Of a stretch of 64,000 nucleotides of DNA, positions 1 to 64,000 are shown piece after piece; position 1 is the first letter of the stretch, and each line of letters begins with the position of its first letter. The DNA comes from Amphibalanus amphitrite. Lineage: Eukaryota > Arthropoda > Thecostraca > Balanomorpha > Balanidae. The DNA is taken from the NCBI RefSeq assembly GCF_019059575.1, contig NW_024881857.1:248001-312000 (forward strand), read 5' to 3'. The notes beneath the pieces are model-generated. The model was not told where the DNA came from. It made no database searches and was given only the letters and a program-made list of their open reading frames with translations. The translations under genes were made by a program, and so were the position numbers.

Positions 1-2443
1 GTCGAATATTAATGGCTGTTCCACACGGAAAACGACTGCCCTAACTACGAAAACATGGTTTCCCAAACAAACCAGCGGGGAGCACGGACCAATCATAAAC
101 GATGACGTCACAGCTTGCTGATGTCTTCTCCGACAGAAATAGCGGCCGGGAACGCACTAGCGACGGGAGGTAGTTAACATAGTGCCAAGAAGCGTAAAAC
201 ACGAACGTCGCACGCACTAGGTCAGAGTCCAATTCCATACAGCACAGGATATAATTTTGATCGGAGTTCAAATATCTTACATGCCTGAGTGACTTGCCGA
301 GAGTTGAGGCACTGGCACTCTATTCCTCAGGTTGATATAATCTCTAGATGCCCTGATAAGTGAGTCGGAGAAGTGCAGTGACCTGTACGAACGGATGGCA
401 GCCACTAACAGTCCGTAGGCGTTGGCCGATTTCACGACGGGAGATGGGAGATGGATAAATGAAGGGAAGTGGGAAGTAATAGAGGGGAGATGTCAAAGAC
501 TGAGATGAGACTTTGAAGGCGGACAGAAGGTGAACATGGATTTAAAATGTAGATTGAGAGCTAAAATAGTCTGATTACAAATGCAGCTGGTGTAGATGTC
601 AATGAACAATGGATGTCATATTTCATATCTTACCGCGCTGCTAGCTCATTGACGAAAAATAAACAAAAATAAACACGATTGAGGCTAAATTTAGAATGAA
701 TAGAAGCGAAAGAAAGGTGAGAGATAACGGAAATTGCGAGACGAGAGACGAGATGACTCAGCTGGAGGCCACGGCAGAGGTAACGGGACACCCTCGGCCG
801 ACAGTGGAAATAAACAGCGAACTGATGAAGACCCGATACACCAAGAGAAAATAACCACAGAAAAGAGCCAGCCAACCTTGGATTCGGACCGTCCTACAAA
901 GGTCAGAGGATAGTCCAACAATCTAAGTGAGCCCCGCATCGTTCAGCACGCGCCGGGATGGAGCCAGGTCGGTGCTACTGAAGACTCGCTGGCGATAACT
1001 ATAACAGACAAAACAGGCAGACAGACGCTATAAACAGACGGACATATGTCAGACAGACGCCTGTATTCCGGTTCGACATCTCACCGACACGTAGACGCAT
1101 GTGGCATCATTGCCAGCGTATCGCACTTTGCCGACAAGTTGTTCAAACTGCGTCTGTCAACAGGGACCAGCCCCACGTCTTCTGTGCAGAACACCTGCTC
1201 ATTTCTCGAGACTCCCATGGCACGGCTCCCAGTCGCCATGATTCACTGTTTAGTATTTAATAATCAAAGCCTCAGACACACGGCGAGACGGGTAGTTCCC
1301 GCTTCATCTACCGTGTTAACTGTACACCAGCCGTCCCCAGCTGGATGCACCGTCGTATACAGACCCCAGCCCAGCGTCCCCATCCGTCCCACCGGATCCT
1401 GCACAGCCTCCCTCGCCGACCGGCGGCCTACATCCCATGTCGCGCCGGGCTGTGTGCGCGTGCCAGCCGGCGGCCGTAACTTGCGGCAACTGCGACCCGG
1501 CCGACGGCTCAGAGGCGGGATGGAGCCGGGTTTGGCACTGGTCAGAAGACGCGGCTGCCCAGCGGCGGGTCAGCGGCCCCTGCCCGCTCTCAATGGACGG
1601 CTCGGTCAGCGGAGCACGCCAGGGGTCCCTCCTCTTAGTGGTTGTGACGACAAGCGATGGGCGCTCGCAGGGGGCGGTCGTTGGTAATTCGTACGCGTAG
1701 AGAGGGATGATAGAGACCACTGACGCTTGGGACAAGGAGTGTATAAGAAAAAAAATAGCGTAGAAAACAGCATTCGTGTACATAACTAGATTTAACAAAC
1801 AGAATCAGGCCATAATGAATCGGGTCATTGGCATTCACACCAGAAAACATAGATCTAAGTCGTTTTATACAAATGTGCGGATGATCGTACTCGGCTGGCC
1901 TTGTCACTGTTCTGAAGACCACCCTGCTCGGTTGTTCGGTGAGTGTAAAATCACAGAAGATCTTGCATAACCAGGCGTGTCGAGTGCGCCGAGGGAAATG
2001 TTCCGTAAAACGCACAGCGAGATAAAGAGGACCGAATGTTCCGAGCTGTGCGAGCGTGCGTCCGTAACACGGTTCCGTCGGTGAACCAGTGTAGGCGCTG
2101 CTCAGCTGTTCAGCTCAGCTCAGCTGCTCAAACCTTCGCCAGTCCCGGCAATTCAAATTACCGATGCGTAGGCCAGCTAACCCACGACTGTTCAGTGAAT
2201 GGGATCATCACGGCGAGCACTACTTTCTGAAGAGGCCGGACACATCCTATTTTGTAGATGAGTGTTTATTGTTTACTTGGAGTTCAGAGATGCATATTCA
2301 AAACGATATTTAACTCACCAAAGCTTCGCTGCGTCTACTGAGTGTCCACCTGTAACTTTACGACACATATCATGCACGAAGTCTCCGTCTCGATCTCTCA
2401 GACCTACCCTTCACTTTGCGTCCGTCTCGGGCCTGGGACCTAC
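1..2443. other. No supported gene; possible intron of the proline-rich gene
   Basis: Short ORFs occur here on both strands, and a G+C-rich patch lies at about 1430-1640, but none shows a recognisable domain or a convincing splice pattern. A run of overlapping CAGCT motifs lies at about 2096-2130. If the minus-strand proline-rich gene continues leftwards, this stretch is probably its next intron. Confidence 0.4.
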
Positions 2444-4657
2444 CTTGCAGGTGATGGATGGCCGCCTGAAACTCTGCCAGCTTTTCGTCCACATACTCCT
2501 GCGACTGTTTGTCGATCACGTCCTGGGTGGCCGCCGGCTCGTCGGCGCCGCGGCCCATCTGGCCGACACGGGAGACGGGCAGGTCAGCGGCACGGAAACG
2601 GGCGGCGGCAAACAATGGGAAATCGCGTGCAGAGGATATAGACTAATCGTCTGCAAGAAGACGAGAAGCAAAAGGGCAATATCCAGCACTGCTGTCGGTA
2701 TCCAGATCGGTTTGAAGTTATACAGAATGTCATATGATGTCATAACGATTCACTAACTGCCGTGTTGCCAGCAGACTCCCACAAAACCATGAATAAGTGC
2801 GGTGCACCCACCCGACACACACCCCTCCCAAAAAAAGAAACATTTTGACGAATCTCCTGCTTCCTCACTTCCATAAAACTAGGCAAGATACCGGTTGAGG
2901 CCACAGCGCAGCGCAAAAAGCAGCAGCAAGGCAAAACAGTTTCTGCGCAACTCGTAGGTGGCGCCACGGGCCCCGCTAAACGCACACATCTCGTTGACAA
3001 GCGACCACCTCGTTCGCGGCGACTATTATTGGAGCCACTGACGTCAGGGCACCCAGTAACCGGGCAAAACGGGCGCGGACTGGGGAACCGCGCCCACACT
3101 ACAACCCACCCCGGCCCAGCCGATGACGTCGGCTCTCAATGTCCTGCGATGCAGCTGAGCCGGTGAGCAGGAAAGTCACTGATCGATCCGTAGGGAGTAT
3201 CCTATTTCTGGGCTTATTACGCTGTCCCATGGATGGAGATACACTCTTGACATTCACAATGTCGTCCAAAGCAAAGTGATAAAGCTAATAAAGCTAGTAG
3301 CTGTGATGGTAGCTAGTATGACAAACGATACATATTGTGTCACTGAGCGAAGGTCGACACCTGCAATCACATGCTAAACGGTACACAATTTACAGGGTCG
3401 TGAACGGTCAAAGTTAAACGGCATCGATCCCATATCGTGTGTCTATGAGACCACAAATGTGTCATTTTCAGGTATCAGTTCGGGCCGCTGGCCTGTTGCC
3501 ATCGGTCGCAGAGGACGATTTTCCGCCGGCGCGCCTTGGCCGGCGATCAACTGGTGGCAAAATGAGTGATCGATGTGCTGACAACCCCATCTACTAAACG
3601 TCCACCGAGATGCTCCAAATGATGCTAAGCCTTCGGATCGGACCAGTTCGAAATTCCAGCATAAAGCAATGCATCAGGTACCGTGACTCCTGGGGCAATC
3701 ATGGTTCCCATTATGGGACAACCTAGTGCTTAAAACTATAAAAACAGAACCACAATTTCAATGCCCGTCTAAACTTACACTCAGCATCAAAATAAGTCTT
3801 TTGACATCACTCCATCGTTCGCTGAACAACTGGAGCGACCGGTAGAAGCGCGCCCGATGTTCTCCGACCTGCTATTTCTGAGTGTGACCGGCCGGTCCGC
3901 GACATTCCCCGTCGGTGACATCGGCGGACGGTCGGTGGGACGTCTGACGTCACCAGACACCCCGTCCTACTGTCAGTCGGACGCGATCGAGCGGCGGGCA
4001 TCTTCTCCCTCCTCCCCGCTCAGCACCGTTTGGTTAGTGTAATGAACGGCCTCGGTCGCTAGTAATCCGATTCACTCATACCCTGTTGCGTATGTCATTT
4101 TCTTCCCCGCTACCGAACACCCAGCAGCAGTCCTTCGCGACAACTACGGACTACACATAACTCTAGCCTGCAGTTCCCAGCATTCCCTGCCTCCAGAGGC
4201 CGTCCCCCTCTCTCAAAACATGACGCCCTGTCACACTCCGGAGCTGTATGTGTGCGTGCGCGCCTACCTGCGGTGCCGGCGAGCCCATCATCCTGCTGGG
4301 CGAGAACAGCCGCTGCGGCGTCATCGGGCGGCCGTCCCGCGCGCCCTGGTGCCCGCCCGGCGGCGGATGACGCCCGGGCGTCACCGGCGTGCCGGAACGC
4401 GCCGGCGAGCTGCGGGTGGCGGCCGGCCGCGGCGGCGGCGGCGTCATCATCTGCACGGGCGTGGCGCGGCCGGCCGGCGAGCGGACGGGCGTCACCGGCC
4501 GGCCGGCCTGCGCAGCGCCCGTCCACGGCTGAGCGCCGCCGCGCGGCGAGCCCACCGGCGTCCAGCGGCCGGGAGATGAGCCGCGCCCGGCGCCCGCCGA
4601 CGGTGACCACGGCGTCGGGCTGCCGGCCCCGTACGGAGGCCGGCTCGGGAACGACAT
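2444..4657 (-). CDS. Unidentified proline-rich protein, first two coding exons (partial)
   Basis: Two exons can be supported. Exon 1 (4657 down to 4268, 130 codons) starts at an ATG with an in-frame TGA four codons upstream, and ends at a GTAGGC donor in phase 0. Exon 2 (2558 to 2444) follows a pyrimidine-rich CAG acceptor in phase 0, encodes 38 residues plus one base, and ends at a GTAGGT donor. The encoded N-terminus is rich in Pro, Ser, Gly and Arg with many SP and TP dipeptides, so it is probably disordered and may be phosphorylated. Exon 2 then looks helical (DKQSQEYVDEKLAEFQ), like the start of a coiled coil. I do not recognise the family. Later exons should lie further left, below 2444 or outside the window; none could be placed with confidence. 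The plus-strand ORFs over 4220-4746 are shadows of this G+C-rich exon. Confidence 0.6.
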
Positions 4658-5570
4658 GGCGCCCCCCGCTCAGAGCTCGGTGGTCATACTGGCAGTCACT
4701 TGCATGTCACTGCAAGAAAGGATGCTGGTGGTTAGTATCATCATAAAGGTGCATCTTCCAAGTCAAGTATGGTTTCATGATAATTGCTTATGATGCTACA
4801 GGATTTACTGTCCTAGATCCCGTCCTTGCTCCCTAGATCCAAGGACAGGATCTAGGGAGGCAGTCAACACAAAAAATAGTGTGATTTTAGTTAAGGAAGA
4901 ATATCTAATGCTACATAACTACAGGATGTCTGTAAACCCTATAGTAGGTACTTGTCAGTCTCAAGGCTATCGTTTGATGCTGAAATAGGTAGATTCATTC
5001 TATGCATTACATAAGATAAATGGATTCATTCAGTTGAGAAGAAACTCAGGCAAGACAAAGAAATCAAACAGCATAACCTCAAAAAAGAGCTAAAATTCAG
5101 AATCAATATGAAAATGGCATCAATATTCTATTTCATATATTTAAATATCTGTACAACCAAATTGCATGCTTACATTGAAAAAGAAAATGTTTATTCTTTA
5201 TCAATATATTATCAACATTTTGCAATATTGTAAGCATGTTTAACTTCAGGGTCCTGCATTCAGTTAAATAGTTGCTTATTATCTTTTGTCTTTTCTTTGG
5301 TGTTGTGATGTGAGGATTGACACTTAAACGTAAAAAGTCAGACTGATTTTTCTCATGATAAAAAGGACATTTCGTTTTAATCAAGTGTCAATGGCAGTCA
5401 GCCGTCAGGCGATGAGTTAGGTATGCAAATAGCTGGTTGTGTTTGGAATTGAAATGGAGAGATAAAAAGGCAACATTTTTTATACATGTATAAGACTAGG
5501 CGAGATAATAATATATCTGATGCATTACAACAAAAAAATACGAAGAAAGCAATAACAACTTAATCATAAT
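4658..5570. other. Intergenic, A+T-rich
   Basis: This lies upstream of the minus-strand proline-rich gene and should hold its promoter and 5' UTR. An imperfect inverted repeat around TAGATCC/GGATCTA occurs at about 4812-4859. The rest is A+T-rich with no coding signal. Confidence 0.4.
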
Positions 5571-5574
5571 TTGC

Positions 5575-7663
5575 TGGTTTGCTGGTGTTAATAAGCGAGT
5601 GAGAAATTTTAATGTTTCATCTCAGGCGTCGTATGAATATTCTATGATTGAAAGATTTCGGGAATCGCCAAAGTCATTGCACTCCTACATAAGATCAAAG
5701 AAAGTAGGAACAATGTCGGTTGGTCCACTTCGGCAAGCGGATGGACATATTTCTTCGGACCCAAAAGTTATGAGCGAATTTCTGGTCTCTTCATTTGCTT
5801 CAGTGTTTGTCAAAGAAGTCCCTGTTTCACAGGAGCCTCACCAGTGCTACGACGGTGAAATTGAACCATTGCGAATTACTGTTGAGGAGGTCCGCACATA
5901 TCTACGCGCCTTAAACCCGAACTCCGCGATGGGTCCCGACTTCCTCCACCCACTGATCTTGAAAAACTGCTCAGATACCCTAAGTTACCCGATTTATGTG
6001 ATTTTCACCCGATCGCTCTCGGAAGGTTTAGTTCCAAGCGCCTGGAAGAGATCCACTGTTGTTCCGCTGTTTAAGAAAGGTAGTCGCTATGACCCTCTCA
6101 ATTATAGGCCAGTGAGTCTCACTGCTGTGTGTTGCAAAACGTTGGAGCGCCTTATTGTGAAGCACATCTACTCGTATTTAGAAGCCAACGAACTACTGTC
6201 TGTTCACCAGTTCGGGTTTAGACAGGGTAGATCCACGATGGAGCAGCTTATTCTTGTATATGAGGATATCTCAGCCAAAGTAGATGCAGGGCAAACAGTG
6301 GATCTTGTGCTTTTTGATTATTCAAAGGCTTTCGATGTAGTATGCCACCAAGTTTTGCTTACAAAACTAGAACTCATAGGCATTAAAGGTCAACTTTTAT
6401 CATGGATCTCTTCTTTTCTCTCTGACCGTCTGATGCAAGTGTGTGTTAATGGACTTAACAGTAGCACCAGAAATGTCTACAGCGGTGTTCCACAAGGCTC
6501 CGTGTTGGGACCTTTGTTGTTCTTAATTTATATTAACTTTATAGGTTCTAAACTGTCCTGTTGTTACAAAATATTCGCCGACGATTTAAAATTGTACGCT
6601 TCAGTTACTGCTAACTCGATGTCGAATCCCCACACTGATGGAGTGTTACAGAATGACATTGATGTGCTGCACAAGACATCTGTGTCTTGGGGCTTGAGGA
6701 TGAACAAGGAAAAGTGCGTTGTGTTACGTTTTTCCCGCAAATCTAAAAATCAGTCTGTTCCTATGTATACTATGGATGGAACTCCACTTCCTGTGTGCCG
6801 TTCACAACGCGATTTAGGTGTATTAGTTGATGTCTCGTTAAAGTTCCATGATCATATTGCTTCTGTGGCTCATAAGGCTTCTGGATTGTCTTATAATTTT
6901 GCTAAATCTACGGTATGTCGTTCTCGAGACTTTATGTTGTTTTTGCTTAAGACGCACATAAGACCTATACTGGAGTACGCTTCCTGTGTGTGGTGTACAG
7001 GCTTCATTGACGACATGCGTAGGCTTGAAGGCGTTCAGCGCAGATGGACAAAGCAGATAGAAGGCCTTGAGAATCTGACCTACTTGGAGAGGCTGAAGGA
7101 ACTGGACCTATTCTCAGTGCAAGGGCGCCTTCTTCGTGCTGATCTCATTGAATACTGGAAAATTTTCCATGGGAAGAGTTCAATTGCCCCTGGGAATATG
7201 TTCGTTCAGCCTCTACATCGGGGAACGCGTGGACATAGTTTAAAGATTCATGTGTCGCGCACTCTATCTGACCTGCGTCAGCGCTCTTTCTCGCAACGTA
7301 GAGTCACTGTGTGGAACAGCCTGCCAGATGATGTCGTGACTTCAGTAGATGTATCCACATTTAAACGGCTGCTGGCCAGAACGTTAGGCGATCTGCTATA
7401 TGATTATGTTTAGTTACACCTACTAGAACTGATAATGCTATTGTGATATAAATGTAAACACTCCGTATTGATGCATTATTCCTGTATTACACACTTAGGA
7501 CACACATTTCCAGTTTTGGAGTTGAGTAGTTGTATTTACCGTCTTGTTCATCTTGAAAACTGGCGTGTCCCTTTGTACACGGGTTTCCTTCTACCTCATC
7601 CCTTGCCTGACCTGAGCTGCGAGGTGGAGGAAACCCCACCAGGTAAGAATACCAGGTAAGAAT
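5575..7663 (+). mobile_element. 5'-truncated non-LTR retrotransposon (LINE)
   Basis: A LINE fragment containing the reverse-transcriptase ORF described separately, a 3' UTR of about 250 bp, and a tail of two exact 13-bp copies of ACCAGGTAAGAAT at 7638-7650 and 7651-7663. Short tandem 3' tails instead of poly(A) are typical of the CR1/L2 group of LINEs. The endonuclease domain expected upstream of the reverse transcriptase is missing, so this is a 5'-truncated copy, as usually left by target-primed reverse transcription. The left boundary is approximate, because open reading continues a little upstream of the first start-like codon before changing to unrelated A+T-rich DNA. No target-site duplication was found. 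Confidence 0.8.
5599..7413 (+). CDS. LINE reverse transcriptase ORF, truncated at the N-terminus
   Basis: An uninterrupted reading frame of about 604 codons encodes a non-LTR reverse transcriptase. Visible motifs in order are NSAMGPDFLHPLIL, WKRSTVVPLFKKG, NYRPVSLT with FGFRQGRST, the catalytic DYSKAFD, GVPQGSVLGPLLF, and the catalytic FADDLKLYA at about 6573-6600. The thumb and C-terminal region follow (RDLGVLVD, HIRPILEYASCVW, RRLEGVQRRWTK, TVWNSLPDDVV), which is the arrangement of jockey/CR1/L2-type LINEs. The apparent start is a GTG, which I take as an artefact of truncation. With no endonuclease and no first ORF, the copy cannot move by itself. The uninterrupted frame suggests a fairly recent insertion. 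Confidence 0.9.
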   Translation: MRNFNVSSQASYEYSMIERFRESPKSLHSYIRSKKVGTMSVGPLRQADGHISSDPKVMSEFLVSSFASVFVKEVPVSQEPHQCYDGEIEPLRITVEEVRTYLRALNPNSAMGPDFLHPLILKNCSDTLSYPIYVIFTRSLSEGLVPSAWKRSTVVPLFKKGSRYDPLNYRPVSLTAVCCKTLERLIVKHIYSYLEANELLSVHQFGFRQGRSTMEQLILVYEDISAKVDAGQTVDLVLFDYSKAFDVVCHQVLLTKLELIGIKGQLLSWISSFLSDRLMQVCVNGLNSSTRNVYSGVPQGSVLGPLLFLIYINFIGSKLSCCYKIFADDLKLYASVTANSMSNPHTDGVLQNDIDVLHKTSVSWGLRMNKEKCVVLRFSRKSKNQSVPMYTMDGTPLPVCRSQRDLGVLVDVSLKFHDHIASVAHKASGLSYNFAKSTVCRSRDFMLFLLKTHIRPILEYASCVWCTGFIDDMRRLEGVQRRWTKQIEGLENLTYLERLKELDLFSVQGRLLRADLIEYWKIFHGKSSIAPGNMFVQPLHRGTRGHSLKIHVSRTLSDLRQRSFSQRRVTVWNSLPDDVVTSVDVSTFKRLLARTLGDLLYDYV

Positions 7664-8643
7664 AATGGATTCATAAACCATCAGTGCCCTAAGACTTCCC
7701 CAAAATTAAAATCAGTCAGCACTTAGCAACATGCCCAATATGAGCTTTTATGTTTAATTTATGTTTAATACACATAAGCAATTAGTCTTGGGTAAATACT
7801 TGCGACAACTCAAGCTTGTTGCAGAGGCGGACGCGGTGACACTGACACTAAAATATTATTAATGCAGTGCTTGAGGCCAAAATTCAAACCTCTTATTAAT
7901 TTTGATTACCTTATAGGTAGCTCTGGATTCATGAACAATATTTAGGTACGTCTGAGTGAAAATTTGAAATAAATCTGGAGAACTCATTGCAACACACACC
8001 TCTCACAACTCACCTCAGTCCTCAACCACCTCAACCTTCGCGAGGTTCGCTGATTATTAAAAACGGCTATCCTTGAGTTAGAGTCACAGACTATACAAAT
8101 CGTGGGCGCACTTTATATTTCATATAATCCAATTAATCGGAATTTCGCAAATACCACATCCTATCACACGTGCAACGCCCACATCAACATGCAACAGGTG
8201 GATTTTGCCCGAGGCTGTTGTCCGTAAACAAGTCCTTGCTACGAAACTGGCGCACAATACATTTGGCTCTTTCCCGCCAAATGATGACGTCACATATGCT
8301 TCTGCTACATTTGGAAGCATTTTTACTTTACCTAGAAAATAGCATAATGCGGATTGGATGTATTGACATTGTACTGTAGGTTATTGGTAATAACTAATAG
8401 CCTATATACCTATGTTTCGATATGAGCTTGAAGTAGCATGCTGGCATCGGTAAGCTCTGAGTACTTCGTTTGCCAAAGCTCGATAGCTAGGATATCGCCG
8501 TTCGCATGAATCTGATGGCTCGAGAGTCTTGGGTGCATGCGCACGGATCGCGATCAAGCGATCGATCGACCTCCAGCTGACTATTGATTGCAGTTGAGTA
8601 GGTAGGTATACCTACCACTCTAATCAGTCCCTAGTGTCGTATC
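7664..8643. other. Intergenic, nothing recognised
   Basis: This lies between the LINE tail and the TGAGT-array element. It contains only short ORFs without domains. I see no RNA gene or repeat structure worth naming. Confidence 0.4.
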
Positions 8644-9118
8644 TACACTGAAAAAAATTTTTGCTCAGGCCAGGCATTACTCAGTAATAACTCATCAAGA
8701 AACTCAGTGAATACGATAGTGGTGCTCACTTAGGGGCTGATCTAACTCACATCACCAGAGTGACTTCGTTATGCGTGAGTTTTGAGTGCTTAGTTTTGTG
8801 AATTCGAAATGAGTCGAAAATGAGTTTTGCTTGGGCAAATCTAGTTTCCTGCGCAATGCATGAGTTCTCGCGAATTCACGTGCAGTTGTGCGTGAGGTAC
8901 CTACCCCCGGCTTGAAGATGCGCGCATGCGCGGCAGGGTGAGTTTCCTGCGTGATGCGTGAGTTCGCGTGATGAGTATTATAGCCGTTGCGTTCGAAAAC
9001 CGCGGCGCGCGCTTCAGTCCGTTGTGGCGCGGTCGACTCGCGTAGTTCACGTTGAATTGTTGAGGCTATTGTGAAATTGTGCAGGAGAGTGCAGGAGCGG
9101 GGAAGGCGTGCAGCGAAG

Positions 9119-11090
9119 GATGGGTAAGTTATCTGTGAAGAACTCGGTGATTGTCGATGAAGCTTTTATCAATCGCATGCGCCGCGGAGAACAGGGAGGT
9201 GAACTGATGGACCAGCAGACATTCCCCGCCGGCGTCAGGAGGTCGGTGCCAACCGTGAACGGCGGAGCAGATCGATCGAGAAACTGAGGGATACCTAACC
9301 GGCATATGTAGTTCGAGAAAGAAGAGGTGAGTATGTTATCTTTAAATAAAAAACCATGTTTGTGGGATAATGTTGTCCTTATCCTAAAAGAACGTTCATT
9401 TGACCCTTTTTACTTCTTTAAACAAGAGCTCCGTCACGACCCGATGTTTTTTTTTGGGGGGGGGGGGCGAAGGTTGTTTGAAGTCGATTCTTTCCATGCA
9501 GCACCGATAGGCACAATGTTAAAAATGTAAAATATTGGGGGACACGTCCCCCGTACCCCCCCCCCCCCCCGGTGGTGGAGCCCATGGTCTTAATTCCGCT
9601 CGCTGAACCGTTTAAGATTCTTTTGTCTCGTTTGTGCTTATTATTTTTCCGACTGTTATTATTTTTTCCGACTGTTTTTTAATGCCTACACACATATTTA
9701 TTTTCGTACACTATTCGATTTCAGCAAGCATTTTCAACCTTTCTTACAGTTCTGGCGCGAGTTCGACCGGGTGGTGAGTTGCTCAGCCGGCTCGAAGCCG
9801 GCACTAACCACTACGAGGCCTCGATGCAGCGGCTGAAATCATGGCTAAGCCGAGCTCAGGCGGCATGCTTCAGCACAAAAGGTTTGTGTTTCATTATCTG
9901 TACATTTTTACACATTAAAAAAGGAAAAGCAACGTAACTAGCAATAAAGTATGTGAACTTGCTTCAATATTATACATGCATCAATACAAACATTAATTGC
10001 GTGTATCATTTGTAAATGTACATTAACTGATGAAGATTATTATTATCATACACTGTGATTATTATTAACATTTAACAATATATTATATATGTATAATATC
10101 AATGGTCGCTGACGATCGCACCGTTCGCAACGTGCCATTGAAACCGTTCGATATTTTTGTCATTTTTGCTCAGGGAATTCACCGCTCGATTTCACACCAG
10201 TTTGAGGTAAAATGTCAAAAAAATATCGAACGGATTTCATTTTATAGCGTTTTTGATACTTTCCCATGTCTCAAGTGTCAACCTTACGGCATGTATAAAA
10301 TATATTTGCTAGTGCAATAAAACACCTCATATGTGTTCAGCTTGACGGTTTGCATCGACTGATATGCAACATGACCTGGTCAGGTCAACCTGAGGTCAAG
10401 TTTTTAAAATGGCCTTTCAAGGTCTAATTATAGTTCATTCGTCCCGACGAGAGGAACACTATGCTAACGGCAAAATACAATATGTAAATGTGACTCTTGA
10501 GTGGAAAGTATTACAGAAAATATTTTCGTAAAAACGGCTTTTTTAGAGTTTTTGCTCTCTGGAGCCTTAATTGTTGACCTGAGGTCAAATCTGAGATCAA
10601 ACGCCAGCAAAAAAAAAACGTCGAAAGGACTTTTGACTGTATTTTTCCGCGGGCAGCTCTTTTGGTTCCGAGTTAAGCACCAGTTTTTCGAAAATATTGA
10701 AATAAGCAAAATTCGGCCTTTCCTGACCTCTGGTGACCTGGCACTTGACTTGACCTTAAAAATTACCCAAGTATTTCCTTAAATATCTTTTATGCTTTTT
10801 CAAATGCCGCTTACTGCGTGTCGCTACGCGGCCCAACAGCCGAGTTAGAAGAGGGGACGTGAAGACGACCCCCTCCCCCCCCCCCCAGTACATCACGGTA
10901 AACTCAGAGCACCAGCACGGCGCGGTTTAACATTAATTTTGAGCTGAAGTAACTTGATAACTTTTGATATTTCAATCAACTTGCATGCCCTATAACTTCC
11001 GTTTCTCTTACTGGCAAAAGAAATCTGACTTTTATTGTGTTTTCAGGGAACGGCCCATTGAGCCTCCTCTGCATCTTGGCGGAGAAGGCG
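9119..11090 (+). other. Exon-like segments inside the TGAGT-array element
   Basis: Three pieces could form a spliced transcript. An ATGG followed by GTAAGT (donor at about 9124) lies near the left end. A segment at 9748-9879 follows a polypyrimidine CAG acceptor, stays open in one frame (LLSRLEAGTNHYEASMQRLK) and ends at AAAG/GTTTGT. A short segment at about 11047-11089 follows TTTTCAG, keeps phase (NGPLSLLCILAEKA) and ends at GTGAGT. The peptide is not recognised. This could be a captured host fragment, a remnant element gene, or chance. Confidence 0.25.
9450..9573. repeat. Homopolymer G and C tracts
   Basis: A T-tract runs into a long G-tract at about 9457-9468, and a C-tract lies at about 9557-9570. 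Long G/C tracts next to CATGG recur in this window inside or near hAT-like repeats (12110, 30289, 39803, 39936), so these may mark a decayed member within the larger element. No terminal repeats could be fixed here. Confidence 0.5.
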
Positions 11091-11939
11091 TGAGTGGTGG
11101 CGTACACGGGTGACGAAAATTTGGATCACCCCCATCATAACAAGTCCGAAGGAAACGAACGGTGCCGGCTCATCGTGGAGCGAACGGAAGTCTTGTGGGG
11201 GTTCATGGTTTGGAAGGTAGTCTTTTGCTGTTGGCGACGGCGCACTTTGTGCTCAATCAACAAACGGCGCACAAAGTGCGAAACACGCTGTGGTTTGTGT
11301 GTACCTATCCATGTGCTCCACACACCATTCAATGCTGAGCGCCAGCCATCTGTAGCCGCGAAGACAGGTCGAGAAGCTGGCAAAAGAGTGAAGCTGAGCT
11401 GACGTGGAGTCGATCCCTCCCCCGACGCAGTTTGGTGTGTGTCAGAATTGAAATACAGCGCAATGCGACCGTTTCTACAAACATATATTTCTTGTAAGGG
11501 CTGGGGCGAATAGTGCAAGACTAGACGTTGGTCGGGCATGGTATAATACAGATATGTATGCTGGTTTTGGGCAATGATTCGTTATATATTGGCCAATCCC
11601 AATATATAGACTAGCTGCCTGGTAGTGGCTGTTGTATCAGCATCATGCATGCATATTGCATAATGCTGATGCGGCAGCTGTTATCATGGGCGGCGAGCCT
11701 ATTAAATGGTGCCATTCTTCAAAAAAGAAGAACGACGCAGTTGCACGTGCTCTGGAAGTGGTGCAACATTAGCTAGAGATGCGCACCGGTCAGATTCGGA
11801 TTCAGCGGTCATTTTTGTCCCAGAAACCACCCTTTGCTAAGCTCTACCCAATTTTGCGTTATTCGGCCCAAAATTGGGCCTCCTTCCCCTGACTATATAC
11901 ATTGGCTTGAGCCAATATAAAACGAATCAGATCAGCCGT

Positions 11940-12890
11940 TTCAGGCGGCGCCTGAGTAACACCCGAGTATCGTATGAGTTATCGATGTGAGTACGTCCTG
12001 AGTCAGGGGCGGATCCAGAAAATCTCCAAGGGAGGGGCCATTAGAAACCAGGAGGCCCCCCCCCCCATAATCCCACCTGTTGGAGGCCCCATCTTCCCAC
12101 TTGTTGGGCCCCCCCCCCCCCCCAAAAAAAAACTGCGTCTATTGAGCTTATCTAGCTGTTCAGGCAACATCTCAACATCTGTGCAGGCTTGGAGGCCCTC
12201 TGTGCAGGTTAGGAGGCCCTGTAAAAGTGGTCATCTCTGTGAGTATAAGAGACCTCCAAGTTATGAAAAGCTTTACCAATCTTCTAACAAAGAAGTCTTC
12301 TCAGCTAGTCTTCTAAGAAATAACTAAGTGGGTAGGTTAAAAAAAACTCATCGGATTTCGGCCACTTTATTTTCAGGAGGCCCCCTTTTCAGCTTTTTAA
12401 CTTTTTAACTTTTTATTTTATTTTTGAAAAAAATCGGCCAAGGGGGGGGCCATGGCCCCCATGGCCCCCCCCTTGTATCCGCGCCTGTCCTGAGTACAGC
12501 CCTAGTTTTCACTGAATAACCGATGAGTTCCACCTGAGTTATGGCCGTACTACCACCTGAGTTATACATTAGTACCAGCTGAGTTACATGTGAGTTACTT
12601 CCTAGTTTTTCATGAGTAATGACTTACTATTACCTGAGTTTTGCCTGAGTTGTCTGAGTAGGACATGAGTTACGCATGAGTACTTAATGAGTTTTATCTG
12701 AGTTTTACCATCGGACAAAATGGCAACTCACTTTGTTACTCACATGCTACTCACTTGCAATGAGTTTTGCCCGAGTTTTACCTGCGTTCCGCCCTGAGTT
12801 TTACCTGAGTACGCGGATTTAGAGTGAGTTTTACCATTGGACAAAATGGCAACTCAGTCATTACTCAGAAAAGTGAGTAAAAAATTTTTT
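11940..12890. repeat. TGAGT/ACTCA motif array
   Basis: Short TGAGT(T/A) motifs, mostly preceded by CC, GC or CA, recur at irregular spacing of roughly 10-25 bp, interrupted by the nested hAT-like insertion at 12004-12487. A sparser counterpart lies at 8665-8990 near the other end. The motif also occurs in the terminal repeat (TGAGTA beside the A/T tract). Clustered subterminal motifs of this kind often serve as transposase-binding sites; that role here is inference. Confidence 0.7.
12004..12487. mobile_element. hAT-like non-autonomous element, 484 bp, with 8-bp TSD
   Basis: The element begins CAGGGGCGGATCCAG and ends GTATCCGCGCCTG, imperfect inverted repeats. It is flanked by a perfect 8-bp direct repeat, TCCTGAGT, at 11996-12003 and 12488-12495. 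An 8-bp target duplication with CAGGG-type ends is characteristic of the hAT superfamily. The interior holds G/C tracts and no transposase. It sits within the TGAGT motif array, so it landed after that array existed. Confidence 0.85.
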
Positions 12891-12895
12891 CAGTG

Positions 12896-14600
12896 TACGT
12901 CCTCGACGTCAAGGCCTCGTCTAACATGTTAACTGGGGGGGCCAAACCCCCGCAGTCATCGACCTGGCCCCCCCCCCCAGTCAGGGCAAAAAGTCCCTAC
13001 TGGGGGGGGCCGGCAATAGTCAAAAGGCAAACGAATTTTTATTTCGCGGCGTCAGTGCACATAAAAACAAATGCGTAAACGAAACAATGCAATGTGACCA
13101 CATTGAAATACCCCATTACCTAGGGCTGTTATGTGTTTATTTTGTTTACCTAAACCTTTTTTTCGCTCAGCAATACGTTACATTTCGTCTTTTCAGGCGA
13201 CCAACTCCGTGTCCTGGATATTCTTTTTTCATTAATTTTGTCCGAACCTTTTGAATGGAAGGATTCACAAGTACAGAGCCCCCGCCAAGTTGGCCGGCCT
13301 GCCCTCTACCCTCCGATCGCGCAATTCGTGATCTATGACAGAATTTAGAGCCCAAAGTTTAACGTATGCACATAGCCGCGCACGGCCGGTCCCATCACTG
13401 ACTTCGAATGGCTACGGCCTGCCACCAACCGTAACCACGCCAGGAGGCTCATAAAGATCGTGCGATGTCGCGCTTCGAACCTGGACTGTTATAACCGGGA
13501 CGCGTGCCCTCACCACGCGGAGTCCAAGGCTCTACCGGCAAAAATTTCTCCTTTAGGTATCAATCTGTTGTTTCTGTCCTCGCCCCTCGGGGCGTCAATC
13601 TCTTGTTTTTGCCTATCGTCGTCCTCGCTAGCGGCGTCCAACTTCTGGCTGGACGGTCACCGGTGTGCGGCTAGAGTAGCTCCTAATCGTAATGAAGCAG
13701 GCTCCCGTTCTGAGTGGTCAAACGTAGGCGCAGATGCCAGATTGGTGGTCTGTCTGTGGGGACGGGAACTCTGACAGCTCTCGATTATCTTAAGAAGTCG
13801 GCATGGAGTCCTGGAGGGCAAATGCCAGCCACTTCGTGTCCCAACTCCCAACTGGCCTCAAAGCACTACTATCTTCATTTTTGTTTAGTTTATAGCCTCT
13901 GACGAGTGACGACCTTAAGGTTGTGTCGAAGATCCACGGCGATTACGGAGAATCCACCTGAGAAGACATCAGTCTCCATGTTGATACACAGGCATTACAC
14001 TGGTCTGAGGGGGCCCTATAGTGGGAAAATACGGTCTCCACTCAGATTGACCCTTAAAGCCTGGTATGGATCATATAAAACCAGTGTGGGCTACCTACCA
14101 TAGAGGCCGACGTAGGTCCAGAAGCTGACATTAGCCCTCAGAGATCGGCATCGAGCGCTCAGAGGGACCCATCAGAAACCGATGTGGTTCATAAAAAAAT
14201 GCGTATGGGCCCTCGACATAAGGCTCGGCATGCAAATTCCTTAGACACGGCTGACGGCACTGCCACTCAAACACACGCTCAACAACGAGAAGTGTGATTA
14301 TTATTGTCTGATGAGGCAATGTGAGGAGGCTATAAACTAATATACAAGCATGGGTCGGATGGCCTACTATTTTTTTTAGTTTAAAAAAATATATTCATGG
14401 TGTCAGGGCTGTGATGAAAAATAAGTGGTCTAAATCCGGTGAGAAAACAGGTTTGGCTCCTTTGGTACCCTAGGTTTGGCTCCTTCAGTCTCTGGCCCCC
14501 CCAGTGAAAATTCCTTAGACGAGGCCCTGCTCGACGTCGTACAAACTGAGCCGTTCTTGGGAATGAAATATAAAACGCTTCCTGGGTCCTGGCCCCTAAG
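12896..14600. repeat. Relic repeat region with inverted ends and GGGGGGCC tracts
   Basis: The segment at 12897-12950 (GGCCTCGTCTAA followed by ACTGGGGGGGCCA) recurs in inverted orientation at 14482-14545, so the interval may be an old inverted-repeat element or two copies in opposite orientation. Between them are GGGCCC-rich phrases such as CTGAGGGGGCCC that resemble degenerate forms of the minisatellite units at 30.6-35 kb. No protein is recognised. Confidence 0.4.
13450..13545 (-). repeat. tRNA-derived SINE-like head
   Basis: On the minus strand there is an A-box-like GCGTGGTGAGGGCAC (13518 to 13504) followed by a B-box-like GGTTCGAAGC (13481 to 13472). The spacing is close to that of an internal RNA polymerase III promoter. 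No complete cloverleaf forms, so I treat it as a SINE head, not a tRNA gene. The tail was not delimited. Confidence 0.4.
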
Positions 14601-16095
14601 CGCGAAGCGTGCTAAGTGACTGCAGCCAGTTTCCAATTTTATCCGAGTTGCTGGGTTTCCCATGCTGCCGCCTGCCTGTTTACGTCGTTGTAACTTCTGT
14701 CGACACCGATAACTATCGAATATTTCATGTAAGATGATATTAATGATTGCATGCAATGGGTAGATATTTATGTTATTAAGCAGCGTCGAGAGACGTGACA
14801 GTCTGCCTCTAACGTTCACTGCGATCATTGCAAATTAACTTCACTACATTGAGATAATTTTGGTTTTGGTGATTACCATTCAGCATGCAAGCCATTTGTG
14901 AAACGGTCGAAGGTAAAAACTAGAGCCGACTTGCCTGACTTGAGTATGGGTTGTAGGTACTGCGCTAGCGTTAAATTGGCCTGGAGTCAGCACATTTGAA
15001 GAGCCGTCAAGCTCGAGAAAACACGAGACAGCTACTCAGATTTATAGGCATAGGAATTCGGCAGATTAAAGAGAAATACGTATATAGGCATGCGTATTTC
15101 TTTTTTACGTTTACCCATTATTACCTATAATGGGTAGGTAAACGTAAAACGCTGAAGCTGCCCATGCAGCGTAAAAACCGTTTAACGTTGCGCCACGTTT
15201 TTTTTACCAATGCCTTTAAATGAGAATTGTATGGCGTGTTGGTAGGTATGTGAGAGTCAGCAGGTATTCGAAGAGTCGGTATGTGAGCGAAACGAACACG
15301 ATATTAATGAGACTACTTATGGGTTTATATAGGAAATTGGCAGATTGATGAGCATTACGTATGGGTAAACGTAAAAACGGTTAACGTACCTACAGTGTAA
15401 AATTCGTTAAACGTTCACTGAAAACACTTTGGAAGAACGTTAAGAACGTACAGGGGTATTTAGACCCCTGTGGGGTAAAATGTTATGCCACCGTTTTTCA
15501 GAACCCCCATGGTTCTTCACGTAGACGGCTTTGCATTCTCATGAAAAGAATCCACACGATTCTTCCAAAGACTCTTATGAGGTTTAGGGTTTATAATAAG
15601 AGCGTTCCTAGCACCTAGATAAGAACCCCAAAGGGTCTGTGAAGAAGTCCCTGAGGTTTATAGGGAAACCACCCTGTGTTCTGAATATCGGTTGTAGAAC
15701 CCTTTCAGTTCTATTGCAATACCGCAAAATCCCCGTTCATTCGTCTATTGAACCTCTCATGCATGGCTATCGACCTGCGCCGTCACATCTGCTGCGCAAA
15801 CACAGTATTTGATACACCTTAAAATGTATTACATTCCTCTTTACTCTGAGCAATCAGCCTGCAAGTCTCCAGTCAGGAACAACCAGCCCGCAACCAGCCC
15901 ATGCGATCAGCCCGCAACCAGCCCGCATTCAGCTTGCGATCAGCCCATGCAAGAACGCTTTCCCCTCGGCCTTGTCACTTGCCTTACACATCCAAGCCAA
16001 AGAACTCCAGAGCCTTTCGGGCATGTTTACTTATTCAGGTTGATTCCTTCACGCTCAGGGTTGCTTTCTGCACAAATATGAACACATTTTTAGCT
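14601..16095. other. Non-coding stretch with small inverted and tandem repeats
   Basis: No gene is recognised. A hairpin built on ACGTTTACC/GGTAAACGT lies at about 15105-15150, and the TTTACGTTT-like phrase recurs at 15365 and 15400. At 15870-15950 there is a small tandem repeat on AACCAGCCCG and GATCAGCCC. Confidence 0.45.
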
Positions 16096-16390
16096 TTAGC
16101 AAGTGGATGTTTTCCCAAACACAGCATGCGCTATCGCCCATGTCAGCAGCCGGGTGGCGATATCGCATTCTCCCAAATCACATACAGTTTCTCCTTCCAC
16201 CACCAGCCTCAAGCCAGCGTTTTCGACGATGTCGACGTCTCCGCGCCCCAGGACGCTCTCCTCAGACTCCAGGGCCTCAATCAGAGCGGAGATGGCCTCG
16301 TCCCCTAGAATGAAGAGTCGGGCGGATGCGTTATTCAACAGGCAGGGAGTAAAGAAACTTAGATTGACTTCAGAGACCATGAGCCTACTC
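16096..16390 (-). CDS. Coding-like exon of unknown function
   Basis: A G+C-rich open stretch in A+T-rich surroundings encodes about 95 residues that look like real protein (for example LFILGDEAISALIEALESEE and GRGDVDIVENAGLRL) and ends at a stop. A TTTTTTGGAG acceptor-like site lies just before it. I cannot name a family and no partner exon was placed. It could be the last exon of a host gene or part of an old mobile element. Confidence 0.35.
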
Positions 16391-18270
16391 CAAAAATAAA
16401 ATAATGCACTTAACATATAAAGTGCAGCTAAATAAAATATTGCACTAATCAGCAAGAACTTATGTTTATTAAAATCAGCCAAATTTATACCTAAATCACT
16501 TGACCCCAAAATGGCAAGCTGATTCTATTCCTGATTTATCTTCATTTGGAAGATTTGTCTAAATACCACATGCATAATTTAAGCTATGGGGCATTTATAC
16601 AACATATAAATACTTACTGCATTGATTGGTCTTGCATATGAGTTTTCTTCATCCAATGCATTCATCCATGCATTTGAAGAGCGTTGTGATATTGCTTATC
16701 ATTGTCAATCACAAGTAATATAAATAATACACAACACTTGACAAGCCAAAAATTAACCTTATTTCAGTTCTTCAATATTCGATTACTTGCCATTCACCCA
16801 ATCTTGCACCAGCCGCTCGTCACTGCACAAAGCGTGATACAACGCGATGGTATATAGGGCCTTGAACGCGATCGAAAAATGGCGATCGCTTCCGGTGGAC
16901 GCTAGAACGTGGTACCGCGGGCGTGGTCTTGATGAAAGCCATTACACTGATTAAACCACAACCCCTTCTTCCTAAACCCGATGCTAGTTCGTGCAAAACC
17001 TTCAAAAGGTTTATCTTTCGCGCGCTTTGTGTGACGTAATATCACGTGACTAGGGAGAACGAAGAAGAACCGGTGTTGGTCGAGTTGAAGCCCCCTGGGG
17101 CCGCTAAGACTGCACGCGAAGAAGCAGCACGTGTCTTCGGTCTATGTGAACCACTGTGTGTGTTCTTCATGAACCAGACGTTCTGCTTCGCCTCTAAGCC
17201 AGTTTACCCTAATACCCAAAAAACCTAAGTGTGGAATATTTTAAGATGCTTTTGCATTACGTTCTTTCAACTTGTTTTCAGTGTTGCATTACCTGAAAAA
17301 CAAGTGTTTTCAAACGAAAATTGGCTAGGCGTATGAAAATTAGCGGGTAGGCACAGGACGGAATTATTTCATAATGATGTTTTATTGTTCAACGAGCCCG
17401 ATTTGAGCGAAGTGTGTCGTTGATCCAGGAGGCGCCAGCTAAAAAATGGACGCACGTGCCGAAACAACGCCCAATCACGGAATATATAGTCTACGACATG
17501 GAATGGACAAGATCGAGATTTCCTGTAACTGCCGAGTTTTTGGCGACCTGATGATTTAGTCGTGCGGATTCGCTGTGGTTACTTCCTTTACGAGGATGAA
17601 AGTATATGTATGTAGTTGCCAGACCTATAACTAATATGGGAAGGTGGGGCATAACGGGTTACCGGGGCAATATGAGAAGGTGCATTTTATTCTAATCAGG
17701 TGTTGCTGTCTGGAATCACTTCTGACAATTTAAGCTTCGCTCGTTTGCCGCCCTTTTCCGGTGGACGCCGGCGGGAGGCGGCGTTGCTGAGCATGGTGGG
17801 TAAGGTTTTTTTCATGGTGCTGATGTATTTTTCAACATTCGTTTGGTAACTTCCTAGGTGAAAATCCGTTCGAGTAGGTTTGTCATAGTCAGTGAAAGCA
17901 ATGACTCTCGTCCTAGCCAACCTTTCGCTGCGATAGAAAGTTGCCGGCTGTTTTGATAAACATGAACGATCCTGCTCTATTGCCAATGTCCTTCGGGGGT
18001 TAAAACGGGTTTCCGGTATAGAGGCGATATGGGGCGGTGAATTTTACCACTTTTTACCACATTTACCCCATTTACGTGCCCAGAAGTGCTTTTTTGTTAC
18101 AGTTAAAACTAGTTGCCTTTATTGGCCCACTCACGTTTCATAAATGCATTTAGAGGAGGGGTTGTGTTAAACGTTTCAAACGTTGTCATAATGTTTCTTC
18201 ATTATAAGTTTCTTCATTACACAGGCACCGTGTATGTGCCTAATATATATTTTTGCTGAGATAAACTCTT
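16391..18270. other. Mostly non-coding; one unrecognised minus-strand ORF
   Basis: A 96-codon minus-strand ORF at 17696-17986 has a Lys/Arg-rich C-terminus (RRRPPEKGGKRAKLK) but no recognisable domain. It may be a transposon fragment, since an old P-element-like copy lies just to the right. Nothing else is supported. Confidence 0.35.
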
Positions 18271-18276
18271 TCATTT

Positions 18277-19524
18277 TCAGTAGCTTGGATCTTGGTTTAA
18301 GCGGCGAGTGCACAGGAACGTGCACCCAGCAGCCTGACACAAGTCCCAGATTTTCACCACGTCTTTTATCGTTTGTCGCAGTCCTCGAATGGAGTCGATG
18401 CTGGCGCCGCCACCGACCGTCCACCACTGCAGCCAGGCGTCGCTCTCCTGAAGAAACTGCATGTGTTCTCCCGCCGTTGCTGGATGGAGGCTGGATATCG
18501 CGCGTCGCTTTGAGCAGGGGTCGAACCGGGCGGAAGAGTTTAGCACATCGAGCAGGTCGTTGAGGCGCAGCAGGAGAGTAGCAGTCGGGAGTGCAGTGCG
18601 CGGGAGCTTGCCGTGGGTCGACTCGCATGCAATGTGATTGCTGCTGCTACTGTCCGGCTCATCACCTGTAGGGCATAGCTGACTTTTATTTTTCAAAGCT
18701 GTTTGGCCTGATGTGTTTCTGGCTTAGTTTTGGAGCAGCCCGTGAGAAAGAAGCGCATTCCAGTGCGTAGAGTGTTTCTAAATGACTCCAAGAGGCTACT
18801 TCACCGTCTACTTCAATATCGTATAATTTCATTAATGCATTTCGTATGCATTTGAAGATGTGAGGCACGTCATACAGAGCAGCAACCTCGTGCCCGTCCA
18901 CGGTGAACAAGCCGGTTTCCGCAGCTCCGAGCAGTCTGTAGGTCGCCTGGTTGTTCTTTGACATGTCACAAGTTGTAGCTAGCACAGTGAATCCCGCTAT
19001 TGTTGTTACACGTTGGACACACTGTGTTAACAGCTGCTGCTGCACAACGGCCTTGGTCGTTCCGGAACTCAGAAAGAAACCGATGGGCTGTTTCCAGCGT
19101 TTGGTGACACTGACGCCCTGCACCATCATGACCAAGGCGTGGTCGGCGCAGGCATTGGCGCGGCAGAGAGAGAGAGCCATGATCAATGAAGCCGTCGATG
19201 ACGTCATCACCCCGCTGGTAGGCCAACCTTGGTTTCAGCTGCATTTCGTCGAACGAAATGATGCACAGCTTGTCCTTGGCACTTGCTCCGACGAACTTCT
19301 CTAGTTATGAGAGCCAAGATAGCGTCATGAAAGCCAGGTCGCATCTGTATTTTTTCCATCTTCCTCCGCAGAGTTCGAGGATGGGGAAGGACGTACCGTT
19401 CTTGTAGGAACCGATATGCCCTGGGACCAAGGCCATATATAATCCTGGGACCCTGAAAGTAGAGCGCGAGTGCTCGCACTTCCTCATCTTCATCAAATTT
19501 TAGACGAATTTCATCGAATTTCAT
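18277..19524 (-). pseudogene. Broken P-element/THAP9-type transposase
   Basis: Read on the minus strand, fragments of a P-element-family transposase occur in the expected order but in different frames. They are PHPRTLRRKMEKI (from 19524), LCIISFDEMQLKP with the first catalytic Asp (about 19275), ADHALVMMVQGV and KRWKQPIGFFLS (about 19130), YDVPHIFKCIRNAL (about 18850), LSQKHIRPNSFEK (about 18700) and TRRLNQDP (about 18290). At least three frame breaks separate them; one falls in a CT dinucleotide run at about 19165-19175. The THAP DNA-binding domain and the C-terminal part after NQDP are missing. It is not a close duplicate of the intact gene at 21-26 kb, judging by the different residues around shared motifs. 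Confidence 0.85.
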
Positions 19525-20986
19525 TTAATTTTAGACCAATGTTAAAACTCTAATGCAATGAATATGTATAAATGCTGCCGTAACAATGTGTGCTAAAAGT
19601 TTCCAATAAAATATACGGTTACCATTTCAAAGTCACAGTCACAACTTGGCCCTTGAAGACGAATCATTCGACGATTGTTAAGAAAAAATGTATGAAATCT
19701 TAAGATAATATATGAAAATGTAAACCCACGTGAAAAGAAATTCATCCGCATCCTCCGGATCTCCGGATATTCATCCGGCAAAATCCTTGATTTTTGGTTA
19801 CACACGTGGCAATGCTAATCGAAGCTCCTGTCCATTCCATCGTGGCCCAATACAAAGTAGGTAAAGCCAAGGCCCTAAATATACAGGTTAGTCGGGGGTG
19901 ACGTCAGCATTGCGACACTAGATTCTGGTATATATACCATAAAAAATCTAGTTTTAAACTAGGGAAAACCGGTTCTGCCTTACCAAAGATTCTTGTCTTC
20001 CTATTTATGATTATTAAAGTATTAAGTTAAATTTTATAACATTTTCACAGCATATTTTGAAGTTTCAAGGAACAAATATATGCAAATATGTGTAATCTGG
20101 TATTCGATTGAAATGATACTAATGAAATAAGCCAACTATGCCAGATGTCAGCGTAACCTGCGCTGTTGATACATTTGTGGTTTCCAAACAAAGTTTTAAA
20201 ATGTCAATGAATTCAAATTGGAATGGCAAAAGAGCTAGGTGCCTAACGGTTTGGGCTGCTCCTGACTGTATTTACGAATTTGCATCTTGTTTGATTGTAA
20301 CTATGTTATGGAAATCTCTAACTTGTCCTTAGGTATTGATTGTTTGCATGGAAAGTGATAGTTTTGTCAAATTGTAGGTCCTAACCATCGAAACCGTCCT
20401 TTCATTGTAACCACGGTTTTCCTACAAGTTATAGCAATATTTTCCAGGAAAAAATCACCTAGTTAATAAGTATGGGCTGGTACCTACCTAAAACCTAAAT
20501 TTTCAAATGATATATCATGTCCCGCACTGGTTACATTAACAAGATTCATGCTTCAAATTATGGCAGATAGGTAGCTTGACTACCTATATAGTATATGTTC
20601 TGTTCAGGGATGATGAAATCCTGCCAGTATGATTTAAGACCTCATTACCCAGTCTGCAAAATGTGGCAATGAGCTAAATGAGATTTTCGGGGCAGACAAA
20701 ATTCTGCTCCAAATCAGAATGCTTAGACCTGGGGCAGCGCAATTCCTGCCCTAATAATGAGAATGATCAAATGCTATAATGATTTGGGAGGTGGTGGGAA
20801 GCTGAGGAAAGCATTTCTGTTCCAGTTTTCAACTTCTGCCCGAGGTTTTCCAGTTTCTGCCCCAATATTCCTCAAACCTTCCCCAATTTCTGCCCCAATC
20901 CATGATGTCTGCCTCGACAAAATCTTGACGAAACCTGCCATGTATTGCAGACTGGCTCATTACTGTATTAAATTTGACGTTATCAC
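19525..20986. other. Non-coding
   Basis: No supported gene. The phrase TTCTGCCCCAAT and variants recur at about 20835-20900. The stretch just before 21034 may contain the promoter or first intron of the THAP9-like gene. Confidence 0.4.
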
Positions 20987-21012
20987 GATCATGTTAACAT
21001 GTTAACATGATC
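20987..21012. repeat. Perfect 26-bp palindrome
   Basis: A perfect dyad of 26 bp built from GATCATGTTAACAT and its complement, containing two GTTAAC sites. It ends 22 bp before the splice acceptor of the exon that carries the THAP9-like start codon. It could be a bound regulatory site or a cruciform; the role is unknown. Confidence 0.8.
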
Positions 21013-21082
21013 TTTTCCTCTTTCCTTCTTCCAGAAAAGTGCATCTAGTAATTGGCCTGGCTAGTGCACAAGCAAAATCAAG

Positions 21083-24000
21083 ATGGGTTACTGTTTGGTA
21101 CCAGAATGTACCAGCGGTAACCGAAGGAAAGAACAAGATTCAAATGTGATCCTTCACAGAATCCCAAGAGATGCTGAAAGAGCTGTGAAGTGGGTTCAAG
21201 CCTGCAAACGAGAAAATTTGCTCAACCCCCAAAAGAGCTTTGTCTGTTCAAAACACTTCACTTCAGATGACTATGAACGCGACCTACAGTTTGAACTACT
21301 ACATCCAGATGTCGATCCCATTCAAAATATGAAGAGAAAACTGAAGCTATCGGCAGTCCCGTCAAAAGAAATTCCAAAGACACCAGCGTCCACCTTGCGG
21401 CAAAGTGGCACTCTAGCACAGAAGAGGAGGAGAGAAGAGGCCATCGACCAGGCTCTGTCTGAAGACTATTCTGCTGAACCGGAAAGGTAAAATACCTACT
21501 CTCTTGCATAATCATCAGAAACATTGAATGCTAATTATAACATTTTAGTGGGTAGAGTATACCTACTGTACTGCTAGTCTAGGTGACTAACAATTTATCA
21601 AACAATGAAAATGCACTACTTTTATCATCACCATATCAAATGGAGTTAGCATAATGAATGTGTCCTTGTCTTCCCTTTGACATTAATCCTTTCATCTGAT
21701 TTTCTGGTATCAGTTTTATATAGGATATTAACTAATTCCTGCCTCATAGTGGCTGGAAATAAAATCATGTCACCTCTATCATATTCCAACAGGTATCTCT
21801 ATAACCATGTCTGCTTCCTTTCCTCATGTCCAGTCCTGTGCCTGGCCCATCCTCTGGCCCACCTGTCATCTCTCCTGAGGAGGCCATGGCGCTCCAAAGA
21901 AAGATAGAGGAGTTGGAGAAGGCTCTGAAGCTGCAATCGGAAGAGGCAAGGAAGAAAGCAGGAGAGGCAGAAAACTACCGGACCAAACTCCAGGGCATTT
22001 TCACTGATCAGCAGGTACCTTCTTCCCTATATCCCATTTCCCTTTTCCAATGACCTCCTAGCATTTCTTTTCATAACTGATAGAAATGCTGTTCCCCGGT
22101 GGCTCGGAGCTGCAGGATCAAAGTCAAATTTAGGTAGGTAGTCTAAAGTAAAAAATATGTAGTTCAGGTCATGTGACCATGTCATGTTTGCTCGTTCAGT
22201 CAAAGGCATTAACAAGAAGATTGATGCTTTCCATAAAGGCTAAAACATATAGTATCAAGTGCTGGTCTATATCATCGGGCTGCATATAGCTATAGGTAGG
22301 TACCGTATCCCTCCTGACTCCTTTGTACGCTGTGATTAGATCGCATCGTCTTGACCATTTGGTTAAACCGCCTTGTCCGCGGGCTGATTAAAACATTTTC
22401 CTTGTAAAGTATGAACCAGAAGTTTTCATTTGTTGCATCGCTTGTTTTACAGATCGACTTCCTGCTGCATGACAACCGTCCGTGCCCGTGGGATGAAGAA
22501 AGTGTCCTCAGAGCCCTGGACATTCGGACACGTTTGTCCATAAAGCAGTATGAGTATCTGCGCAACATTGGCTTTCCTTTGCCGGGGCGTTCTACGCTGC
22601 AGTCATGGATGAAGAACTTCGTTGTGAAGCCGGGCGACGCTACCTGTGCCACTCGCATGCTGACGCAGCTGCTGGACGGCAAGCCTGACATGGATCGTGC
22701 CTGCATTCTCATGTTCGACGAAATGAAGGTACGATGATGCTTAAGGTTATACGCAAGGCAAGTGTTACGTCACTTTCGCTGTGGAGACCGCAATCAGCTG
22801 CGGGGCACAACCGCCTAAAAATTATATAGCAAAACCCATAGTCAAATATTTTGATATAGTAATAGTTATCTTTGGATATCACCGTACATTCGTTATATGG
22901 TACAATGCACCAGATTTAAATCAGTTGATGTCGTGTACGTGTTGGTAGTTCAGTTCAAGGCACTACTATGTAATTTGATGTTCTACCATATTATATGTGT
23001 AATTAAAGATCTGTTCCGCATACGAGTAAGAGCCATATCGCGTAGATTAGGCGTCATAGCGTTGATACCCGGACACCAGCATACACAGAGTACCTAGCTG
23101 AGAAGTGTATTGACAGGGTAAAACTGGCGGTTGTTTCAGGTCAGCGGTATAGTCTCGTACGACAACACCGCGGATCAAGTGATGGGCCCCAACGCGTACA
23201 TGCAACAGGTCATAGTAAGATCGTTGTTCGGGAAGTGGCGGCTCCCCCTCTACTATGACTTTGATGCGCCGATGACCAAAGACCTGTTGGAAGAACTCAT
23301 CATCATGGTGGAAGCAGGCGGCGGCAACGTCGTGGCTGCAGTCTCGGATCTTGGAGGATCAAACAGGGGACTCTGGACGGAGTTGGAGATCGACTGTGAC
23401 GGCGCAACGCACCTGCCCAACCCAGTGGACCCTTCGCGGTAAGAACTGATAACGTATTGAAAGGATAACTGGTAAAAGTGAACCGATGATTATGCACTCT
23501 TGAAGGGATGGCTTAACTTTCGAAAAAATATTGATTATTTATCAGGGCCGGAATAGTTCGTGAACTTTTGGTAATTTACAGTTCAAAGTTCATTTGACTT
23601 TGGCTTCAGTTCAGTTCAGTTCAATTCACTGCCTCAGAAGCGCTTTGAAAGTTCAGTTCAGTTCAATCTGTTCCCCGAAAGAGCTAAAATTCATTCAGTT
23701 TCAGTTAATTCAGTTAATTCAGTTAAAAAATAATTCAGTTCAGTTCAGTTCACAGTTTGCAAAGTTCAGTTCACGAACTGTTCCGGCCCTGATCATAATA
23801 TCTAGAGCCTTCTCTTGAGTCCTGATCCTGAGAGTAGTCAGCAGCAGTCAGCCCGTCAGCAAGCGTCATGAAGCGTCACCGTCGCCCCAATGGTTCCGGT
23901 TGGCTCGCTCATAATGTCGTCTAGCCTACCGCGGCGTCTGACGGGTGGTGTACCTACCTAACAACATGATGTCCCTCTTTTCAGCAAAATATGGGTCTTC

Positions 24001-26475
24001 GCGGACACGCCGCACCTGCTCAAGCTGTTGCGCAATCATGTGCTTGATGACGGCATCACTCTTCCCAACGGAGGACTGGTTGACAAACAGCTGCTGGCGC
24101 AAGTTCTTGCCATAGACGAAGGACGAGACTACAGGATCTTGCCGAAGCTAAACGTCGACACTCACCTCGAGGTATGTTAACAACTAAAAACTTAAAAAGC
24201 TAATAAACGGCTTACATTTAACAAGCGATAAAACCACTGTTATAACTTATACTACATAGTACATACCTATGAAATGCCTAAACAGAAAAGTTCGCGCTAG
24301 GTTATCAGAACTTCCCACGGCAGCCCGTGACGGGTGATACGGTGGCGGCCCCGAGGCTCGGTGTGGCCGGCCAGCCTCGCTTACAATGCAACTTGCATGG
24401 TCCTGGTCATTTTAATCAGTGCCGGAGCTGGAGCCGGAATGCCTATTTGGAGCCGAATCTGACTCAGATGTAAACGGCTCCGTATCCCTGCTTCTAACGT
24501 ATCCACAGGGCTTTGAACCGCGCCGAGTTGTTACCCCGATCGTAACATGTTGACTGTTGGGCCGGATAGATTCATGGTCCTCTACTACGGCCCCTGGACG
24601 TATTTCACAACATGCTTATGTGTTTGGAAAGCGGTCGTCTTTGTTGAGTACCATACTCATTTCTGCCCAGAGCTCCACTGCTATAGATATCCAATTCCAT
24701 TCATGGAGGGGTGTAACGACACGTGACACGCGCCTTTAACGATATTTTTTGGAAATTATATCCAGTGGCGCAGCCTGAACTTTGGTGGTGAGGGTGACAT
24801 GTGTCATGAATTGGCCCCCTAGCGGAGTGGACCCCTCCCAAAAATGAAAACTCATTGTTTTTGGCCACTTTATTCTCGGAGAACCCCTCAAATTGCACTT
24901 TGAACCATAAAATATGATAAAAAAAGGCGCGTTTTAGCACGAAATTGGACCCCCGTGATCAGAAATGGGATGACATGTTACCCCTGTCACCCCTGCTGCC
25001 TGCGCCACTGAGTATATCAAGGACGTATCATTTTCTATTCGTAAACAGATCCTATTGGTTCTACTGTTTATGTAAAAACGATATGGAATAATGTTGTGGC
25101 TGATTTCGGAAGTAGCAATGTCTAATGCTGTTTTCTTTCACAGGTGCATGGCCAAGCGCGCCAGAAAGTCCGACCCGCCGCCCAGCTGCTCAGCCGGTCC
25201 ACCGCCAAAGCCATCGAGAGATTCATTCCTCAGGAGAAGGAGGCAGCTGACTTCATTCGGCTCTGCAACGACGGGTTCGATGTCCTGAACGGGCAGTCGC
25301 CGTGTGACAGCAACCGTCTGCGGCGCGGACTCGGCAGCGCGTCAGTTGAGGCATTCCAGGTCCTTACCGACCTGGAGACAGCCATCCGCAACATGACGGT
25401 AGGACAGCGCAGCTCGCTCATGCCCTTCCAGAAGGGCTTCTTAGTGACAATCCGTTCCATGCGAGGGCTCGTCGCTGACATGGTCGATCGTCTGGGTCCC
25501 AGTACCTACGTACTGACTGGCCGAGTAAATCAGGACGCCGTGGAATCGTTCTTCGGTATGGTTCGTGGCAAGGGTGGAGCCAATTTTAATCCGAGTCCTA
25601 GCGAAGCGAAATCCCGTGTCAGGAACCTGATGCTTATGCACGTGATGAAGCTGGGTCTGAACCCAAAGGTCTCGCGCCAGGCTCGAGGACTGAAAGCATC
25701 ACGCCAGACTCGACCGGCAGCAGCAGTGGGAGACGAAGAAGGAAGCGGTGATGGAGCGATCGACGACACCGACTTCGCAGAGGAGAGGAGCGTGGAAGAG
25801 GACCAGGTGTCTGCAGACCTCTCAGACATGCAGTCGCTGTTTGTGGAGGATAACCAGGGCTCAAAGTCGAGATCGGAAGCGCGGAGCTCAGAGAGAGGGG
25901 AGAGGAGTACGGAAGGGGACGATGACTCTGCAGACCTCTCGGACTTGCAGTCTCTGTTTGTGGAGGTGAAGCACCACTACAAGTCGAGATCGGCGTCAAA
26001 CCGAGTGACGACGCCATCACGGGTGGACCCGCAGACCGGCGTCTCTGCGGAGATGTATGGTATGGCCCACGCTGCAGGGTACGTGGCAGCCAAGTGTCGT
26101 AAGGTGGACCCAAATCTGGGGGTCCCATCGGCATTCGCCGAGGAGGAAGTGCCTGTCGAAACAATGTGGACCCGTCTCATCAGCCGTGGTGGACTGAACG
26201 TCCCCACGGCTCGGTGGATGTCGGCCTTCCGGCAAATGGAAGCTACCTTCTGCCGACACCACCACATGGAGCCGGACCGCCTCTCCCGCCGGCCGGGCGT
26301 GATCGGGTCGCTGACTCGGCTGCTATGTGCTGAGCAGCCCGACTTCGATCCTAGAGTGATCCGCCGCTTCGTGCGCCTCCGCACCTTCATCCGGATGGCA
26401 TGCATAAACCGCGAGCTTCGTCGCGAAGCCATGGAGAAGCGGGAGGCGCGGAAGAAGAAACAATTCTCCGGCTGA
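21083..26475 (+). CDS. THAP9: THAP9-like / P-element-type transposase, six exons, intact
   Basis: Exons 21083-21486, 21834-22014, 22453-22728, 23140-23438, 23985-24171 and 25144-26475 join in phase with GT-AG introns and give 892 residues, close to human THAP9. Residues 1-90 form a THAP zinc-binding domain (C4, C9, C55, H58, W37, then AVP near 97). A leucine-rich coiled coil follows (about 150-190), then the RNase H-like catalytic region: FDEMK (D284), SDLGGSNRGLW (D357), FADTPHLLKLLRN, and NQDAVESFFGMVRGKGG (D580, E583). This order is that of P-element and THAP9 transposases, which cut and paste DNA. The start sits in an exon preceded by an acceptor at 21034; a polyadenylation signal AATAAA lies at 26978. 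It could be a live P-type element or a domesticated host gene. I found no terminal inverted repeats, and its exons match host G+C, which slightly favours domestication. Confidence 0.85.
23543..23791. mobile_element. Inverted-repeat mini-element with TTCAG array, 249 bp
   Basis: The ends are inverted repeats of about 23 bp with one mismatch (left CAGGGCCGGAATAGTTCG; right CGAACTGTTCCGGCCCTG). The interior is largely a degenerate (GTTCA)n pentamer array. It lies in intron 4 of the THAP9-like gene. CAGGG ends suggest a hAT-type mini-element, but I could not see a clean 8-bp target duplication. Confidence 0.65.
24763..25010. mobile_element. hAT-type mini-element, 248 bp
   Basis: It begins CAGTGGCGCAGCCTGAAC and ends GCTGCCTGCGCCACTG, forming inverted repeats. 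The flanks ATTATATC (24755-24762) and AGTATATC (25011-25018) match at 7 of 8 positions, as an aged 8-bp duplication would. It lies in intron 5 of the THAP9-like gene. The same CAGTGGCGCAGCC end occurs on the large element at 29324, so the two belong to one family. Confidence 0.85.
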
Positions 26476-26977
26476 GGAGATGTTATGGAGACATTATGAG
26501 GGTCCGATGATGCGCCGCCCGCTGCCGCGAATTACAGTGCAACAGAGTACGGAGGCTGTGATCAGGTGTTTTCTTCATGTGGCTGTATTTGTTTTCTGCT
26601 GCTGAGTCTGATGACTGATCGGGTGTTCCTGCATTCGGAGACAGTTGCTCCAATGTTATAACAATGTTTGTGCTTGTTGGTTGTATCGATATTATTGACT
26701 CCCGGTCTCCCGGACGAAGTGAGTTTACTGTGTGTTTGCATGTTAAGTTCAGCACTTTTGAATTTAAAATAACATTGAAGTTAGATTGTTCGTACCACTA
26801 CCAGGTGTTAGACATGCTAGTGCGTGTGTGCGTGAGTGCTTCTGCAAAGTGTTAGACACCCCACCTAGTTAGTTTCGTGCCATTGGCGTGTTAGCATGAT
26901 ACTGACCGGTTGCACCCTACGTGTGTGTATACGTAGGATTGTCGTGAAGCCACCCACCGATTGCCAGCACAGAACTG

Positions 26978-26983
26978 AATAAA
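26978..26983 (+). terminator. Polyadenylation signal of the THAP9-like gene
   Basis: An AATAAA hexamer about 500 bp after the stop codon of the THAP9-like gene, the first good candidate on that strand, followed by GT-rich DNA. Confidence 0.5.
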
Positions 26984-29323
26984 CACTGGTAGAAATCCGT
27001 ACCTACTCTGTGTTTTATACATGTGTTTTACTCATCGGCCGGATCGTTCTTATGGCACGCCACACTTCATGATCAATGCTTTTGTGTTAATACATATAGG
27101 TAGATAAATTAGCCATCGGGATTGACACGTGGCATCATGTGGCATCTATTTATAGAGACCAGAAGGCAGAAAGTATTGCAGCCGTGTCAGACGAGGCCCA
27201 AATGCCTCCCACATACACTTCCGGAGCCGGAACCGCTAGATTTTGCCCGGAGCCGGAGCCGTTTTTACAGTTTACCCGGAGCCGAAATCCTTACTGGGAG
27301 CCGGAACCGACTGAGGTGCTCACAGCCCCGCATCCCTGGGTTCAGTAATTGACTCCAAATCTAGTGCCGAGGAGTACCTACCTTAACAACTTACCTGGCG
27401 GTTGCGGCCGTCGGCCGGCCGTTCGTGCTGCCATGTCGGCAATTTCGGTGTGTGCACGATAATATTAACTTTCTAGCATATGCTGTTCAACTAGTGAGTG
27501 GTTATATGAGGACTGAAAACCACTAAAGTGAAAAAACAATAATTTACTGCACCGCATCAACATTTCATTTTCAATAAGGGCTATATTCCATGTAACTTAA
27601 CAGCTATTTTGGCAAAATGACCCTTATTGCTGAATTTACAAGGTGTCGGTTGAAGGCGCACTGATGAAAAAATAAAGTTGATATCGACAAATGGACCCCA
27701 GAAATGCAAAGAGGACATCCCTGCCATGATATTAATATGCATATCAGCTCACTGAGACCTCAATATCACGTGTTATCGCGACCCGAAAAACACCTATCTA
27801 CCCGTAGCGTACAATGCTAGCGCCGGCTCGGTGTCGCAATGCTGACGTCACAGCCAGAGTTGCCACTGAACTTTGGCTACCCCTGGGTAAAGCTAGTAAT
27901 CCTACATAAGGCTGAAGCTTGCGACCACTGCACTGCGCCGATTTAAGTTGGTGAGTCGTTCTATTTATTTTATTCGTAAGACGTAATCTCAATGCCCACA
28001 CTGCCATAACCTTGGCATACCTAGCGATACCCATTTGCCCGTATACCACTATCAAATATGTCAGCAGACCCCTTAAATAGGGCGTTGGCAAGAAGAGCAC
28101 CAATTCTTTCAGGACACCACTGCTTCGCAGAGCTCAATGGATGCACGTCCTCCGTCACTCACCGTTTCCAACTCCTCCTCACACGCCGCGTTCGCTGCAC
28201 GGACGCGCCGAGGTTGTCGGCAGACAACTGGACGAGCTGGTCGGTCGGGCTTTTCCACCGGGGGAGAGAGAGGAGACCGCTAAAAATATGGGTCTGGCTG
28301 GCCACCGGGCGGCCGACGCCAGGTAAATATAGCCCGGCGACACCACTCACAGCCAAAATCCCCGCCGACGATGGCGGAGACGTCGACGACGATGCGACGT
28401 CGGCGGCGCGCGCTGCCCCGGCCCGGCCGTCCCCGAGCGGCGCGACCGACCCGGTTGTATTGGAACGGAAAGACTTCTGAACAGCCCCAGCTAAGATCGC
28501 AAAACACAGCCACAGCCTGGATACGTCAACTCGGTCAGTGAGCTGTCTGAGGCCCGCAGCCCGATCTCGCCGCCTGAAGCCCTAATGAATGTGATCGTCT
28601 GTATAGGATTGTGGACAATGGTGTTATAAGTTAACTAGACAGCTCGTCGCCACTAAGCCGGTGCCGATGGTTTCTTGAGACCGTTTATCAAAAATATTTA
28701 TTCGCTTCTCGTTCTGCAATCTGCATTCCCTCAAAACCTGACTTCCGAGTTTCACTGCTCGTCCCTCCACTCATTGCCCGTGTTACAAAGTCCGTTAGGT
28801 ACTCCACTCCATTATAGTGTTTTGCACAATTATGAGGCCGAGTCAGAAGTAGTTAACCGAGCGGCATACCCAGACAATTGGCCTCCAGCTAACGTCACAG
28901 ACATAACCTGTAACGGTGGGCCTTGCGAGAGCCTGCGGTCTCTCCGAGCTGAGACGAGGAAGCCATGGGCTGGGTGACGTGCTCCGAGACGGGCGGACTG
29001 GGACAATTAACCGCCAGCTGGGACGAGTGGCTGGTGACCGGTGGGCTACTGGACGATGGATCAATTTGCTGCAGTACAAGGAACCGACGGACAACCGATT
29101 GAAGGATCGGTACGGCGCTGCAGAACGAGTGACCCGAGGGCTGAGTCACCAATCGACTAAGTGAGTTATATCGTGAGGCTGAGAATCGCGTAGACGTTTT
29201 CCTACGAATACAATTCTTATTCTTAAAGCAGCAATACCGTCTGGCGAATTACTGTTCACGCCCGTTCGAATGACCAGACGTATAGCGAAGCTAAACGGAC
29301 AGCACGGATAAAAGTTATGGTCA
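26984..29323. other. No recognised gene; one G+C-rich patch
   Basis: The phrase CCGGAGCCGGAACCG is repeated at 27220-27315. A G+C-rich patch at 28300-28460 includes a well-placed ATG at about 28370 (MAETSTTMRRRRR) that could be a first exon or just a promoter-like island. No domain is recognised and no gene is called. Confidence 0.35.
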
Positions 29324-32245
29324 CAGTGGCGCAGCCAGAACTCTGGCGACGGGGGTGAGAGACGTTCGCCATGGGCCCCCCAGCGAAGTGGGCCCCCTCA
29401 ACCTAATGGGGGCCCCTTACCAACAACGAAAGGGCAGATCATTGTCCTGATAATAACCAGCCAAATCGGGGAAAAGGACAAATATCTCTTGATCTGAAGA
29501 GGCACGTAAAAAACAACAGCATATTTACAGAAACACGACCATTCTGCCCATATTTGATGGACAGCGTGCAATTCATGGCCAGCGGCCACTCAAATGGTCG
29601 GGCTAGGTCAAAAAGCTTTTAAAAAAGCTCAACATCAGTTTTTCGACTATTACTTTTGATATAGGAGACGAGGTAGAGTAATGAATTGTCTTGAAGGTGT
29701 TAATCATTCATTCGGATCAGTTGATGACAATCATGAACTTCTCAAGTAAGGGCATGACCTTGATCTGCGGTCACATTTTGAAGTTGAACTTTTTAATGGA
29801 AATTATAGGTGTTAACATTCGATGAATGTTAACGAGAGAATGATGACAAAGTAAATGTCTCATAATTTTTCTCACCAAAGTTCTTGGAAAAATTCTTAGC
29901 AATTAGCAAAACTATTTTGGTAAAATGCGACTATTTAGATGGTTTCGCCCTCTGCTCTGTTGCCAAACTTGACATGAGGCATTGAGGTCAAATCTTAAAA
30001 GCGAAAGCGTTTTGAAAGGCCTATCGAATGAGTTGTTCCGCGAAGCTCTAGCTCTTTGGTTCACGAGTTATACGGTAACGGTTATTTGTGAAAATATAAA
30101 AACAAGAATTTTTTCGTCGTAGTCTTGTCTTTGTGTTTATCATAATTTTATCATAATTTCATCTTCAATGACCTCAGCGATGACCTAATCGAAAAATGAC
30201 CTCTACGATTCTGAAGCATCCTACAGCAATCTGTTGCTTTTCTCGTCTTTCTAGCCTTCTTAAATTATGATCGGGTCTGGCCGATACGCCCCCCCCCCCA
30301 TGGCTGATTGCACGCGTTAGAGAGCTATCGTACCCACTTTCAGCGCGCTATAGCTTTATATGTCCTCGAGTGTCGAAATAGGCGAAACTTTTCCTTCAAT
30401 GAACATGATGACGTGGGCTTTGGTCTGAACTGCAACATGACTGAAGTAATTTCTCCATGATTTTCGACGCTCTTTAGAAAGCTGCCTACCACAGCACTTG
30501 TCGCTACGTGACCCTGGAGTCGGGTTAGAAGGGAATATTCAAACACCCCTCAGGGGCGTAAAACTGGAAAGCCTGGGGCCCTGCTCTGCGGGGCGCGGTC
30601 GAGCTAGGCTAGAGCCAGTTCGGGATGTTTACAAGCCCACGTAAAGCCCTCAAAAATCTGCATAGAGCACAGGCCTTCCAAGACTTGGGGTTTAGATATC
30701 AACAATCGACATGGTCTTTTGAGACCTGCGTGGTGGCTATCAGAGGTCGGTGGGCCCCTCAAAAGCCGGTGCAGGAGCCTCGGGTGTCAGTTTGGAGCCA
30801 TCATGGACCGGTGTGAAGTCCTGATGAATACTTAGGCGTCAAACCCCTAGACGTCAAGGTGGGGCCGGGCGGTGAGGCAGGCACAGACCTGAAGAGAAGA
30901 GGAATTTTCAGATGTCGGCTTGGCATCTTAACACCGCGTGGTTCTCCTGCTCAGTGACCCGACCTGACCCCTCCTCAGACACCCACCGTGTGGTGGGGCC
31001 CTGCATGGCTTTCTCAGAGGCTGACATATCGTACTGCGGGACCTCCATGAGCCTCAAAAACCTCTATGGGCCCCCTCACGCTTGGGGTAGGCTTCCTGAA
31101 GCATAAAATCTCTGAGTCTTGAGATGGGCCCATTAGACATGAACTGGGCCATCAATATACATGTGGTGAGTTGACCTATATCAAACATGATATCGGCTCA
31201 ATCAGGATTGGGATAGGCCCTCTCAGACCCAGACCAGGCACGGAGTACGGACCCTCCCACACATAGGATGATCCTTTCATTCCTGGGATGAGTCTTCTCA
31301 GGCCTGAAATGGGCCCCTCTCAGGCCTGAAGTGGACCCTCTCAGGCCTCAAATAGGTCCTCTAGGGCCTGAAATGGGCCCTCTCAGGCCTGACATTAGCC
31401 CTCTCAGACCTGAAATGGGCCCCTCTCAGCCCTCAAATAGGACCTCAAGGGCCTGAAATGGGCCCTCTCAGGCCTGACATTAGCCCTCTCAGACCTGAAA
31501 TGGGCCCCCTCAGCCCGTAAATGGTCCCTATCATGTCGAAAAAGGGCCCCCTGGCCCTCATACCGTAACTGGGCCCTCTCAGGTCTGAAATGGTGCCTCT
31601 TATGCCTGAAATGGGCCCTCTCTGGCCTCAAACGGGCCCTCTCTGGCCTCAAACAGGCCCTCTAGGGCATGAAATGAGCCCTCTCAAGCTTGAAATGGCC
31701 CCCTCAGGCCAAAAATGGGCCCCTCTCAGGCCTGAAATGGGCCCCTCTCAGGCCTGAAATGGGCCCTATCAGGCCTCAAGCATGCCATCTAGGGCCTGAA
31801 ATGGACCCCTTCAGGCCTGAAATGGGCCCTCTCAGGCCTGAAATGGCCCCTCTCAATCCTCAAACAGGCCCTCTAGGGCCTGAATTGGGCCCTCTCAAGC
31901 TTCAACTGGCCCCTTCAGGCCTGAAATGGGCCCTCACATACCTGAAATGGACCCTCTCAGGCCTGAAATGGCCCTTTCATGCCATGGAACGGGCCCTCCT
32001 AGGCCTTGGATTAGTTCAATCGGGCCTTGGATCACCCCTTAAATCATAAAATGGGACTATATATCCTAAGGGGGGGGGGCTATCAGGCCTGAAGACTGTT
32101 TTTCAGTCCTATGACGGACCTTGACATTAGTGATAAAAATATTGTCAGGCTGCATAACGTTACAGTTCGAATCGACGGTGGGCCCCTAGGATAAGAGACG
32201 GGGGTGAGATCTCACCCCTTTCACCCCCCCCTGGCTGCGCCAACT
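29324..32245. mobile_element. Large hAT-like element carrying a 21-bp minisatellite (2.9 kb)
   Basis: The left end CAGTGGCGCAGCCAGAACT pairs with a decayed right end, CCTGGCTGCGCCAACT. The flanks TATGGTCA (29316-29323) and TATGGATA (32246-32253) match at 6 of 8 positions. The end sequence is the same family as the 248-bp element at 24763. Inside are several TGACCT-type phrases, a C-tract at about 30289, degenerate GGGCCC repeats from about 30600, and a regular 21-bp minisatellite (31285-32010). No transposase is present. Confidence 0.7.
31285..32010. repeat. 21-bp minisatellite, unit GGGCCCTCTCAGGCCTGAAA(T)
   Basis: About 30 or more tandem copies of a 21-22 bp unit near GGGCCCTCTCAGGCCTGAAA plus T, with variants such as GGCCTCAAACAGGCCCTCTA. 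Because 21 is divisible by three, long stretches stay open on both strands and give repetitive peptides (LRPEMGP-like on plus, RPERAHF-like on minus). I regard these as by-products, not genes. The array lies wholly inside the hAT-like element. Confidence 0.9.
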
Positions 32246-32794
32246 TATGGATACACGTTTTCAGTTGCATCCAGCATAATTGAACGGATTATATCGCACC
32301 GCGCGGAGAAGCGAACCGCCTGTGCTAGAGCTTTTTGATCTAGCTAAATGTATCTCAGCCTTAGAAAGAAACGCAATACGTTTAAAAACGTATCCTCCGT
32401 CCTACCGCTCTTTAAAATTGTCACGGCACTCCGAGACTAAGAAACGGAGGAACGAATCGAACCACCTATGGCAGGCGCTAAAGAGTCCACTCAGGTGTGT
32501 GTAGGTACTCGGCCTCTGAACCGGCATGGAGCATCGTGAGACTTACTACCTATTAGTCTGCAGTTTGATGCATAGGCGTAGGAACAGGGGGGGCCAGGTG
32601 GGCAAGTGCCCACCCACTTTTCGAGGTGGGGGGGCCAACCATGTGTTTTGGCCCACCCACTTTTTACTCGAGGCCCCTCGTCTCGATTTGAGAGGACGTC
32701 GCACGGACTCCAAGGGGCCGTGATGGATCCAAGGAGGCCCTCTGTTCATACTTGTCAGTCGAAGCCCCTGATACTGATGGCCTGAGAGGCCCTA

Positions 32795-33820
32795 GTGGAT
32801 CTGAGGAGGCCCCAATATCCACACTGGTCTGGGGAGGCCCCTGGCACTGGCGGTCTGGGAGGCCCCTCTATCCACACTAGTGAGAGGTCTGAGACTGGTG
32901 GTCTGGGAGGCCCCTCCATCCACACTAGTCAGAATAGGCCCCTGACACTGGCGGTCTAGCCGAGGCCCCCTACCCTCAGTAGTCAGAGGAGGCCCCTCTA
33001 TCCTCAATAGTCAGAAGAGGCCCCTGAGACTGATGGTCTGGGAGGCCTATCCATCTACACTGTAGTCAGAGGAGGCCCCTGAGACTGATGACCAGAGGGG
33101 CCCTTATAATCACATCAGGCAGAAGAGGCCCATGAGACTGATGGACTGAGAGGCCCTTCTATTCATACTGGCCACAGGAGACCCCCAAAACTTTCGGTCT
33201 GGGAGGTCCCTTAATCCGGCACCAGTCAGAAGAGTCCCCTGAGACTGATGGCCTGGGAAGCCCTTATATTCACACTAGGCAGAGGAGGCCCCTGAGACTG
33301 ATGGTATGAGAGGCCCTCATATTCACACCAGTCAGAGGAGGCCCCCGAGGCTGATGGCTGTGAGGCCCTTCTGTTCATATAACTGGCCACTGGAGGCCCC
33401 TGAAACCGGTGGTCTGGGAGGACCCTCTATCCACACTAGTCAGAAGAGGCCCCTGAGACCGATGGTCTGAGAGGCTCTTATATTCATACTGGCCACAAGA
33501 GGCCCCTGAGACTGATAGTCAGAGAGGTCCACTCCTAATGAATCTGAGGGGACCCTCTATCCACATTTACACTTTTCTAGGGAGGCCCCCGAGACTGATG
33601 GTCTGAGAGGCCCTTTTATTTATACTGCCCACAGAAGCCCCCAGAGATTAATGGTCTGAGAGGCTCTTCTATTTATACTAACCAGAGGAGGCCCCTAGGA
33701 TTGATGGTCTAACAGGCCCTTCTATTTATACTAGCCAGAGGAGGCCCATGAGACTGATGGTCTGAGAGGCCCTTCTATTCAAACTAGGCAGATGAGGCCC
33801 CTGAGAATGATAGTCCGAAG
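32795..33820. repeat. Minisatellite with a unit of about 53 bp
   Basis: About 19 tandem units built on GAGGCCCCTGAGACTGATGG, then TCTGAGAGGCCCTTCTATTC, then ACACTAGTCAGAG. Units vary in sequence and slightly in length. It lies inside the hAT-like element 32571-35304. Confidence 0.85.
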
Positions 33821-33889
33821 AGCCATGCGGCAGCAACTGGCCGTGGCCATATTTCGGCTCGGTAGGGCCCCACAGAGCTCATGAGAGCA

Positions 33890-34600
33890 CCTCAAGGGCT
33901 GCTAGGTAGACACGCTTATCCCCATAAGGGTGCCACGTCGGCTTCTGAAGGCTCCTTGTAAGCATCTAAGGGCCCTTTCCGGCCTCTAACGGCTCCACCC
34001 GCCTGTGATGGCTCCACACCAGTGTTTATGAGCGCCACACAGCGGCGCCTTTGAGGGTCGTACTAGTGTCTCTTAGGGCCCTATATCGGTGGCTCTGGGG
34101 GCCCCACACCGGCGCCTCTGTGGGCCACCACACCTGTGCATCTCAAGGCTCTATAGGTACATCTGAAGGACCCACACCGACACCTCTGAGGGCCCCACAC
34201 CAGTATCTCGGAGCTCTGAAGGCCCCACACCGGTGACTCTGAGGATTCACCGGCTCCTGAGAGCACCATGTTGATGTCTAACGGCTCCACAAGGCCACTG
34301 AAGGCACCACACAAGCTATCACTGAGCTCTAATGTCCATGTACCAGCCTCTGAGGGATTTAAGCCAGCGCATTCATAGCTCCACACCAGCAATTGTAAGG
34401 GCTTCACACTGAAGTATCTGAGGGTTCCACACCGGTGTCTCTAAGGGCCACATACCGGCATCTCTGAGGGCCCATACCGGCATCTCTGAGGGCCCCATAC
34501 CGGCGTCTCCGAGGGTCCACACCTGGCGGGCACCCATCAGCGACTGAAGGTCCCACACTGTCGACTCCGAGAGTCCCATCTGCGTCTAGGAGCACCATGC
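33890..34600. repeat. Minisatellite with a unit of 22-30 bp
   Basis: Irregular tandem copies of a unit near GGCCCCACACCGGCATCT plus CTGAG, most regular at 34420-34520. It continues directly from the 53-bp array in the same hAT-like element. Confidence 0.75.
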
Positions 34601-34609
34601 CGTCTCTAA

Positions 34610-35070
34610 GAACCACAGCGGCTCCTCCGTACGAAAGATGGGCGTCTGCATGCCAAAGGGGAGCGGTTCTGAGACAGTAAGGTAAGGCACCTACGTGCAA
34701 TAGAGGGGCGCCTATGAAGCCGATAGGGGCGCCTCAATCCGAAAGAAGGGCGCCTCTGAGGCCTACATATATGGGCGTCCACATGCAATAGAGGTCTGCA
34801 AATTGCAATTGATCAATGCCATGGGGGTGCATTCATAAGAAACAGGGGCGCCGGCATGGCAAAGAGAGGCGCCTTCAAGTGTCCATAAAAGAGAGACGCC
34901 TATGATAAGCGCACATTGTATGCGACAACGGACTGTGCGACTGTGGGTCACCAAATATGTCCCACAGTGTGGGACATATAGGGATGTCTCTGATGACTAT
35001 ACATAGGGCGCTTATATGCCAAAGAGGGCGCCTATGAAGCTAATGGGGGCACCTGGGAAACGAGGAAGAC
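34610..35070. repeat. Degenerate minisatellite, unit near GGGCGCCTATGAAGCC
   Basis: A third, more diverged family of tandem units containing GGGCGCC(T/A) followed by TATGAAGC or similar. It occupies the right part of the hAT-like element 32571-35304. Confidence 0.6.
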
Positions 35071-35890
35071 ATTTGTGTAAGGGTTTTCAGGGGTCATGCG
35101 CCGTTTGCGGACTCCGCACAAAAAATGGTGCGGACTTTCCGCACTTCGCTTAAGCGGGGTGCATCTGCCCGATCTCAGAAGCTAGATTTGGAGGTCATAC
35201 TTGAAAGCAGCCAGCAAGACAAAGCAAAAGTTGGAGGCCCCTGAAAATAGGAGGCCCCTTGACAGGGTGGCCCACCCACTTTTCATGACGTTCCTACGCC
35301 CGTGGTTTGATGAATCACGTCCGTCTAATGCTTTCAGTGGTCGATCATTCTCGAGTGCCTGCTGTAAGTGCCCAGGTCCGTGGGTAGAACGGGCCATTTC
35401 CAGGCTATTGAGTTCCCTTTGGTTCACCACCATGGTCAGGTGAGACGTTTGAGTCGTCGACTCTTATTGCTTCCTGGTGGACCGAATTCGTGAAGCCGTC
35501 TCACCTCTCGCCTCAGTGTGGTTTACCATCGAACAAAGACTGGGCCAATTTGCAAAAAATACAACATTTTAATGGTTTTCATCATCTGAAAACCTTAATT
35601 ACAGTACAAAACTGAAAACTGTACACTTACCGGTAAGCATGATACCTAGACAGTAGACATGCACAAATGAAAAACAAATTATTCTATGACGTCATATGAC
35701 ACCAGAGATTCTCGCTCAGTAAAAGAAGAAAGACTGCCTTGCATTTCTCCTTCCTTGCGACATTCAAATAGAATTCCTCTTTTCTCAAGGGACCTCAGAT
35801 CGCCTCAGATCCTTTTACTTGCCTTTTACAACACGGAGAAATACGAGGGTGTCACTGTTATTATTCGATTTGATTATATAATACGAAATT

Positions 35891-38715
35891 ATGAGGATAT
35901 TGGTGGGAGTCAAGAGAGTGATTGATTATGCTGTCAAGGTAATAAAATCCTGCTCATTTGATATCACCTATGTTATAAAAATTGCCGTCCCGAAAACGGT
36001 CAATTTCTCAAAATCATCATCGGCTGAATTGCTTTGTTTGCTCATTCTTGTTGCATGCTGTACATTTTTGCTTTAGTTTCATTTAATACATTTTCATTTC
36101 ACATGTCTTTCCATCTTGTCATAATCACTACGTTTCCATGACACATCTAAATCGATTTAGCGGAGTTTCATGTGCGTTTTTCTCGGATAGGTACCATTCA
36201 CCTTATGCAATATGTAATGACTTGAGTGTATGTATTGTTTTAGCTAGCACGTAATCTTATATTTACATTTTTCAACAGTGTCTAGATGCTATGATTGAGC
36301 TAAACTGCTTTGCAAAATTGGCTTAACTTGTATCATGGAATTGTGACCAATGAGTAAAGGAGATATCTGCAAACCTCTGTCAGTAAATATCAATGATCCA
36401 GGGTCTGAAAGATAGATAGGCACTTCAGCATTTGCTCTGCAACCTACTTATGTATTACTTCAAACTGTTAAGCACTATTTTAACTGGTCAGTTGATTGCA
36501 AAGTTAGGTTTTACATGGTTATTACTTACCTGGTTTTACTTGGCTTACTGTCCTCTGCCCTTGTGCCAGTCCAAGGTAGGTAGCTTGTAGGCTAAGTGCT
36601 AACCCCCAAATAACCATTCCTTGTGCAGGTGCGGGTGCGGCCAGACAAGAAGGGGGTTGTCACTGATGGAGTCAAACACTCCATGAACCCTTTTGATGAA
36701 ATTGCTGTGGAGGAGGCCATCAGACTGAAGGAGAAAAAGATTGCCAAGGAAGTGGTGGCGCTCTCCATCGGACCCACCCAGGCTCAGGTGGGTGTGAGCC
36801 AGGAGTGGAGAATTGGAGATGATAGCTTAGTACTCTGCTAAATATCAACAATGACAGTATAGTATGAGGTAGGTGTTTCATATTTGGTAGGTACTTTTTG
36901 TAATGGGTATAAAGCATTATCAGCATTCGATAGTGAATTACAACACATGACATTTTACATAAATCCTAAGCATATGTTGAATGAAACCATTTGCCATCAG
37001 AACTATGCTTCAAAGCAAACTCTGCTTGTCTCTGGCATTTTCTTTTTTGTGTCAACTGTCATGGGGTGTGTCATAGCTTAAAGTTTTTTTTTTTGTATTT
37101 TACATGTCACTTCTTGCCTACTCAGTCATAGGCACTGAGGGACTATCAGTAAGTAAGAATCTGAACTCAGCATCTTTACCACTTATAGGGCTCTAATTTC
37201 GCTGAGATGTGAACACACACAGGCATCAATTTTAGCTCCTATGATGCTCTGAAGAGACCAATTTTACTGGATACACTAGATAAATCAGTTTGTGTGTTTC
37301 ATTCGCGGCACGGTGTAGCGACCGATTGGCCTAGTTTTGGCTGGCCTGTGCTCCAGGAGACGCTGCGGACCGCGCTGGCGATGGGCGCCGACTCCGCCAT
37401 CCACGTGGAGGTGCCGGCCGGGGAGCTGGAGCGCGTCCAGCCGCTGCATGTCAGCCGCATCATCTCCAAACTGGCCACCGAGGGCAAGTTCGACCTGGTC
37501 ATGGTCGGCAAACAGGCCATCGACGACGACTGCAACCAGACGGCGCAGATGACGGCCGCCATGCTGGACTGGCCGCAGGCCACGTTCGCCTCCAAGGTGG
37601 GCGCCGCAGGCTACTTTCGTTTGCAAGGTGACCATCGGGTGTAGTTAGCGTAGTTCGAGCGTAGCTTGCATCCGTATGAGTTTTAATGCGGACTGCCTTA
37701 GCTGCTTGCTCAGTGGACTTTATGTTCCTCGCTAATTTGTTTTTCTTTATATGACACCTTGGTTACAATCGTGATAATTCTGACGATTTTTTAGACGTGC
37801 TTTGTTGATTTGCTATCGTTTCCCAACCGAGCTGACAACCTGAATATTCGATCACGTCCTGCTGAGGATTAATGCGCAAAATGAACACACATAGGTATGG
37901 TGAAGGTAACAACGGCATGCTTGCGTTATACCGTGGCCGTGCGATGTGTTTTAGGGTGTCGGAGACCGTCCATACCTCCACACCAGCTCGTTCTGACTCC
38001 GACTCCCTCCACAGGTGGAGAAGGACGGCGACTACCTGAAGGTGACTCGCGAGATTGACGGCGGCCTGGAGACCATCAAGGTGGGCGTGCCGGCCGTCAT
38101 CTCGGCAGACCTGCGACTCAACGAGCCCCGCTACGCCACCTTGCCCAACATCATGGTGAGCGACCGACGGATTGGTCCGTACGCCGACACCGGGAACGGT
38201 ACCGGTAGACGCCGTACCACAGAATAGCTTAGCCGCTGAGGCTCGCTGGTGAAGCCTGGAGCCATCATGTAGGAAAGAATTGGTTGCGGGGCTGCGGGCA
38301 AAGAAAGCCGTTATTACTCATTATACATATTGTTCTCTTTTTAGTCACTTTGATGCTTTGTGATTTATCGACAAGTTATTGTCCTTATAATCCCTTTAAT
38401 ACGGAATCGCGTATTTTTATCTTGCATTTGGTTTTGCTTTTATCGGTAGAATGCTTGCGGTATGCCCTGAAACTCGCCACTCAACATTTTGTAAGCTGAC
38501 GAGATTGGACACTTTTTGCAATCTCCGATCTCTTCACCCTGCAGAAAGCGAAGAAGAAGCCGATCAAGAAGATGAAGGCGTCTGAGCTGGGTGTCGACCT
38601 GACGCCGACGATCGAGGTCATCTCCGTGGAGGATCCCCCGGTGCGCGCGGCGGGCATCAAGGTCGATGACGTCGATACGCTCATCGCCAAATTGAAGGAG
38701 GCCGGACGGGTCTGA
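35891..38715 (+). CDS. ETFB: Electron transfer flavoprotein subunit beta, complete
   Basis: Five exons, 35891-35938, 36629-36787, 37357-37596, 38015-38155 and 38545-38715, join in phase 0 throughout and give 252 residues (human ETFB has 255). With the alpha subunit it carries electrons in the mitochondrial matrix from acyl-CoA and other dehydrogenases to ETF-ubiquinone oxidoreductase. Diagnostic stretches are [10 protein letters not shown] at the N-terminus, [46 protein letters not shown], and the dehydrogenase-docking loop [16 protein letters not shown] followed by KAKKK, where lysines are methylated in mammals. VISVEDPP and VAAKLKE-like ends follow. The N-terminus starts at the conserved position, with no long presequence, as in the human protein. 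It is flanked on both sides by hAT-like elements (ending 35304, starting 39734). Confidence 0.97.
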
Positions 38716-39733
38716 GCGAAAAATGGTAAGTAACCACCACTGGTGACCAGAAGGTTGTGATGGTGCTGGCTTTTACTTGATTTATACTGGAATGTGTGCT
38801 GATGAAACTCTCTGACAGATATATGAGAAACTGAGTCCTACTGACTTGTTGGGGGATTATTATCTGTCATTTCTCTCCGGGAAAACGTAGCACGTGGGTA
38901 CCCGCTGTCCCACTGTAAGCTCGGAGCCGTGCGCTGATACCATTTCCCTGGTTTTCTCAGCTTATCGTCACAGCGACTCCAGTAGAGGCTACCGCGAGGC
39001 GGAGTCTCGCCCACCCAGCGATGGGTGTCTACAATGCAATGAATATGACCCGGGCCATACAGTGCTCAGCCGGCGTCCGGAGCTGTGAAAACTCCACCGA
39101 GGCTGCTCGGAGCGGGGTGTCATACAGGGGAGCATCGGGCCGATATGATACAGATGGGGATACTATAGCCGGCCCTCGGCAGTGTGGTGTCGACTCAGAC
39201 TCAGCGCCGGCCGGCGGGGCACGGCGACCTGCGGTGGACGGATCACAACCGCGGCGCTCCCGTCTCCTGCGATACACCGCTTGGGTGCCCCGAAATCGGT
39301 GCTGAGGATATTTGTATCACTGTATGCTTGATCATGCTGGTTTAGTTTCGGTTTTTAAAATATGGCAGAGGCGAATGTTGGTCAGGTAAACGAATAATAC
39401 ATGTGGCTCTTGGACTTAGTGCCCCATGGCGTTAACTATTCTTCGTACTCGGAAAACGACTGACGATGCATTCTGACGCAACCATGCGTAATTGCGTACT
39501 CGATTGACAAATACATCGACTAACAAGTAACAACGACTGACTGATACATACCAATGCCATCCGTGGTACAGTTAACTGACGCACAAACCGGGAAGCCGCG
39601 CAGTGGTCAATCCATTAGGCGTTATTTCATATAGGCCTTTGCCTGTCAGAGTATGGCGTTATAGGTCTTTGGAGGGCATGGCTCTTGCATCCTATACATA
39701 ATTAACCTTCAGAGCCCGACCACTAAATGACGC
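38716..39733. other. ETFB 3' flank, nothing further recognised
   Basis: This should contain the ETFB 3' UTR. ORFs at 39020-39305 have no recognisable domain. Confidence 0.4.
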
Positions 39734-41136
39734 CATGGGCGTAGGAAAGGCTGAAACATTGTGGGTGCATGGGTGCAGAAATCCAGCCATGGCCGGTGAA
39801 GCGGGGGGGGGGGGGGGCGACACCCGAGCGAAGGCTCGTTACGGGCTTTGAAGGTGTACCATGTCGAAAAGGTACCAACCGATAAGTGCATTTGGAAACA
39901 TTGACCCTCGCATGTGTACGGGGGTCGGATGAACCCCCCCCCCCATGGTTGTTCGCAAATAACTCGCGCAAAAAGCGGCCGATCGCGACGAAACTTTTAG
40001 TACCCTCGAGTTGATCAGTTTTACACCTACTCTAAAAATTTCATGACCCTGACCCAAAAGACCTTTGACCTCTGACCTGATTCTCGAGACCATGTTCGGC
40101 CGGAATCGCGATTTATGTCAGCTCACATTATCCGCGCGTTTCCAGTCTTTTTGTGATTGTAGACGTCCAAACATGTGAAATGATGTTCTTCCCATGCATC
40201 ACGGTGGGTGTGAAGATAACCTGAAGGTCAGGTCAGGTCATTGACCTTTGATGACCTCGGTTCACTTTTTCGAGTTTTACATGTTTCTAGGGTAGTTTAT
40301 AGGGCTGATTTCGAATTTAGCATCCATTTGAACGTTAACGAAGTAGTTTTAGTGCTTTCGTGACATGCTACGACGCCGTCAGTGGTAGTTGACACCTACT
40401 ATGGATAGCCGGTAGGACGCCTAATGGTTGACCTGACCTGACCTGACCCGATCTGGCCTAAATGCATGAAGAAATCATCTGTGATCAAAACTAACATCAG
40501 ATATTTGTGATCAGCACCCCGAAAAAAAAAAACGATAACAGCTTCACTTTACGCAGTACTAGCAGGTCCCGATTTTCCCGACTTTTGGAATATTGACCTG
40601 ACCTGGAAGGTCAACCAATGAAGTAGGACCTTAAAATTGGGTATCATCGGCTTCCTCTCGTCACGGGCAACACCCTCGTTTTTTTCCGCGAAGCTCTAGC
40701 TCGATCAGGGGCCGAACGGCAGGGGGTCCGACCGACCCCCTCACATTAGAAGCTGGAAAACGCTGCACACATTCGAGGGCTAATATTGTCAATATTGACT
40801 ACCGCAAAAAGTAAAAGCGGCCAACTTAGCCATTTTCGAAGATATCGGGCTAAAATTTTTGACAGTGGGTCATCGGTTCGGTATGTGTTCAATCACATGC
40901 TCCATTTCCCTTTTTTCAGCACTTTTGAAGACCATCACTGATCACAGTAGCAAATGCTTCGAAAGATGAATAGTAGGCAACAGATCCTGAATTTGCCGTG
41001 CTGCATGGGAAGTAGTGTTGATGAAAAAGGGGTTTTTGGTTCAGATTATTGTGGGTGCAGAATACATTGTCTGCACCCACTGGATAAATATTGTGGGTGC
41101 AGCTGCACCCTTGCACCCAAGGTTCCTACGCTTATG
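39734..41136. mobile_element. hAT-like element, 1.4 kb, perfect 8-bp TSD
   Basis: It begins CATGGGCGTAGGAAAGG and ends GGTTCCTACGCTTATG, inverted repeats, flanked by a perfect 8-bp duplication AATGACGC (39726-39733 and 41137-41144). A second tier of inverted phrases, TTGTGGGTGCA and TGCACCC, lies inside the ends. The terminal repeat is the same group as the element at 32571 (CATAGGCGTAGGAAC). The interior has G and C tracts, TGACCTGACC repeats and no transposase. A relic of part of its interior occurs at 46190-46545. Confidence 0.88.
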
Positions 41137-41375
41137 AATGACGCTAAGGTATGACGTCATCGCAAAACGCTAGCGCGCCGCGCTGCCAGCGCCAGCAGCA
41201 CACTAGCAGCATTCGCACTCAAATCTCTGTTCTCTTTGTACGTGGTTCTTGAGGGCTTCTGTTCCAAAGGCGATTCATCATAGATAACATCGCACGCAAC
41301 GTCATTCGAGTGACGTCAGGGGTATGCCTTAGCTCCCAGCGCGCTGCAGCGCGCGCAGCGTCGGGCGGTGAAACA

Positions 41376-41553
41376 GGGGTGCAGTCAAAGCCGTAAATAG
41401 GGGTGCAGTGTTTCACCGGTGATAGCAGCACGTGCTATTCTGCTGACGCCACACTTGTGGTAGTGTTGAGCAATGGGCTTGTTGACGTCTCCATGGAAGC
41501 CCAATTTGATACGTGCAAGCAACAGCAGCGTGCTGCTATCACCGGTGAAACAC
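41376..41553. repeat. Foldback structure with a perfect 25-bp inverted repeat
   Basis: The arms 41408-41432 (GTGTTTCACCGGTGATAGCA...) and 41529-41553 are perfect reverse complements over 25 bp. A third partial copy, GGTGAAACA, lies at about 41376. This is probably a small foldback element; no target duplication was seen. Confidence 0.65.
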
Positions 41554-41739
41554 CACCAGGGCCCTGAAATAGTCTCGTCAGACCGACCGAAAGGGCCTAA
41601 CCCAACAACAGCAAAAAAAAAAACAACAACAACAATGTGGTTTAGCGATAAATGTGATGTGTGTCAATACTAATAAATTCATCACTGATGCTCTTCAAGG
41701 ATGCCAGTTGCTAATTTTCTCAAAATTTCGTTCAGGATC

Positions 41740-41800
41740 AACTGTTCAATCAGCAACGCGTTGCAACCAGCAACGCGTTGCAATCAGCAACCTTGGTTGA
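41740..41800. repeat. Short tandem repeat on CAGCAACGCGTTGCAA
   Basis: Three adjacent copies or near-copies of CAGCAACGCGTTGCAAYCAG; each contains the palindrome TTGCAACGCGTTGCAA or part of it. The role is unknown. Confidence 0.6.
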
Positions 41801-42007
41801 TGCAGTCCTTGATCAAAAGGAGGGCTCAAACATTTTTTTGCAGTAGTTTAAGGGTCGGTAAGCATCAGCTGTTCGCCAAAGAAAATAATCGACACTCCTG
41901 ACGCAATTTAGAAGTTTGTAGCGCGGAACTTTTATATAAGGCAGATAAGGCAAAAAATTGTGTTCTTACCTTTCTAACTTCTAAGTTTATTTTTATTTTT
42001 GTTAGAA

Positions 42008-42190
42008 ATGAAGGAGTCAACGGTATTAAGTGTAGCTGCATCAATAGCGTTTGCCCTAGGAATTTTCGTGGGTTATGAGCTTAAAACTTGGAGGATTGAA
42101 TGGTTGAAAAGACGTCGAGAAAGGCTTGCCAAGAAGCTTGCGGCAACTCAGCAGCAAATAGATAATTTGTCAGAACGAGAGCGCTACTAG
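42008..42190 (+). CDS. MTLN: Mitoregulin-like membrane micropeptide, 60 aa
   Basis: A 60-residue ORF starts two bases after a splice acceptor (TTTTTGTTAG/AA-ATG). Residues 5-25 form one hydrophobic membrane segment (VLSVAASIAFALGIFVGYEL). A basic helical tail follows, containing WLKRRRERLAKKLAATQQQ, which matches the vertebrate mitoregulin tail pattern of W-x-K/R-R-R-L-x-x-K-L-A-A-T-Q-x-x-[LI]-D. Mitoregulin is a small inner-mitochondrial-membrane protein that supports fatty-acid oxidation and respiratory complexes; the same role here is inference from that similarity. The stop lies 12 bases before a GTAAGT donor (exon ends at 42202), so the transcript has a downstream exon. Confidence 0.75.
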   Translation: MKESTVLSVAASIAFALGIFVGYELKTWRIEWLKRRRERLAKKLAATQQQIDNLSERERY

Positions 42191-42555
42191 CATGTGGTAA
42201 AAGTAAGTATCAATACACATGGATCATTTTTCTTGGTTTCAGTGTTCTCAAAAGATTGCCATGCTGCGTGTGGCTCTCTAATCATTATGCAAGGCGAGGA
42301 TGCTAGACAAACAAAACAAAGCCCTAATAAAACGGGATCCATGTTCAGCTAATAAAGATCACTTTTTCCATGTGCAGGGGTACTGAACTGAATGGGCATT
42401 AAGTAGCATGCATTCTATTAAAATGGATCATTCAGAATCCAAATGAGTCTAATCCAAATGAGTCTCATTCAAATGAGAATCCAAATGAGTTTCTGATAAG
42501 TTGAACTGCTGCATGCAACCTCATGCAAAATGGTATTTTTCAGACATTGCAATTC

Positions 42556-42735
42556 ATGGCTGTAAGAGGAGTAGGAGGACTACTAACTGAAGCTGTTTCA
42601 TCATCATCTGCTGGGTGGATTTTATACAAGAAGTGGTGGCACGGGGCACCTGCTTCACCAGTGTATGATGGTGGTGAAATGCCAGCAACTGCAGACCTGC
42701 CCAAATGGAGCTCTATTGCACCAACATGGCAGTGA
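42556..42735 (+). CDS. Possible second small ORF in the mitoregulin transcript, 59 aa
   Basis: The next exon on the mitoregulin-like transcript begins after TTTTTCAG at 42543, and 12 bases in has an ATG opening a 59-codon frame (MAVRGVGGLLTEAV... then GWILYKKWWHG). I recognise no family. It may be plain 3' UTR, or a second peptide from a two-ORF transcript. AATAAA at 42928 would end the transcript. Confidence 0.3.
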   Translation: MAVRGVGGLLTEAVSSSSAGWILYKKWWHGAPASPVYDGGEMPATADLPKWSSIAPTWQ

Positions 42736-42927
42736 TATGACAAAGTTTTAGCATAGATACAAGGGTAGTATCTGCTTAACTTCAACTTGTGACAGGACAG
42801 CTGTGAGTGGTCAGACATCCATCATCAAGAGCCTGGAGTCATCATTGCTGAAACTGGACCTTAATTGTGTTGTTGCCCATCACAACAGTTGCTGTTTTTT
42901 ATAATTATAATTGGCTTCATCACTTGT

Positions 42928-42933
42928 AATAAA
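42928..42933 (+). terminator. Polyadenylation signal of the mitoregulin-like gene
   Basis: AATAAA about 190 bp after the downstream small ORF, the first good signal on the plus strand after 42008. Confidence 0.5.
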
Positions 42934-43237
42934 ATGGTCATTAATTCTGTTTCTAATTGCCCAGTGTGGAAAGATACCTTTCTGACTTGTGCTCAGAGCT
43001 CAGACAGCATTTTTGTGCAATATATGTTTTTTTTTGTCTCACACTCAGTGACTTATTGACTACTGGTTAGTGAAAATGTAAATGCATTGCTGTTGTAAGA
43101 ATAACTACGTTTCTGGCACTGCCTTATTGCTGGATGCTTGTGAATAGATAAGGAAAACTTCGGTTGTTTTCCTATGCCTTTTTCTGCATAGTTGATGCAT
43201 TGAAAAGTTAATTGATTTGAGTTCCAGCAGTATGACG

Positions 43238-43300
43238 TGGCCTAGTGTGTAAGGCCTCCGTCTCGTTACTCGATGGCAGCGAGTTCACGGCCGGGAGCTC
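43238..43300 (+). repeat. tRNA-derived SINE-like head
   Basis: An A-box-like TGGCCTAGTGTGTAAGG at 43238 is followed 43 bp later by a B-box-like GAGTTCACGGCC, the arrangement of an internal RNA polymerase III promoter. The B box departs from consensus and no cloverleaf forms, so this is a SINE candidate, not a tRNA gene. The 3' end was not delimited. Confidence 0.35.
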
Positions 43301-44655
43301 CACGTCCTTTGACCCACGTTCCTAGACCTAGTTCCTCGTTCCTACTTTCTAGCTAGCAAATGCTGAGAGAGGGCCACGCTCATAGAAAAAGCCACGCTAG
43401 GTCTTTGCCGCCATCTACCTGCGGTACATAATATTGATTCAAATTGTCACTGGTGAACCGGGTGCGGGCAAAGTGGGGTGGTGCCGTCCGTGGTGTCATT
43501 TGCAACGAGCGCTGCTTACCGGGGCACCCGGGCCCTCATAGCCACACATTCATCCATTCGGACAAAAATGTATATGTCTTCACTCTTCATCCTACCCCAA
43601 AGCATTGATATCAAAATGTTTTTATGGCACTTGAATGAAAAATATATTGACACTATCTGTAAGAACCTTGATTAAGAATCTTGATTGACTTATCCTGCAT
43701 AATTCGACAAGACTTTACACCGCTTTATTATCACTGATGACATAATCACAGTAATGCTAAATCACTAAAATGATTACTAACTAAGCACTAAAACTAGACA
43801 ACCAATTGTCGGGGATTGCAGGTAATTTCCATTTTCGCTACCCACATAATCCAGATAAGCGGAAACTGCTTTCAACCTGGGGAACCTTGGGAAGATCTGG
43901 ATGTGTGACTCAACAACTCACCGAGGTAAACCAAAGTGCATAGGTTTCTTTCCAAGGTTTGACTTTAATTCGGGCCATGGTGTCTTCATACGCAATATTG
44001 TTTGGTAATGCGAAGTGGGATAACCAAAGTAATGATGTAATCTAGTTAGGAGAAGTGCATGGTGTCTAAACGTTCTTCAGCTAAGCTCGTGTTGTGTGGA
44101 GTAAACTGCTGGGGCGAGAAGGACTGCATTTCACTTCCCCGATAACCCGTCGGCGCGCATGACAGGCTCTGCTTGCGTGAACTCCGTCTTCATTAATCTG
44201 TTTGTTGGAAACATGCATATCCGCCACGAAACTGGCACTTAGCGTCGGACGCCAGTGCGGCTCAAACTGAAACTGGGTCAGCACATCGCATCATTTGTCG
44301 CATGGAACGACACGCTGTCGCTATCCGGATGGCGGATACAATATGTACGATGGTCGAAGTAATTACGAGGTCTAAAACAATTCACAGCGTTCACGGTATA
44401 AATCTAGCGTTCAATGTGCGGAAAACTTATGGCACTTCATCATGTGTACCCTATTTTTTTTCTCTCTCTCTCTCACTCTCTCTTTCTCTAATTTGTTTGA
44501 ACATATATATGAAGTAATACACACGGACACGCAGTAAGATAAGCGCACATGTTAGGCATGGAGCTGACGCGGTTCTTTTACTATATATACGCATCAGGAG
44601 AGCAAGCACAACTTAGGTGCCGCGTGTGTCATTTCAAAGCTGCCTAGGCGACATA
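43301..44655. other. Non-coding
   Basis: No gene recognised. A TC-rich microsatellite lies at 44459-44490. Confidence 0.4.
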
Positions 44656-44817
44656 CCCCGCGTTCGATGTCTCTTCGCCGTCCGAGCTCGGACGGCGAAG
44701 ATTCTACGCCGTCCGGCCAATCACGTTCCATAACTGCAGCTGAGCCCCCGCTGACCTTGGACGGGATTGGCCGGACGACGTAGAATCTTCGTCGGCCGAG
44801 AGACATCGAACGCGGGG
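44656..44817. mobile_element. Foldback mini-element with long inverted arms, 162 bp
   Basis: The ends CCCCGCGTTCGATGTCTCT and its complement are perfect, and a second block (AGATTCTACG.CGTCCGGCC, complemented on the right) extends the pairing nearly to the centre. The left arm also holds its own perfect palindrome around CCGTCCGAGCTCGGACGG. The whole unit could fold into one long hairpin. I saw no clear target duplication. Confidence 0.75.
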
Positions 44818-45291
44818 GCAATCTTCCGCTCAAACACATGTGTACCCTATTCTTCTTGTGGAAGTCCATTCCATTGAAAAACTGACGACGGGTGCATTGC
44901 TTGGGGGCGGGGCATGGGAACTGTTCTGGGCATATGCTGGTAAAAGTTGCCGCTCTGATATCTTTTAGAGATAAAGTAGAAGCTAGAAAGAAGCAAAGGA
45001 GAGCCATTTGATGATGAAGGTGAATTGCGACATTATTGACACGAATTCAATTAAAAATTTATTAATAGGTTGGGTTGACCATATCCGACCAAATAAGTTT
45101 GCAACCATTGCTTTCATTTATTGCATTGCTGCATAGTTTCACCACTATCCAAAAACGCGCCAAAATTGCGCTCACGCGACGCAGTCTTTTTGCTACCGGG
45201 TTCACATAAACCGGTTTAACGTAAGACTTGCTGCCCGGCGAAAATTGCCGGAGTAACTGCCCCCTGCTCGGGTATGGCACTAGGCCGACCG

Positions 45292-45296
<5 letters not shown>

Positions 45297-45330
<34 letters not shown>
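45297..45330 (+). repeat. Poly(A) tract of about 34-36 bases
   Basis: An uninterrupted A run follows non-repetitive sequence ending in CCGACCGAGC. It may be the tail of a retroposed sequence; no source gene was recognised upstream. Confidence 0.6.
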
Positions 45331-45334
<4 letters not shown>

Positions 45335-45706
45335 TTACAAGATTCTTTTGTTGTTTGTGAGTATTTTTTTAGTTATATCATTTTGGTTGGATGCTTATAT
45401 TGAACTATAAAATATAAAGTCATTTTCTACCTGACAGACCTTTCAGCTTTCGACCGTTCAGCCGGTTTATATTGATATAGCTTTGCCACCTTTCAGCCCG
45501 CTGCTCATGGCGTTGATGCTGATAGGAAAGGATAGTAGCTTTTCTGTCTCTAGTGTACAGCAAATAAACCGCAATTGCCCGAAAGGTGAAGATCTTAAAA
45601 AAACTTAATTAGCAACGATAATTCGAGATTTTGTGTAATAATTTTTTTTTGGTGATAGAGTGCATATCATAGTGCACTAATTACAATGGGAGATGCTTGG
45701 GACGAT

Positions 45707-45846
45707 GGTGAAAACAGGGCGCCTGGGGCGATTTGATCAAGGTTCGTTAAATTTACACGTGATGTTTGGGATATAGAAGGCCCATGGAGTGGGAGAAGTT
45801 CCAAATGTCACGTGACTAGTATGCCCTCCGGCGCCCTGTTTTCACC
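45707..45846. mobile_element. Inverted-repeat mini-element, 140 bp
   Basis: Perfect 17-bp inverted ends, GGTGAAAACAGGGCGCC and its complement, enclose about 106 bp of non-coding sequence. A target duplication is not obvious, so its superfamily is left open. Confidence 0.7.
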
Positions 45847-46189
45847 GGCTTCCGATGCTTGAGCAGCATAGGTATCTAATCCAAATGACTTGTGACTGGA
45901 ACTCAAACTGGCTTCTTGGTGTCAGTTAAAAAAAACTTAAAAATACTGAAATTTTAATATGCATACCCAAAAACCAACTTTAATAAGTTTTCCCTGCATA
46001 AGCTTACAAGAGCTTATTCACGCACAATTGCGTCATGCGCCAGTTTAATATGACAAAGGAGAAGTTTTAATTTCAAGAAAATGCAGCCTGATTTATGCAA
46101 GAGTTTTAGTAAATGTGAAGATGAAGTCTGATTAGATAAAAAAAAAAAAACAGAAAGTGGCCACAATTCCAACACTATAGGTAACTCAG

Positions 46190-46545
46190 TAGTGGTTGAT
46201 ATCTACTATGGGTAGTAGCAGGACCCCTACCACTAGTTGACATGACCCGACCTGGCCTAAACACATGTAGACTTTATCTGTGCCCAAAATAAAATGAAAT
46301 TTGTAATCAGCACCCAGAAAAAACCCTTCAACAACCTCACTATGAAGCTCTGACAGTTCCCGATATTTCTGACTTGTGGGTCATTGACCTGACCTGAAAG
46401 GTCAACCAATGACCAAGGACCTCAAAACTGAGCATTATCGGCTTCCTCTCATCACGGGCAAGATGCTGGTATTTTCTGCAAAGCTCTAGCTCGATCAGGG
46501 GCCAAATGGCAAGCGGGGTCCAATGGACCTTAAACACCATTATGG
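46190..46545. repeat. Relic of the 39.7-kb hAT-like element interior
   Basis: This stretch runs parallel to 40380-40740: GGTTGATATCTACTATGGGTAG, TGACCCGACCTGGCCTAAA, AATCAGCACCC.GAAAAAA, TTGACCTGACCTG.AAGGTC and GCTCTAGCTCGATCAGGGGC appear in the same order with mismatches. Terminal repeats are not present, so it is an internal fragment or a truncated copy. Confidence 0.8.
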
Positions 46546-46760
46546 GCGAAGGCTAAATAATACATAGGTACTTAAACACATACTGTGATGCTTATATAAG
46601 CATGGATGTGGCACTTATCATTTAAGTGTGTTTTTGTTGGGTTTCAGGGAAAAACATAAACATGTAGCAACTAGGTTTCCCTTACCATCATCCATCTTTT
46701 TTTGTTCACAGGAGTGAAGTTTTGGGAAGAAGCCAAAAGCAACTAGTTATTCTAGAAAAC

Positions 46761-49192
46761 ATGTCACAAAAATCTCTGACTGAATTCTTCCATCCAAGAA
46801 AGAGGCAGAGACCAGAGACATTAAAGAATGAGCCAGCTAAATCTGTCTTATCTAAAGGACTAGATGCGCCTGTGAAAAAGGCAAAGCGATTGAAGAGGGA
46901 TATTGCTGAACCTAGTTCAGCAGGGAATGGGGTGCAGTTCCACATGAGCAAAGAGCAGGTTTTGAAATCCTTGAAAAGTCAGAGTGATGTGGATTCCCAC
47001 TCAAAGTCACCTGCCAAACATGCCCATCTTGTCAGACTCAAAGAAAAACTGACTGATTTCAAGACTGCCTCTCAGACCCTCAGGGACTTCAAAGCTGGCA
47101 GTGATGCTCTGGGTGCAACAAAAACTGATTGTGGTGTGTTTTCGGCACAAGAACCAAAAGCTACAAGTGCCTCGAGGCCACACAACTCGACTCAAACATT
47201 TGTGACAGCAAAGAGCGTTCAACGCAACTTGTTTGGAGGATCAGATGATAAGCCTGCACCACAGAAAGAAAAACTCGCTGATAGTGCACCAAGACCGGGA
47301 GTGGCTCCGGGTATGTCGCCGCAGAAGATGAAGGAATCGCTGATGAAGTGCAACAACATCGGTCAGCTGAAGGAGCGGCTCGCGGGCTACAATAACGCTA
47401 AGCAGAAGCTGAAGGACTTTCAAGCCGCCAAGGAGACGCTCAGCGCCAAGGATCAGATTTCCAAGCCCAAACAGACGCTGGAGTTCGAGATCACCAGCCC
47501 AGTGAAGACCCCCAAGAAGAGTATCGCCAGTCCATCCCCTAAGAAGACCCCGGCGTACGAGCGTTTCCAGCACCTTCTGCACGACACGCCCTCGACGCTC
47601 TCCCTGCCGTACAAGTACCGTTTCCTCAAGGAGGCGTTCCACTGCCTGGATACTGTGGCCTCCTTCCTCCACAACAGGAAAGAGATCATCACATTCAAGA
47701 AGCTGAAATCGTCAGTGCAGGAGATGCTCACCAAGAACTTCACCGAGGCTCAGCTGGCGCAGATCAAGACGGTGTTTCCGTTTGCCTACATCTTCAGGCG
47801 AGAGAAGAACCTGCCCAACCACAAGGTGACGCCCAACAACAAGAACAAGTGGCAGCTGACGGTGGAGGTCAACACAAACTACGAGTCCGGTGAGTTGATG
47901 GAGCTGTCTATTACTGACGGCACTTTTCCGACATACCTGTGTCTCATACACGATATCTTGTTGACTCTGAGCTACGGCCTACGTGTCATTTTATCGTAAG
48001 GCGTGTCGGCTGGTTTCTCCCATCGATGTAATGATCAGGTTATTGTGACTTGCAAGGTTCGCATGAACTATGTCTCAATAGTATGGCAGTCACAGAGAGG
48101 AAATCGGGTCCTTTCAGCATTCACGTAGAAATAGTAAATAGCTGGAAGTGGTTCAGCCTCGTTTTATGAAAGACTTGTTTGACTCATGCGCTGTAGTCAC
48201 ATGACAGCCTCCAGCGTCTCTCTGGAGCACGTTTCATTTGGATGGCCAGATAAAGCCAAAGAAGCAGGAATGTTTCCCTCACACCCTCAGAACTTTGGCA
48301 TTAATCCGTTGAAACGTATTTTCCCTAAATGACACCAACCTCCTGGTTTCCAGACATGAAGTCTCCGGCGCCGGCCGCCGAATCGGTCGGCTCGGCGCCG
48401 CGGAGTTCGGTCGAATACCGCAAACTCACGCCGGGAATGCTGCTGCAGCGCGGGCGCATCTTCCACGCGGCGCTGGTGGACCTGGTGCTGCAGCACCACC
48501 AGGAGTTTCTGCTGCAGCTGGACCCGCCCTTCACCGTGGATCCTGCGCGCATCACCCGCTGGCACCCGCAGTTCCCGCTGGAGGCGGTGCCCGACGTGCC
48601 GGCCGCCGAGCTGCCACAACCGCCGGCCGACGAGACGGGCGGCACGGCGCGCGATGTCCTGGAGCGCGCCCGCCACATCGTCTCCAAGTACCCCCACCTG
48701 CGCGAGACACTGGAGGCGGTGGCCGGCCCGGCGCCGGAGGCGGCCCCGTCCGAGCCCCAGCCCGGCCCCAGCGGCGCCCAGCCGGCCGCACCGCCGGCGG
48801 GCGCCGGACGGCTGCCGGCCGGACTGCTGGAGCGGATCCGCGCGCGCGAGGCGGCACGTCAGCAGCGGCTGATGACCCGGACCCCGGCCGAGAGCCGGCG
48901 GCTGAACATGCTGGCCCGTCTGCCGCAGCTGGTGCGCAGCCTGCGCGCCACGTTTGTCACGGAGCGGCGCGCCGCGCTGCCGCTGGAGACGGTGATGACG
49001 CGGCTGTCGGACAGCAGCCGCGGCCTTGCCGAGTGTGACGACCTCCGCAAACACGTGGAGCTACTGGCAGAGGAGGCGCCGCAGTTTGTGCAGATCGTGC
49101 AGCTCAAGTTGGGCACCTTCGTGAAGCTGGTGAAGGACGTGGATGTTAACGCTGTTGTGGCGTCGCTGGAGAAGAAGTTGGAAAAACAGTGA
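46761..49192 (+). CDS. CDT1: DNA replication licensing factor CDT1, complete
   Basis: Two coding exons, 46761-47889 and 48354-49192, join in phase 1 and give 655 residues (human 546). CDT1 loads the MCM helicase at origins in G1 and is restrained by geminin and by proteolysis. The N-terminus is a PCNA-binding degron: QKSLTEFFHPRKR at residues 3-15 fits Q-x-x-L-T-x-F-F with a basic residue four places after FF, the signal read by CRL4-Cdt2, although TE replaces the usual TD. Residues about 270-375 match the geminin-binding domain (PAYERFQHLLHD, LPYKYRFLKEAFHCLDT, FLHNRKEIITFKKL, QIKTVFPFAYIFR). Exon 2 holds the C-terminal winged-helix region that binds MCM (TRWHPQFPLEAVPD, LLERIRAREA, RLPQLVRSLRATFV). 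The ATG at 46761 is preferred over upstream non-ATG frame because it places the degron at the extreme N-terminus. The upstream acceptor at 46711 indicates a 5' UTR exon further left. Confidence 0.95.
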
Positions 49193-51842
49193 TATTATAG
49201 GGCTGACTCGTCAGCTGATCAAGGCAATGACACAAGCCTTTCGTGGACCAAGCCTTATGTAGCCCTGGTCCACGTGGACTTTGGTCCGCGTGATAGCCCG
49301 TTGAGCAGGGCTATCACGCATCGCATTTCTCAATTTATTACTCTTTTTTTGTCACATTCATTTTCGGTGCCTGCCATGGGTTCACCACACCATACACGTC
49401 ACCTACGACTAATCTGCTATGAAACCGGCCATGCTCAAATACATCTGTAATTTCGCATACCTTTGTTAGGAAGAAGTAACTTGCTTAACAGACGGACTCT
49501 GACCTTCAGGTTTAACTGACAACCTCTGAGGCCCGCATTAATGGTGCTCATACTGCCCTCTAATTGTGCGCGCCGATTCTCGCTTAGCGGTTCTAAAAAC
49601 AGGACGATGGTAGTGACGAGGGACGCCAATACGCCCACCACCACACGTGCTTTTGATCAGAGAAACAAAGCGTTAAGTAACGCAACAGCTTGTATTATTC
49701 GACGCGCACAGCTGTGATTATACGCACATCGACATTGTCTCCACACGAACACTGAAAACCCAGCACTCTGCGAGACGGTGACGGCTGACGGACGCGTCAC
49801 GTCGGCCATGTGTGTACCGTGTGTACCTAATTTGTAGCCTACGAGCAGTCGGACACAGCGCCCCCGTAACAACAGTCGACCAGCCCGGGCCGACACCGCA
49901 CGGCGGAGAATGGACAAAGGGAAACGTACATCCTCCTTGTGCGAAACGCCTGGATCAGGGCGCCTTTACAGACGTGAACTGACGGACCGGGGAGACTTGA
50001 GGCCAGGATATAAATTCAGTCGATGAATGTAGTGATGAACGGAAACCAGGTCACCATGATTTGTTGGCTTTTCTTTGCATTATGGCAGGCTCGAAATTCA
50101 GTGTAAACAGTCGCGGTTAGTATACACGAGGCATGTCTGCACATACGCATAGGCTCGGTAAGCAAGGAGTACAGCATGCCACCAGTTCAACCTGTGGCAA
50201 CGCGCTAACTGAAAGATAGAACTAGCACAAACCCAGCGTTACAATATAGTTGACGACCCTTCAGGCCGACCGTATATTTATGAGACACAAGTTAATCAGT
50301 TCGTTGTACCTACTAACCATTGCAAGTACTAGAACCCAATGCGTAACATGCAACACCATTCCTTGAACCCAGGCTAAGAGAATGTCACATCCACGCCAGG
50401 CTATGGTCAGATCTACACCAATTTGTCCTTCCATCTCGGAGCTCATATTTATTTGAATAACAAGCAATATTATAAATTTTGTGGTTTAACAAGTCCATGA
50501 AAGAGCGCAGTTAAAGAATATCTACAATGATAGTGTTATGGAATAGCATGATCATGCTTTTCGAAGTATTCCGTCAACGAAGAATTGAAAACATTGTTCA
50601 CCACGCAATGTCCTGAAATCCTCGGCTACTGAAGGGTATAACCGAGTGGCAAAGTCATCGGCCCTCTCAACACGACACAGGAGATAGAGCGAACCACGAT
50701 ACAGCACATGTCACACTGGGCCCTGCTTCCGCGAGAAAGCGCACGTCGAGACTCAGCCACTCGAAAACTTTGGTTACGCTCGTCTTTTGCATTCGCATCC
50801 ATATCCCACCGTCATCTCAATACATTACCATTTGCTGGTCCGTCTCACCCACAAACTTCACATCGAGCGCTACATATACAGAATGCCACTAGTCGCAGGC
50901 CTATCTCAAGCGGGAGCAGGGATACATCCAACACCGGGAGCACACTGGAAACAGGAGACGAGTCGCCATAGGCCCCGGATACGGCTCCATCATGAGCCAC
51001 CACTCACCGCCCAGTATGTACAGCAGTAGCCACCGGAGCTCGCCAAAGCAACATTAAAAACCACACGAGAAAATTTAATGGAGCGGCGTACAAAAATACG
51101 GTAATGGGTAACCATGGTCTTCTAGAAGTCAGCTAGTTCCTTTTCTGGTAGTAACTACAACAAACGGACACAGGAAACCCAGTCCCCGGGCGGCGCATCG
51201 ATTTGGCATCGGGTTACCATAGGTCGGCTGCTGACGTCACAGTAGCGCCAGGAGCGCAGCCAACGCGCCGGACCTGAGGCAATGCGCCGTAACCCACCAC
51301 CAAACGTCGGCCGGTCGCTCACACGACAGTTGGGCCACCAATTTACTGCACATAGGAGACCGAACCGCCCAGTACGACACTAGACAGTCGGGTTCAACAA
51401 AGTACCCGGGCCGTCCATTTCAGGCCATACAAGAGACCAGAACCATGCGGTCTGTTGATTCTGGACCGTACGGTCCGGCGGCATATATAGGATACCCGAA
51501 CCGTTCAGCCCGACAGCACACAGGAGACCCGAGATATCGGGCTCAGAAGTCCGCTAATGCACCCTAGACCACGCAACCAGTGCCTCCTCAAAGTACTCAC
51601 CGGTACTGAAACTGAAAGAACGACTCGCTCACTATGCCTGTCTCATAGTGATTACATTCCCTTACCCTAAAATACGCCCACCGCCCGCGGTGCGGAGTCC
51701 GAAGGTTGTATCAGCTCTCCCAGAAAACCTCACCCCTGGGCACCGCCGCGTCCCACAAACCCCGCCTAGAGCCCCACACAGGCAGACGGCCGGCCGGGTA
51801 GGCAGACGGCAGTAGCTAGTCGGGCGGAGGCTGCCGTCTTCC
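49193..51842. other. Intergenic between CDT1 and DESI2 (convergent 3' ends)
   Basis: The two genes point towards each other, so both 3' UTRs lie here. Short ORFs at 49435-50971 carry no recognisable domain. A TTTATT at 50451 (AATAAA on minus) could end DESI2, though it is 1.4 kb past the stop. Confidence 0.4.
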
Positions 51843-54045
51843 CTATATCGAGTTCATTGAGGAGGAGTGTGAGGGCGCCGCGCCGGAGCCGGACGCCGGC
51901 GGGCCGGGCGCCGCCGAGCCGGGGGTGGTGGCCGTCGGCTGGCCGGGTGTCTCCTCCAGCGAGTGCTGCAGGGCCACCGGTGTGAGCCACTCCTTGGGCA
52001 GACAGCGCTCCAGGAACGGCACCATGGCGCTGACAGAGGCCAGCCGGTTCACCCACGAGGGGATCTCGCGGCCCGTCAGCAGCTGCGGGCGACAGGACGG
52101 CGTCAGAGCGCGGTTAGAGGGCGGCGAGACAGAGATAGAGGGGTTAGACGGCTGTCAGAGATCGGGTCAGTAACCTGTCAATTACCGGAGATGCCTGCAT
52201 GAGCAAGTAAGTACGGATCGCAAACAAGTTTTTTCTCGTTGCACTCAGCATCGTTATCCGTTTGCGAAGTGCATTTACTCCGGTAATGTACCCTGGCAAG
52301 TGACTGATATCGCCACTTCTTATACAAAGTATAGCAGAGCGTGTAATAATGTCTGATAACATGGAGATTGGAGGGTGCTTTCTACCAATACTTTTTTTTC
52401 TAACTATCCCCAGCCCCCGAAAGCTAATCCAGAACTGCCAAGGAAGCCAAATAGTGCCAGTTCAGTCCACACTGAAACTCAGCAGCCGCGTTTAGACGCC
52501 AACGAACGTAACATTAGGGCTTCCGCGTCAAAACGCGTCTCCGTGGTCGACACTCGACTGAATGGGAAAGCGGCCTAACCCAGTGACGTAAAACAAACAT
52601 TGAGTTGCGATATCGATCGATCCCTTCCTTACCTGTGACAGATTGGATGTGAAGTGGTTGCAGTTCTTGTTGATAAGATGATATCGGTCACCGCGAAAGT
52701 CCTTGCCCATTTCCTCGATGATTCGATCCAAGTCGTCTCTCGTGAAGTCCGTGTACCCTAAATGTATAGATTGTCTGCAAATGACAAGATTATTGTCAGC
52801 GTAAACGGTAAACATCACGGTAGTATACTGCTAAGAGCAACTGTGAAGTTAACCACTGCTCCTTGAACAAAATAGTCTGGATTAAGACTAAAAATATGCT
52901 CACAAATAAACAGCACTTTAAATGTCAAATATCTATGGCCTGTATGGGTCATGAAACCTTTAACACTACACCAAAGGGTCGATGGGTGATAGAGCGGGAC
53001 GATGACCCAGAAATAAGAAGAACGTAAATAGCGTAATAAATGACCCCTGGGGTTTGGTCAGTCCATCTCTCAACAGGTGCGGATAACGAGTCAAAAGGCG
53101 ATCTGCCGCTGGCGGAACCTACTTGAACTTGAACTGTTCACCGAGGTCGTCCGCGTCCCTGGGTCGTATGGTGAACACCCCCGAGAACGGGAACGGGTGG
53201 CCGCCGTACGCGTACTCTGCAGCGAGAGGGAGGGCGAACGGTCAGACATACGGTGACGAGGGAGCAGACTCGCATAGACTGGTGTCACCAGGTGACACAC
53301 TGGCTATACGCCAGACGATGTGGCAACTGAGTCCAATCTGACCCTGGTATGTCAGATAAGGATTGGGAAAAATGTGGTCTGAAAAATACACAGAGTTCAC
53401 CGCCGTAAAAGCATCCCACATTCAATGACTACGCGCATTTAGGTTACTTTCAGTTTGACAACGCCCATAAACATTCGTTTCCACTCAACAGCAGCATATC
53501 AAGTTCGAACTCACCAAAACCGTAGATCTCTAGGCCGGAGTGAAAGACGCCGAACCCGATGTTCGAGGTATACTCGTTTATCCAGTACTGCAAAAGAGGA
53601 CGACACATGAGCAAAATAACCACATGCAATCATGATTATGTGTAACATGATATCATGATCATGAAATAATGAACTTTGATTCGTCCTCCCTGGGGTCTAG
53701 TGGAAAATGTGCATACATTTACTACCAGTACCGGTACATCCAGGGCCAGCGACTTTGAAACTGCATTGGTCAACAAAATAGTTGCTTAAAATATTATTTT
53801 GCGGTAAATGCTACTACGCTTACGTTTATATATCTTAGATAATATCACATCTCGTTTAATCAGTTGCCAACAGCTCAGACCTCCACCGACATCAGCCGTG
53901 TCTCACTCACCATGTCATAAACATTGAGAATGACCGGTTCTCGCGCCATGCCGCCGGGCACAGAGAGATCGTCCGACAGATCCTGCTGGTATCCCAAACA
54001 GCTGGGAAACGTCATCCGACAAAAATCTCCGAGACCGCTAGACAT
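51843..54045 (-). CDS. DESI2: Deubiquitinase/deSUMOylase DESI2 (PPPDE peptidase), complete
   Basis: Five exons on the minus strand, 54045-53911, 53587-53515, 53216-53123, 52774-52633 and 52082-51843, join in phase and give 227 residues (human DESI2 has 194). The PPPDE fold is a papain-like cysteine protease acting on ubiquitin or SUMO conjugates. The catalytic pair is visible: His in [10 protein letters not shown] and Cys in NKNCNHF. Other matches are [55 protein letters not shown] and CLPKEWLTP. The C-terminal tail is low-complexity, rich in Pro, Gly, Ala and Ser. The N-terminus has an extra 32 residues before [15 protein letters not shown]; the inner Met at about 33 fits the usual family start. 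A splice acceptor at 54069 begins this exon, so part of the 5' UTR lies upstream. Confidence 0.95.
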
Positions 54046-54068
54046 CTACTGCAGGCATTCCATACATC

Positions 54069-55400
54069 CTGAAACAATACACAAGTAGTAGAGTCACAAT
54101 CATACATAGACACAAAGGCAAAACAAATATGACAACTGACAAGTGATAAGCAGTGTGATGGCATCATCATTTAATCTCAATAATCATTTTGTTTGTTTTG
54201 CTGGAAGCATGCCCTTCTGGTCTGAAAACGCCATTGCAGAGCTATTTGGGATGATAATATAGGGTGGAGACTTGGGACATTAGACTGGGGTCTGTGTGGA
54301 CCATCGACAGCGCGCCGCAGCCCGCAGCGGCAGAGGCCGAAACGGTCGGACGGGAGCAGGGCCACGGAGTCGATGGATCTTCGGCGACTTCGACTCTGAT
54401 GGTGGCTTCCCAATATCGACTGCAGGCAGAACTGTCAACTCTGATCTGGCTCTGACTTTGCAGCCCTGGCAGGTCTGCAGAGTTAATGGATTTTTGGTGA
54501 TTCTGGCTCTGACTTCCAATATAGACTCCGACTCTCGTCAGAACTCAGAGCTGTCGACTCTGACCAACTCCATTGCTCCACATCTGACCCCACAACCCTA
54601 ATCATGAGTAAGCCATTGCCTGCCTTATCACTCTATCCAATGGTTACCCTGGAGAGATTGTAGATCAACCAAGATCTTGCCTTCACACTGGTTGTATGCT
54701 GGGGTGACTGCCAACATGGAAAGGGTACCATGAGCAGGGATGTGGATGGGTTGGTCCTGATTCCTGTGGAAGGTCAGATGGTTGCCAAAACAGTAAGGAC
54801 AGATTAATTGATCCTGTGATTGATCAAAAAATGCTTTTGATATTCTTAATGATGTTACTTCCTTGCTTCCTTTCCTTTTTGTAAAGTTAGGCCTTTTGGG
54901 TCTACTAAGACCTTTGCAGAGCTCGGTAGATGATAGTACTTAGAAAGACACATAATGGCCTGGCTAGTTACTCTTGTATGCCACTGGGGTTGAGCCTGTC
55001 ATGTAGACACTAAACAGGCCAGTAGCCCAGCCACACAGAACTGCTAACAGCTGTCCCACCACACCTAGACATGCCCCTGAGCCCTGAGGACCTACTCATG
55101 TTGGATAATGGTGACCATTAAATCCAGAATTGAGAACAGGCCAGAGTTTGAGGTGTGGAAGATAAGAATTTGACTATCCTGCAGATGCAGAATTCAAAGA
55201 GAGAATAACCTCCTCCTTCTTTGTGAATGCATAAATAATAAATTGCTACATTAGGTATTATCTTACTATGATATAGTAGGCATTTACCAATCTGTGACAA
55301 GTGCACAGTTAATTTTGTAGAAAGGCCCAGCCAGGGACCATTAAACTGCATAATCCTGCAGTTGCATGCAGCGCAGCAACCCCCGGGTATCTACATCAGA
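54069..55400. other. DESI2 upstream region, nothing else recognised
   Basis: This should contain the DESI2 5' UTR intron and promoter. A run of GACTCTGA-type phrases occurs at 54370-54560. No second gene is supported. Confidence 0.4.
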
Positions 55401-55646
55401 GGGCTGTTCACGGACCCTGTGTGCGGTCGGACCGCACACAGCCTCCAAGCTCCGCCCACTGCGTCCCTACGTCAGCCTTGCGTCACCGCACACAGCGACC
55501 GCTGTGGCCGGTCGGGACTGGCCACAGCGGACCGTCCACCGCACGCAGCCGTGACGTCAGAGCCGCCTACCCATCCCCTACCCCCACGCCTGCTGGACGT
55601 ACCGCACACACCGCACGCAGCAGTGTGCGGTGTCCGTGAACACCCC
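55401..55646. mobile_element. Foldback mini-element, 246 bp, with nested palindromes
   Basis: The ends GGGCTGTTCACGGAC and GTCCGTGAACACCCC are near-perfect inverted repeats. Inside are further palindromes, TGTGCGGTCGGACCGCACA and CCGCTGTGGCC paired with GGCCACAGCGG, so most of it can fold. Flanking TCAGA and TCAG suggest a 3-4 bp target duplication, which would favour a PIF/Harbinger-type mover, but this is not decisive. Confidence 0.75.
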
Positions 55647-56948
55647 TCAGCATGCTAAAAAGTTCCAGATGCTACAGCATTCAATTTGAACTTTGGAAGT
55701 TCACAATTCAAAACCATCTAGAAGATTTGACCATTTACTGATCAGCCCTGATCACTGATGTGTCTCTTCTATGCCATTATCATTTTGGGTGTGTCATAAC
55801 ATCACTACAATTAAGAACAATATGAGATGACACTGGGGCCCAAAAATCTTAGAATGCAATATCTATCTACCTCACACTTCACGGTGAAACCAGAGGATGT
55901 CACCAATCAACCATGCGCACTAGCCTGCAACACACTGGCTAGGATGGAAATCTGCTCTAGCCCACACCAAATAAGACCCATAACTCTAATGAATAATGAA
56001 GGGGTAGCTTTTGTTGTGATTTACAATCTATGACCAGAATATAAAGCATTTACCAATTTGAAATTAATGCTAGAACGCAAACGGTCAGTTCCGAATTCCG
56101 ATTCGATCGCACTTTGCGTCACGCCTTATTGAAATGCTGTCACTGTGAGAGGAGGAAAAATATAAAAAATGATAACAATACGTTGCTGAAATTAATTTTC
56201 ATGCAACACAACGCCAATTTGTACCCCACCAAAAACACTAACAAAGCAAACCAATCATCCGGACATGGACAGAGACATTCCCCGCAGCTGACCATCAGTA
56301 AACAACACTGAGTTTCAATTATTGCGCAGCTGAGACGCAGCAAAGAGATGCTAAATAAGTGCAAGCATTTACAACTTACAAAGCTGACATATTTGTAGCC
56401 ACCACTGATTTTGACTACATAGACACAATCCTGTCAAAGTTATTCATTCGACCAAGAATATTCTAATTACACTCGTCCTAATGCTGAAAGAGGTAGAAAA
56501 GCTGCTTTATATTTTCACCAAGCTATTTTTATTGTCTTATTTCCACCCAACTAAACTGACTAAATTGACCTGTCGTTTGCGCGGACATCTGTGATGCCCC
56601 GACTTCGACTCATGCCAAATACAGAATTATGGCTGCTTCAAAATTCCATCTTCTAGCTTATAAATGTGAATAACATTCGCATGCCATTAACAAATACTAT
56701 AATGCTCTTTTTAAAACCATGGGCTAGTTCTGGGGTCCTCAGGAACGGGGCCTTTCAACTGATGAGGGCCTACCAACACCGAGCCTCAGCTGTGAGTCGG
56801 GAAAGACCAAGACGATGACATTCCGCGCCTTAAGTAGGATGGCCTTCTGGGCCAGAGCTGCAAGTCCAGTCCAGACCACAACTCGCAAATGCACTCTGCC
56901 GGGAGCATGGCCATTGGACTCCCCAAACACACGCGTTGTTAAGACTAG
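55647..56948. other. Intergenic, A+T-rich
   Basis: Short ORFs only. A small G+C-richer patch around 56740-56930 has no recognisable product. Confidence 0.4.
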
Positions 56949-56954
56949 TTTATT
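56949..56954 (-). terminator. Candidate polyadenylation signal of kindlin
   Basis: AATAAA on the minus strand about 1.13 kb after the kindlin stop codon. The G+C-rich interval 56955-58087 would then be the 3' UTR, which explains its many short ORFs without domains. Confidence 0.4.
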
Positions 56955-58087
56955 TACATTTTACGCCGAAGTGGCTACAAGCGCCAGTGCACAGTTTGCG
57001 CCAGTCCGACCGACTCGCTGCAGGGCGGCCAGCACGTGAGGGCGACCCGCCGGCGGCCGGCACACACTTCAGAGCGGACTCCCCGCTCCGCTTGTTGCCA
57101 GTTGTACTTGCATTCGTTGCCGGGTCAAAGATCTACAAAAATAGCGCAGCCTATGCGGTTAGTTGCTGGCGAGGGGCACGAGACGAAGGCAGGCGGTGGC
57201 GGCGGCGCTGCTGCCCAGTCCAGCCGGCGGTGTCGGCAGGCTCAGTCAGTCCGGTCACTGCTGCCTCTCCCAGCGTCATACAGCGGCGGCGGCGGCACGT
57301 CACACCGGCAGGACGGGGACAGCGCGCAGGCATTAGACAGGCAGATACGGTGATTAGGTCGGTTAGATGCTGCTGTGACACGCAGTGGCCGGCTCTAGCT
57401 CGCGGGGTGACCCGGCTGCGCGGTGCACTCCCGGCGGCCCGGCGCCACTGGCGGCCTCTCGGCGGCCACGGCACCGCGCGAGTGTTCGCGAGGAAGCGAC
57501 TGCGTGGCTCACCTAGCCCTCAGTAAGCCGGGCGGGGTAACACCGGTCCCTTTGAGACTGTCGCTGTGCTTAGGAGAGCGTGGCACAGCTACACGATCAG
57601 ACCCGGCAGAGTTCGTCCCTCAGTCCGTCTGACTAGCCCGTTAGCTACACTCCGGCACCACGGCTCCGCACAGTCACTGCGACCTCTGCCGCCACGCTAC
57701 AAGGCACTCGGTCGCGGCGCGGCGGTCGCGCCGCCACTCACGGAAGCACAGTCTCACTCACACACACCTCATTCAACCAGCACGTAACACGAATTATATC
57801 AGTCACACGGCGTCAAAAAATCACACAGTTTCAGCACCACCGGTTCAGTCGCACCCCGCGTCAAATACCACCGCGTTCGGCTCTGCTCAAACGCGCGCAC
57901 CAGTAATAGTATAGATTAAAATTTCAACAACGCACTGCGCGGCGGGGCAGCCGCGTGCAATAACGACATTAAACATAGATTGTGCGCCCAGCGGCGCATG
58001 CCACTGCGCACGGCGCGGTGCGGCGCTCGCTCGCGAAGCGACAAACGCCCAGTTCATCTCAAAGAAGGGCGGTGGGCGCCGGCTCGC

Positions 58088-61000
58088 CTACCGCCACCCG
58101 CCGGTGAGCTTGTGGAAGAGCTCGTGGTCGAGCGTCTGGCTCGAGTCCTTGGAGCGCACCTGCAGGAAGATGTAGCCGCCGATGAACTCGTGTACCACCT
58201 TGCAGTCGGAGGAGAGGCACTCGAAGACGACGCTCTCCTCGTCGAACTGCACCATCATGTGCCGCACCTCCCAGTTGACGTTCCACGCCTATTCAACAGA
58301 CACAGAGGGACGGGGGTTAGACAGACGGACGCCGTAAAACGGGGACATAGCACATGCAATCCTGGAACCTCTAACGGTACGATTGCAATTACCTACTAAA
58401 CAGTATTCAGTTTTTTCCTGCGACTGTCTCGAGACGACATGTCTAGAAAACAGATGTACCAGGATTAATTTTATCTTCGGCGATAAGCATCTGTCCTTGT
58501 AGACAGATCCTTTCGAAAGGCACACACTATGAAGTATGTTATGATTTAATAGCGGTCCACCGACTGTGCTATAATGTGAAATCGGCAGATCTCCACCATA
58601 TTCCGTCCGCTAGTTCCGCACCTTCATGGTGTTGTAGCGCCAGGTCTTGAGGTGTCCGCCGTTCAGGTCCATCCGCATCAGCCGGTTGAACGCGATGCCG
58701 AGCAGCTCCTCCCGCTTGGCCTTGAGGAACTTCACCACGAAGTAGGTGATGCCGAACTCTGGCAGCGCCTTCCACGACTTGATGTAGTTCATCTTGGACT
58801 CGATCAGGTTGCAGTTAACCACGTTGGCGTGTGCCTCCAGAATCCGCTGGTGCAGCTGTAGAGGGCATGGGATCACACGTCACAGACCGTACAAAGATGT
58901 CAGGTCTGTGGGGCTTACTTACACAGACGGAGACACAGTCAGATGGTCAGTAGTTAGCTATGTCGGTGTGGGAGCTATACACTTCATAATATAGGATTGG
59001 GAAATGCATTTTCACTATCCGTAAACGCATCCGTTTACACGTCATCCTATCCCGAAAAACTGCTGTTTCATTGGGTCATTGCGCGGTGGGTTTGCGGGTA
59101 GAAACTGGCAGTGGTACTGGATGGCGGATCAAGAAAGCTCTGAAACGCTACTGCTCGGAATCACCGCAAGCTACTATATCTCGCTATGCTGCTATCGCTG
59201 TCGCTTTTTGTCCTGAATTCGCTGCAAACGTCATAATAGCTTCACACTCCAAACCACTCGGATCACTGGTAAAATGGGGGTACACTGTAGGCAAACTGGC
59301 GGTCGGGGAGGCAGTACTCTGTTGCCCAGGCAGCAGTGAGGGCAGGTGGCTAAGCGTCAGGTCCGGCATGTTTCGGGTGGCCGACCTATGATAACCCAGG
59401 TAAACACATGCAAACACACCCAAGAACGCATAGCGGCCGATGGATCCAGGACACGTCCATTATAGAACTCATTCATTGACCGTTTTCAATGGGGAAAATT
59501 CATATCATTGCACAAGGGCCGTTCAAGTAATCTGAATGAATCAGAGACACGCAATGACCTGGATCCACCGGCTATCCCTTTCTGGCCAAACGCCCGTCCC
59601 CAGCTCTCAGCCCGACCCCAGCCACACGCCTCCCCGTCCCCAGCCATACGTCATCCCGTCCCCAGCCACACGCCTGTCGCCTTTACCGACTCCTGCCGCC
59701 GGCAGCCCTGACACGAGCCTCCCTGAGGAGACAGAGCGCTGTCGCTGATACGGAGACAGCTCACGGATCATAGCACGGTCATGGTAAGTACATGGAGAAC
59801 GGCCGCCAAGGTGGTGTTCGCCGCGCGCATACATACCAGAGGAGAGAAAGGAATGAAACTAGCACCTAAATGAGAATACATGCATAAAATACAACGGATT
59901 ATGCATGTATTCTCATAATCCATGGTCATAGGTCTTGTAAATAGATACAACGGAACGGTACAACGGATTAGATATATCAAAGTGAGGGTAGTTGGCTGAC
60001 GCAAAGTGGAGAAAGAAACGTTATCAAGATAAAAAAACTACTGCTACGAGGCAACTAACCATTCGAACATGAGGTAAGAGAAGTGCGGTCGAAACCCAGG
60101 AACAATAGAAATTAGCACACTCATGCATCACCGTATTTGGATTGGAACGGTTCCAATGGAACCTGTCAGAAGTTTGTACATATCGGAACCAAAAATGTGG
60201 CTTCGTAGTTTCGTACCTCCCTTGCTCATCATTTCACCCCTCTGGCCATTCACCGTTCATCTGTATCGCCCTCTGCCCTCAGCTCTCACTTCTCTTTCTC
60301 ACCTTGCTCTTCAGTTTTTTGATGAAGCGCGGTGGCACGTAGTCCTCGGGGCTGATCTCCAGGCTTTGCGGGTTGATGGCGGGCGCCGGCGCCGGCCGCT
60401 GCATGGCCAGAAAGTCGAGGATGCTGCGCACCTCTTGGTCGTACGAGGCGTCCGCCATCGTCTTGCCCTTGGCTCCGAGCCGGCAGGCGGCCATCCAACG
60501 GGCGTACTGCTGCTCCTGTGGGCGGACAGGGGAGGGTGGACGTGACGAGTGTGTCGGCAGTCAGGGCAAAGAGGTGGCGGTCTCACAGAGGGCCACAGGA
60601 GTTGACAGCGCTCCTGCTCCCTGAGGGCAGCATAGGGTGGGCAGAGGTGACAAAATTGCTCCCGAGGCCAGGCCGGCGAAGCGCAGAGGCTAGCAATACC
60701 CAGGGACGGTGGGAGTCGGACCGGCCAGAAAATCAGTAGACAGCTTCCAGCTACACGACACAGCTGTGACATCATTTATTAATGTCAGTGGAATAATGAC
60801 TAAGCATCAGACAGTACTCCCGTCGACAAGTCGGACATTTTCAAAGCAGCCGGGCTCATCCCATCCTCATACTCATTCACAGACGCACATTAACAGATAA
60901 AAAATACGATTCATCCATGATGGCACCCGGCCACAATCCATCAATTCTCGCCAGGCCGGCGGTTCCACAATCCATCATCGTTACAAATACACATATCGTG

Positions 61001-63658
61001 TATATCTATCAGGGAGACATTTAAATCAGCGGGCTGGGCATGCTATATCAAATACGTCATCAACTCCGTGTCACTCATAGACGGAGCAGAGCCGTCGGTC
61101 GCGCGCCGCTGTGAGATTAGACAGGGCCAGCTGGCAGCGTGCAATCCAAACAGAGCACCTTCCAACAGCAACAAATAGACGGACGGCTCAGCCGCCGACC
61201 GACCGGCCGCCGCCCCTCGGGGTTTCCGTGGTTGCAGGTCAGAGAGAGCAGCTCGAACTGTCACCACGCCACAGGCACAGACCGCAGGAATGCAGACGGC
61301 ATCAAACCGTCGGTTTGAAACCGAAAAGCCGTACAGAAGTAAAATGTTAAATGAAGAACTGAGTGCAACGTCTCCCTCTCAGTTTTTAAATGGGTAGCAC
61401 TTGTAGCAGCCAAATAAAGATAAAAATATTTTGAAAGAAAAAAAGATTCAAAAGATTCACAAATTCATGGTCCTGATTAGCACTTTTTAACGAATAATTC
61501 ATAATTAAGATTTAAGAACCTGCGGAACTGTTTGGAGGGCAGTGTTACCGTTATTGACCGTACGTACCGAGTCGCATCTGATGATCATGTCGGACATGCC
61601 CTCGGGGGACGGCACCTCCAGCTTGATGCCGAACTTGCTGCTGGCGAGGACCACGTCCGGGGTGACCTCGCAGCCCTTCAGGTTCACCTGTGGAAGGAGA
61701 AAGAACAGCTCAGGTCAGGTCCATCGGTGTGCGGCGTCCTACAGGCCGGCGAAGATACAGCATGAGAGACTGGCATTTGGATACATCGCTCCACTGCCGT
61801 TAGGCACCAAATATCAACAACACTTCTGTGCTAAACCGAACTTAAATCGACCGTCGACTGAAGTAGAATTCATACTCCCCGTCCATTCCGTATTTCTCGG
61901 ACCCAGACACAACCAGGCACCAGCGGATAGCCGAATGTGCCGCATAATCCGCTTAGACCTGAACCCACACCCAAAACTCTGAGCGAAACCCCCACAGTCG
62001 GTCCGACTGTGGGGGCTGATAGTCAGTCAGCAGCCCCATGGCCGCTGACCGCGGAGGGTCGGAGTCTCACCCTGAAAGCCGGCTCCTGCCCGACGTCATC
62101 GCGGGCCTTGTACAGGTACAGCATCAGATCCTTACATACGAACCAGTACCGCTTGTAGCCCTTCAGCGTGAACTTCTTAGGCCTGAAACAGTGGGACGGC
62201 GTCAGGAGAGTGAATAAAAGCGGTCACAGAGTTGGGGCATGCCGTGCGGTGCGAAAGGAAGGAAGGTGTGCCACAGCACAGTACTTGGAGGCACGAACTC
62301 CACAGTCAACGTACGTCGTACAGAGTAGCAAACAATGGGCACGTGCCCATCTCTCTCGAGAGAAACATACGGAAACTGCCTGGCAAAGGCAACATCTATG
62401 GCAAATGTGTTACTAGCCCAACAGCAAATCTGCATAAACATACAATGACGGTAGTTGTTCGTGTTAAAATCACCGCGGGAACACCTCATGAATAAAGCAA
62501 TGGATCGAGCTATTACTGGTGTTATTTCCAAACCAGTTACCCAAGACACTGCACCGCGCCAGTATAGGTGCGATATATCGAACGTGCTGAATAGTAAACC
62601 CACGACTAGCGGGACGGTGGCTCGACGTTCGTGATAAAACACGGGATCATGACCCGTGAAATATCAGGTGTATGACGGTCGTAAGATCCACCGGATATAA
62701 ACCAGAGTCGTGCTTCGTACAGCACGTCTAATGCAGATGGACCTAAATCACCCTATTCACCCCCCCCCCCCACACACACACGTGCTCATACGCCGTCAGG
62801 CTTTATTAAACCAACACCCTGCGAAGCCGCTTCGCGCGACTCACCTAAAGAAGCGCAGGTAGTCGGAGAGCTCGGGGATCTGGGTGATGTCGCCGTTCCC
62901 GTTGACGTGCGACCCCTCCAGCTTCACCTGCAGGTCGTTGAGCGCCGAGTCGATGTCGTCAGCGCCCATGGACGAGTCGTTCAGCTCCGGCTGCGGCTGA
63001 CTGCTCTGGAGATTCACCTGGAGCTGGGGACGGGCGGGAACAGACTGTCAGGGGGCTGGGGACGGGTAGGAGCGTGCGGCCAGAGGGCTGGGGACGAACA
63101 GGGGAGTAACGGTCAGGGGGCTGGGGACGAGCTGGGGAGCACGGTCAGAGGGCTGGGGACGGCCGAGATACACCGTCAAAAGTACAAGGGTAGAGGCACA
63201 ATGCACCGCTTCACTGGATTGGATATCCGGGACTGCTCACTACGACCGCATCTCAGAAGCCGAACGGCCTCACAGGAATACAGGACAGACTGACTGTCAA
63301 ACCACAGCCCGACATCCTGTAACCACAGTGCTGCCTTCGTCGCGGAAAACTGCGACGAACACGGTCATAGCCGAAGTCAATCACCCTATGAAGGTAGGCA
63401 CCGGCCTGCCTATCTACACCCTGTTAGCGACCCGGCGGCAGTCCTACCTGCAGACCGGCGAAGAGCAGCATCTCCTCCTCGGTGCAGTCGATCTCCTCGT
63501 TCAGGATCTGCCACTTGGCCTGCTCGTAAAGCATGTTAATGCGAACTGCGTCGTACTTGGGGTCCAGGTCGTAGAAGCTGTAGAACTTGAAGCGCAGCAG
63601 CAGGGTGTCGAACTCGCGGATACCCTGCTCCATGATGGACAGTGACGAGTCCAGCCAC
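58088..63658 (-). CDS. FERMT: Kindlin/fermitin, C-terminal seven exons (partial)
   Basis: Exons 63658-63448, 63023-62845, 62182-62071, 61687-61568, 60515-60303, 58855-58622 and 58288-58088 keep phase and encode about the last 422 residues; the N-terminal half lies past 64000. Kindlins bind integrin beta tails with talin to activate integrins at cell-matrix adhesions. In order: the FERM F2 piece ([53 protein letters not shown]), a linker, the inserted PH domain ([58 protein letters not shown]), the rest of F2, and F3 ([64 protein letters not shown]). Arthropods may have one or two copies. The conserved QW of the integrin site reads AW here (separate finding). Confidence 0.96.
59871..59915. repeat. 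Hairpin with 17-bp perfect stem in a kindlin intron
   Basis: TGAGAATACATGCATAA at 59871-59887 is followed after 11 bases by its exact reverse complement at 59899-59915. It could form a stem-loop in DNA or pre-mRNA. No known element was recognised. Confidence 0.7.
61989..62015. repeat. Short hairpin in a kindlin intron
   Basis: CCCCCACAGTC and GACTGTGGGGG are perfect complements separated by five bases. It lies about 55 bp downstream (on the minus strand) of the donor at 62070, so it could affect splicing; that is speculation. Confidence 0.5.
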
Positions 63659-64000
63659 CTGGGGATACAAAGGGAGAAATTAAAAGAGCTGAAAGGATAG
63701 CTTCGAGCGCCGACACACGAACACATATTGCCTAGTGGACAGTGTCTTGAGATGAAGCAAGGAAGAGCGTAGGAAGTAACTACCTTACTTAGAAATAAGT
63801 ACATTAAACATGCTCGTACGACACCCAAGGAATGATGAAAATTCAGCACAGAAGGCGTAATGCTTCAGCTATTCAATAAACGTTCACATGCAGGCGCAGC
63901 CCTAAGCTGTCCACAGCTACACCCGAGAGGTCAGTGCTGTTATTCTGTACCATCCGGTATGCAGCTTATGGCCAGTAACGTTCCACTCCCAGTCCCAACC
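63659..64000. other. Kindlin intron, continuing past the window
   Basis: No exon match was found. The next upstream kindlin exon (the F2 region before WLDSS) must lie beyond 64000. Confidence 0.5.

What the first reader, a model, noticed from the sequence alone, without database searches (positions are those of the whole stretch)
29324..35304. Two adjacent hAT-like elements with interiors that became GGCCC minisatellites
Seen: element 29324-32245 (CAGTGGCGCAGCC ends, 6/8 flank match) holds a 21-bp array, and element 32571-35304 (CATAGGCGTAGGAAC ends, perfect GTTTGATG duplication) holds at least three array types (about 53, 22-30 and 30 bp). All units are different but share GGCCC and CTGAG/CTCAG phrases. 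Two different terminal-repeat groups carrying the same compositional kind of array suggests either one has invaded the other's arrays or these elements recurrently seed minisatellites. Inference: this could be a family of minisatellite-carrying hAT elements that spreads tandem repeats around the genome.
Basis: partly seen in the sequence, partly recalled or inferred. Interest (0 to 1): 0.8.

Follow-up and report, generated by a model that had tools for sequence, protein, structure and literature searches.

The report
Jumping genes carrying inherited minisatellite arrays
Two neighbouring jumping genes in this animal genome each carry a long stretch of short repeated DNA, and the repeats turn out to be an inherited, built-in part of large transposon families that copy these arrays around the genome.

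Summary
Both elements are hAT-type insertions. An apparently allelic contig of the same assembly has both sites empty, and other copies carry perfect 8-bp duplications. The ends are dispersed: 1,229 exact CAGTGGCGCAGCCAG sites against 3 for the reversed control; 1,478 CATAGGCGTAGGAAC sites against 1. Arrays travel with the ends: 30 of 30 element-2 left-end loci, 29 of 30 element-1 right-end loci (window copies included), and 10 of 10 surveyed TIR pairs.

"Interiors that became minisatellites" is wrong as a per-copy process. In 280 of 316 array windows, other copies match better than the rest of the same array. Two larger elements with hAT transposase frames carry the same 21-bp array between one terminus and the transposase. 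The arrays are inherited parts of the elements.

Five element types with different arrays, on three TIR groups, were seen. Almost all arrays are dense in GGCCC, as are the ends. My best mechanistic guess, inferred only, is that arrays are overgrown subterminal transposase-recognition zones, a feature known in miniature from Herves. New variant of a known kind.

The parts
29324..32245 (+). Element 1: non-autonomous hAT-type element, TIR CAGTGGCGCAGCCAG; absent on the apparently allelic contig C500
31296..32006 (+). 21-bp minisatellite of element 1 (unit TCTCAGGCCTGAAATGGGCCC, 33.5 copies), about 240 bp from the right end
32007..32245 (+). Right subterminal region of element 1, homologous to the array-bearing end of the transposase-bearing elements on C5 and C213
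32571..35304 (+). Element 2: hAT-type element, TIR CATAGGCGTAGGAAC / CACGGGCGTAGGAAC, target duplication GTTTGATG; absent on C500
32800..33815 (+). 53-bp-type minisatellite of element 2 (also reads as 106-108 bp and other multiples)
34417..34523 (+). 22/23-bp array of element 2 (TCTGAGGGCCCATACCGGCATC)
34700..34763 (+). 21-bp GGCGCC-type array of element 2 (no GGCCC in it)
32246..32570 (+). Spacer between the two insertions; its only other full-length match is the empty site on C500

Best explanation
These are two members of large hAT-type DNA transposon families whose internal minisatellite is an inherited structural part of the element; in element 1 and its relatives it sits in the long subterminal zone of one end. 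Shown: the elements insert as units with 8-bp duplications, and both insertions are absent from an apparently allelic contig. Shown: copies carry the same array in the same place, with gain and loss of units. Shown: larger relatives of element 1 with hAT transposase frames carry the same 21-bp array between one terminus and the transposase. Inferred: a hAT transposase supplied in trans moves the elements. Inferred, about 45%: the arrays are tandemly amplified subterminal recognition sites (GGCCC core) that raise transposase recruitment, and grow and shrink by unequal exchange or interrupted gap repair after excision.
For: Empty site for both insertions. 8/8 duplications on element-1 copies in 7 of 9, on element 2 in the window and two other copies, and on 8 of 10 surveyed TIR pairs (one of these, L085, is also among the nine). 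Arrays in 29/30 and 30/30 end-selected loci and in 10/10 surveyed pairs. In the array, identity to the window copy is >=0.92 in 24 of 29 comparisons against about 72% between adjacent units. In 280 of 316 windows confined to arrays, six random other copies (median) match better than the rest of the same array, 12 ties. Of 62 indels of 15 bp or more in the array, 49 lie within 2 bp of a multiple of 21, chance about 24%. Both close transposase-bearing relatives that I fetched carry the array: L075 on C5, 63.7 copies, duplication CGCCGCCC, DUF4371 2.8e-16 and Dimer_Tnp_hAT 2.2e-7; C213, duplication ATATCGTT, 95.6% identical to L075 over 3.1 kb with the array included. GGCCC/GGGCC occurs at 24-107 per kb in the arrays measured, one excepted, about 30 per kb in the terminal 120 bp of six elements (12 of 12 ends have at least one), and 1.7 per kb in window background.
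Against: The recognition-site role is inferred. Single ends often do not exceed dinucleotide shuffles in GGCCC count (both L086 ends do not), and G runs inflate it. One short element-2 array (34700-34763) has no GGCCC. Array units match their own ends only weakly (best p 0.010, E1 left), and the two lowest p values are cross-family matches. Some hAT-like elements in the same window carry no array: 12910-14529 and 39734-41136, the latter with an element-2-like TIR. The transposase frames of L075 are broken into pieces, so present activity is not shown. No transposase-bearing parent was found for element 2.
Confidence: 0.78

Rival explanations
1. The arrays are neutral passengers: tandem repeats that grew by slippage or aborted gap repair inside an ancestral element, survived because the middle of the element is free to vary, and were then spread by transposition. 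They have no role in mobility.
For: 49 of 62 large indels in the array lie within 2 bp of a multiple of 21, as unit gain and loss predicts; many are shared between copies, so they are not 62 events. Adjacent units are only about 72% alike. Array length varies from about 225 to 924 bp among the nine sibling-family copies surveyed. Elements without arrays exist.
Against: Does not by itself explain why different interiors on three TIR groups have GGCCC-rich arrays, nor why the transposase-bearing relatives keep about 60 units beside one end.
Confidence: 0.4
2. The array is a cis-regulatory or insulating region of the transposase gene (promoter or enhancer repeats), since in the transposase-bearing elements it lies upstream of the transposase frames.
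For: Position between one terminus and the transposase frames in L075 and on C213.
Against: Elements without a recognised transposase gene keep the array, which a promoter role does not need. No promoter evidence was obtained.
Confidence: 0.12
3. The arrays are ordinary genomic minisatellites, and the hAT ends are unrelated insertions into or beside them.
For: 2 of 18 clusters of the 21-bp unit on C1-C26 lie more than 7 kb from an exact terminal repeat.
Against: The empty site on C500 lacks element and array together. 16 of 18 clusters lie within 7 kb of an exact terminal repeat. Arrays sit at fixed places inside elements flanked by target duplications.
Confidence: 0.02

Closest known systems
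Herves (active hAT element of Anopheles gambiae; PMC3143072, passages and Background section read)
   Same: hAT element with one unusually long end that contains tandem repeats starting 146 bp inside; transposase binds a short subterminal motif at both ends
   Different: Only three imperfect 100-bp repeats and a different motif; here up to about 64 units of 21 bp, or other unit lengths, in several element types, non-autonomous ones included
hobo with TPE repeats (Drosophila hAT; PMC4807377, passages read)
   Same: hAT element with an internal tandem repeat of variable copy number between elements
   Different: The 9-bp repeat is coding and short (three, five or seven copies in the passages); here the arrays run up to 1.35 kb and lie outside any recognised transposase frame
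miDNA4 MITE satellite of Xenopus tropicalis and other MITE-borne tandem repeats (review PMC9659126, passages read)
   Same: A non-autonomous DNA transposon carries a tandem repeat and disperses it
   Different: The review's table passage gives Tc1-mariner for miDNA4; there a monomer born within a MITE goes on to form satellite DNA, whereas here the array is already present in transposase-bearing hAT relatives and, in the copies seen, mostly stays inside the element
Atenspm and ENSAT1 of Arabidopsis (one row in the table passage of PMC9659126)
   Same: A tandem repeat family tied to the 5' UTR of an autonomous DNA transposon
   Different: En/Spm-like superfamily, not hAT

Membership tests
hAT superfamily | 8-bp target site duplication | tested here: met
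   Element 2 GTTTGATG 8/8; seven of nine element-1 copies 8/8, one 7/8, one 3/8; L040 and L041 8/8; eight of ten surveyed pairs 8/8
hAT superfamily | Short terminal inverted repeats beginning CA (hAT consensus from recall) | tested here: met
   CAGTGGCGCAGCCAG, CATAGGCGTAGGAAC, CAGGGCYGGAGAAA
hAT superfamily | Transposase with hAT C-terminal dimerisation domain in an element with the same ends | tested here: met
   For element 1: L075 pieces match DUF4371 and Dimer_Tnp_hAT; same TIR, right subterminal region and array. For element 2: none found, so inconclusive there
hAT superfamily | Transposase of the family acts on these ends | not testable with these tools
   Needs a biochemical or transposition assay
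MITE (short non-autonomous element; about 400 bp in PMC9659126) | Small size and no coding capacity | tested here: not met
   No open frame of 150 aa or more in 29324-35304, and I saw no transposase-like frame in the ORF lists of L071 and L072, which were not scanned with profiles; but element-1 copies of 2.1 kb and more and TIR pairs with median 3.5 kb are far above MITE size

The most novel reading that the evidence does not exclude
In this genome, several hAT lineages have turned their subterminal transposase-recognition motif (GGCCC core) into long minisatellites. The array would act as a transposase antenna that lets non-autonomous copies outcompete others, and hAT transposition would be a main source of GC-rich minisatellites across the genome.
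Probability: 0.3. Interest if true: 0.8.

Novelty: new variant of a known kind. Interest (0 to 1): 0.52.

Why it matters
Minisatellites are usually pictured as arising and varying in place (general knowledge, not searched). Here hundreds or more hAT elements act as carriers of ready-made arrays, and two of them differ between what look like the two haplotypes of one assembly, so a new minisatellite locus can appear in a single insertion step. The recurrent GGCCC core in arrays and ends of several element types makes a directly testable link between tandem-repeat growth and transposase recruitment.

Tried and rejected
Rejected: that element-2 interiors were swapped between copies. I first read the stop of hits at window 32701 that way (note, which is wrong); one search shows the same array beyond it, and the window copy simply lacks about 50 bp there.

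Rejected: that the PF05699 hit at C902 marks a parent of element 1. It lies just outside a complete non-autonomous copy.

Rejected: independent seeding of arrays in each copy, and arrays as unrelated genomic minisatellites. My first window test (153 of 174) also took in some sequence outside the arrays; one search repeats it with arrays only.

Inconclusive: deriving array units from each family's own ends (weak and partly cross-family). The search with array plus right end could not show arrays without ends, because full copies filled the scored list; the pattern search was used instead.

Led nowhere: naming the organism. CDT1 relatives at 76-80% identity are unnamed. I guessed a barnacle from recall of assembly sizes; the one barnacle paper looked at (passages of PMC8917513) lists an Amphibalanus assembly of 613 Mb, which does not match 808 Mb, so I make no claim. 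Literature searches listed no title or abstract that I recognised as describing such families; apart from PMC9659126 and PMC3143072 those papers were seen as listings only, and the library holds open-licence papers only.

The survey note calls it the 'first ten' pairs and unbiased; in fact ten of the first thirteen 2-4-kb pairs were fetched.
Full report
WHAT IS THERE. The window lies in an 807.6-Mb genome (2,644 contigs; window = C360:248001-312000). Element 1 spans 29324-32245 with a 21-bp array at 31296-32006. Element 2 spans 32571-35304 with 53-bp, 22/23-bp and 21-bp-type arrays. Most of the 40 scored hits to the element-1 left end start at base 29324; hits to the element-2 left end start at 32563-32571, mostly 32569-32571. 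The window copy of element 1 ends in ..GCCAACT; of 29 other right ends fetched, 28 read ..GCCACTG and L023 shares the window's form.

INSERTION AND POLYMORPHISM. The spacer between the elements (32246-32570) has one other full-length match, C500:219491-219831, 89% identical. The C500 stretch (L074) runs from window 29227-29320 straight to 32242-32570 and on to 35305-35542, with one copy each of TTATGGAT and GTTTGATG at the joints. A CDT1 coding stretch of the window matches only C360 and C500 (98% at protein level, one TGA flagged inside the C500 match), in collinear order. C500 is therefore best read as the other haplotype, and both elements as heterozygous insertions that arrived with their arrays. 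A duplicated region instead of an allele is not strictly excluded.

DISPERSAL. First-look candidates were 198 and 210 for the element-1 ends and 992 and 612 for the element-2 ends; 40 were scored in each. Exact CAGTGGCGCAGCCAG occurs 1,229 times (605+624) against 3 for the reversed control. Of the first 100 sites, 76 form 38 inward pairs under 15 kb, median 3.5 kb. Exact CATAGGCGTAGGAAC occurs 1,478 times (745+733) against 1; it marks mainly left ends of element 2, whose right end reads CACGGGCGTAGGAAC, and both ends of other elements such as L086. Some loci are duplicates or alleles of each other (L034 and L038; L043 and L044; probably L012 and L018), so the copies are not all independent.

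TARGET DUPLICATIONS. Of nine element-1 copies with both flanks, seven show 8/8, one 7/8 and one 3/8 in register. Element-2 copies L040 and L041 show 8/8. A third pairing (L042 with the site at C1:16422) joined two left ends and does not count.

ARRAYS ARE INHERITED. The element-1 right-end query (32050-32265) lies outside the array; of its 30 loci (window copy included), 29 show the 21-bp array or its multiples within reach. The exception (L015) has a nested insertion, and its full copy L071 shows the array. All 30 element-2 left-end loci (window copy included) show GGCCC-type arrays, with periods reported between 27 and 215 bp. Against the window, ungapped array identity is at least 0.92 in 24 of 29 loci; the other five are L015 0.454 (nested insertion), L036 0.723, L035 0.843, L023 0.885 and L028 0.904. 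Adjacent units within one array are about 72% alike. In 316 windows of 63 bp confined to TRF arrays of 29 loci (L015 left out), the median match to six random other copies beats the best match elsewhere in the same array in 280 and ties in 12. Of 62 indels of 15 bp or more in the array in 28 loci, 49 lie within 2 bp of a multiple of 21; chance would give about 24%, and many are shared by descent. The arrays therefore predate the spread of the copies and change by unit gain and loss.

PARENTS AND SIBLINGS. L075 (C5, 8.6 kb) has the same TIRs, duplication CGCCGCCC, pieces with DUF4371 (2.8e-16) and Dimer_Tnp_hAT (2.2e-7), and a 63.7-copy array of the same 21-bp unit at the end homologous to the element-1 right end. 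C213 holds a second such element: both TIRs, duplication ATATCGTT, array at 796-2082 of L087, 95.6% identical to L075 over 3.1 kb, transposase frame of 618 aa; its middle was not fetched. Outside the array and right end, element 1 (29324-31290) matches L075 significantly only over the terminal 36 bp (5.9e-5), so it is not a plain deletion derivative. All ten carry arrays; one (L085) is element 1 and nine belong to a sibling family with a GGGCCC-rich array of about 22-bp units or multiples and usually (CT)n; L080 has only a 225-bp array. Duplications are 8/8 in eight, 7/8 in L079 and 6/8 in L082. A TIR pair 24 kb apart on C4 shares duplication GACCTATC, has ends like that sibling family and holds transposase matches near one end; its interior was not read, so that it is one element is inferred. 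Two nested insertions inside element-1 copies also have perfect duplications and arrays of their own: one of the sibling family in L072, and a third TIR group, CAGGGCYGGAGAAA, with 20-bp and 18-bp arrays in L071. An element with the element-2 TIR but another interior (L086, duplication CTAGACTT) again has GGCCC arrays. That makes five element types by interior and array, on three TIR groups.

ARRAYS WITHOUT ENDS. Exact matches to a 20-base core of the 21-bp unit (442 sites, control 0) form 18 clusters on C1-C26, where the TIR list is complete. Nine lie inside a TIR pair and 16 within 7 kb of an exact TIR; two do not, at C7:684265 and C7:1677041. Mutated ends there were not looked for. The test covers the 21-bp unit only.

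MECHANISM. GGCCC/GGGCC occurs per kb at 60.5 and 70.2 in the 21-bp arrays of element 1 and L075, 26.4 and 46.7 in the 53-bp and 22/23-bp arrays of element 2, 106.7 in the sibling family, 38.9 and 24.3 in the nested third group, 40-75 in L086, and 0 in the short 34700-34763 array; over 33850-35060 it is 14.0. The consensus of the 20-bp unit itself reads GGCCT. The 12 terminal stretches of 120 bp hold 43 (shuffled means sum to 15.3), the non-array interior of element 1 has 3.3 per kb and the rest of the window 1.7. Only some single ends exceed their own shuffles, and G runs inflate the count. Own-unit to own-end alignment is weak (E1 left p 0.010, NA left 0.025, E2 right 0.035), and the two strongest matches are between families. 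I read this as a shared core rather than clear descent of each array from its own end. Herves, a hAT element, has three 100-bp tandem repeats 146 bp from one end and a transposase-binding motif near both ends (PMC3143072, passages and Background). A highly repetitive subterminal sequence essential for Tol2 transposition is known to me from a reference title in that paper. Hence the best guess that the arrays are overgrown recognition zones, about 45%, with neutral passengers nearly as likely.

COUNTEREXAMPLES. Two of the four structurally complete elements found in the window, 12910-14529 and 39734-41136, have no array by TRF, and 12004-12487 has only two-copy repeats. Arrays are therefore not a feature of all hAT-like elements here.

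NOVELTY. TE-borne tandem repeats are known (review PMC9659126, passages; hobo TPE repeats, PMC4807377, passages). What is new to my knowledge, limited by the searches, is the scale, the recurrence across hAT element types, and the presence of the array in transposase-bearing relatives. I rate it a new variant of a known kind.

Noticed in passing
window 12004-12487: Short hAT-like element (TIR CAGGGGCGGATCCAG, duplication TCCTGAGT) with two-copy 24-bp and 21-bp repeats containing AGGCCC; possibly an early stage of array growth.
   Followed up: partly
window 12910-14529 and 39734-41136: Two further hAT-like elements with perfect 8-bp duplications and no tandem array; the second has an element-2-like TIR.
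   Followed up: partly
window 18686-19234 (-) and 25126-26475 (+): Open frames with TNP-like RNase H and GTP-binding domains by Pfam (THAP9/P-element-like by recall).
   Followed up: no
window 5521-7413 (+): Reverse transcriptase frame (RVT_1, 2.1e-31); non-LTR type by recall.
   Followed up: no
L075 3731-5075: Stretch inside the C5 hAT element bounded by palindromic AGGCATTTTGCAAAATGCCT-type repeats: probably another nested mobile element with tandem palindromic ends.
   Followed up: no
G000 C22 about 978000-1002000: Three TIR sites, each with a 21-bp-unit match about 300 bp away, spaced about 11.8 kb apart: probable tandem segmental duplication that includes the element.
   Followed up: no
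G000 C354:75674 and 84729 (L012, L018): Two element-1 right ends facing outward 9 kb apart with the same 323-bp insertion relative to the window copy: probable inverted duplication.
   Followed up: no
L074 785-1980 (rc of C500:217500-221900): The C500 contig has about 1.2 kb of extra sequence between the bases matching window 29211 and 29227, not identified.
   Followed up: no
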